From Calditrichota bacterium (GTDB taxonomy: Bacteria > Calditrichota > Calditrichia > JAJRVZ01): a DNA stretch of 38,926 bases. The stretch is from the NCBI GenBank assembly GCA_024277055.1, contig JAJRVZ010000147.1, positions 1 to 38,926 of the forward strand, written 5' to 3'. Each line of letters opens with the position of its first letter. Position 1 is the stretch's first letter. Below the pieces are notes generated by a model. It did not search any database and was not told the DNA's origin. It saw only the letters and a list, made by a program, of their open reading frames with translations. Shown here piece after piece: positions 1-38,926 of this stretch. Position numbers and translations under genes: made by a program.

Positions 1-3000
1 CATGTACGGATAAGTCGTGAAGGTCTGATCACCGCCAACAGAAACATTACTGGTTCCGGCCTGATAGACGCCCACGAAGAAGTCGCCGGAAGTCGGTACG
101 TCTACGGCAAAATCTTCAAAGGTATCGTAGGGTCCGTCGTGCACATAACTCGTAGAGGAAATAACCGCGCCCGGCAAACCGCCGCTGGCTTCCCATACGA
201 CGACATCGAAGGGATCGCCAACCGTAGCCTGCGAAGTGAACTGCACGCGAACGGTGACGATCTGCGCCGGTCCGCTCAGCGTAAAGCGGGAACAGAAATA
301 ACCCGTTCCGCCGTTGAAACCGATTCCGCCGACTTCATTGGTTCCATCATCATAAAACAGTTCTTCTTCTATAAGGGAACCACCGCCCGGAGCCGCCCAG
401 CTCAGGGGAACATGTCCGTCCCGATCACTTTCGGCAGTCAGGTTAAAGGGCGGAACCTTGCCATAGGCCATAGTCTGAAAATCACTGCGATCGGATTCCA
501 TTGAAGGGGAACCGTTATCGTAGGAAATCACATAGGCCGTATAAAGCCCTTCGGCCGGTAATACATATTGTGCCGTCGTATCAACGACATCGGCCCACAT
601 GCTGAATTCGGCGTCGGTTTGGGCTTTGCCGTATACTTTATAACCGGCCATATCGGAAACGGTGACGGGTGACCAGGTAAAAGTAGCCAGTGAATCCAGG
701 AGGTGTACCGTAAAATTGGCCGGAGTCGGCGGCGCATGGTTTTCCGGTGTTGCGCTTACTTCATTCGACGGTATGCTCATACCATCGGCGCCGTAATCAC
801 CGGCAACAACATAGTAATAGGTTGTTCCGTTTACAACGGTTGAATCGGTGTATCCGGTGGAATCCGGTGGTACCGATCCGACCAGGTTCGACGGGTCAAC
901 TACCACTCCGGCTGATTCGGAACGATAGACATTATAGGCTGTCAATAATTTGTTTTCTTTTCCGAAAACCGATGGTGAACTGCTGTTGATACCGGATGGA
1001 TGAATTTGTTTTTCAAATTTTTCATCATCGGTTACCGCCATTGGTATCGGAGTACCGACTTTTGCCGTTCCCTTCATCGACACATCGTCAATGTACCAGA
1101 ATTCTCCCCAGGTACTGGTGTACTGGAAAGCAATATAAATCGATTGGCCGATATACGATGACAAATCGATTGACACTTCCGTGTAATCGGAAGGTAAACT
1201 ACCAACCGGAAAAGTGTGTACCGTGGTAAAAGTAGAAGTATCCGAGTTACTGGTTGCCGATATTTTTACGTAATTCGGTGCGTTGTCATAGGACAATGCC
1301 GATGCTCGATGCCAGAAATGCAGATAGGGCGCCGCACCGCTGACCGTAACCCGGTTGGTAATCAGCCACTCGTTCATGTATTCATCTATGGCGCCGTCAT
1401 CACACCGCATGGACTGTGCGCCGGTATGCCCACCTGAGGTGTACAGGTTCCAGCCTTCTTCGGAACTGTTATCGCCCAGGTTCAGGACATTCCAGTCGGA
1501 CGGCAGACCATTTTCGAAACTCTCATTCAGGGTTCCCGGATGGGACCATGAAAGCGGGACAATGAATTCCAGACCGGAAACCGCCTCAAGCGCAGTCGGG
1601 CCTGCAAGATCTTTCGAAAGCAGTGCGTCGATGGTCAGAGAACCGCCGTTGGCAAGGTTCGTATCCACACGGGCGGCAATAAATCCCGGTTTGCTGAACA
1701 GCACCGAAATATCGCCCGGCATTACCCCGGTAATTGTGTAATTTCCGGAAGCATCGGTAGTATCACTTACACCCTGACCTACAACTTCCGCGATCACGCC
1801 GGAAAAATCAGGTTCATTAACCAGTGAAACCGTACCGCTGATCGTTCCGGTGACGATCGGGTCGAAACTGAAATCTACATTCATAACACTGTCATTATTG
1901 ACTGTGATATTGCTGATTGTCTGGCTGTAGGGGAAATACCCGTTATGAGACGTCGTTATCGAGTGGATGCCGTTATACACCCCGCTGAATTCATAGAAAC
2001 CGGCGGAATCGGTAACAGTGGAATCATTGGTCGTACCGGAAAGTACCACAACCGTACCGGCATCATTCGTCGTATCCGTCAGATCCACCGTGCCGCTGAT
2101 ATATCCTATTGCAGGCGATTCTGGGGTAAGCAGGTAATCAACCGCATTTTCCAGAAGATTACCGGCGGCAACGGTATCAACAACATCGGCAAAGTTGAAA
2201 GCAAAATAAATGCTCTGTGCACTTTGCGGATTGGGGTTGTCATCATATACCGAGATACCCGCATAGTCCGAATAGCTGCTCGTGCCGTAGAATAACCATG
2301 CATCGGTAACGCTCATGGCGTCTTCACTGCCGTAATTCTGATAATTGATATCAAAACTTGTCGGCAAGGTATTCGGTGTTGTTGACAGAGGATGGTTCTC
2401 CAGACCGGCAACACGGTTCAATGTGCCGGCGTTATCCGAGGCCCAGTCGTCTGTGTGCAACAGGTAAGTCGTAACATCCGTATCGTTTCGCCAGTCCCAG
2501 CCGACTTCGCCGCCTTCAACAATATATTTATTACCGGCCATGGCAAAATTAACAAGTGCCGTACGATAGGCGTCATAATCAAGCGTAGTCGTGTTAATAC
2601 CGCTTGAAGAAATCAGCAGATCGTAGTCACTCCATGTTGCCGGATCGGTAGTCGCCGGCGTCTGGACATCTACCACAAATCCAAGCGCATTCAAAACACG
2701 GGACATACGTGTGGCGGATATTCCAAACGGGGCTTTATTCAAATCGCGGATCCAGGTACCTTTATCGGTTTCAACTTTTGTCGCCCCCGCCGGATCATCA
2801 TCAATAATCAGTACCAGACCACGGGTGGCAATAATCTCGAAACCGTGAAAACCGGCTGCCGGATCATTCGTAACATTCGAGCTGGATGACGCATCCGTGG
2901 CGGTGATACGATAAAAAACCGAATCACCGACGGCAACACTGTTGGTGTCGATATCAAACATACCACTGTAGACATCGTTCCCCTGTGCCGTCATCGTAAA

Positions 3001-5127
3001 TGAGCCTGAATTGACCGGATCGTTTACATAGTAATTAACCGTAACATCGGCAATTCCGATATTGTCCGTTACCGTTGCCTTTACCCTGGCCGGCCAGCGG
3101 ATATAAGCCTGATTGCGCAAAGGGGTATGGGTAATAACCGGTACTTCCGTATCCGGTCCTACGGTAAAGGAATAAAAGTTTGCCGGAGCGCCGACCGGAT
3201 CCACCACATAATTTGCGGCGCTGTCGACGACGGAAATAAAATACTGCACATCCGTTGCATAACCCGGACCAGGAATAAACGCATGATATTCGTTCGTATT
3301 TCCGGTCGGTGTGAGAGCAACCGTATCGGTCGGCGCTTTGCGTGAAGCGTAACCGTAAACAACCAGCAGCTGGTTCGGATCCAGTGCCGCCGTTCCAGGA
3401 GTGATGACCGTTACGACTTCATACGGGCCGTTTACATCTTCGTTATCCGAAAGCGGAGTATGTGCAATCTGCGGAATATAATCGGCTGCATTTACCAGTC
3501 CCCGATCGTCGAACCAGAATATGATCGGGGTGAGATGCGCACCGTTGTACAGATCACGATCGGCCTGTATAAAAGCAGCGGCGGCATCCTGCAGGCCCGG
3601 GCTTGAGCCCCAAAGATAATGAGCCTGAATGAACAGTTTATCGGTTACTTCACGACCGATATCTTCCCAGATTTTCATCAAAGCACTGTTCCAGAGCTGG
3701 CCTCCGTCGTGACCGGAAACATAGTCTTCGGGATAGTGCCAGTTCAGGTCTGCCCGACGACCCGGCCAGAAAGGATTATGACCATCCCAGGTAAAAACGC
3801 GTTCCCAGCCGAATTCGTAAAGGCTGCGGGAATAGGAAGTTGCCCAATAGTCGGATGAACCTTCCTGCAACGATTGGGTCTCACCGGTATAGGACATCCC
3901 GCCGGTGGTGTTGGTCTGGATTGCGTGGCCGTATTCGTGCCATATAACATCGGCATCCTCAGCATCGTCTACTCCGCCTTCGCCCCAGGCACAATAATTT
4001 GCCGAAGGAACATAATGCGAATTATCGGCGCCATCCAGTCCGTGAGGATCGGATTGGAAAGCGAGCAACCCGGGTACATTAAAACCAAGCGTCATCAACC
4101 AACGATAAGAGAGGTCGATATGATAGTAAACCATTACATCTTCAAATTCCTGCTGCGCCCGTGTATAATTGAACCCGTTGGGGTCAGCCAGTTGCGGAAA
4201 AGTGTCCGCCGGTCCTTCAAGATCACTCAGAACACAATAAGGTCCTGAAAGACTGTATGTCGAACCGTTGAAATCCAATTCGGGTAAAGTGACACCAACT
4301 CTCTCATTATTCAATTCGGTGACATCCACATCATTGGCATCTTCATAGGGAGCTCCGTAAAGTACTCCCGCGGTTGTCAGGGGATCCGGATCCCAGACCT
4401 GTCCGCTGCCATCGGTTTTGCCTTCGGCATACATGGCCTGATCACGGACGTGAATTACCTCACCGGTCTTTGCATCGACAAAAACTTCCCAGTCACCCAT
4501 CGGCCGGTCGGTAACAATAACAACACGCTGAGCCAGAACAGTACCGCGCGTTTTGCTGTCGAAAACCATCAATTCGGCTGAGGGTGGTATAATGTCTTTT
4601 CCGGAAACATTCAGATAACTGCGTGCCGCCGAAATTGCAGCCGACGATCCGACCGATACTCGTGTATCAACCGGTTTCAGGTTCGGCCGGTTGGCGTTGG
4701 CGACAAAACTTACCATATTACTTTTATTTATCGTAACAACGATATCCGCATCATAAACCGGAATTCCGTTCAGCGTTGGACGAAAACGAACATGGCTGCC
4801 GCCGGGACTTTGAGCAATGCGTACCAGCCGCAGATCATCCGATCCGTTTTTTAAACCAAACCGTTCGTAATTGTCATTCAGATACGTACGGGCCATCTGT
4901 TCCGGAGAACCGCTCAACGGACCGTAGTTTTCCTGGTATACATACCTTTCAACATGAGAAATTCGGCCGATTTTCCCTGATAATGTCTGCAGGGTTGCCT
5001 CGGTTCTCAGGTCATTGATTTCCAGGGCTTTGCTTTTCAGGTACGGTTTTTGAGCAAAACCGGTACTGACAAGCCCAACCAGTACGCCAAAAAAGACGCA
5101 CATCCTGAGTAGCTTCAGACACCTCAT
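1..5127 (-). CDS. Giant secreted M4/M36-type metallopeptidase, multi-domain, 3' end cut by window
   Basis: A continuous reading frame of 1709 codons runs from ATG at 5127 off the window start with no stop, so the C-terminus is missing. The start has a good Shine-Dalgarno (AAGGAG) and a signal peptide of about 25 residues ending in STGFA. A fungalysin/thermolysin-type propeptide and PepSY-like region (about 28-225) precede the catalytic domain (about 230-545). The zinc motif is HEYGH (His397, Glu398, His401), with the third ligand Glu422 in QEGSSD, the gluzincin layout of M4/M36. Downstream come Ig-like segments (550-765), a region with 'LVLIIDDD' (770-1005) resembling amidotransferase-like surface domains, two carboxypeptidase-regulatory-like 'ISGTV' repeats (1006-1180), a cleaved-adhesin/MAM-like jelly roll (about 1200-1350) and two FN3 modules (1390-1556). 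It is probably an exported or cell-surface protease. A T9SS tail is expected beyond the window but not seen. The M4 versus M36 assignment is not settled. Confidence 0.88.
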   Translation of the reverse strand, partial: MRCLKLLRMCVFFGVLVGLVSTGFAQKPYLKSKALEINDLRTEATLQTLSGKIGRISHVERYVYQENYGPLSGSPEQMARTYLNDNYERFGLKNGSDDLRLVRIAQSPGGSHVRFRPTLNGIPVYDADIVVTINKSNMVSFVANANRPNLKPVDTRVSVGSSAAISAARSYLNVSGKDIIPPSAELMVFDSKTRGTVLAQRVVIVTDRPMGDWEVFVDAKTGEVIHVRDQAMYAEGKTDGSGQVWDPDPLTTAGVLYGAPYEDANDVDVTELNNERVGVTLPELDFNGSTYSLSGPYCVLSDLEGPADTFPQLADPNGFNYTRAQQEFEDVMVYYHIDLSYRWLMTLGFNVPGLLAFQSDPHGLDGADNSHYVPSANYCAWGEGGVDDAEDADVIWHEYGHAIQTNTTGGMSYTGETQSLQEGSSDYWATSYSRSLYEFGWERVFTWDGHNPFWPGRRADLNWHYPEDYVSGHDGGQLWNSALMKIWEDIGREVTDKLFIQAHYLWGSSPGLQDAAAAFIQADRDLYNGAHLTPIIFWFDDRGLVNAADYIPQIAHTPLSDNEDVNGPYEVVTVITPGTAALDPNQLLVVYGYASRKAPTDTVALTPTGNTNEYHAFIPGPGYATDVQYFISVVDSAANYVVDPVGAPANFYSFTVGPDTEVPVITHTPLRNQAYIRWPARVKATVTDNIGIADVTVNYYVNDPVNSGSFTMTAQGNDVYSGMFDIDTNSVAVGDSVFYRITATDASSSSNVTNDPAAGFHGFEIIATRGLVLIIDDDPAGATKVETDKGTWIRDLNKAPFGISATRMSRVLNALGFVVDVQTPATTDPATWSDYDLLISSSGINTTTLDYDAYRTALVNFAMAGNKYIVEGGEVGWDWRNDTDVTTYLLHTDDWASDNAGTLNRVAGLENHPLSTTPNTLPTSFDINYQNYGSEDAMSVTDAWLFYGTSSYSDYAGISVYDDNPNPQSAQSIYFAFNFADVVDTVAAGNLLENAVDYLLTPESPAIGYISGTVDLTDTTNDAGTVVVLSGTTNDSTVTDSAGFYEFSGVYNGIHSITTSHNGYFPYSQTISNITVNNDSVMNVDFSFDPIVTGTISGTVSLVNEPDFSGVIAEVVGQGVSDTTDASGNYTITGVMPGDISVLFSKPGFIAARVDTNLANGGSLTIDALLSKDLAGPTALEAVSGLEFIVPLSWSHPGTLNESFENGLPSDWNVLNLGDNSSEEGWNLYTSGGHTGAQSMRCDDGAIDEYMNEWLITNRVTVSGAAPYLHFWHRASALSYDNAPNYVKISATSNSDTSTFTTVHTFPVGSLPSDYTEVSIDLSSYIGQSIYIAFQYTSTWGEFWYIDDVSMKGTAKVGTPIPMAVTDDEKFEKQIHPSGINSSSPSVFGKENKLLTAYNVYRSESAGVVVDPSNLVGSVPPDSTGYTDSTVVNGTTYYYVVAGDYGADGMSIPSNEVSATPENHAPPTPANFTVHLLDSLATFTWSPVTVSDMAGYKVYGKAQTDAEFSMWADVVDTTAQYVLPAEGLYTAYVISYDNGSPSMESDRSDFQTMAYGKVPPFNLTAESDRDGHVPLSWAAPGGGSLIEEELFYDDGTNEVGGIGFNGGTGYFCSRFTLSGPAQIVTVRVQFTSQATVGDPFDVVVWEASGGLPGAVISSTSYVHDGPYDTFEDFAVDVPTSGDFFVGVYQAGTSNVSVGGDQTFTTYPYM

Positions 5128-5238
5128 AAAAGCTCCTTAAGTTAAGTTAATAAGATAGTTGCAAGGATTGCACATGATACTTTCAGGACAGATGATCCAT
5201 TCTGTCTCTGTTTTGCCTGTTTTTGCTTATCTGCTTAC

Positions 5239-5255
5239 CAGCTGATAATCAGCTG
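5239..5255 (-). terminator. Hairpin just after the M28 peptidase stop
   Basis: A perfect 7-bp stem (CAGCTGA / TCAGCTG) with a 3-base loop lies 5 bases past the stop codon of the M28 gene and before the M4/M36 gene on the same strand. No T tract follows on the minus strand, so it is not a classical intrinsic terminator. It could stabilise the 3' end or attenuate read-through into the next gene. Confidence 0.3.
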
Positions 5256-5260
5256 AACGA

Positions 5261-7921
5261 TTACTTTATCAGAAGTAGTCGGCGGGTCATCCGTACGGAT
5301 CCGGCTCGAATTACGGCCAGATACAGCCCTGAGGCCAATCCATCACCGGAAAATTCCACCCTGTATTCACCCGGCGTCTGAATATCATTCACCAGGTCTT
5401 TTATTTTCTCACCGGCAATATTGTATATCGCCAGCTGAATTTTCTGCAATTTATCATTACGATACAAAATCGTAGTAACCGGATTAAATGGATTGGGATA
5501 TGCAGGAAACAAATAAAACTGCTCAGGCAGATCGTTTGGGCGTGCGATAGCGGTAACTGTATCCAGAACATCAAATACCCACAGGTGGGCGGCAGTCCTC
5601 CCTCTTCCATCATCCAGAACGGCCATAACCGTGTCTTTCCCGACACGCGTGAAATTGAATATTGCCGTTGAATCATAAACCGTTTGCTGATCGTGTTTGA
5701 AAGTGTAGCGTACGGAATCCCCATCCACATCAATTCCGGATATGCTGAATTCCTGCTCACTTCCAATTGCAATGCTGTCTAAAACAGCGGGATAGAAAGA
5801 TACAACTTGCGGAGGATGATTTGCAACTTCTCCACGAAAATCCATTCTTATTTCATTGATATACCAGCCACGCAGGTTGGTAAAATAATCGGAACGAAAA
5901 TCAAATCGAAAACGGATGCTGTCGCCGGTAAAACTATTCAAATCAAACTTGTCCTGTTTGAAAAAATATGAATTCCCCGTAAATCCCGGCTCTCCAAGCA
6001 ACCAGATCAGAGGTGCCGGATAACCGGTTTCCGGCGCGATTACCTGGAATGGCCCGTTGTTCACCGATACTTTTACATTGCCGCCGTCGTTGATGGGCTC
6101 GATTGAGTAGAAATGATCGATCACCAGCGAAATATCCTGTTTCCCGGAAAGATCAATCACGGTTGTACTTAATTGTGAGAGCCGATCGGCCGTATAGGTG
6201 CCGCTGATTGCCGTTGCCCACATCCCGCGCCCCGTCTCTCCCGGAATGGAAGAATCGGTAACATGACCCCATCCCCAGTCTCCCGAAGCTGTAAAGTTTT
6301 CACCGCCGGCTTCGAAAGTAAAAAGCTCACTGTTCAGCAATTCGAAACTGTAGGTGCCGCTTTCCGGCTCCCAGGCTACATTCTGATTCGAAGAATTGTC
6401 CACCGCCCTGAATCGATAGGATACACTATCGGCGGGAAAAAGCTCTGTTTCAAAATCCGTGAACCATTTGTCCCCCCCACCACGCTGCAGGGCGATTTCC
6501 TGCTCACCCGAACCGTTGATATCCACGAAAAGCGAAACCGAACGCAATCCGTTCCTGTCGGTCGCCTCCAGCGAAAACCGTATCGGATTAATCAGATAAG
6601 ACTGATCGGGAATCGGTGCGTGCAGTATTTGCGGGGCTTCCAGATCGGGGGCAATAGTGAAGGTGTAGTATTCGCCCGGATTCTGCGGCAACCGGGAATC
6701 AATGCTGTCCTGGTTGGTAAAATGAAGATAATAATCGATTACGGTCCCAAACGACTGCGCCGGAATATCGGCCGAGTAAAAAAGTGTATCTCCGTCCTGA
6801 TGGTCCAGCGGCATTTGTATTACTTCAAATACTCCGCTGTTAATACGGTAAAAAAGTTCCGCTTTCTGAACGTTCGACGAACTGCGAACTTTCACCGAAA
6901 CCTGTGTGGGATTGATATCATCTTCAACTAGGGTGATGGGCGTATGATACAGATCCAGATACTTTGCTTCAAGTTGGGCAAAGTGTAACGCAGCCGCAAC
7001 AGTGGCTTTGGCGATTTCGGTAACATATGCCGGGTCCAGATTTGCCAGAACGTCATTCGGCGAATGCGGATAGCTGGATTCATTGGTTTCAAAAAACCCG
7101 GTAATTATAAAACCGGCGTCTTCGAAAGGCATATAGTCGCTGGCGTAAGCATAAGCAATTTGCGTATTTAGTGAAGAATACATCTGTGTCAGTGAAGACA
7201 GTGTATCCGTGTATGCGGCCGAAACAGGATTGTTTCCGGGCGGGGGACCCTCATCTCTTTCACAGGTTACCGTGTTGTTGGTCAACCCGGCAACTCCGCC
7301 AACTTCATCAATATTCAAAACCAGAAGAATATCTTCATTTTGCGCGACGGCAACATCAGTCACATAAGCCTGACTGCCTACCAGCCCAACCTCTTCGGCG
7401 GAAAAATTGATAAATCGGATGGTAAGATTACAATTCACATCCGCCAGTATACGGGCCGTTTCAAGAATTATTGCCGTACCCGAGCCGTTGTCGTTCACTC
7501 CCGGACCGACGATAGTGTCATAGTGCCCGTCAATTATTAAATGTACATCGGGTTGCCGGGTACCTGTCTTGGTTAGAATTATATTCTGCAACGTGTTGCC
7601 GCTGAAATTAAAATCATGGAACTGGATATCGGTATATCCGTATTGCAGATATTTGTTGTATATCCAGTCCCGTGCATTAACCAGTTCCGTACTGCCGACC
7701 GATTTAACACCGAAGGATTCCAGCTGCTGTAAATAGCTGTAAATCGAATCGTAGGAAACCTGATTTACATACCCGGCAATATTGGCATCAAATTCAAGTT
7801 GTACAGATCGCGGTTGAGAGTAACTGGTATGTTTTTGGTCGATCGAAGCGGTTGCTGACAAATCCGGTAAAACTATTGATAACAAGATTACGGCCAAAAT
7901 CCGTTTTGCGGAAATATTCAT
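5261..7921 (-). CDS. Secreted M28 family zinc aminopeptidase with T9SS type A sorting domain
   Basis: I place the start at ATG 7921 (886 aa). There a typical signal peptide (NISAKRILAVILLSIVLPDL) follows an upstream AAGGAAGA; the frame stays open to 8050, but that extension is lysine-rich and unlike a leader. The M28 domain (about 45-305) shows all co-catalytic zinc residues: His133 in GHYDT, Asp144 in GVNDNGSG, Glu176/Glu177 in SAEE, Asp205 in LNIDEVGG and His286 in SYPHSP. Ig-like segments and a jelly-roll domain (about 535-700) follow, then a final ~90-residue domain with 'YPNPFNPVTTI' and ending 'RRLLLIK', the FlgD-like T9SS type A signal. Family members remove N-terminal residues from peptides; this one should be exported and released or surface-bound through T9SS. 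It lies upstream of, and in the same direction as, the giant M4/M36 peptidase, suggesting a joint role in extracellular protein degradation. Confidence 0.93.
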   Translation of the reverse strand: MNISAKRILAVILLSIVLPDLSATASIDQKHTSYSQPRSVQLEFDANIAGYVNQVSYDSIYSYLQQLESFGVKSVGSTELVNARDWIYNKYLQYGYTDIQFHDFNFSGNTLQNIILTKTGTRQPDVHLIIDGHYDTIVGPGVNDNGSGTAIILETARILADVNCNLTIRFINFSAEEVGLVGSQAYVTDVAVAQNEDILLVLNIDEVGGVAGLTNNTVTCERDEGPPPGNNPVSAAYTDTLSSLTQMYSSLNTQIAYAYASDYMPFEDAGFIITGFFETNESSYPHSPNDVLANLDPAYVTEIAKATVAAALHFAQLEAKYLDLYHTPITLVEDDINPTQVSVKVRSSSNVQKAELFYRINSGVFEVIQMPLDHQDGDTLFYSADIPAQSFGTVIDYYLHFTNQDSIDSRLPQNPGEYYTFTIAPDLEAPQILHAPIPDQSYLINPIRFSLEATDRNGLRSVSLFVDINGSGEQEIALQRGGGDKWFTDFETELFPADSVSYRFRAVDNSSNQNVAWEPESGTYSFELLNSELFTFEAGGENFTASGDWGWGHVTDSSIPGETGRGMWATAISGTYTADRLSQLSTTVIDLSGKQDISLVIDHFYSIEPINDGGNVKVSVNNGPFQVIAPETGYPAPLIWLLGEPGFTGNSYFFKQDKFDLNSFTGDSIRFRFDFRSDYFTNLRGWYINEIRMDFRGEVANHPPQVVSFYPAVLDSIAIGSEQEFSISGIDVDGDSVRYTFKHDQQTVYDSTAIFNFTRVGKDTVMAVLDDGRGRTAAHLWVFDVLDTVTAIARPNDLPEQFYLFPAYPNPFNPVTTILYRNDKLQKIQLAIYNIAGEKIKDLVNDIQTPGEYRVEFSGDGLASGLYLAVIRAGSVRMTRRLLLIK

Positions 7922-8116
7922 ATATTGAAGCAATCTTCCTTTTCTGATTTTTGGTGGAATTCGAAATTGGAAAGTTGAATATAATGCAAGGTATTTTTTT
8001 TTGCAACAGCTTTTCGTACTCTTCTCAAATTGATATTCAAAAAAGTTCATGACCAGTATGAATTAATTAGTTGCAAATTGACACTTTATTAAATAATATT
8101 GCTTAAATATCAACGA

Positions 8117-8137
8117 AAAATGATTCGGGATCATTTT
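8117..8137. repeat. Perfect inverted repeat (8-bp arms, 5-base loop)
   Basis: AAAATGAT - TCGGG - ATCATTTT. The arms are flanked by A on one side and T on the other, so transcripts from either strand would form a hairpin followed by a short U run. It lies between divergent genes, so it may be an operator or a weak bidirectional terminator. Confidence 0.45.
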
Positions 8138-8316
8138 ACAATCACTTTATAATTATTTTTGTGTCCGGAATCAATTTCTTTCCGAAGTTCACTCGATTTC
8201 CGGGGTATACCTGTTCCACTGTTGCAACCGACGATACTGAATTGAAACCCGATTCGTTTCGCTCCGCTGATCCCGATTCAATCTTTCTTCTCCTCTTTCC
8301 TCCAGGGAGGTGTATT

Positions 8317-8424
8317 ATGACCTCTTTCACGTTTATCCTTCTGCTCTTTGTTACCACAGACATTCCGACCGCACGGCAGGCATTTCAAGCATTTATTAAC
8401 GGGGTACCGGACAATACAGACTGA
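8317..8424 (+). CDS. Possible 35-residue small protein
   Basis: ATG at 8317 is preceded by a strong Shine-Dalgarno (AGGGAGGTG, about 5 bases upstream), and a short frame runs to TGA at 8424. The product begins MTSFTFILLLFVTTD, a short hydrophobic stretch followed by a polar tail, so it could be a small membrane peptide. The same SD lies in a CCTCC-AG-GGAGG palindrome and may be coincidental. No family is recognised. The call rests on the ribosome site and position only. Confidence 0.2.
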   Translation: MTSFTFILLLFVTTDIPTARQAFQAFINGVPDNTD

Positions 8425-8637
8425 GTTTTAGAAAGGTACATTCATAATATAAATCGAAAAGCGCGGCGGTTTTAACGGAATAAACAATTGAGTTTTCAGC
8501 ATCCTGACTGTCGGTTTCCATGCAAGCAGTAGGTTCTTTTTGAATCGAATATATTTCATTTTCAATTGTCTGAATTTTTGTTAACTTTCACCTGTAATTT
8601 TAATCGGTATTTACATGCATATTCACCAGGCTGACTG

Positions 8638-9735
8638 ATGATGAGAAAAATTCTGTTCGTGCTTTTGTTTAATGTATTTTTTGCGAATGCGCAGACCGGT
8701 GAAGCGCCTATCCGTGTCTTTGGTTATTTTCAGAACACGTTTCAATACCAGCGCTACACCACCCGGGATCGCGAGCAGGACTCCTTTATTATGCAACAGA
8801 TGAACCTGTTTTTTCAGAAAGACCTGGGACGCAACTGGACGGCGCTGGTAAATTTTGAGTTATTGAATTCATTTTCATCCAGCCGTCGCTGGGGAGCGTT
8901 CAATCTCGAAGAGGCCTGGGTTCGATATCGTGCCGGTCGCCAGTTCAACATGAAACTGGGATTGCAGATTCCGGTCTTTAATAATTTTAATGAAATAAAA
9001 AACCGGACGCCGATCATCCCTTATATTATACGTCCCCTGATATATGAAACTTCTTTCCGGGAAAATATCGCGGTTGACGAGTACGCTCCGCAGAGCGCCT
9101 ATATCCAGTTCTATGGATTTATTCCCGGCGGTGATGTAAAAATAGATTACGCCGTTTACCTCGGGAACAGCCCCAATATTACTACAATCGAGCAAAAAGG
9201 GGTAAGCGGTATCGATTCCACCACGGCGCTGTTGCTCGGCGGCAGGATCGGAATCCGCTATAAAAATCTGAAAGCCGGACTATCATTGACCCGTGACGGC
9301 AGCAATGCCTTCAAGGGGGCTGAGATGGTTTTCGGTGGTCCCGCAGGACGTTTCATCAATATTCCACGTGTCCGCTTCGGTTCCGATTTGTCCTATGAAT
9401 ATGAACGGATTGATGTATCCGCCGAGTTTATAAATGTTTCCTACCGGGAAAACATCCCGGCTTTTGAATTTGAGAAAGAGTTTTATTACGGAACCATCGG
9501 TGCGCAGCTGACCGATGATCTGTACGGTTTTTTCAGTTACTGGAAAACCAAAGAAACCGTAATGAATTTTATTGTGGAAGTCGTCGTGCCGAATGTTGGC
9601 TTCAGATTTAATCTGACCGATCGCATCACTATCAAACTCCATTATGCACCGGTGCAGGTGGAAAGCACCGATCAGCATCGTTATCGGGATGATAATTTTG
9701 ACTTTTTTGCGGCAGCCATTTCTGTCTTTATGTAG
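8638..9735 (+). CDS. Outer-membrane beta-barrel, porin-like protein
   Basis: 365 aa with an N-terminal signal peptide (about 19 residues, ending FANAQ), followed by alternating amphipathic strands rich in Tyr/Phe and Arg and ending in a hydrophobic-aromatic C-terminal strand (AAISVFM), typical of an outer-membrane barrel. Length and style resemble phosphate-selective porin O/P-like proteins, but no diagnostic motif was seen, so the substrate is inferred only from the neighbouring PstS-like gene. ATG codons at 8638 and 8641 are both possible starts; no strong Shine-Dalgarno is visible. First gene of a tight four-gene run to 13022, with 9 bases to the next gene. Probable role: outer-membrane entry of the ligand sensed by the downstream kinase. 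Confidence 0.72.
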   Translation: MMRKILFVLLFNVFFANAQTGEAPIRVFGYFQNTFQYQRYTTRDREQDSFIMQQMNLFFQKDLGRNWTALVNFELLNSFSSSRRWGAFNLEEAWVRYRAGRQFNMKLGLQIPVFNNFNEIKNRTPIIPYIIRPLIYETSFRENIAVDEYAPQSAYIQFYGFIPGGDVKIDYAVYLGNSPNITTIEQKGVSGIDSTTALLLGGRIGIRYKNLKAGLSLTRDGSNAFKGAEMVFGGPAGRFINIPRVRFGSDLSYEYERIDVSAEFINVSYRENIPAFEFEKEFYYGTIGAQLTDDLYGFFSYWKTKETVMNFIVEVVVPNVGFRFNLTDRITIKLHYAPVQVESTDQHRYRDDNFDFFAAAISVFM

Positions 9736-9744
9736 GTTTAGGCA

Positions 9745-10161
9745 ATGAATCGTGCATTTTACATACTCATAGTGCTACTGGTTGCAATTTCCGCAAATGC
9801 CCAGATCGCTGTAATCGCAAATAAATCCGTTCCTGTCAGCAGTATCGAGCGCAGTCGGTTGCTGGATTTGTACAGCGGTGAAATAAAGCAATGGAACGAC
9901 AGTATACCGGTGATAGTTTTTGATTACAAACCCAAAAGCGAATTCAAAGACCGCTTTTATAAATATCTGGGAAAATCCACCGCGCGCATGAAATCGATCT
10001 GGCTGAAATTGATGCTGGCCGGGGAAGGCGACCCCCCCGAAGCGCTGAAAACCGAAGAAGATATATTAAATAAAGTCGCCACGACCCCCGGTGCGCTGGG
10101 GTTTGTTCGTATTAATAAAATAAGCGACCAGGTCAAAGTTTTGTTGAAAATCGGGCCATAG
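9745..10161 (+). CDS. Short periplasmic phosphate-binding-like (PstS-type) protein
   Basis: 138 aa with a signal peptide (about 19 residues, ending ISANAQ). The mature part begins 'IAVIANKSVPVSS' and contains 'LYSGEIKQWNDSIPV' and 'TTPGALGFVRI', the hallmark segments of the PBP-like domain in PstS-type phosphate-binding proteins. At about 120 mature residues it is roughly half a classical PstS, so it is a single-lobe or reduced form, a known class of short 'phosphate ABC transporter substrate-binding' proteins without an adjacent transporter. There is no ABC permease or ATPase nearby. With 4 bases to the histidine kinase, it may act as a periplasmic ligand receptor for that kinase instead of a transporter component. 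Phosphate as ligand is inferred, not shown. Confidence 0.8.
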   Translation: MNRAFYILIVLLVAISANAQIAVIANKSVPVSSIERSRLLDLYSGEIKQWNDSIPVIVFDYKPKSEFKDRFYKYLGKSTARMKSIWLKLMLAGEGDPPEALKTEEDILNKVATTPGALGFVRINKISDQVKVLLKIGP

Positions 10162-10165
10162 GTTC

Positions 10166-11923
10166 ATGAAAAAAATCCGGGACTTCAAGCTCAGCACCAA
10201 ACAGCTGATCGGTTTTGGAGTAATTCTGATACTCATGGGCGCTGCCAATATATTCAGTATTCACAGCATGCGCGATCTGAAATTCGGATTCGACCGGGTG
10301 ACAGCCAACTGGTTACCGCGTGCTGTTGCCGTCACTAATATCAATCTCAACACCTCTGAATTACGTCGCTCTCAGTTACAATACATCATGCTCAATGATG
10401 CGCACTCCCGTCATGTTCAAACCGAAGAACTCATTTCCTTTATTGACAAAATCAATGAAAACATCGACGCCTACCTGGCCCTGCGCGATCAGGCCGCGGA
10501 GATGGGTATTTATTCGGAAAAGGAAAAAGAATTATATGACCGTTTCAATGATCAGTGGGTGGAATACCAGGATCTGAGCTTTAATTTTTTCCGCCTCGTC
10601 CACTCCGGTAATTCCGACGAGGCCGTAGCCCTCATTAACGGTCCGTTAAAAGACGCTTATATTGAATGCAGCTCGGTGCTGCAAAACCTGGTATCGTTGT
10701 ACCAGAAAGAAGTCGGACAGGCGGCGGAAAATGCGGCGAAATCATTTCTGGCCGTACGTGGTGTTACCATTACCCTGCTGATAACCACCATGCTGCTTTC
10801 ACTGGTTTTCGCCGTCGGACTGGTACGCTGGACCGTTGTTCCCGTTCATTACCTGGAAAAGGCGGCGCGGTCTGTGGCCGACGGGAATCTGGATGTGCAG
10901 CTGAAGGTAAGCAGTAAAGATGAAATCGGTAACCTGTCGCAATCTTTTAATATTATGACCAGGGCGTTGAAAGCGGCACGGGACAAAACGGAAGAACAGG
11001 CGGAACGGTTGCGACTGCAGTGGGAGGTTCTGCGCGACACCAACAACGAACTGGAAGAAAAATCGAAGCGCTTGCAGCAGAAAAACAAGGAACTGAAAGA
11101 AGCCATGAACACGTTGAAAGCCATGCAGGCGCAGCTGGTGGACAAGGAAAAAATGGCTTCACTGGGGCAACTCACCGCCGGGATCGCCCACGAAATCAAT
11201 AATCCCATAAACTTTGTCAGTTCCGGAGTATCACCACTGAAAAGAGATTTTCAGGAACTGAAGGAACTTCTGAACCGCTACGCCCGGTTACACACCATCA
11301 AAGCGGTGCCGGAGGAACTGGAAAAGATCAGGGCGTTTCGCAGGCGGATCGATGCAGATTTCCTGATGGAGGAAATCGATTCGTTACTGAACGGTATTGC
11401 GGAGGGCGCCGACCGCACGAAAGAAATCGTTTCCGGTTTGCGCAGTTTTTCGCGGCTGGATGAAAACGTCATAAAATCCGTCGACCTGCACGAGGGAATC
11501 GACAATACGTTGATGCTTCTGTGGCATAAAATCAAACACCGCATCGAAGTCAAAAAGGAATACGGTTACCTGCCGCAGGTGGAGTGCCACCCGGGAAAAA
11601 TAAACCAGGTATTTCTGAATCTGCTGAACAATGCCGTGCAGGCCATTGAAAATGAAGGAAAAATCGTTATCCGCACCGGAATGGAAGATAACACGGTTTG
11701 TGTATCCATCAGTGATGACGGGCGTGGCATCGGGCCGGAAATCATAAACAAAATTTTCGATCCGTTTTTCACCACGAAGGAGGTGGGTGAAGGCACCGGC
11801 CTGGGCCTGTCGATCAGCTACGGAATTATTCAAAAACATCACGGCAGTCTTACAGTGGAATCGGAACCCGGAAAAGGGAGTACGTTCACCATTCGTCTGC
11901 CCCTGAAACAAAACAGCGAGTGA
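10166..11923 (+). CDS. Membrane sensor histidine kinase with 4-helix-bundle sensor and HAMP domain
   Basis: 585 aa. Order: TM1 (about 14-33), an extracytoplasmic four-helix-bundle-like sensor (34-190) resembling the ligand domain of chemoreceptors, TM2 (about 195-222), HAMP (223-278), a coiled coil (280-335), HisKA with phospho-acceptor His342 in GIAHEINNP, then HATPase with N box (NLLNNAVQAIE), G1 (DDGRGIG), F box (FDPFFTTK) and G2 (GTGLGLSI). All catalytic motifs are intact, so it should be active. It should autophosphorylate and pass phosphate to the response regulator encoded 7 bases downstream. The adjacent periplasmic binding protein is the likely stimulus partner. There is no receiver or PAS domain. 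Confidence 0.93.
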   Translation: MKKIRDFKLSTKQLIGFGVILILMGAANIFSIHSMRDLKFGFDRVTANWLPRAVAVTNINLNTSELRRSQLQYIMLNDAHSRHVQTEELISFIDKINENIDAYLALRDQAAEMGIYSEKEKELYDRFNDQWVEYQDLSFNFFRLVHSGNSDEAVALINGPLKDAYIECSSVLQNLVSLYQKEVGQAAENAAKSFLAVRGVTITLLITTMLLSLVFAVGLVRWTVVPVHYLEKAARSVADGNLDVQLKVSSKDEIGNLSQSFNIMTRALKAARDKTEEQAERLRLQWEVLRDTNNELEEKSKRLQQKNKELKEAMNTLKAMQAQLVDKEKMASLGQLTAGIAHEINNPINFVSSGVSPLKRDFQELKELLNRYARLHTIKAVPEELEKIRAFRRRIDADFLMEEIDSLLNGIAEGADRTKEIVSGLRSFSRLDENVIKSVDLHEGIDNTLMLLWHKIKHRIEVKKEYGYLPQVECHPGKINQVFLNLLNNAVQAIENEGKIVIRTGMEDNTVCVSISDDGRGIGPEIINKIFDPFFTTKEVGEGTGLGLSISYGIIQKHHGSLTVESEPGKGSTFTIRLPLKQNSE

Positions 11924-11930
11924 ATAGAAT

Positions 11931-13022
11931 ATGGCCGATAAAAATTTCAATATACTGTATGTGGACGACGAAGAGCAGAATCTGGTGGCATTCAAAGCCG
12001 CGTTCCGCAGGGAATATAATGTTTTCACCGCCATCAGCGCTGAAGAGGGTTTCAAGGTTTTACGCCAAAATCAGATCAGCCTTGTAATTACCGACCAGCG
12101 CATGCCACACATGACCGGTATCCAGTTCCTCGAAAAAATGATTCCCGAATTTCCGGATGTTATACGGATCGTTTTGACCGGCTTCAGCGATGTTGAGGCC
12201 ATTATCGGCGCCATCAATACGGGCAGGGTTTTCCGCTATATTACAAAACCGTGGGATGAGACCGAACTGAAAATGACCATCGACAATGCCCTGCAACTAT
12301 ACATGCTGCAGCAGACAAACAATGATATTCTGGACGAGCTGCGCAAGCGAATCAACGAGCAGGAGAAAACGCTGCGTTTATTTGAAAAATACGTTCCGCA
12401 GGAAGTGGTAAAGCGCTCTCTGGAAGCCAGCGACGATTCCATTCTTGACGGCGAGCTGCATGATGTCTCCGTCCTGTTTTGTGATATCCGCGGCTTCACG
12501 CCGCTCAGCGAACGCATCAGTCCGAAGGATGTGGTTGAACTGCTCAATGCCTATTACACGGTCATGACCGCATCCATTAAAAAATACCACGGCACGGTGA
12601 TTCAATTCGTGGGTGATGAGATTTTCGCCTGTTTCGGCGCACCTGTACCGACGGAGCACAACGAACGCAATGCCGTTTTCTGCGCCCGGGAAATGATTCA
12701 GAATCTGAAAATACTGAACGAACGATTTGCCGAACGATTCGAAACCGAAATCCACGTCGGCATCGGCATTAACTCCGGCGAGGTGATCGCCGGCAATGTC
12801 GGCTCGGAAGATCACATCGACTACTGCATAACCGGCGATACGGTGAACACCGGCAAGCGCATCGAAACCCTGACCAGGGACCATCCGGATACCGTGCTGA
12901 TCAGTTTGCAGGTTTATGAACGCCTGAACGGTAAAATCGAGACCCGCGCCTGGCAACCGGTTCACGTGAAAGGCAAAAAGGAAAAGTTGCAAGTGTACGA
13001 AGTTGTGAGAAGTGACGGGTGA
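11931..13022 (+). CDS. Response regulator fused to class III adenylate/guanylate cyclase
   Basis: 363 aa. The receiver domain (about 5-125) has the acidic pair Asp12/Asp13, phospho-acceptor Asp55 in VITDQRMP, and conserved Lys in YITKPW. A helical linker (126-175) leads to a class III cyclase domain (176-355). Metal-binding aspartates are Asp185 (FCDIRGFT) and Asp229 (VGDEIF); transition-state residues are Asn306 and Arg310 (VNTGKRIE). The base-recognition positions are atypical: Gln225 where adenylate cyclases have Lys, and Cys299 (YCITGD) where they have Thr/Asp; guanylate cyclases use Glu/Cys. The product is therefore cAMP or cGMP, undecided. It is presumably switched by phosphorylation from the upstream kinase and is the cytoplasmic output of the operon. 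There is no obvious Shine-Dalgarno; it probably depends on translation of the preceding gene. Confidence 0.93.
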   Translation: MADKNFNILYVDDEEQNLVAFKAAFRREYNVFTAISAEEGFKVLRQNQISLVITDQRMPHMTGIQFLEKMIPEFPDVIRIVLTGFSDVEAIIGAINTGRVFRYITKPWDETELKMTIDNALQLYMLQQTNNDILDELRKRINEQEKTLRLFEKYVPQEVVKRSLEASDDSILDGELHDVSVLFCDIRGFTPLSERISPKDVVELLNAYYTVMTASIKKYHGTVIQFVGDEIFACFGAPVPTEHNERNAVFCAREMIQNLKILNERFAERFETEIHVGIGINSGEVIAGNVGSEDHIDYCITGDTVNTGKRIETLTRDHPDTVLISLQVYERLNGKIETRAWQPVHVKGKKEKLQVYEVVRSDG

Positions 13023-13081
13023 CGGAAGAACGAAATTTTTCGATCCATCCGGGTTTTTTACCGGGCTGACCTTTGTGCTGA

Positions 13082-13876
13082 CTATTTCTTTTCCGCGACC
13101 AGCGAATATACCAGCGGGATTTTATCTCCCAGGTGTTTTATACGAATTTTTTTTTCGGCTATTTTCACCGTTTCGTCAAAACAGTCATAGGGTGAATAGT
13201 CGTATTCACGAAAATCGCAGATTGTCAACCCCTTTTTGATCAGACCGTTGACCACTTCGGCCAGCCCGTGGTTCCAGGAAACAAACTCAATACGGATCGG
13301 CGCTTTCCGGTCGGCATAGGTACCATCAGCTTTCTCCACAAACGGTTCCGAATTGAAGTAGCGGTTTTCTATTTTTTGAAATTTGTAATCAAACATCCAG
13401 ACAACCGGGTGAAATTCGACGAAAATGAATTTGCCGCCGGGCTTCAAATACCGTGAAACGATGCCTGCCCATTTGTTGATGTCCGGCAACCAGCTGATCG
13501 TACCGTAGGAAGTAAAAACCAAGTCAAATTGCCGGTCCAGATGATTGGGGAGGTCGTAAATATCGCAGCGGATAAATTCCGAATTCAAGCCTGTCTGTGC
13601 GGCAAGGTTCATTGCTTCAGCAATCGCCACATCCGACAGATCAACACCCGTGCAGCGGGCGCCCATACGTTCCAGCGACAGGGTATCTGTTCCGAAATGA
13701 CACTGCAGGTGCAGCAGGGATTTTCCACGAATGTCTCCCAGTAAATCCAGTTCAATACCGTTCAAAGAAGACTTGCCCTGCAAAAATCCCTTTACATCAT
13801 AAAAGTCGGATTTGACATGCACCGGTGTGCGCTGGTTCCATGATTTTCTGTTAATATTCAGATAGTCTTTATGCAT
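13082..13876 (-). CDS. Class I SAM-dependent methyltransferase
   Basis: I use ATG 13876 (264 aa). It overlaps the MoxR stop by 8 bases (ATGCATAA), giving translational coupling; the upstream ATG at 13903 would overlap by 35 bases. The fold motifs are clear: motif I 'LLHLQCHFGTDTLSLERMGA' (Rossmann loop in the variant form LQCHFG), acidic motif 'CTGVDLSDVAI' and the motif IV region 'FDLVFTSYGTISWL'. It is a Methyltransf_11/25-type enzyme. The substrate cannot be told; small-molecule and protein or lipid methylation are all possible. It converges with the cyclase gene with a 60-base gap. Confidence 0.85.
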   Translation of the reverse strand: MHKDYLNINRKSWNQRTPVHVKSDFYDVKGFLQGKSSLNGIELDLLGDIRGKSLLHLQCHFGTDTLSLERMGARCTGVDLSDVAIAEAMNLAAQTGLNSEFIRCDIYDLPNHLDRQFDLVFTSYGTISWLPDINKWAGIVSRYLKPGGKFIFVEFHPVVWMFDYKFQKIENRYFNSEPFVEKADGTYADRKAPIRIEFVSWNHGLAEVVNGLIKKGLTICDFREYDYSPYDCFDETVKIAEKKIRIKHLGDKIPLVYSLVAEKK

Positions 13877-14885
13877 TTTTCGATTCGAAGGATACCAGGT
13901 CATTGATTACTCGTTCGATAATCGCCTCAACGCCTATATTTTCAGCTTCGGCGGAATAGGACAACACCACCCTGTGTCGTAAAACCGGCAAAGCGACCGC
14001 CTGCACATCGGCGATATCCGGGGTCGGCCTGCCCTGCAGTGCGGCGCGTACTTTGGCGCCGAGGATCAGGTATTGCGACGCCCGCGGCCCGGCACCCCAG
14101 CGAATCCAGTCTTTGATGTAAGGAAATTCACCATTTTCCTGCGGACGGGTGGCGCTGACCAGTTTGACGGCATAATCGATTACGTTATCAGCCACAGGGA
14201 TGCGCCGCGCCAAATCCTGAAATCCCGTCAACTCATCTTTCGCAACGATCCGTTTTGCCAGTGCCTCCGCCCCCCCTGTTGTCTGTTTCACAATCTGCTT
14301 TTCTTCTTCCGGCCCGGGGTAATCCAGCCACAGGTTGAACATGAAACGATCCAGTTGCGCTTCCGGCAGCGGATAGGTTCCTTCCTGTTCAATGGGATTT
14401 TGCGTGGCCAGTACGAAAAACGGCAGCGACATGTCGTATTTTTCACCGGCGGCGGTTACGCTGTACTCCTGCATGGCTTCCAGCAGGGCCGATTGAGTTT
14501 TCGGCGGGGTACGGTTGATTTCATCCGCAAGAATCAGATTGGCAAATATCGGACCTTTGATAAACTTGAATGCTTTTTTGCCTGTGCTCACGTCCTCTTC
14601 GATGATTTCGGTGCCGGTGATATCCGACGGCATCAGATCGGGGGTGAACTGAATACGGGAAAATTCCAGATCCAGAATATCGGCCAGCGTTTTAATCAAC
14701 AGTGTTTTTGCCAGGCCGGGAACGCCGATCAGCAAACAGTGCCCGCGGGCGAACAGCGAGATCAGTAATTGATCCACGACTTCCTCCTGGCCGACAATCA
14801 CCTGTGCGATTTCTTTTTTAATTGCCGCACAGCGTTCCGCCATCAGTTTTAATTGTTCTATGTCATTCGTTTCTTTTTTACTCAT
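13869..14885 (-). CDS. MoxR family AAA+ ATPase
   Basis: 338 aa. Walker A is GVPGLAKT (54-61), Walker B LILADE (about 117-122) followed by the MoxR signature INRTPPKTQSALLEAMQE, and sensor 1 is in LATQNP. The start ATG at 14885 has AAGGA 8 bases upstream. MoxR proteins are chaperone-like ATPases that usually act with VWA and DUF58 proteins encoded next to them, in cofactor insertion, envelope stress or protein-complex maturation. Here only a methyltransferase follows on the same strand, so the usual partners are absent from the window. It is divergent from rlmN. Confidence 0.93.
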   Translation of the reverse strand: MSKKETNDIEQLKLMAERCAAIKKEIAQVIVGQEEVVDQLLISLFARGHCLLIGVPGLAKTLLIKTLADILDLEFSRIQFTPDLMPSDITGTEIIEEDVSTGKKAFKFIKGPIFANLILADEINRTPPKTQSALLEAMQEYSVTAAGEKYDMSLPFFVLATQNPIEQEGTYPLPEAQLDRFMFNLWLDYPGPEEEKQIVKQTTGGAEALAKRIVAKDELTGFQDLARRIPVADNVIDYAVKLVSATRPQENGEFPYIKDWIRWGAGPRASQYLILGAKVRAALQGRPTPDIADVQAVALPVLRHRVVLSYSAEAENIGVEAIIERVINDLVSFESKNA

Positions 14886-14964
14886 TTAAATGTCCTTGAG
14901 ATAAATTGACCTGTTATGTAAATTTCGCCCGTTGAATTTTCATTTTACAAACCATGAAAAACTA

Positions 14965-16077
14965 ATGCAACCGAATAATCTGACAAAAACCGTTTTGCTG
15001 GGAATGTCGCGCAGTGAACTTGAACAGTTCGTCGCAGCCAGGGGCATTGAAAAATACCGCGCCGATCAACTGTTCAAGGGCATGTACGCCCAGGCACTGG
15101 AGAATTTTGACGGATTAACCACGCTTTCAAAAAAAATGCGGAACGAGCTGCAGCAGACCGCGCAAATCAGAACTTTCAAAACGCTGCAGGCCACCAAATC
15201 GCAAAAAGACGGCACCACCAAATTCCTGTGGGAGTTAAGCGACGGTAAAACCATCGAAAGCGTAATTATTTATGAAGGCCGACGGGTAACCTTCTGCATT
15301 TCCTCGCAGGTCGGCTGCGCGTTGGATTGCAAATTCTGTGCGACCGGTAAAATGGGTTTTCTACGTAATCTGACCAGCGGAGAAATTGTCGAGCAGGTTC
15401 TGTTGATGAAAGAACGGGCTGAACGGCCGCCGACGAATATCGTCTTCATGGGCATGGGCGAACCGCTGCTGAATCTGCGGAACGTACTGAAAGCGTCGGA
15501 GATCATCGCCGATCCTGCGGGTCTTTCCTTTGCCCGTAAAAAGATCACCATTTCCACGAGCGGAGTTATTCCCGGCATAAAAAAAATGGCCGACATCAAT
15601 GCCCCCTGGTCGCTGGCCATTTCGCTTAATGCGGTTTTCGAAGAGAAGCGCCGCGAGATCATGCCGGTTTCCATTCAATATCCGCTTCATGAATTGATGA
15701 AAGCGATCGAATATTATGTGCGGCGAACCGGAAAACGGGTTACTTTCGAATATATTCTGATCGGCGGCGTAAACGACGGTGAAGCCGATGCAAAAAGGAT
15801 CATTAAAATGACCGCACGCATTCCATGCAAGATAAACCTGATCCCATGCAACTCGACCGATCCGGACTTCCCGCCTCCGACAGGGGAACAGATTGTCCGG
15901 TTCAATAATTATCTGCTGGACAACCGTAAAACCTCAACCGTGCGCATGCGCAAAGGATGGGAAATTCAGGCAGCCTGCGGGCAATTGTACAGTGAGAACC
16001 GGGGTAAAGCCGGTGCAAAAATCTCGTTTAAATCAACGAATTCTATTGGAAAGTTGCCACATAAAAAGGAGACGTGA
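14965..16077 (+). CDS. rlmN: 23S rRNA (A2503-C2)/tRNA (A37-C2) methyltransferase RlmN
   Basis: Radical SAM enzyme adding a methyl group to C2 of adenine in 23S rRNA and some tRNAs. From ATG 14965 it is 370 aa, the usual length; an in-frame TTG at 14932 would add 11 residues and lacks a ribosome site. The iron-sulfur cysteines are Cys118, Cys122 and Cys125 in CALDCKFCATG. Other RlmN hallmarks are MGMGEPL, 'ISTSGVIPGI', 'SLAISLNA', 'FEYILIGGVND', and the C-terminal 'RMRKGWEIQAACGQL' region, which carries the catalytic methyl-accepting cysteine. The stop overlaps the ribosome site of adk, so the two genes form an operon. Confidence 0.97.
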   Translation: MQPNNLTKTVLLGMSRSELEQFVAARGIEKYRADQLFKGMYAQALENFDGLTTLSKKMRNELQQTAQIRTFKTLQATKSQKDGTTKFLWELSDGKTIESVIIYEGRRVTFCISSQVGCALDCKFCATGKMGFLRNLTSGEIVEQVLLMKERAERPPTNIVFMGMGEPLLNLRNVLKASEIIADPAGLSFARKKITISTSGVIPGIKKMADINAPWSLAISLNAVFEEKRREIMPVSIQYPLHELMKAIEYYVRRTGKRVTFEYILIGGVNDGEADAKRIIKMTARIPCKINLIPCNSTDPDFPPPTGEQIVRFNNYLLDNRKTSTVRMRKGWEIQAACGQLYSENRGKAGAKISFKSTNSIGKLPHKKET

Positions 16078-16078
16078 A

Positions 16079-16723
16079 ATGTATTTGATTCTGTTCGGAG
16101 CACCGGGAGTCGGGAAAGGCACACAGGCGAAACTGATCAGCGCAAAGTACGACATTCCTCAGATATCCACGGGAGACATGCTGCGCGCCGCGGTTAAGGA
16201 TCAAACCGATCTGGGTAAAAAAGCCGTAAAAATCATGTCACGGGGCGAACTGGTGCCGGATGACCTGATTCTCGATCTGATCCGCGAACGCTTTTCTCAG
16301 CCGGACTGCGACCACGGCTTCATCCTGGATGGTTTTCCACGCACCCTGGCTCAGGCGGAGGGTCTGGATGAGCTGGTGGCCGAAATGAACCTGCCTGAAC
16401 TGCGCTGCATTGAAATTCAGGTTCCCGATGAAAAAGTAATCGAACGCCTGGTGAACCGTCGCCTGTGCGATAACTGCGGCGCCGATTACAATATGATTAC
16501 CAATCCGCCGCCTGCGGATATGAAATGCACCATCTGCGGCGGCAATATTTACCAGCGCAAGGACGATAACGAAGAAACCATTTCCAATCGCCTCGAAGTT
16601 TATACCCGGCAAACCGCACCGGTAAAGGAACATTATCAAAAGAAAGGGCAATTTTTTTCAGTTGACGGCCAGATGCCGGTGGAAAAGGTTCAGGAAGCCA
16701 TTCAGGCGATTCTGAATAACTGA
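16079..16723 (+). CDS. adk: Adenylate kinase, zinc-finger LID type
   Basis: 214 aa, the standard long-form length. It catalyses AMP + ATP to 2 ADP in the cytoplasm. The start ATG at 16079 follows a strong AAGGAG and lies 1 base past the rlmN stop. The P-loop is GAPGVGKGT (7-15), the NMP-binding segment has 'STGDMLRAA', and 'ILDGFPRTLAQAE' is diagnostic. The LID contains four cysteines in two pairs (CDNCGADY and CTICGG), a zinc-binding LID as in many Gram-positive and thermophilic adenylate kinases. A strong intrinsic terminator follows directly. Confidence 0.98.
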   Translation: MYLILFGAPGVGKGTQAKLISAKYDIPQISTGDMLRAAVKDQTDLGKKAVKIMSRGELVPDDLILDLIRERFSQPDCDHGFILDGFPRTLAQAEGLDELVAEMNLPELRCIEIQVPDEKVIERLVNRRLCDNCGADYNMITNPPPADMKCTICGGNIYQRKDDNEETISNRLEVYTRQTAPVKEHYQKKGQFFSVDGQMPVEKVQEAIQAILNN

Positions 16724-16737
16724 AAACCGCTGCTTAA

Positions 16738-16779
16738 GGGCGGTTTGAAATTTATTTTTCAGGCCGCCGCTTTTTTTTT
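16738..16779 (+). terminator. Intrinsic terminator after adk
   Basis: Stem GGCGG with CCGCC, a 2+2 internal loop, an inner TGAAA/TTTCA stem, loop TTTATT, then GC and a run of nine T at 16771-16779. An overlapping alternative stem (AAACCGC/GCGGTTT at 16726-16747) could compete. It ends the rlmN-adk unit. Confidence 0.85.
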
Positions 16780-16877
16780 GAAAATTTTATTCCTCCAAAA
16801 TTGGCTTGATAATAAATATCCGCTAACCTACCTTAAACGGTGTGTATTTCAGTTGCTTATACGTTTTTTTTAGGGTG

Positions 16878-18167
16878 ATGACGCCGGTGTATCCCGTACA
16901 AAAATATTTACTGACAATCTTTTTTCTCTGCCTGGCACTTACAACCTTCTGGCACTGCGCCGAGCGGGAAAAACGTAACCCGCTGGATCCGGACAACCCG
17001 GAGGATAAAGCGCCGGTGAACGTCTGGGTTGTTTCCTATGAAGACAGAATTGTCGTTTCCTGGGACAGTCCCCGTCTGCAGGACATTGAGGGATTTGCAC
17101 TGTACCGCAAAGTGGAACCGGATACGGTCTTTACTCAATATGCTTTTCCTTTGCTGGCTTCACGACGTGAATTTGCCGACTACCACATCGAGTACGGGAA
17201 GCGCCACAGCTATTATGTCACGATTATCGGGCAACAGGATATTGAAAGCAAACCGTCCGAAACGGTTTCCACCGTTCCCGGTCCCGGTTTCAACTGGGTG
17301 GTCGATCGTCATGGTTACCAGATTATGAAATTCACCTATGATGCAGAGCATCGCATATTCCGGATGGATACGCCCCCCGTTCCTGAAGATATTGCCATAA
17401 TTAAAGAAAAAAATATCGGTATGGTCATCTTTTCCGTTTCGGGTTTAATGGAAAGCTTTAATACGGTAACGGGCGGCTGGCTTGAACAGTTTGAAGAAAT
17501 CAGGCACCCATACAGGATTGTAGCCGATAACGAGTTTTTCTGGATCATGGACAGCAGCGGTGCCTTGTACCGGATGAACCCGGATGACAATGATATCCGC
17601 TTGATTCATACAAATCTGTTGCAACCCACGGCCCTGGCCGCCGATACCAGCAATGGAATTATTTACCTGACGGACAGCGGACTGAACCGTGTTTTCCTTT
17701 TCAACAGGCAGGGTCTGCTGTTACGCACCATCGATTCACTGGGCGTTCAACCGTTGAAAGCACCCGAATCCATAGCCGTCAACCCGGTGGGACGGCAGCT
17801 ATGGATTGTAGAAAATGGCAAACAAAAAGATTACATTTATCTCGGTGGACTCAGCGGAAATCAATTCGCACTGGTGGACAGTTTACCGAATGCCGGTGCA
17901 CTGTCGGTCAACCCGCTGGATGGCACTCTGTGGGTTGTTTCACTGGAAGGGTTAAATTCCCGACTGGTGCAACTTTCCCCTGCCGGAACTCGTCAAATGG
18001 AGTTATCCGGATTCTACAATCCGTGGGCAATTCGCGTTAATCCTTACGACGGAACGTTACTAGTGGTGGATACAGGTAATTACAGATTGTTACACTTAAA
18101 CAATCAATTGGACATGATCGGCAAATTTACGAACTTTGTTCTGCCAACCAGGATCGTAATTGAATGA
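16878..18167 (+). CDS. Envelope FN3/NHL-type beta-propeller protein, probable lipoprotein
   Basis: I start at ATG 16878 (429 aa); an in-frame GTG at 16842 would add 12 residues. A hydrophobic leader ends in FWHC (Cys27), a non-canonical lipobox, followed by a charged region and 'NPLDPDNPED', a lipoprotein-type N-terminus common in this group. An FN3-like domain (about 40-120) is followed by repeated strand patterns such as 'LAADTSNGIIYLTDSGLNRV', 'IAVNPVGRQLWIVENG' and 'IRVNPYDGTLLVVDTGNYR', typical of NHL/6-bladed propellers. It should sit in the periplasm or outer membrane. Its stop overlaps the next start as ATGA, so it is translationally coupled to the membrane PP2C gene and could be a sensory or scaffold partner for it. 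The function itself is unknown. Confidence 0.75.
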   Translation: MTPVYPVQKYLLTIFFLCLALTTFWHCAEREKRNPLDPDNPEDKAPVNVWVVSYEDRIVVSWDSPRLQDIEGFALYRKVEPDTVFTQYAFPLLASRREFADYHIEYGKRHSYYVTIIGQQDIESKPSETVSTVPGPGFNWVVDRHGYQIMKFTYDAEHRIFRMDTPPVPEDIAIIKEKNIGMVIFSVSGLMESFNTVTGGWLEQFEEIRHPYRIVADNEFFWIMDSSGALYRMNPDDNDIRLIHTNLLQPTALAADTSNGIIYLTDSGLNRVFLFNRQGLLLRTIDSLGVQPLKAPESIAVNPVGRQLWIVENGKQKDYIYLGGLSGNQFALVDSLPNAGALSVNPLDGTLWVVSLEGLNSRLVQLSPAGTRQMELSGFYNPWAIRVNPYDGTLLVVDTGNYRLLHLNNQLDMIGKFTNFVLPTRIVIE

Positions 18168-20245
18168 AAAAAATTGTTTTATCCGACAAAATAATTATTC
18201 CGCTTATTCTACTGGCAATGGCGACCTCTTTCGCATACGATGTTTTTCGGTTTTACAGCAACATCGATATCCTGTTACTGGCCTATGCTTCCGAAATACT
18301 GATGATCCTTTTGATTGTCGGTTATTATGTATTGCTCAGGCGCCGTCTTTATTTTCAGGATAAATCGGTTCAGGAAAATCTGGCGACCTTTACAAAACTG
18401 CTGGTCGGGCTGTATGCTCTGGTCATCATTATCAAATCGCTGCTCGATCCCAGCTATTCACCGGCTACTTTTCCCCAATCCCCTGAAACACTCGGCAGTG
18501 TGATTTACTCAAACATTATCTCTCTTGTCGCCGTTTTTTTTATGACACCGATCCTGATGATCCTTAAGAATCTGATTTACTACCGTAGAAAAAAAGGCAC
18601 CGTGCGCCTGATGCGTTTATTCCTCGGGACATCGGTGCTTTGTATTCTGTTAACCGTCGGGACACGAACAGCGCTGAATTTTTCATTTTCCGGTGCCGCG
18701 GTGTACAGTAACAGTGTACTGATTGTTGTTCTCATTCTTTCATTTCTGTTATCCCTCAGAAACTCATGGATCACATTTCTGACCAAGAAAGAAAAAGTAT
18801 CATACTTTTTTATTTCAATTTTTATGATATGGGGAGTGCTTTACCTGTTCGATTTTGCATTCTCGGTAGCAGTTCCCGCTCACAGTCTGGCGGTGGGTAC
18901 GTTTACGAATATTACCTGGTACCTGATGGTATCGTACATGATTTTCGGTTCATTTTACCTGCTGTTGCAATTGCCGACGGCCACGGTTTTTGATCGCAAG
19001 ATGAAAGAAGTTTCTTCCCTGCAGGATCTGAGCCGCAGCATCAGCGCCGAATTTGATTTTAACCGTCTGGTAAAACTGATAACCCGGAAAACTTCCGAAG
19101 TAGTCGGAAGTGAATCCGCCTGGCTCGAGTTGCAATCGGACACCGACAACCGTTTTGAGATCGCCTCATCACACAATCTCAGTAACGATATAATAAGGTC
19201 TTTTCAGGAATCCGAACGACAAAAAACCAGCAGGGAGATTATCCGTTCCAAATCCCCACTGCTGGTTAATGAACTGGCAAAGCACGAGCGTTTCAAATCG
19301 CTGAAGGAATGGAAAAAAGACATTGGTTCCATTGTCGGGGTTCCGCTGATCGGTCGCGACGGTAATCCGAGAGGGTTGCTGTTTGCGACGAAACCCAATG
19401 ACTTCGGCTTCGATCCCGATGATGTCACTATGCTGGAAGCCTTCGCCAATCAGGCCATCATGGCCATGGAAAACGCGACGCTGCTGCGCGAATCTTTTGA
19501 CCGCGAACGCATGGAAGAAGAATTACGGATCGCACGGGAAGTGCAACAGCGCCTGCTGCCACAGGAACTGCCGAAATTCGAAGGACTGGAAATAGAATCA
19601 CTGACGATTACCGCCTATGAAGTCGGGGGGGATTATTATGATTTTATCCGCTTGCCGCAGGAACAGGTCGGTTTTATTGTCGGCGATGTCAGCGGAAAAG
19701 GAACTTCAGCGGCGTTTTACATGGCTGAAACCAAAGGTATTGTGCAGTCGCTGGCGCAAAGCTGTTCGGGTCCCCGTGACCTGCTGGTAAAAGTCAATGA
19801 AATTCTTTACCGGTCGATGGACAACAAGACATTTATCAGTATGCTAATGGCTTCAGTGGATTGTAAAAACAGAAAACTGTATTTTGCCCGGGCGGGACAC
19901 TGCCCCCTGCTGTATTACAGTGCACAGAAAAAACAGAGTGAGCTGCTGCAACCGCCGGGAATCGGGGTAGGGCTGGATTCCGGTATAATTTTCAAAGAAT
20001 TACTTGAAGAATACACAATATCCGTGAATGAGGGGGATATTTTCGTTTTTTACACGGACGGATTATCCGAGGCACGTAACGCCAGGGGAGAAGAGTACGG
20101 CGAAGAAAGGTTGTGTGAACTGGTAAAACAGCATGCGGATAAATCGGTCGCGGACTTAAAAGAATTGATTATCGACTCGATCCTGCAGTTTCTCGATGGC
20201 CAGAATTTAAATGACGATCTGACCCTGCTCTTGTTAAAGACGTGA
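18164..20245 (+). CDS. Membrane-anchored GAF-SpoIIE (PP2C) serine phosphatase, RsbU/P-like
   Basis: 693 aa. About eight hydrophobic segments fill the first 270 residues, forming a polytopic sensor region of no recognised family. A GAF domain (about 285-450), a helical linker with 'REVQQRLLPQELP' (the signature preceding SpoIIE-type phosphatases) and the PP2C domain (about 480-693) follow. Metal-binding aspartates are in GGDYYD, GDVSGKG, FYTDGLSEA and DDLTLLLL, all intact. Such enzymes dephosphorylate STAS anti-anti-sigma proteins, releasing them to bind the anti-sigma kinase. The STAS gene lies 74 bases downstream and is the likely substrate. The start overlaps the preceding propeller gene by 4 bases. 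Confidence 0.92.
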   Translation: MKKIVLSDKIIIPLILLAMATSFAYDVFRFYSNIDILLLAYASEILMILLIVGYYVLLRRRLYFQDKSVQENLATFTKLLVGLYALVIIIKSLLDPSYSPATFPQSPETLGSVIYSNIISLVAVFFMTPILMILKNLIYYRRKKGTVRLMRLFLGTSVLCILLTVGTRTALNFSFSGAAVYSNSVLIVVLILSFLLSLRNSWITFLTKKEKVSYFFISIFMIWGVLYLFDFAFSVAVPAHSLAVGTFTNITWYLMVSYMIFGSFYLLLQLPTATVFDRKMKEVSSLQDLSRSISAEFDFNRLVKLITRKTSEVVGSESAWLELQSDTDNRFEIASSHNLSNDIIRSFQESERQKTSREIIRSKSPLLVNELAKHERFKSLKEWKKDIGSIVGVPLIGRDGNPRGLLFATKPNDFGFDPDDVTMLEAFANQAIMAMENATLLRESFDRERMEEELRIAREVQQRLLPQELPKFEGLEIESLTITAYEVGGDYYDFIRLPQEQVGFIVGDVSGKGTSAAFYMAETKGIVQSLAQSCSGPRDLLVKVNEILYRSMDNKTFISMLMASVDCKNRKLYFARAGHCPLLYYSAQKKQSELLQPPGIGVGLDSGIIFKELLEEYTISVNEGDIFVFYTDGLSEARNARGEEYGEERLCELVKQHADKSVADLKELIIDSILQFLDGQNLNDDLTLLLLKT

Positions 20246-20319
20246 TTATTTGTTTAATTTCGGGTCAGAAAATGAAAAATATTGAAATTAAAATGAAATG
20301 CAATTCCGGAGGCTAAAGC

Positions 20320-20667
20320 ATGGAAAATTTTGAAGTAACCCGGGAAGACCAGGGAACTATTTCGATTCTCAGGTTAAAAGGATTTCTGGATGCTCATACG
20401 GCGCCACAATTCGAACAGGCCATTCAGGAACTGGTTTCGGAAAACCGGTTCAATCTGATCGTCAGTATGGCGGAACTGAATTATATCAGCAGCGCCGGTC
20501 TGGGTGTTTTTATGGGATTTATCGAACACATCCGCGAGAATAACGGAGATATCAAACTGGCAAAAATGTCACCGAAGGTTTTTAAAGTATTCGATTTACT
20601 TGGATTTCCCGCCCTGTACCAGATCTGCGATGAGGAAGAAGAGGCTAAAGCAAAATTTTCACGATAA
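20320..20667 (+). CDS. STAS anti-sigma factor antagonist (RsbV/SpoIIAA-like)
   Basis: 115 aa, a single STAS domain of the usual length. The phosphorylation site is Ser58 in YISSAGLGVF, aligned with the DSSG serine of SpoIIAA; Ser replaces the preceding Asp. A strong ribosome site (CGGAGG) precedes ATG 20320. The unphosphorylated form should bind the RsbW-like kinase encoded 50 bases downstream, and phosphatases in the same cluster would regenerate it. The C-terminus is acidic then basic (EEEEAKAKFSR), a minor tail. It is the only STAS protein in the window although three phosphatases surround it. Confidence 0.95.
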   Translation: MENFEVTREDQGTISILRLKGFLDAHTAPQFEQAIQELVSENRFNLIVSMAELNYISSAGLGVFMGFIEHIRENNGDIKLAKMSPKVFKVFDLLGFPALYQICDEEEEAKAKFSR

Positions 20668-20717
20668 TATGCAACACTGTCCCGGTTTATACGCATATTC
20701 ATTATAGGTGGACAAAG

Positions 20718-21161
20718 ATGAAAACAAGAACTCAAAAATTCAGGCTGAAAATACCAAGTTTAACGGAGAATCTTCAGCTGATCCGCGACTTCATTCTGAA
20801 AATCACTGAAAAAGGCGGTTTCGACAGTGAAGTGCAGGAACAGATTGCCCTGGCTGTGGACGAAGCCTGCACCAATGTCATAAAACATGCCCATAAAAAC
20901 AATGCCCGGCGATTGATTGATGTACAGGTACAGCTCGACACACAGAAGATCAAAATTATCATCACCGATAAGGGGGAAGGCTTTGATATTACCAAACTCG
21001 AGAAACCGGATCTGAAAAAATTTACGAAAGAAGCACGACACGGAGGACTCGGAATTTTTCTCATGCGGACGCTTATGGACGATGTCCAGTACGAATTCAA
21101 TCCGGGCGTCAGCAACAAAGTTCAAATGATCAAGTACCGGCAGAATGCCAAAAGTGCGTGA
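20718..21161 (+). CDS. RsbW-like anti-sigma serine kinase (HATPase_c_2)
   Basis: 147 aa GHKL ATPase. The N box is DEACTNVIKHA (Glu49, Asn53), G1 is DKGEGFD and G2 is GGLGIFLM; all nucleotide-binding motifs are present. AGGTGG precedes the start. In the Rsb/SpoIIAB scheme this protein binds a sigma factor or another target and phosphorylates the STAS antagonist. The target is not encoded in the window. It could regulate a sigma factor elsewhere or a non-sigma target, as in several Gram-negative partner-switch systems. The gene end overlaps or abuts the next phosphatase gene. Confidence 0.93.
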   Translation: MKTRTQKFRLKIPSLTENLQLIRDFILKITEKGGFDSEVQEQIALAVDEACTNVIKHAHKNNARRLIDVQVQLDTQKIKIIITDKGEGFDITKLEKPDLKKFTKEARHGGLGIFLMRTLMDDVQYEFNPGVSNKVQMIKYRQNAKSA

Positions 21162-22938
21162 GGTAACCGTGACCGATTTTCTTGCCAGTTTTAAAGACCG
21201 TAATCAGGAAGCCTTACAGGACAGGGACGCCCTTGATCGGCGTCTGATCGAACTGACCGCTCTCTTCGAGATTTCACAAACGATTAATTCTTCTTTGAAT
21301 CTAAAATCCATTCTGGATAATATATTGCTCGTTCCCATGGGACGTATGATGGTAAGCAAAGGTATTATTCTGCTGCATAAATCCGGTAATTGCTTCAGTA
21401 TCGAAACACTGAAAGGATTGCCTTACAATCTGCACGATAAAGAAATTGAAATTAAAAACGTACCCACCCACCCGGTTCAGCTGACCGAAAAAAACAGTGA
21501 TGTTGTCTGGCAGGATATTTTTTCCGAATTCAAAATTGAATTGCTTGTGCCGTTTATTTCGCGCCGGAAAACACTCGGGCTGCTGGGATTTGGAAAAAAG
21601 ATAACCGGTGCGGCCTACACCGAAAGGGAAATTGAGTTTCTGGAAAGCCTGGCAAATATTGCCACCAGCGCCATCGAGAATGCACTTGTTTTTGAAGAAA
21701 TTCAAACCGTTAACCGCGAACTCGACCACAAAATCCAGGAACTGAATACACTTTTCGAAATTGGCAAAGAATTAAACCTGACCCTCGATCGGGATTTGAT
21801 TTTGAAACTGCTCTCCTATGCTTTGATGGGACAGGTGACGGTCAACAATTTTATCATAGGGCTGAAACTCGACGGTAATTATGAACTGGCCATGTCCAGG
21901 GGCAATCTGTTCAAGGATCAGAATGATGAGCGTTGCCGTGAATTATGTGAGAGAAGTTCTTTTGTCGCTGCCCCCTATCAGAATGAGGACATGACCGAAT
22001 TTGATGATTTTCTCAGTGAACTGGGAATTCGCGCCATTATTCCGATGATGATACAAAATGAAACGGGTGGCTATCTATTTCTCGGCGAAAAACTTAATAA
22101 TCAGCCCTATACGGCCGGGGATCTTGAGTTTCTGCAAACCCTGGCAAATATCGCCATTATTTCTCTTGAAAATTCCCGTTTGTTCAAAGAAACCCTCGAA
22201 AAACAGAAACTGGAAGAAGAAATGGCCATGGCCAGTGCCATTCAGGTGGGGCTTTTGCCGAAAGAAATGCCGGATATTGCAGGACTGGATATACACGGAT
22301 TGAATGTACCCAGCAAACATGTCGGCGGCGATTATTATGATATCATTCCCGTGAGTGACGATTTGCTTGCCCTGGTTATCGCCGATGTATCCGGCAAAGG
22401 AATGCCGGCATCGTTGCTGATGTCCAACCTGCAGGCCTCCCTGCATTCCATGATCGGCGTGATCGATCCGCTGGATGTGCTCGTGGGAAAGGTGAACAAC
22501 GTTATTTACCGCAACACAAGCCCGGAAAAATATATCACTTTTTTTGTCGGTGTGCTGAATCTGAAGTCCCTCGAAATGACCTTTGTAAATGCGGGCCATA
22601 ACCCGCCCTACCTGATGCATGCCGACAAATCCATTGATGAACTTACGAACGGCGGTATAATTCTCGGCATGATGCCCGACTATCCGTTTGAAACGGGAAA
22701 AGTAAAACTTAACAAGGGTGACCTGCTGATCATGTTCACCGATGGTGTGACCGAAACCATGGACGAGGATGAAGTCGAATATGAAGAAAAAAGACTGATC
22801 GATTTTATTACCAAGTACGGAGCGAAAAATTCCAGCAGGGAATTAAACGAACGTCTGCTGAAAGAACTCAAGGATTTTTCCGGTGATGTACCCCAGGGAG
22901 ATGATATAACCATCCTGACTCTGAAAGTAAAACAGTAA
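21145..22938 (+). CDS. Soluble GAF-GAF-SpoIIE (PP2C) phosphatase
   Basis: 597 aa from ATG 21145, which overlaps rsbW-like by 17 bases without a ribosome site. A GTG at 21169, just after the rsbW-like stop with GAGG 5 bases upstream, is an equally good start (589 aa). Two GAF-type sensor domains (about 30-185 and 200-345) are joined by helical linkers. A signalling helix with 'AMASAIQVGLLPKEMP' precedes the PP2C domain (375-597), with metal ligands in GGDYYD, ADVSGKG, FTDGVTE and GDDITIL. There are no membrane segments, so it senses a cytoplasmic small molecule or redox state. The likely substrate is the phosphorylated STAS protein of the cluster. Confidence 0.92.
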   Translation: MPKVREVTVTDFLASFKDRNQEALQDRDALDRRLIELTALFEISQTINSSLNLKSILDNILLVPMGRMMVSKGIILLHKSGNCFSIETLKGLPYNLHDKEIEIKNVPTHPVQLTEKNSDVVWQDIFSEFKIELLVPFISRRKTLGLLGFGKKITGAAYTEREIEFLESLANIATSAIENALVFEEIQTVNRELDHKIQELNTLFEIGKELNLTLDRDLILKLLSYALMGQVTVNNFIIGLKLDGNYELAMSRGNLFKDQNDERCRELCERSSFVAAPYQNEDMTEFDDFLSELGIRAIIPMMIQNETGGYLFLGEKLNNQPYTAGDLEFLQTLANIAIISLENSRLFKETLEKQKLEEEMAMASAIQVGLLPKEMPDIAGLDIHGLNVPSKHVGGDYYDIIPVSDDLLALVIADVSGKGMPASLLMSNLQASLHSMIGVIDPLDVLVGKVNNVIYRNTSPEKYITFFVGVLNLKSLEMTFVNAGHNPPYLMHADKSIDELTNGGIILGMMPDYPFETGKVKLNKGDLLIMFTDGVTETMDEDEVEYEEKRLIDFITKYGAKNSSRELNERLLKELKDFSGDVPQGDDITILTLKVKQ

Positions 22939-22945
22939 AACCACC

Positions 22946-23011
22946 GATCGGCAACTGAAAAGCACGGGAATTTCAGGAGCAGGGGCAGCCGACACTTTCA
23001 AATTGCCGATC
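22946..23011 (+). repeat. Long inverted repeat between two phosphatase genes (possible terminator or attenuator)
   Basis: GATCGGCAA at 22946-22954 is the exact reverse complement of TTGCCGATC at 23003-23011. The stem extends inward, after a small bulge, with TGAAA/TTTCA. The roughly 35-base loop is GC-rich and purine-rich. It begins 8 bases after a stop codon; only a weak TTTAAT follows. It separates the second and third phosphatase genes. Confidence 0.5.
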
Positions 23012-23174
23012 TTTAATCGCGAATCCTCAATTATAAATTCAATAATCCCGTTGATATTCAATCACTCGTTGCCTGTTATTCGTTCCGTGCAAATCGGCTT
23101 TGTCGTCCGCCCTTATGGTGTTCGACTAAACCGCTTGCCTGTTTTCGGTCGATTCGATAAATTGATTGTTTTTC

Positions 23175-23180
23175 GGGAGG
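23175..23180 (+). promoter_or_regulatory. Shine-Dalgarno deciding a TTG start
   Basis: GGGAGG lies exactly 5 bases before TTG 23186. It is the only good ribosome site in the open frame, which extends upstream to 23003, and it places the start right before the membrane segments. Confidence 0.75.
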
Positions 23181-23185
23181 AAATC

Positions 23186-25093
23186 TTGAAGCGTTTCCTG
23201 GTAGAATCAGTAATTGTTACCGTTTTATACTTGATCATGGCCCTTGTCATTTACCGACTGGTGCCGTTTTCGTTTCCTGTTGTATTTTTTATTATCCTTC
23301 TTCTCATTGTCGTGACTATTGATTCTCTGCGCGATTTTCTGCGCAAACATTTTACCAGCAGAATCCACCTTTCGTTGTCCAATGCCGAATTTAACCTGAA
23401 TGAATTCAATATTAAACTGAACAGCATTGTCGACTATTACGAGCTTACCGCCCTGCTCTATGCACTGATTGACGATATTCTGCCTGTTCCTCACTGGGCC
23501 TTATATATTCTTGAACAAAAAAACTATCACCTTAAAAAAACAAAATTATACAAGATAAAAACCCGGTTACCGGTGGAAATCGAACCGTTTGAAATAACCG
23601 ATTATCATTCTCCGCTTTATTTGAAAGAAATCTTTCCGGATCAGCAGCTGCCCCCAAAAATAAAAACCCTGCAGGATGCCGGACTCGATGTACTGCTGGC
23701 TTTTCACGGTAAAAGCCGCGGCATCGCCCTGCTTTTCTTTTCATCCGAGAATATGTCACTGTTCCGTGACCGCATTATTCGACCGCTGACCCGCAGGGTG
23801 TTCAGCAAAACAGGGCAAATACTGGAGAATACGGCGCTTTACCTTGACGTCCTGCAATTGAATCTGGAAATAAAAAAACTGTTTGAAGTAAGTCAGAAAC
23901 TCCTGTCCAGCCTGAATACACAGGAAATACTTGAGTTCCTGCTGGATGCACTGGCCGATGTTGTGGCCTTCGACGCCGGTGTAATCTTTTTACTCGACAA
24001 CAAATCCGGCGAACTTATTCAGAAGGTCAGCCGCGGTTACCAGGTCGAAACGGAAGAAATAAATCTGAAACTGGGACAGGGCGCCTGTGGCTGGGTTGCG
24101 GAACACGGCGAACTATCGCTGATAGAGGATGTGAGCAATGCGGAATTCTATTATCCTTTCCGCAAAGAGACACAATCGCAGGTGACTATTCCCCTGAAAA
24201 TCCAGGATGATGTCATCGGTGTCATTTGTCTTGAAAGTGATGATGCGGGACACTTCACCAACGATTCGATTGAATTGCTGATTCTCTTTGCGAATCAGGC
24301 TGCCATCGCCCTTAACAATGCCAAACAATACGAAATATCCATGGCCAAAACACGCCTTGAGCATGAACTGATCGATGCGGCACAGGTACAAAAAGTTCTG
24401 TTGCCGAAACGTCCCCCGGCCTACCGGTCTCTGGAAATCTCCTTTGTCAACATTCCCAGTAAGATAGTCAGTGGAGATCTGTTCGATGTAGTGGCGATTG
24501 ATGATAACCGACTCGGTGTGCTGATCGGCGATATCTCCGGAAAAGGGGCCAGTGCAGCCATTATGATGTCGCTGCTTCTGGCCGGGTTCAGAGCCTATAA
24601 AAAATCCCAGTTCACCGTCTGCGAAGTCGTAGCCAGGCTGAACAATCTCCTGCAGGAAAGCACGAGCGCCGGAAACTATGCCACCTTTTTTTACGGTATT
24701 ATCGATATTCGTAACCGGATGGTCACCTATACCAACGCCGGTCATAATCCCCCTTTGCTCGTTCATGCGGATGGCAGCCATTCGGTACTTTTCGGCGGAG
24801 GACTGGTGCTCGGCTACCTGCCCAACGAGACTTATATTCAAAAGACGGAATCCTTCCTTCCGGGTGATGTACTGGTATTGTATACTGATGGAATAACTGA
24901 GATTCAGAATTCGGGCGGAGAAGAATTCGGAGAGACCAGGCTGCTCGATTTCATTGTTAAAAACCGTGCCCGAACCGCCTTTCAGATAAGGAAAAGAGTA
25001 TTCGATGCAATCCACCGTTTCAGCGACGGCAAAGAGGCCGGCGACGATCTGACCATGGTGGTTGTAAAATTCCTGGAGAACCAGATTCCCTGA
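23186..25093 (+). CDS. Membrane-anchored GAF-SpoIIE (PP2C) phosphatase, TTG start
   Basis: I choose TTG 23186 (635 aa), 5 bases after GGGAGG; the frame upstream overlaps a hairpin and encodes no recognisable domain. Two membrane helices (about 5-25 and 30-48) form a hairpin anchor. A poorly conserved middle region (60-270, possibly a degenerate GAF) is followed by a clear GAF domain (about 285-420, with 'GQGACGWVAEHGE') and the PP2C domain (about 435-635). The metal residues are in SGDLFD, GDISGKG, LYTDGITE and GDDLTMVV. It is a third phosphatase input for the partner-switch cluster. It is separated from the previous gene by about 250 bases and may have its own promoter. Confidence 0.9.
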   Translation: MKRFLVESVIVTVLYLIMALVIYRLVPFSFPVVFFIILLLIVVTIDSLRDFLRKHFTSRIHLSLSNAEFNLNEFNIKLNSIVDYYELTALLYALIDDILPVPHWALYILEQKNYHLKKTKLYKIKTRLPVEIEPFEITDYHSPLYLKEIFPDQQLPPKIKTLQDAGLDVLLAFHGKSRGIALLFFSSENMSLFRDRIIRPLTRRVFSKTGQILENTALYLDVLQLNLEIKKLFEVSQKLLSSLNTQEILEFLLDALADVVAFDAGVIFLLDNKSGELIQKVSRGYQVETEEINLKLGQGACGWVAEHGELSLIEDVSNAEFYYPFRKETQSQVTIPLKIQDDVIGVICLESDDAGHFTNDSIELLILFANQAAIALNNAKQYEISMAKTRLEHELIDAAQVQKVLLPKRPPAYRSLEISFVNIPSKIVSGDLFDVVAIDDNRLGVLIGDISGKGASAAIMMSLLLAGFRAYKKSQFTVCEVVARLNNLLQESTSAGNYATFFYGIIDIRNRMVTYTNAGHNPPLLVHADGSHSVLFGGGLVLGYLPNETYIQKTESFLPGDVLVLYTDGITEIQNSGGEEFGETRLLDFIVKNRARTAFQIRKRVFDAIHRFSDGKEAGDDLTMVVVKFLENQIP

Positions 25094-25222
25094 TTATCGC
25101 TTAACGATTACTGTGTACTGCCGATATTAATTCTACTTGCTTTTCCGTCGATTTACGATTAGTTTCAATGAGGCTGTTCGCGCTAAAAATTTGATTGGTG
25201 TAATCATTTAAACTTCGACTAT

Positions 25223-26878
25223 ATGACAGACAGCAACAGAAAAAAAGTCCTTTATATTGAAGACGACGCCGAATCACGTGAATTGATGGCTGACATACTG
25301 CATTTGCATGGCTATCGCTTCCTCGGTGCCTCTCGTGGTCTGGAAGGCATCCGGCTCGCCACCCGGGAATTGCCCAATCTCATTTTAATGGATATGAATT
25401 TACCGGATATGCAGGGCTATGAAGTAACCACGCTGCTCAAATCCATTGACGCCCTGAAAACCGTTCCGGTTATCGCCCTGACCGCTGAAATCGACAAGGG
25501 TGCCCGCGAACGCACGTTGACCGCCGGATGTGACGGTTACATCGCCAAACCGATCAATGTTACAGAATTTGTTCAGCGTATTGAGGAGTATCTGGAAGGC
25601 AGAAAGGATACGCTCGATCCCCGGGAGCAAAGCAAGTATCTCACGGAATACAATATTCGTCTTGTCGAAAAACTGCAAAACAAACTGGAAGAACTGGAAA
25701 AAGTAAACAGCAGTCTTTCGATGATCAATGAAGAACTCACCCAATCACGGGAACAACTGACCGAATACAACAACCGCCTGTTTTATATGAACAACCTGGC
25801 CAACCTGCTACGTATGCAGAAATCGCCGGATGACCTGATCCGCATGCTTCCTCAAAAAATCATTGAAGGTTTTGGAATCGACCGGTGTATTATTTTTGAC
25901 TATGATTCGGAATCGGAAAAGCTTACCAGTATAACCCACGCGGGCATTGCCGGTTTGCGTATTGAGAAACTCAAATTAAAACTGAAAAAAGAATTTTATT
26001 ATCACCTGAAACAGGAAATGAAATTTCTCTGGGTAAAAAGCAAGGAAGAAATCCTCGATCCTTCGCTGCTTAAAGTCGCACAGCATCTTAATTCGATTTC
26101 GTTCGTACTGAGCTGTATCCCCGGTATGGGCAGTTCCGCGGAATCTTCCGGCATATTCCTGGCCATTGCCACTCACGGCGGCCTGGAATCCAGTGAAAAT
26201 ATAAGTATTGAGATTCCGAAAAAAATGATCATTTTTCTGGACCGGGGGTATTCACAAACTCCTTTCGCAACTTATGAAATCCGCATTTTGAAAGCTTTTC
26301 TGCAATCAACCAGTATCATTTATGAAAACATGCTGCTCTATCATAAAATGATGAAGCTGTATCGTATAAAAGAACAGGAAGCCATCACCGATCCGTTGAC
26401 AGGCGCCTACAATTACCGCTTCTTCGCATCGCAGATTGAACGCGAGATCGAGCGCTCGGCCCGGCACAAAAAACCGTTCTCACTGGCCATGATCGATATC
26501 GACAATTTTAAGCAGTATAACGACACCTACGGACATGTAAGCGGGGACAAGGTACTGAAACTGGTGGCCGAGGCACTGGTCAGAAATACCAGAAAATCGG
26601 ATATAGTGGCACGCTACGGCGGGGATGAATTCCTGATTATTCTTCCTGAAATGGGAAAGGATAATGCCAGAACCGTCGCCGAAAAACTTTGCAAGATCAT
26701 AGAAAAAACGAAATTTCCGAGACACCGGACAAAGAAACGGGTAAACCTCACCATAAGTCTCGGAATCGCCAGTTTTCCCGATGACGGTAATAATGAAAGG
26801 GTGTTGTTGAAAAAGGCCGATACGGCGCTTTATGCAGCAAAAGAATCCGGACGCAACACGGTTCGCATCAGTGCCTGA
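25223..26878 (+). CDS. Response regulator with GAF-like and GGDEF domains (diguanylate cyclase)
   Basis: 551 aa. Receiver domain (about 6-125) with phospho-acceptor Asp57 in LILMDMNLP and acidic pocket IEDD; coiled coil (145-190); a GAF-like domain (190-380); and a GGDEF domain (about 395-551). The active site is GGDEF at 466-470, preceded by the substrate signature 'DPLTGAYNYRFF'. An inhibitory-site RxxD (Arg457, Asp460) lies exactly five residues before it, so product inhibition is expected. It makes c-di-GMP from two GTP. No cognate kinase is adjacent. No Shine-Dalgarno is visible at ATG 25223. It follows the PP2C cluster on the same strand, 129 bases downstream. Confidence 0.94.
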   Translation: MTDSNRKKVLYIEDDAESRELMADILHLHGYRFLGASRGLEGIRLATRELPNLILMDMNLPDMQGYEVTTLLKSIDALKTVPVIALTAEIDKGARERTLTAGCDGYIAKPINVTEFVQRIEEYLEGRKDTLDPREQSKYLTEYNIRLVEKLQNKLEELEKVNSSLSMINEELTQSREQLTEYNNRLFYMNNLANLLRMQKSPDDLIRMLPQKIIEGFGIDRCIIFDYDSESEKLTSITHAGIAGLRIEKLKLKLKKEFYYHLKQEMKFLWVKSKEEILDPSLLKVAQHLNSISFVLSCIPGMGSSAESSGIFLAIATHGGLESSENISIEIPKKMIIFLDRGYSQTPFATYEIRILKAFLQSTSIIYENMLLYHKMMKLYRIKEQEAITDPLTGAYNYRFFASQIEREIERSARHKKPFSLAMIDIDNFKQYNDTYGHVSGDKVLKLVAEALVRNTRKSDIVARYGGDEFLIILPEMGKDNARTVAEKLCKIIEKTKFPRHRTKKRVNLTISLGIASFPDDGNNERVLLKKADTALYAAKESGRNTVRISA

Positions 26879-26881
26879 GTA

Positions 26882-27514
26882 TTATTCCGTTCCGTAAATC
26901 CTGTCGCCGGCATCGCCCAATCCGGGCAAAATATAACCCTGATCATTCAACTGCCTGTCAAGGGCTGCAGTGTAAATCGGAATATCCGGGTGCTCAGTGG
27001 TAAGTAATTCCACACCTTCCGGTGCCGCGACCAGACAGACAAAACGAATATTTTTGACACCCATATTCTTCACATAAGTCACCGCCGCCGAGGCGCTGCC
27101 GCCGGTAGCAAGCATGGGATCGATAATAATAACTTCCGACTCGACGATGTCGGACGGGAATTTGCGGTAGTATTCCACCGGCATCAAGGTTTCCTTATCG
27201 CGGTACAACCCCAGGTGCCCGACACGGGCATGCGGAATCAGTTTCAGGATGCCGTCACACATGGCGATCCCCGCCCGGAGTATGGGCACCAGCGTTACTT
27301 TTCTGGCGAGTACATATCCTGTTGTTGTTTCCAGCGGCGTTTCCACTTCCCTTTCACGCACCGGTAAATCGCGGGTTACTTCATAAACCATCAGCGCACC
27401 CACTTCATCAAGCATGTTTCTGAAACTCAGGTTATTGCTGTATTTGCTGCGCAGGTAAAACAGTTTCTGCTGGATAAGAGGATGGTCGAGAATTTGCAGG
27501 TTTTTGTGCATCAT
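26882..27514 (-). CDS. upp: Uracil phosphoribosyltransferase
   Basis: 210 aa, normal family length. It converts uracil and PRPP to UMP in pyrimidine salvage. Diagnostic segments are 'HPLIQQKLFYLR', 'VPILRAGIAM', the PRPP-binding loop 'IIIDPMLATGGSA' and the C-terminal uracil-binding 'YILPGLGDAGDRIYGT'. The start codon overlaps the stop of the acyltransferase gene (ATGA); a second ATG directly follows. Last gene of a four-gene unit. Its stop is only 3 bases from the stop of the opposite-strand GGDEF gene. Confidence 0.97.
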   Translation of the reverse strand: MMHKNLQILDHPLIQQKLFYLRSKYSNNLSFRNMLDEVGALMVYEVTRDLPVREREVETPLETTTGYVLARKVTLVPILRAGIAMCDGILKLIPHARVGHLGLYRDKETLMPVEYYRKFPSDIVESEVIIIDPMLATGGSASAAVTYVKNMGVKNIRFVCLVAAPEGVELLTTEHPDIPIYTAALDRQLNDQGYILPGLGDAGDRIYGTE

Positions 27515-28233
27515 GTTTCTCTTTCATTATAATGAATATCGAAATGCTGAATTATAATTTGCCGTGTTTTTTCGGCCAGATCGTTGCGGTGCTCATAGTC
27601 ATAACCGCTGGTATCGATCGGATCACAGAATTTCACTTTAATTCTGCCGGGTCGCAGACGCAGCGTGTGTTTCTGCAAGATGAAACGGCTGCCGGAAATG
27701 CTGACCGGTACCACCGGAAAATTACCTTTGATGGCAATTACAAATCCACCTTTTTTAAAATTGCCGATGGAACCGTCCTGGCTGCGGGTACCCTCCGGGA
27801 AAACAACCACGGAAACTCCACCGCGCATCACCTCCACCGCCCGGTTCATGGTTTCATGCGCGTGTTGCTGGTGTACGCGATCGATTTTAAGCATACCGAC
27901 CGCCGTCATGCCCCACCCGAAAAAGGGAATTTTGAACAATTCCTTTTTGGCAATGAACCGTACCGTCATCGGTAAAACGCTGAATATAGCCGGAACATCA
28001 AAATGGCTCTGATGGTTGCCTACAAAAATATAGGTTTGATGAAAATCGATTTTCTCCAGCCCTTCGATCGCAAGCTCCACTCCGGCAACCCACAGAATAC
28101 CACGGCACCACAAGCGGCCGATTTTATTGTTGATTTCGAGATAGGGATTGATAATTCCGAACAGCACAGCGCCAAGACCGAGAATAATTGTAAACGGAAT
28201 AATAAAAATGAGCGCAAAAACGGTACGGATCAT
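27511..28233 (-). CDS. 1-acyl-sn-glycerol-3-phosphate acyltransferase (PlsC family)
   Basis: I start at ATG 28233 (240 aa), which overlaps the aldolase stop as ATGA, the same arrangement as the flanking junctions; ATG 28245 would add 4 residues. An N-terminal hydrophobic helix (about 2-25) anchors it to the inner membrane. The acyltransferase motifs are the catalytic NHQSHFD (HX4D), 'KELFKIPFFGWGM', and FPEGTRS, followed by 'VPVSISGS'. It should acylate lysophosphatidic acid to phosphatidic acid in phospholipid synthesis; acceptors other than LPA are possible for this family. Confidence 0.93.
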   Translation of the reverse strand: MIRTVFALIFIIPFTIILGLGAVLFGIINPYLEINNKIGRLWCRGILWVAGVELAIEGLEKIDFHQTYIFVGNHQSHFDVPAIFSVLPMTVRFIAKKELFKIPFFGWGMTAVGMLKIDRVHQQHAHETMNRAVEVMRGGVSVVVFPEGTRSQDGSIGNFKKGGFVIAIKGNFPVVPVSISGSRFILQKHTLRLRPGRIKVKFCDPIDTSGYDYEHRNDLAEKTRQIIIQHFDIHYNERET

Positions 28234-28862
28234 CCGACCCCCCATGTTTTTAGAAGCGTTCTCAGCTGCTGTTCATCCAGATTCTTTTCACCACCCAGTT
28301 GACGCGCAAGGTGAACGATTTTCGCGAAATGCTCGATTCGTTCCATATTATGAAACGCATCCTTCAGGGACTTGCCGGCCGCCAGCACCCCATGGTTGCG
28401 CAACAGCATAGCCTTATAATCGTTGATCAGCTTGCTGACGGCCCTTCCCACTTCGGCCGTTCCCGGGGTTGCATACTCAGTCAGCGGAACTTTGAGAATC
28501 GTGACAATTACCTCAGGCAGAGCCGGCATGGAAAGCGGCTCATGCGCCAGTGCAAAAGCCGTGGCATAGGGTGGATGGGCATGGACAACCGCATGCAAAT
28601 CCGGGCGCATCCGGTAAACGGTCAGGTGCATAACCAGCTCGCTGGATGGTTTCAATGCTCCGCGCAAAACTTTGCCCTCGAGATTGGTCAGCACGAGATC
28701 ATCGGGCTTTAACTCACCCTTGGAAACACCGGAGGGGGTTATCAGGATCGTATTCTCCGAAACGCGGCAGCTGATATTGCCATCCGTCGCCGGCACAAAA
28801 CCGAGCCGGTACAGGCGTTCGCCGCATGCCGCGATTTCCAGCCGTAGTTGGCGTTCGGTCAT
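28230..28862 (-). CDS. Class II aldolase/adducin family protein (FucA-like)
   Basis: 210 aa. The family signatures are '[14 protein letters not shown]', '[11 protein letters not shown]' (phosphate-binding), the acidic residue in 'KPSSELVMH', zinc ligands in [11 protein letters not shown], and the third histidine in [11 protein letters not shown]. These give a metal-dependent aldolase site as in L-fuculose-1-phosphate aldolase. Close relatives are ribulose-5-phosphate epimerases and methylthioribulose-1-phosphate dehydratases, so the substrate is uncertain, and no sugar-pathway genes are nearby to help. The start overlaps the serS stop (ATGA) and the end overlaps the acyltransferase start. Confidence 0.9.
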
Positions 28863-30145
28863 TTATCGTACTCTTTTTTTATTACATCGCGTCCGCCCAT
28901 ATACGGCCGCAACACCGGCGGAATCACCACGGTACCTTCATCCGTCTGCCAGGTTTCCAGCAGGGAAACCATCAGGCGAGAGGTGGCCAGGCCCGAACCG
29001 TTCAATGTGTGTACGAATTCCGGCGGACTTCCCTTTTCCCTGCGGAAACGAATATTGGCCCGCCGTGCCTGAAAATCTTCAAAATTGCTGACACTGGAGG
29101 TTTCCAGCCATTTTTGCTCGGCCGGCGACCAGGTTTCAATATCGTAACATTTGGCAGCGGCAAAACTGAGATCACCGGTTGCCAGAGACAGCACCCGGTA
29201 CGGTAATTCGAGCAAATCCAGTATTTCCGTTGCCTCTTTCAACAATTGTTCATGCATTTCATAGGAATTTTCCGGCAGCGAAAAATTGACCATTTCCACT
29301 TTGTTAAACTGGTGCACCCGCAGAAAACCCCGCGTGTCCTTTCCGTAGGAACCGGCCTCCCGGCGGAAGCATGCGGAATAGGCAACATATTTGATCGGCA
29401 GTTCCTCACCCTGCAACATTTCATCCCGGTGCAGGTTAGTGACAGGCACTTCCGCCGTCGGGATGAGGAATAAATCGTCCTTTTCGGCCAGGTACATGTC
29501 GTCTTCCAGTTTGGGCAACTGGCCGGTGCCGTACATGCTTTCACGATTCACGACAAAGGGCGGAAATATTTCCCTGTAGCCGTGTTTGTCCACGTGCAGA
29601 TCGATCATGAAATTGATCAGGGCGCGTTCGAGACGGGCGCCCATTCCTTTATAAACCGGAAATCCGCTGCCGCTTATTTTTCCGCCGCGTTTAAAATCCA
29701 GAATATCCAGCCGTTCACCCAGTTTAATATGATCCAGCGGTTCAAAATCGAATTGCGGCAGATCACCCGTTCTCAACACTTCAACATTGGCCGATTCATC
29801 TTTGCCCTCCGGCGCCGTTTCATGCGGAATATTGGGGATACGGTCCAGTTCGGATTTCAATTTCTCCTGTATATCGGCCAGATGTTCATCCAGTTCTTTT
29901 GCTTTTTGTGAAATTTCCTTTGTACGCGCAATAACCTCTGCGGCATCCTCGCCTGCTTTTTTGAGCTCGGCCACTTTTCTGCTGTTGTCGTTGCGCTCCT
30001 TTTTCAATTGCTCCACTTCATTTATTATCGAACGCCGTTGCCGGTCCAGTTCCAGCACACGGTCGATGTCGGCTTTTTCATTTTTCAGATCAACGGCTCG
30101 TTTTACAACCTCCGGATTCTCACGGATAAATTTTAGATCCAGCAT
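28859..30145 (-). CDS. serS: Seryl-tRNA synthetase
   Basis: 428 aa, standard length. It charges tRNA-Ser (and tRNA-Sec where present) with serine. The N-terminal coiled-coil arm (about 28-105, Lys/Glu-rich) contacts the tRNA. The class II catalytic core has motif 2 in '[21 protein letters not shown]' (shown here across its Arg and Gly residues) and motif 3 in '[15 protein letters not shown]'. The serine-binding '[13 protein letters not shown]' is present. GAGGA lies just upstream of ATG 30145. First gene of the serS-aldolase-plsC-upp run. Confidence 0.98.
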
Positions 30146-30330
30146 GTAATTCCTCTTTTTCAGTACGATGTGTTCAGAAATTTGCGCAATTTACGCAATC
30201 TGATTCAGCCGGGCAAGAAACGGCTCTTTTACTTTCATAAATCACACGAGATCATTTTCCGTTCCGTTGAAATCGCCTTGTATTTTTTTTCCGCAATCCG
30301 TAATCTTGCCCTTAATCTTTACTGCACCCT

Positions 30331-30336
30331 GGGAGG
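30331..30336 (+). promoter_or_regulatory. Shine-Dalgarno deciding the spmA start
   Basis: GGGAGG, 7 bases before ATG 30344. The frame stays open upstream to 30170 but that part encodes a repetitive RNLRNLRNL peptide without a ribosome site, so the short start is preferred. Confidence 0.75.
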
Positions 30337-30343
30337 ACATGCA

Positions 30344-31030
30344 ATGCTCAATCACATCTGGTTCTGGATGATTGCCCTGGCGATATTCATCGCTGCGGGA
30401 AATGACATCTACAATGAATTTGCTGCGGAGAAACCGGCTGTTCAAACGGAACAGAAGCGAAACCTGAGTGAGGAGACAAAACTCGGACAGGTAACCAGCG
30501 CCGCTTTAAAGGGAGCTTCCACCGGCGTTGAGATCGCCATCGGCCTGATCGGCGTTATGGCCCTGTGGCTGGGAGTTATGAAGGTCGCCGAAGAAGCCGG
30601 GCTGACGCGCATGCTCGCCCGTGGTGTGCGGCCGATCACGAAGAGACTGTTTCCTTCCATACCGACGGAGCATCCGGCCATCAGCGCGATGATCATGAAT
30701 ATCGCTGCCAATATGCTCGGGCTCAGCAACGCGGCAACACCGCTTGGACTGAAAGCCATGGAAGAGCTGGATAAGCTGAATCCCAATAAAGGAGAGGCAA
30801 CCGATGATATGTGTACCTTTCTGGTCATCAACACCAGCGCCATTACGTTGATACCGGCTACGGCCATTGCAATCCGCTCTTCACTGAATTCGGTCAACCC
30901 GCAGATCATTATTATCCCCTCGATCCTGGCGGCTACCTGTGCAACCATTGTCGGGCTGACGACCGTCAAGCTAATCCAGCGCTTCAACCGGAAAAAAGCT
31001 GCTGACAAAAACATGCCGAAAGGGGATTAA
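30344..31030 (+). CDS. spmA: Spore maturation protein A-like membrane protein (nucleoside-recognition/gate domain)
   Basis: 228 aa. The N-terminus begins with a hydrophobic segment (HIWFWMIALAIFIAAGNDIY), and the gate-type domain shows 'GLIGVMALWLGVMKVAEEAGL', 'HPAISAMIMNIAANMLGLSNAATPLG' (shown for the conserved NxxANMLGLxNAATPLG pattern) and 'INTSAITLIPATAIAIRS', characteristic of SpmA. SpmA and SpmB are needed for spore core dehydration in Bacillus, but homologues are widespread in non-sporulating Gram-negatives, where the role is undefined and may be transport. spmB follows after 1 base. No sporulation gene was seen elsewhere in the window. Confidence 0.92.
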   Translation: MLNHIWFWMIALAIFIAAGNDIYNEFAAEKPAVQTEQKRNLSEETKLGQVTSAALKGASTGVEIAIGLIGVMALWLGVMKVAEEAGLTRMLARGVRPITKRLFPSIPTEHPAISAMIMNIAANMLGLSNAATPLGLKAMEELDKLNPNKGEATDDMCTFLVINTSAITLIPATAIAIRSSLNSVNPQIIIIPSILAATCATIVGLTTVKLIQRFNRKKAADKNMPKGD

Positions 31031-31031
31031 A

Positions 31032-31571
31032 ATGGAATTTTTTAAAACCTCAATTGACTGGCTGTCCATTGCCGTAATCCCGGTCATGCTGCTGGTTTTC
31101 CTCGGTATGGGTTATGCCAAAAAAGTAAAGGTATATGAAAAATTTGTCGAAGGGGCCAAAGAGGGATTTGAAGTCGGGGTAAAGATTATCCCTTACCTCG
31201 TAGCCATGCTGGTGGCCATTGCCATGTTCCGTGCCAGCGGAGCCCTGGACATTCTGACTGTCGTTTTACGTCCGTTCACCGAATTGATCGGCATGCCCTC
31301 CGAAGTGCTGCCCATGGCGCTGATGCGCCCGCTTTCCGGCAGCGGCTCGCTGGGCGTGATGACGGAACTGATGAAAACTCACGGGGTGGATTCGCTGATC
31401 GGAATAATGGCCTCGACCATGTTCGGCAGCACTGAAACAACTTTTTATGTCGTTGCCGTTTATTTCGGGGCCGTGAATGTGCAGCGGACACGCTACGCGT
31501 TGCCGGCCGGGCTGGTTGCCGACGCCGCCGGTCTGATCGCGGCTACGCTGATTACCCGTGCGCTTTTTTAA
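31032..31571 (+). CDS. spmB: Spore maturation protein B-like membrane protein
   Basis: 179 aa with the SpmB pattern: 'SIAVIPVMLLVFLGMGYAKK' near the N-terminus, 'EGAKEGFEVGVKIIPYLVAM', 'LMRPLSGSGSLGVMTELM' and 'STMFGSTETTFYVVAVYFG', with four to five membrane helices. GGGGA precedes ATG 31032 inside the end of spmA, so the pair is co-translated. SpmA and SpmB likely form one membrane complex, as each carries half of a duplicated gate domain. The glycosyltransferase gene follows after 29 bases. Confidence 0.93.
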   Translation: MEFFKTSIDWLSIAVIPVMLLVFLGMGYAKKVKVYEKFVEGAKEGFEVGVKIIPYLVAMLVAIAMFRASGALDILTVVLRPFTELIGMPSEVLPMALMRPLSGSGSLGVMTELMKTHGVDSLIGIMASTMFGSTETTFYVVAVYFGAVNVQRTRYALPAGLVADAAGLIAATLITRALF

Positions 31572-31600
31572 TTGATCTGTTCAATCACCAAACGGTTTGA

Positions 31601-32698
31601 ATGACAAAAAAAAATTCGAAAAAAATATTTATCGCCCCGCTGAACTGGGGTCTGGGTCACGCTACCCGGGTATTACCGCTGATACGCCGTTTTCTGCAAA
31701 GGGGAGATCAGGTTTTTGTAGCAGCGCACGGGCGGGCACTGCAATTGCTGCGGGATGAGGTGCCGGAATGCATCTTTCTGGATTTCCCCGAGTACCCCAT
31801 TCGTTACCCCCGTACCCGTTTTTTCGTTACACGATTCATGCTGATCACCTTTCCGCGCATGCTGTTCGCCATGTGGAAAGAAAAACGCGCCCTTACTCTT
31901 CTGCAGGAAAAGTACCGGTTCGATTACATCATCAGCGACAACCGTTTCTGTCTTTACCAGCATGGAGTAAAATCATATCTGATCTCGCATCAGCTGCGCT
32001 ACATTCTGCCTTTTCCAATCGGCAAACTGGAATGGCTGCCTGAATGGTTTAATTATTCGTTTTTCAAAAAATATGATGCCATTCTGATCCCCGATGAAAA
32101 AGGGCCGGAACGAGCTCTAACCGGGGCGCTTTCCCACGATATGCGTTACCTGAATGCGGATAAGCTGAATTACAGCGGAATTTTTGCGGATATGCCCGAC
32201 AGTGAACAAACGATAAATGTCGATATTGATTATTTCATAATTGTCAGCGGTCCCGAACCGCAACGCAGCAAACTGGAAAAACTGATTTTCGAGCAGGCCG
32301 GCCGGCTGCCCGGAAAAATAGTCGTTGCCCTCGGCAAACCGGAACGCCGTTATAAAATACGGCAGGGACACGTAACTTTTTATTCGTATATGAACCGCGC
32401 ACAGATGCAGCAATTCATGAAAAGGGCGCGATTCATTATCGGTCGGCCGGGATATACCTCGGTAATGGAGATGGTGGCCCTCGGCAAAAAGGGATTGTTC
32501 ATACCGACCCCGGGACAGATCGAACAGGAATACCTCGCCGGATATTACCTGAAAAAAGGATGGTGCTACTGTGTGCGGCAACACCGTCTTGATTTGAAAA
32601 ATGATGTGCCGAAAGCTGAAAAGTTCGCGGGATTTCCCACCGGCTTTTCGGACACGGATAAAAATGTGAATGAATTACTTCGATTTTTTGGAGACTAA
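31601..32698 (+). CDS. Glycosyltransferase family 28-like protein (MurG/UDP-glycosyltransferase fold)
   Basis: 365 aa. The N-terminus 'IFIAPLNWGLGHATRVLPLIRR' contains the GxGHxxR nucleotide-sugar glycosyltransferase loop (GLGHATR), and the C-terminal half has 'FIIGRPGYTSVMEMVALGKK' and 'PTPGQIEQEYLAGYYLKKG', which match the GT28 C-terminal UDP-sugar site (GYxSxxE, then PxxxQxEQ). There are no membrane helices; it is likely peripheral and cytoplasmic. Acceptor and donor are unknown. It is often annotated simply as glycosyltransferase. Its stop directly precedes the HAD gene start, so the two are coupled. Confidence 0.85.
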   Translation: MTKKNSKKIFIAPLNWGLGHATRVLPLIRRFLQRGDQVFVAAHGRALQLLRDEVPECIFLDFPEYPIRYPRTRFFVTRFMLITFPRMLFAMWKEKRALTLLQEKYRFDYIISDNRFCLYQHGVKSYLISHQLRYILPFPIGKLEWLPEWFNYSFFKKYDAILIPDEKGPERALTGALSHDMRYLNADKLNYSGIFADMPDSEQTINVDIDYFIIVSGPEPQRSKLEKLIFEQAGRLPGKIVVALGKPERRYKIRQGHVTFYSYMNRAQMQQFMKRARFIIGRPGYTSVMEMVALGKKGLFIPTPGQIEQEYLAGYYLKKGWCYCVRQHRLDLKNDVPKAEKFAGFPTGFSDTDKNVNELLRFFGD

Positions 32699-33463
32699 AT
32701 GCGGGAAATAAAAGCGCTGTTGATTGATCTTGACGGAGTAATCTATAATGATTCCGAGCGGATACCCGGTTCGGATAAAGCGATACGCTGGCTGCAGAAA
32801 CGGAAAATCCCGTTTCGTTTTATTACCAATACGACCATGAAAAGCCGGGCAACATTACAGAAAAAACTGGCAGATTTTGGCATTAAGGTGCCGGAAAGCA
32901 GTATTTTTTCAGCCGCCCACGCCGCAGCCGAATATATTCGTCGTTCCGGTAAACACAATTGCCACCTGCTGCTGACCGATGACGCAAAACAGGATTATTC
33001 GGGATTGAATACGAATAGCGACAAGCCGAACTGGGTCGTTGCAGGCGACCTGGGTGATAATATGACTTTTAACAAACTGAATACAGCCTTTCAGAAACTT
33101 TTTGCCGGCGCGGAAATGATCGCTTTGCAAAAGAACCGCTACTGGATGTCCGACCGCGGAATTACACTGGATGCCGGAGCGTTCGTCGCCCTTCTGGAAT
33201 TTGCATCCGGGAAAAACAGCATCCTGATCGGTAAACCGTCAAAAACGTTTTACGAAACCGTGCTCAACGACCTCGGTTTTCCCCCGGAAGATGTAGCGAT
33301 GATCGGCGACGATATTGAATCGGACATCAAAGGTGCGGAGGCTTCGGGAATTAATACCGTTCTGGTGAAAACGGGAAAATTCCGGCCACAGGACTTGCAG
33401 CGCAAAGATGTAAGTCCCTGGAAATTACTGGATAGTATCTCAGAAATTCATAAACTCTTTTGA
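32699..33463 (+). CDS. HAD-superfamily IIA hydrolase (LHPP/NagD-like phosphatase)
   Basis: 254 aa. HAD motif I is LIDLDGVIY (nucleophile Asp10, acid/base Asp12), motif II is FITNTT, motif III the Lys in 'LIGKPSKTFYE', and motif IV 'MIGDDIESDIKGAEASG'. A C2a-type cap lies between motifs II and III. The layout is that of NagD/LHPP-type phosphatases acting on small phosphorylated metabolites; the physiological substrate is not predictable. GGAG lies 6 bases ahead of the start, inside the end of the glycosyltransferase gene. Last gene of the spmA operon. Confidence 0.9.
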   Translation: MREIKALLIDLDGVIYNDSERIPGSDKAIRWLQKRKIPFRFITNTTMKSRATLQKKLADFGIKVPESSIFSAAHAAAEYIRRSGKHNCHLLLTDDAKQDYSGLNTNSDKPNWVVAGDLGDNMTFNKLNTAFQKLFAGAEMIALQKNRYWMSDRGITLDAGAFVALLEFASGKNSILIGKPSKTFYETVLNDLGFPPEDVAMIGDDIESDIKGAEASGINTVLVKTGKFRPQDLQRKDVSPWKLLDSISEIHKLF

Positions 33464-33588
33464 ATCGACATTTGATAGGTATCATTTTCAGAAACAGGAA
33501 ATTCTACTTATCCCCTGCGGTCATTCATAACTTATTCCATTCACACCACCGATTCGTTAACCGGATACCGGTTACCGGTCAGGCGCCG

Positions 33589-33609
33589 GTGTGCGGCACA
33601 CGTTTTAAA
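33589..33609 (+). terminator. Weak hairpin between convergent genes
   Basis: GTGTG-CGG-CACAC followed by GTTTTAAAA, 125 bases after the HAD gene stop. A second short palindrome (ACCGG-TTA-CCGGT) lies just upstream. The stem is short and the T run is only four, so termination is possible but unproven. Confidence 0.3.
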
Positions 33610-33625
33610 ATCTCTGCATTTATTT

Positions 33626-36457
33626 TCACTGCCATCCCCTGTTTGCGGGAATTTCTTCCGAAATATGCTGCGCACGTAATAAATCGGCCATGGTCAGTGT
33701 TATCCGGATATAGTACCTTCCATGATGGCTGCCATCGGCCTGTCTGCCCCGGGCAAAGCCGCCGCCAAAACGCAAACCCGGATCGCCGAACGTCAATTCA
33801 TAACCATATGAATAAATTTCATTTTTCGCGATTCCGCTTATCCGTGCATAGTCGATGAATCCGGTAACGGCCATTCCGCTGAGCGGCAGGAAAAGCAGCC
33901 GAAACGGCGTCTTTTTCGCCAGAAAGAAATTCACCTCTGCCGAACCCCACAGCAGTTCATCGCCGGCATTATCCTCCCGTACGCCCCGGACGGTACGGGT
34001 AAAACCGAAATCCCTCGGAATATTGGTTTCGAAAAAACGATCCGTCCCCACAAACTGCAGCGGCGGCAGCTGGCCTTGTTGTTTTATCCACGATCCCAGC
34101 AGTTTCAGGCCCAGGTTTTCCAGCAGCAGGTTGTGAGACAATGAAGTGTTTATTTCAAATACGGAGAAATCCGTGTCTCCGCTGAACGATTTGTTCCAGT
34201 AAAAAGACAATCCGAATTGTTTCCTGGGAAGAAAGGGATACAGTTTCGTAGGCTGATGATATTCAAACGCCGCACCAATACGTACTGTTCCGAACGAAGT
34301 TAACCGGGGCACCGCCGGCAACACTTCTTTCAGCTTGAATTGCTGCCAGCTGACGCCGATCCGTGGAAAAAATGCACAGCGTTTATCGCCTCCCGGCCAG
34401 ACCGGTTTGGTAAATTGCACCGCTGCCAGATCGCGTAAATAATCCACACGCGTACCATTACGTTGAGAAAAGATAAGCGGACCGTGATAATAAACATTGA
34501 GAATATCCATATCAAAAGTTCTGATCATGTGTGCCAGTGATCCGAGGGAGCGATCCGGTTCCGAAGGGAAAGCGACAAACATTGCCATCAGCGCCTGCCG
34601 TTGGAGCATTTCGGCCCAGAACGTCAGGCCATAGACCCCCCACCCGTAATTATCGCTGTACCAGGGCAGCGCCAGTGAGAGTCCATGCTGCAACGGAAAA
34701 TGCGGAAAACGTACCTTTTCCGGTTCGGCATTGCCTGCAGGCAATGCCGGAATATCCAGCAGCGGTTGCATCGGCTTTTTCGATGTCCAGCGGGTGTAAG
34801 CTGTCTCTTTTTGCGCAAACTCAACTTTCCGTGCCATCAAAAGTGAATCCAATGGTACCGATGAAAATATCCGCTTGCGGCCCGGTTTCCAGTGTTTCAG
34901 AATCACCGAGTTGGTTCTGCCGTCATAGCTGTGTACCCAGTATTCGAACTGGTCGGTCAGAACGGTTTTCTCTTCACCGCTGTGCAGATTAATCACCGCT
35001 ACGGATGGTTCATTTCCTGTAAACCGATTGAATAAAATCAGTGAATCGTTAACCGCCACCGCATTCCTGTCGTCTGTTTCGGAATGTGTCAACGGTTGCA
35101 ACGAACCGCCATCGAACAGGAACAGATCACGGTTGCCGTCATTCCCCTGGCCGTCTATTACAAACCGGCCGTCGGACAGGGCCTCGATCCGGCCAAGAGG
35201 GAAGGCGGTTTCAAAAAGTTTCCTTTCTTCCCCGGATTGCAAATCGAATTCGAGTATCTGCGAACCCTGCGGTAAAACTTCGATCATAATCAACGCCGAT
35301 TGGCCGCGAAAGGCGACAAAACGCGCCCGGCGGTTTGAAGCAATTTTTTTTGTGGTTTCCGTCTCACGGTCGTAAACAAACCAGTCAAACCCGATGGTTT
35401 GCAAATTATCTTCAATACCAAAATGAGTACGGCCGAATGCAAACAGGCGTTGTGTTTTATCGGTTATGATTCCGGTGCTGTAATTACTGCTAATTTCCTG
35501 CAGAGATTCGATTTTCTTTTTATTGATCTTCACCACACGGGCGGTACTGAATAAATGATTATTGTTCATCAGTGCAGAAATACAAAAAGTTGAATCAGCC
35601 TCCTGCAGCGGAATAATTTGATACGTGTCATAACCGAAGGCAGGAAATTTTTTACCGAAGCGGTTAACCGGAATATCGGCCAGTTTATCACCGTAATGCA
35701 GGATCAGATGGCGGATAAATGAAGGAAATAGCTCGGACAGGGATTGCTTGTAGGTCTTTTTAAACGCCGAATCAAAACTGTAAAAAAACGAGGTCGAATC
35801 ATGACGCATCAGTTTGATCAGCGAGGAATCCCCGTACTGGGAGGCAAGATAGCGGATCAGAGCGTGGCCGCCGGCATACAGCAAACGGCCATCCTGAAGC
35901 GAATTAATGGATTGCATAGTAAAGCGACCGTACATCACAGCATTTTTCAAATATAAATCGCCCCGGTATGCATTCCATTCTTCCGAGAAATATTGAGCAA
36001 TTCCCTCCATGAACCAGCGCGGCACGAACAGCCAGGGAAGATTTCCGATAAAATTCACTTTTCGCCGCAGGGCGCGAAAAGTAACCGTATGCGCCAGTTC
36101 ATGTGTCAGTACCTGCTGGTACCAGTTTTGTCTTCCGGTCCACAGGGGAATATAAGCGGATGAAAGGGCATAAATCACCACGCGGTTATTCAGCGCATAT
36201 CCGTTGGAAACGTCGGGAGACTGTGAAAGAACGATTTCCGCTTTTTCCTTCCTGAAGCTTTCCGCGGAAATTCCCGCCATCTCCGCCAGTTTTGGCAAAG
36301 CGTAGTCTGCGGTTTTTAACAGTGAATCCGCAAGCGGCTTCAGACCTTGCGGGTACTCGACGATTGCAAAGCTGCCGCTGATCCTGTACCAGTCCGCTGC
36401 ACCGGCAATCCGCATAAAAATTGCAATCACAACGAAAATCAAGGCCGTTTTATACAT
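33626..36457 (-). CDS. Secreted gluzincin-like metallopeptidase with propeller-like and barrel-like regions
   Basis: I start at ATG 36457 (943 aa): GAGGTG precedes it and a signal peptide follows (MYKTALIFVVIAIFMRIAGA); ATG 36502 would put a polar extension before the leader. The catalytic region (about 25-260) has HELAH (His119, Glu120, His123) and Glu151 in WFMEGIAQYF, the HExxH...E pattern of the MA(E) clan. A middle section (about 280-570) shows repeated WD40/TolB-like strands ('SDGRFVIDGQGNDGNRDLFLF'-type blades). The C-terminal third (620-943) has alternating strands, aromatic-rich, ending 'YYIRITLTMADLL', resembling an outer-membrane surface-antigen barrel. There is no T9SS tail. It may be a peptidase anchored by its own barrel, but this arrangement is an inference. 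Confidence 0.8.
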   Translation of the reverse strand: MYKTALIFVVIAIFMRIAGAADWYRISGSFAIVEYPQGLKPLADSLLKTADYALPKLAEMAGISAESFRKEKAEIVLSQSPDVSNGYALNNRVVIYALSSAYIPLWTGRQNWYQQVLTHELAHTVTFRALRRKVNFIGNLPWLFVPRWFMEGIAQYFSEEWNAYRGDLYLKNAVMYGRFTMQSINSLQDGRLLYAGGHALIRYLASQYGDSSLIKLMRHDSTSFFYSFDSAFKKTYKQSLSELFPSFIRHLILHYGDKLADIPVNRFGKKFPAFGYDTYQIIPLQEADSTFCISALMNNNHLFSTARVVKINKKKIESLQEISSNYSTGIITDKTQRLFAFGRTHFGIEDNLQTIGFDWFVYDRETETTKKIASNRRARFVAFRGQSALIMIEVLPQGSQILEFDLQSGEERKLFETAFPLGRIEALSDGRFVIDGQGNDGNRDLFLFDGGSLQPLTHSETDDRNAVAVNDSLILFNRFTGNEPSVAVINLHSGEEKTVLTDQFEYWVHSYDGRTNSVILKHWKPGRKRIFSSVPLDSLLMARKVEFAQKETAYTRWTSKKPMQPLLDIPALPAGNAEPEKVRFPHFPLQHGLSLALPWYSDNYGWGVYGLTFWAEMLQRQALMAMFVAFPSEPDRSLGSLAHMIRTFDMDILNVYYHGPLIFSQRNGTRVDYLRDLAAVQFTKPVWPGGDKRCAFFPRIGVSWQQFKLKEVLPAVPRLTSFGTVRIGAAFEYHQPTKLYPFLPRKQFGLSFYWNKSFSGDTDFSVFEINTSLSHNLLLENLGLKLLGSWIKQQGQLPPLQFVGTDRFFETNIPRDFGFTRTVRGVREDNAGDELLWGSAEVNFFLAKKTPFRLLFLPLSGMAVTGFIDYARISGIAKNEIYSYGYELTFGDPGLRFGGGFARGRQADGSHHGRYYIRITLTMADLLRAQHISEEIPANRGWQ

Positions 36458-36687
36458 GACCGGACACCTCAATGCTTGAAAGTATATTTTGGTTTCAGAC
36501 AATCAGTGAAGTTTAATTATCCTGATCAAAAATTAAAAGGAAAAAATGTAATTCAGACGCAAATCACAGATTATTATTGATTTACAAAGCAGCTTATAGC
36601 AAATTTAGTAAAAGTGACAACCAGAAGGACGAAACTTATTTAACGGGTGATCGATTAAATTTATCCCGGCAGGCGGAAAATATTATT

Positions 36688-38926
36688 GTGATTAAGAAGA
36701 TAGTAACCGGTAGTGTCATTACCGTATGTGTACTGTTTTTTCTCCTTGTTTTGCTCTACTGGCAAACCCATATCGTTGCCGGGTGGGTGGAATCCGTCAT
36801 TAACAATCAACTGCCCGATTCAATGCTGGTCGAATACAGCGACCTTTCCGGTAATCTGCTGCATGATGTGCGGCTGCAGAATGCACGGGTTCAATTGCCG
36901 GACGGCAGCCGGTTTGAATCCAATTTCGTGAACCTTCAATACGGACTGCCGGCGCTGCTTAGCGGTGATTTCCAAATCGAATCGGTATTGATCGACAGCC
37001 TGCGCATAACAATACCGGGGTGGACGAAAAAAAGGGTTGCAAAACAACCCGAACCACACAAGGACTGGCGCCGGACACTGCACTCATTGTCCGAAACTAT
37101 TGCCGTCGATTCGGTTCTGAAGGTAATTCCGCCTGTAAACCTGAAACAGCTGGAAATATTAAACGGCTCCTTATCAATTGACAATCCGTCAATTTTTCTG
37201 GACAGCCTCTATTTAAAACTGTCTGTTACGAACAGCGACGGTCGGGTTTCCCTGCTGATAGACCGTCTTACCGCCCGCTGGCCCGAAAACGAGCTGCGGC
37301 TGAAATATTTTCATGGACAGCTGATTGCCGGAAAAAATCAATTGACGCTGAATCAGCTGCAATTCGAAACCGACAGTTCGCATGTTTATGCCAATGCCGA
37401 TCTGACATTTTCCGATAGCCTGTGGATGATCATAAACCTGGAAGATATTTCGCTTTCCGCCCGGGAATTAAACCGGGTTAAACGAATTGCCGGTTTGAAA
37501 GACGGACATTTACAGGCCGGAATCCATCTGGCAGGCACGCCCGACCGCTTTTCAGCACAGGTCAAAATCGGCGGACAGGTAAACGAGTACGCTCTCGATT
37601 CCCTTGTAGCGGATATTGATTACAGTTACGGAAATATCATCCTGCGCCGGGGGCTGGTGGCTTCGCGAAACAGTAAAGTGACACTGAACGGGAGAATAGG
37701 CAGGGAAAACAGTTACGGCCGTGTGAATTTTTCCAATTTTGATGTCGGCCGCTTCTGGCCCGATGCAATTCATACGGATCTCTCCGGTCATGTGGCATTT
37801 CGGTTAAAGGATTTGAATTTCGAAAACACCTCCGGGCGGGGGGAAATTTTGCTGCAGCACTCGACGATCGGTACGGTTCGATTCGATACCCTGCGCTTTG
37901 CATTGACGGCTCTGAATAACAACTTTAAAATTATTGATCCCTCTTACCTGCGTTTCGCCGATCATTCAATTTTTGAAATCACCGGAAAAATGGATAAGCA
38001 ATTCAATGTGCAGGCAAATCTGCGAACCTCGCTGCACTCTTTGGAAGAACTCACAACGGCCCTGGCTATGGATACCGTCCGGGGCAGTTTTGACGGTTAC
38101 CTGCTCATGAACGGTTACCTGTTCGATCCGGACCTTACCGGTTACCTTCAATTGCCACAGATCAAATACAAGGGCATCGAACTGGATACCGTGCAGCTGG
38201 ACCTGTACCTTCGGGAAGCATTCAGCAAGCGTCGGGGCCGTGCCCATTTCGGCATTCGAAAGGGCGTTGTCAGCGGAATCGACCTGACCGGCGCCCGAAT
38301 TGCCATGACTTTTGACAGCAATCGGGTTGCCTTCGACACTTTACGTTTTGCAAACGAGGAAAACCGTATCAGCAGCCGGGGATGGGTTGAAATGCGCGGT
38401 GATACGATCGATATCGCTCTTAATGAGCTGCGAATGAACTATCTGCAGTACTGGCTGAAAAATGAAGGACAGCTGCTGGTGCGGGTGCTTCCGGATGAGA
38501 TCAATATTGAACAGGCGCAATTAATTGCACCCGGTAATGGTGAACTGGAAATCCGCGGATATTATGACCGTAAACAAAACGACCTGTTTGCCGGTCTTTA
38601 CCTGAATAATATCAATATGGAACCCTTCAGACAGTTCGCTCCGGAGGGTTATGATTTTTCCGGGGTGATCGAGGGCGGATTTGAAATTATCCAGCCGTTT
38701 ACAAGCCCCGAGCTCGATATCGATATGAATGCACGGGAATTGCAATTGAACCGGGTTCAGCTGGGCAAGGTTCGTTGTGCTTTCAGTTTCAGAGAGGGAA
38801 GTATTTTTCTGCAGCAATTACGCCTGGAAAACGGCAACAGTCTGCTTGATATCGACGGTGATATAGCGCTGCGGTTCATCGAAGATAATGGTACGCGGAA
38901 ACTCGATTTTGTCGAGGGCACCCAGG
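36688..38926 (+). CDS. TamB/AsmA-like envelope protein, N-terminal part (cut by window end)
   Basis: GTG at 36688 opens a frame of 746 visible codons that leaves the window. The N-terminus is IKKIVTGSVITVCVLFFLLV, a single signal-anchor helix, followed by a long, strand-rich sequence with repeated 'L.L.....I.G....' patterns and segments such as 'LSGNLLHDVRLQNARVQLPDG' (AsmA/TamB-type opening) and 'GNGELEIRGYYDR', 'LLDIDGDIALRF'. These match the beta-taco proteins that bridge inner and outer membrane for lipid transport or barrel-protein assembly. The C-terminal DUF490 domain would be beyond the window. The ribosome site is weak (GGCGG, 12 bases upstream). Divergent from the metallopeptidase gene. 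Confidence 0.82.
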   Translation, partial: MIKKIVTGSVITVCVLFFLLVLLYWQTHIVAGWVESVINNQLPDSMLVEYSDLSGNLLHDVRLQNARVQLPDGSRFESNFVNLQYGLPALLSGDFQIESVLIDSLRITIPGWTKKRVAKQPEPHKDWRRTLHSLSETIAVDSVLKVIPPVNLKQLEILNGSLSIDNPSIFLDSLYLKLSVTNSDGRVSLLIDRLTARWPENELRLKYFHGQLIAGKNQLTLNQLQFETDSSHVYANADLTFSDSLWMIINLEDISLSARELNRVKRIAGLKDGHLQAGIHLAGTPDRFSAQVKIGGQVNEYALDSLVADIDYSYGNIILRRGLVASRNSKVTLNGRIGRENSYGRVNFSNFDVGRFWPDAIHTDLSGHVAFRLKDLNFENTSGRGEILLQHSTIGTVRFDTLRFALTALNNNFKIIDPSYLRFADHSIFEITGKMDKQFNVQANLRTSLHSLEELTTALAMDTVRGSFDGYLLMNGYLFDPDLTGYLQLPQIKYKGIELDTVQLDLYLREAFSKRRGRAHFGIRKGVVSGIDLTGARIAMTFDSNRVAFDTLRFANEENRISSRGWVEMRGDTIDIALNELRMNYLQYWLKNEGQLLVRVLPDEINIEQAQLIAPGNGELEIRGYYDRKQNDLFAGLYLNNINMEPFRQFAPEGYDFSGVIEGGFEIIQPFTSPELDIDMNARELQLNRVQLGKVRCAFSFREGSIFLQQLRLENGNSLLDIDGDIALRFIEDNGTRKLDFVEGTQ

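Follow-up and report, generated by a model that had tools for sequence, protein, structure and literature searches.

A conserved RsbU/RsbV/RsbW-type gene module of the Calditrichia with two core phosphatases and a client probably encoded in trans

The stretch of DNA analysed here, referred to as the window, is a contig of 38,926 nucleotides (C84) from a Calditrichota bacterium whose draft genome comprises 386 contigs and is 88.8% complete. Along the plus strand of the window lie, in this order, rlmN, adk, a hairpin, an NHL-repeat gene, the phosphatase gene PP2C1, a STAS gene, an RsbW-like kinase gene, the phosphatase genes PP2C2 and PP2C3, and a gene for a receiver-GGDEF protein (Table 1); upp, the next gene, sits on the opposite strand. 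The names rlmN, adk, upp and plsC are presumptive, having been given by eye from the sequence rather than by family search. Judging from its sequence, the hairpin probably marks the upstream edge of the operon.

Table 1. Features of the partner-switch locus and its flanks in the window
Feature	Position	Strand	Evidence
Terminator-like hairpin between adk and the NHL-repeat gene	16739..16768	+	12-bp stem, then GCTTTTTTTT; consensus match only
NHL-repeat protein, hydrophobic segment at N-terminus	16842..18167	+	Pfam NHL E 2e-9
PP2C1, 693 aa: 8 membrane helices, GAF, helical linker, SpoIIE/PPM phosphatase	18164..20245	+	Pfam SpoIIE E 2e-45
STAS protein, RsbV/SpoIIAA-like, 115 aa, predicted phospho-acceptor Ser58	20320..20667	+	Pfam STAS E 1e-17
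RsbW/SpoIIAB-like serine kinase and predicted client binder, 147 aa	20718..21161	+	Pfam HATPase_c_2 E 3e-29
PP2C2, 597 aa: soluble, GAF, weak GAF, SpoIIE/PPM phosphatase	21145..22938	+	Pfam SpoIIE E 2e-46
PP2C3: hydrophobic hairpin, GAF, SpoIIE/PPM phosphatase	23003..25093	+	Pfam SpoIIE E 2e-47
Response-regulator receiver, middle region, GGDEF diguanylate cyclase	25223..26878	+	Pfam Response_reg 3e-22, GGDEF 1e-51

A preliminary description of this DNA had placed three SpoIIE-type phosphatases around one STAS gene and one RsbW-like gene, and the coordinates and Pfam domains agree with it. Its account of the sensors holds for the eight helices and GAF domain of PP2C1 and for the GAF domain of PP2C3. 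In PP2C2 the first GAF domain is clear and the second weak (GAF_3 E 7e-4 on a fragment), and PP2C3 has a single hydrophobic stretch (residues 61-114) of sufficient length for two helices. The STAS/kinase pair is single, as had been stated, within the cluster but not within the genome, which yields 14 SpoIIE, 10 STAS and 5 RsbW-type matches.

The STAS protein scores above the cut-off of the NCBIfam model ant_ant_sig, its nearest solved relatives by sequence are SpoIIAA and RsbV, and the position previously proposed as phospho-acceptor, Ser58, lies in a motif (S57/S58/G60) that is invariant in all 34 orthologues compared. Among solved structures the kinase comes closest in sequence to RsbW of B. 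subtilis (6m36, E 1e-29) and to SpoIIAB, and the top NCBIfam model is RsbW, matched at 104 bits, under its cut-off of 145; the N-box residues E49/N53/H57, the D84-G86-G88 and GGLG motifs and R23 are likewise invariant (34 of 34 orthologues). We take Arg23, from an alignment by eye, to match the position of SpoIIAB Arg20, which reportedly contacts both SpoIIAA and sigma F. In the AlphaFold model of PP2C1 (mean pLDDT 86), eight membrane helices and a GAF domain are joined by a long helix to the phosphatase domain, for which the closest solved folds are RssB, SiaA, Rv1364c and SpoIIE. Its catalytic residues Asp 490, 508, 632, 684 and 685 are invariant in 25 of 25 orthologues, as is the metal-site Asp of PP2C2 in 33 of 33. 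The window thus encodes together a kinase whose N, G1 and G2 boxes are intact and whose gene is adjacent to that of the STAS protein, a STAS protein with a conserved phospho-acceptor serine, and SpoIIE/PPM phosphatases with intact metal-binding Asp residues, which are the constituents of an RsbU-RsbV-RsbW system. In one relative with a complete-looking genome (G004) the PP2C1 gene (L132:10589-12677) is split into two overlapping frames, through a frameshift or a sequencing error.

Loci of the RsbW orthologue were read in 40 Calditrichia genomes, the window genome and 39 others. The order PP2C1-STAS-RsbW-PP2C2 is the same in 33 loci of the class and spans six of its families (f1 to f6); the class genomes that seem to be without the kinase are mostly incomplete assemblies, and in one (G039) a PP2C2 fragment stands at a contig edge, immediately ahead of PP2C3. 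The kinase and PP2C2 genes overlap by 17 nt in the window, and in 24 of 30 relatives they lie no more than 15 nt apart. To extend the comparison to other phyla, 84,980 species genomes were scanned and the best 80 loci kept. By record title these loci belong to Calditrichota, KSB1, Gemmatimonadota, Ignavibacteriota, Chlorobiota, Bacteroidota, Balneolota, Neomarinimicrobiota and Acidobacteriota, and 79 of them carry a kinase gene of the family found in the window. Among these 79 of the best 80, the STAS gene lies directly 5' of the kinase in 77, PP2C-STAS-RsbW is found in 61 and PP2C-STAS-RsbW-PP2C in 51, many of the others ending at a contig edge. The core is present in KSB1, Gemmatimonadota, Ignavibacteriota, Bacteroidota, Neomarinimicrobiota and Acidobacteriota, and since only the best 80 matches were read its true spread must be wider than the phyla listed. 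The genome of the window is rich in SpoIIE, STAS and HATPase genes, so that a chance neighbourhood of unrelated signalling genes might be supposed, but an order kept in 33 class loci and in 51 to 77 of the 79 multi-phylum loci among the best 80 refutes this for the core, and we give it a negligible probability. PP2C1-STAS-RsbW-PP2C2 is the stable unit across the Calditrichia and several phyla.

Upstream, rlmN, adk and the NHL-repeat gene precede the core in most class genomes with sufficient contig, and in the Calditrichia the NHL-repeat gene, translationally coupled, is usually the one directly before the module. Its stop overlaps the PP2C1 start by 4 nt in the window, as it does in 15 of the 21 class relatives, and by 1 nt in four more, and the gene adjoins the module in KSB1 and Neomarinimicrobiota too. 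The encoded protein is a candidate extracytoplasmic partner or sensor for PP2C1.

Downstream of the core, the TTG start of PP2C3 appears to be too early, because the orthologues begin about 60-75 residues later, and the true start probably lies some 170-220 nt downstream. Its phosphatase Asp residues are invariant in all of the 9-10 orthologues compared. Of the 40 class genomes, 37 have a PP2C3 orthologue and 25 have the cyclase. In the window, and in about ten relatives, PP2C3 stands next to the module; the neighbourhood of PP2C3 has no STAS or RsbW gene in G004, G033, G013, G011, G007, G012, G005, G006, G016, G003, G008 and G010, those of G007, G006 and G010 being readable only as far as the contig end. 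The cyclase gene stands behind PP2C3 in f1, in most of f3 and in genus g9, and PP2C3 occurs without it in genus g7, f2, f4 and f6; the idea of a fixed PP2C3-cyclase unit at the module was accordingly dropped. Because it is unlinked from the module and variably paired with the cyclase among the class genomes, PP2C3 is an add-on with its own history, and for that reason it is not counted as a proven third input. The many-input, one-switch device of the preliminary description is thereby upheld for PP2C1 and PP2C2, which stand beside STAS-RsbW across phyla, but not for PP2C3, which lies away from any STAS or RsbW gene in at least 11 of 37 class genomes and is often paired with the cyclase.

A three-input device, with PP2C3 also dedicated to the STAS protein of the module and the cyclase a mere passenger of the operon, is nonetheless a possibility to be taken seriously, if not the one we would expect. 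PP2C3 directly follows PP2C2 here and in about ten relatives, and extra phosphatases are a recurrent feature: contiguous phosphatase genes number from 0 to 4 in the 79 loci among the best 80, with two in 34, three in 24 and four in 5. The third phosphatase varies by lineage, being a protein of about 380 aa in KSB1, one of about 850 aa in Ignavibacteriota and PP2C3 in part of the Calditrichia. The solitary or solely cyclase-linked PP2C3 orthologues of many class genomes speak against such dedication, as does a spacing ahead of PP2C3 (64 nt in the window, where the start is uncertain, and 64-815 nt over the loci compared) that is wider than at the NHL/PP2C1 and RsbW/PP2C2 junctions.

The receiver-GGDEF gene, 129 nt beyond PP2C3 and next on the strand, raises a further question of output. 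With its motifs RKSD, IVARY and GGDEF it has an intact GGDEF and an RxxD, and control of a diguanylate cyclase by a STAS or STAS-like protein has precedent (PMC6482189; PMC8457831), so that the STAS protein, or the kinase, might control the cyclase in the manner of HsbA-HsbD, BgrV-BgrR and SiaC-SiaD. We regard such a c-di-GMP output as improbable, because the cyclase tracks PP2C3 and not STAS/RsbW: families f2, f4 and f6 and genus g7 carry the core without a cyclase at the locus, in G004 (a single contig of 4,978,541 bases) the PP2C3-cyclase pair lies about 65-75 kb from the module, and no cyclase is found at the module in KSB1 or in most Ignavibacteriota and Acidobacteriota loci among the best 80. 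The match to the SiaD model is confined to the GGDEF domain and under the cut-off. The cyclase is thus not conserved with the STAS/kinase pair as it would be in a SiaABCD or HsbRAD system, many core-bearing genomes having none at the module, and a diguanylate cyclase as the ancestral output is disfavoured.

As had been reported in the preliminary description, no sigma gene is found among the cluster genes scanned with Pfam and NCBIfam. That description had also proposed looking through the complete genome for factors of the sigma-B/F type: none of the 40 class genomes has a match above the cut-off of the SigB/F/G-family model TIGR02980 (best 146 bits against 234), a model that exceeded its cut-off in one of 14 named genomes used as positive control, and a SigB-type client was rejected class-wide. 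The window genome has 13 sigma-70 region-2 matches, among them two FliA/WhiG-type factors, one in the flagellar operon (C106) and one orphan. The orphan gene (C46; L068:15231-15989) is not part of the flagellar operon, and its contig also carries an RsbW/STAS pair about 9 kb away. Most class genomes have a factor of this orphan class (235-264 bits). Co-occurrence of module and orphan factor was discarded as uninformative, both being near-universal and their apparent absences tracking the incompleteness of the assemblies. An obligate pairing of the two is doubtful, since at least G007 (96% complete) and G025 (93%) carry the module and a single FliA/WhiG match, of the low-scoring flagellar-type class. 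A search for FlgM gave one match only, which was sub-threshold.

Other partner-switch genes are found in the class. In G034, a class relative, a paralogous and compact cluster reads SpoIIE, RsbW, STAS, sigma-70 (195 aa) and a further gene (L151, G034:C116, 3953-7327). A second cluster in the window genome (C228; L058:1995-8221) combines genes for an RsbW-like kinase and a STAS protein with those for two SpoIIE proteins, one of 1247 aa and the other a phosphatase of 534 aa. An RsbW-SpoIIE fusion of 1081 aa is encoded beside a STAS protein with a C-terminal extension (L150:8021-11990), and long frames of this kind recur through the class; contig C104 of the window genome ends within a SpoIIE gene beside a C-terminally extended STAS gene. 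The RsbW-type gene on contig C254, which in some families is near the gene for a 282-aa RpoD-like sigma factor, was set aside as a different paralogue from the window kinase. Its probable orthologues in families f2 and f4 (L244-L251) lie beside, or one gene from, this probably primary sigma gene, and elsewhere in the class the gene adjoins an mnmA-like gene. Solo STAS proteins and solo phosphatases encoded elsewhere in the window genome could engage in cross-talk with the switch.

Among the best 80 loci, a sigma gene stands at the module in 9 of 79, all within a single Ignavibacteriota clade that has strong support and ten members; the remaining locus is cut off upstream. The sigma gene encodes an ECF factor and lies directly 5' of PP2C1 or one gene away, within a few nucleotides of PP2C1 in two loci. 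This ECF gene is a single derived gain in the Ignavibacteriota. In L211 the gene between ECF and PP2C1 starts like that of a zinc-finger anti-sigma protein, a candidate function that makes the ECF factor uncertain as client even in the Ignavibacteriota. As a client in the window genome the factor was rejected, there being no close orthologue (best 39% identity). In nine Ignavibacteriota loci (L203, L211, L212, L215, L217, L219, L221, L225 and L238) the ECF gene and a purA-STAS pair are oriented divergently, and the window genome also has a purA-STAS pair (C240, L069).

The absence of a sigma gene from every phylum but one Ignavibacteriota clade among the best 80 loci, and of SigB/F/G factors from the 40 class genomes, could mean that the unphosphorylated STAS protein or the kinase binds an effector that is neither a sigma factor nor a cyclase, for which SypA (PMC8256260) and RbaW (PMC3999984), with no known sigma target, are precedents. 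We think this rather unlikely, given a kinase sequence that is RsbW/SpoIIAB-like and the separate switch and sigma loci documented in Streptomyces (PMC3999984). Since genuine sigma systems also separate the two sets of genes, the lack of a sigma gene at the locus proves little, and a sigma client in trans is preferred on three grounds: the likeness of the kinase to RsbW and SpoIIAB, the paralogous sigma cluster of G034, and the known separate loci (PMC3999984). The ECF gene at the module in the Ignavibacteriota clade and the wide occurrence of the orphan FliA/WhiG-type factor in the class also speak for a sigma client. The client is most likely a sigma factor encoded elsewhere and not of the SigB/F/G type, and the non-sigma target raised in the preliminary description is the less probable alternative.

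We favour, with reasonable though limited confidence, the reading that the module is a conserved partner switch of the RsbU/RsbV/RsbW type, fed by two core inputs and acting on a client in trans that is most likely a sigma factor of a type other than SigB. In such a switch, presumably transcribed as an operon, the RsbW-like kinase would phosphorylate the STAS protein at Ser58 and hold the client for as long as STAS stays phosphorylated. PP2C1, in the membrane, would dephosphorylate STAS on its own signal, perhaps tuned by the NHL-repeat protein encoded upstream, and the cytosolic GAF-GAF phosphatase PP2C2 would do so on a separate signal. Unphosphorylated STAS would then bind the kinase and displace the client, a protein encoded outside the cluster. 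PP2C3 and the receiver-GGDEF protein would be a pair that is inherited separately and has become placed behind the operon; PP2C3 may or may not feed the switch. More speculatively, and on balance we would not expect it, the unit could be an ancient switch of Calditrichota, KSB1, Gemmatimonadota, Ignavibacteriota, Bacteroidota, Neomarinimicrobiota and Acidobacteriota in which one membrane and one cytosolic phosphatase became fixed and extras were added by lineage, with a non-sigma ancestral output and the Ignavibacteriota ECF factor as a secondary recruitment.

The literature search, with subscription journals mostly outside its scope, found no description of the module for Calditrichota or relatives, and none of a fixed two-input core across these phyla, of its SigB independence or of lineage-specific extra phosphatases. 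The working of RsbU/V/W-type systems, the convergence of two phosphatases, the GAF-GAF-PPM architecture and STAS-controlled cyclases are already known. What the comparison adds is a unit with two fixed inputs from opposite compartments, its order kept across phyla and a sigma gene almost never adjacent among the best 80 loci. Partner switches are best known from Gram-positive sigma-B and sigma-F systems, and the module offers a good test case for whether they serve chiefly to regulate sigma factors or form a general device that is not tied to one kind of output. The linkage of PP2C1 and PP2C2 as against the unlinked PP2C3 yields a concrete prediction on phosphatase specificity, and the derived gain of ECF in the Ignavibacteriota allows naturally occurring versions with and without a linked sigma gene to be compared.

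Of the known systems, the RsbU/RsbP-RsbV-RsbW-SigB pathway of B. subtilis is similar in its PPM phosphatases, STAS phospho-switch and RsbW kinase, and in having two phosphatases, RsbU and RsbP, that converge on one RsbV (PMC7522486). It differs in that the locus of the module is without a SigB/F/G gene, as are the 40 class genomes, and in that both core phosphatases of the module are encoded inside the operon, with membrane-GAF and GAF-GAF sensors. The cluster has one STAS protein and one RsbW-type kinase, with no RsbT model among the matches, and so does not have the RsbR-RsbS-RsbT make-up of a stressosome. PP2C2 resembles RsbZ of Clostridioides difficile in its tandem GAF-PPM architecture and predicted control through a coiled-coil linker (PMC12143880), although RsbZ acts in a SigB pathway and the window genome is without SigB. 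HsbR-HsbA-HsbD and SiaABCD of P. aeruginosa and BgrV-BgrR of Sinorhizobium are likewise Gram-negative switches, with STAS or STAS-like proteins near or acting on a cyclase; SiaC, however, is a DUF1987 protein whereas the window STAS belongs to PF01740, and the cyclase of the window is linked in relatives to PP2C3 and not to the STAS/kinase pair. SypA/SypE of Vibrio fischeri (PMC8256260) and RbaVW of Rhodobacter capsulatus, where a two-hybrid analysis with RbaW yielded no sigma partner (PMC3999984), share with the module a switch for which no sigma client has been identified. Their sensors and gene order differ from those of the module, and SypE combines in one protein the kinase and phosphatase parts that are encoded by separate genes in the window.
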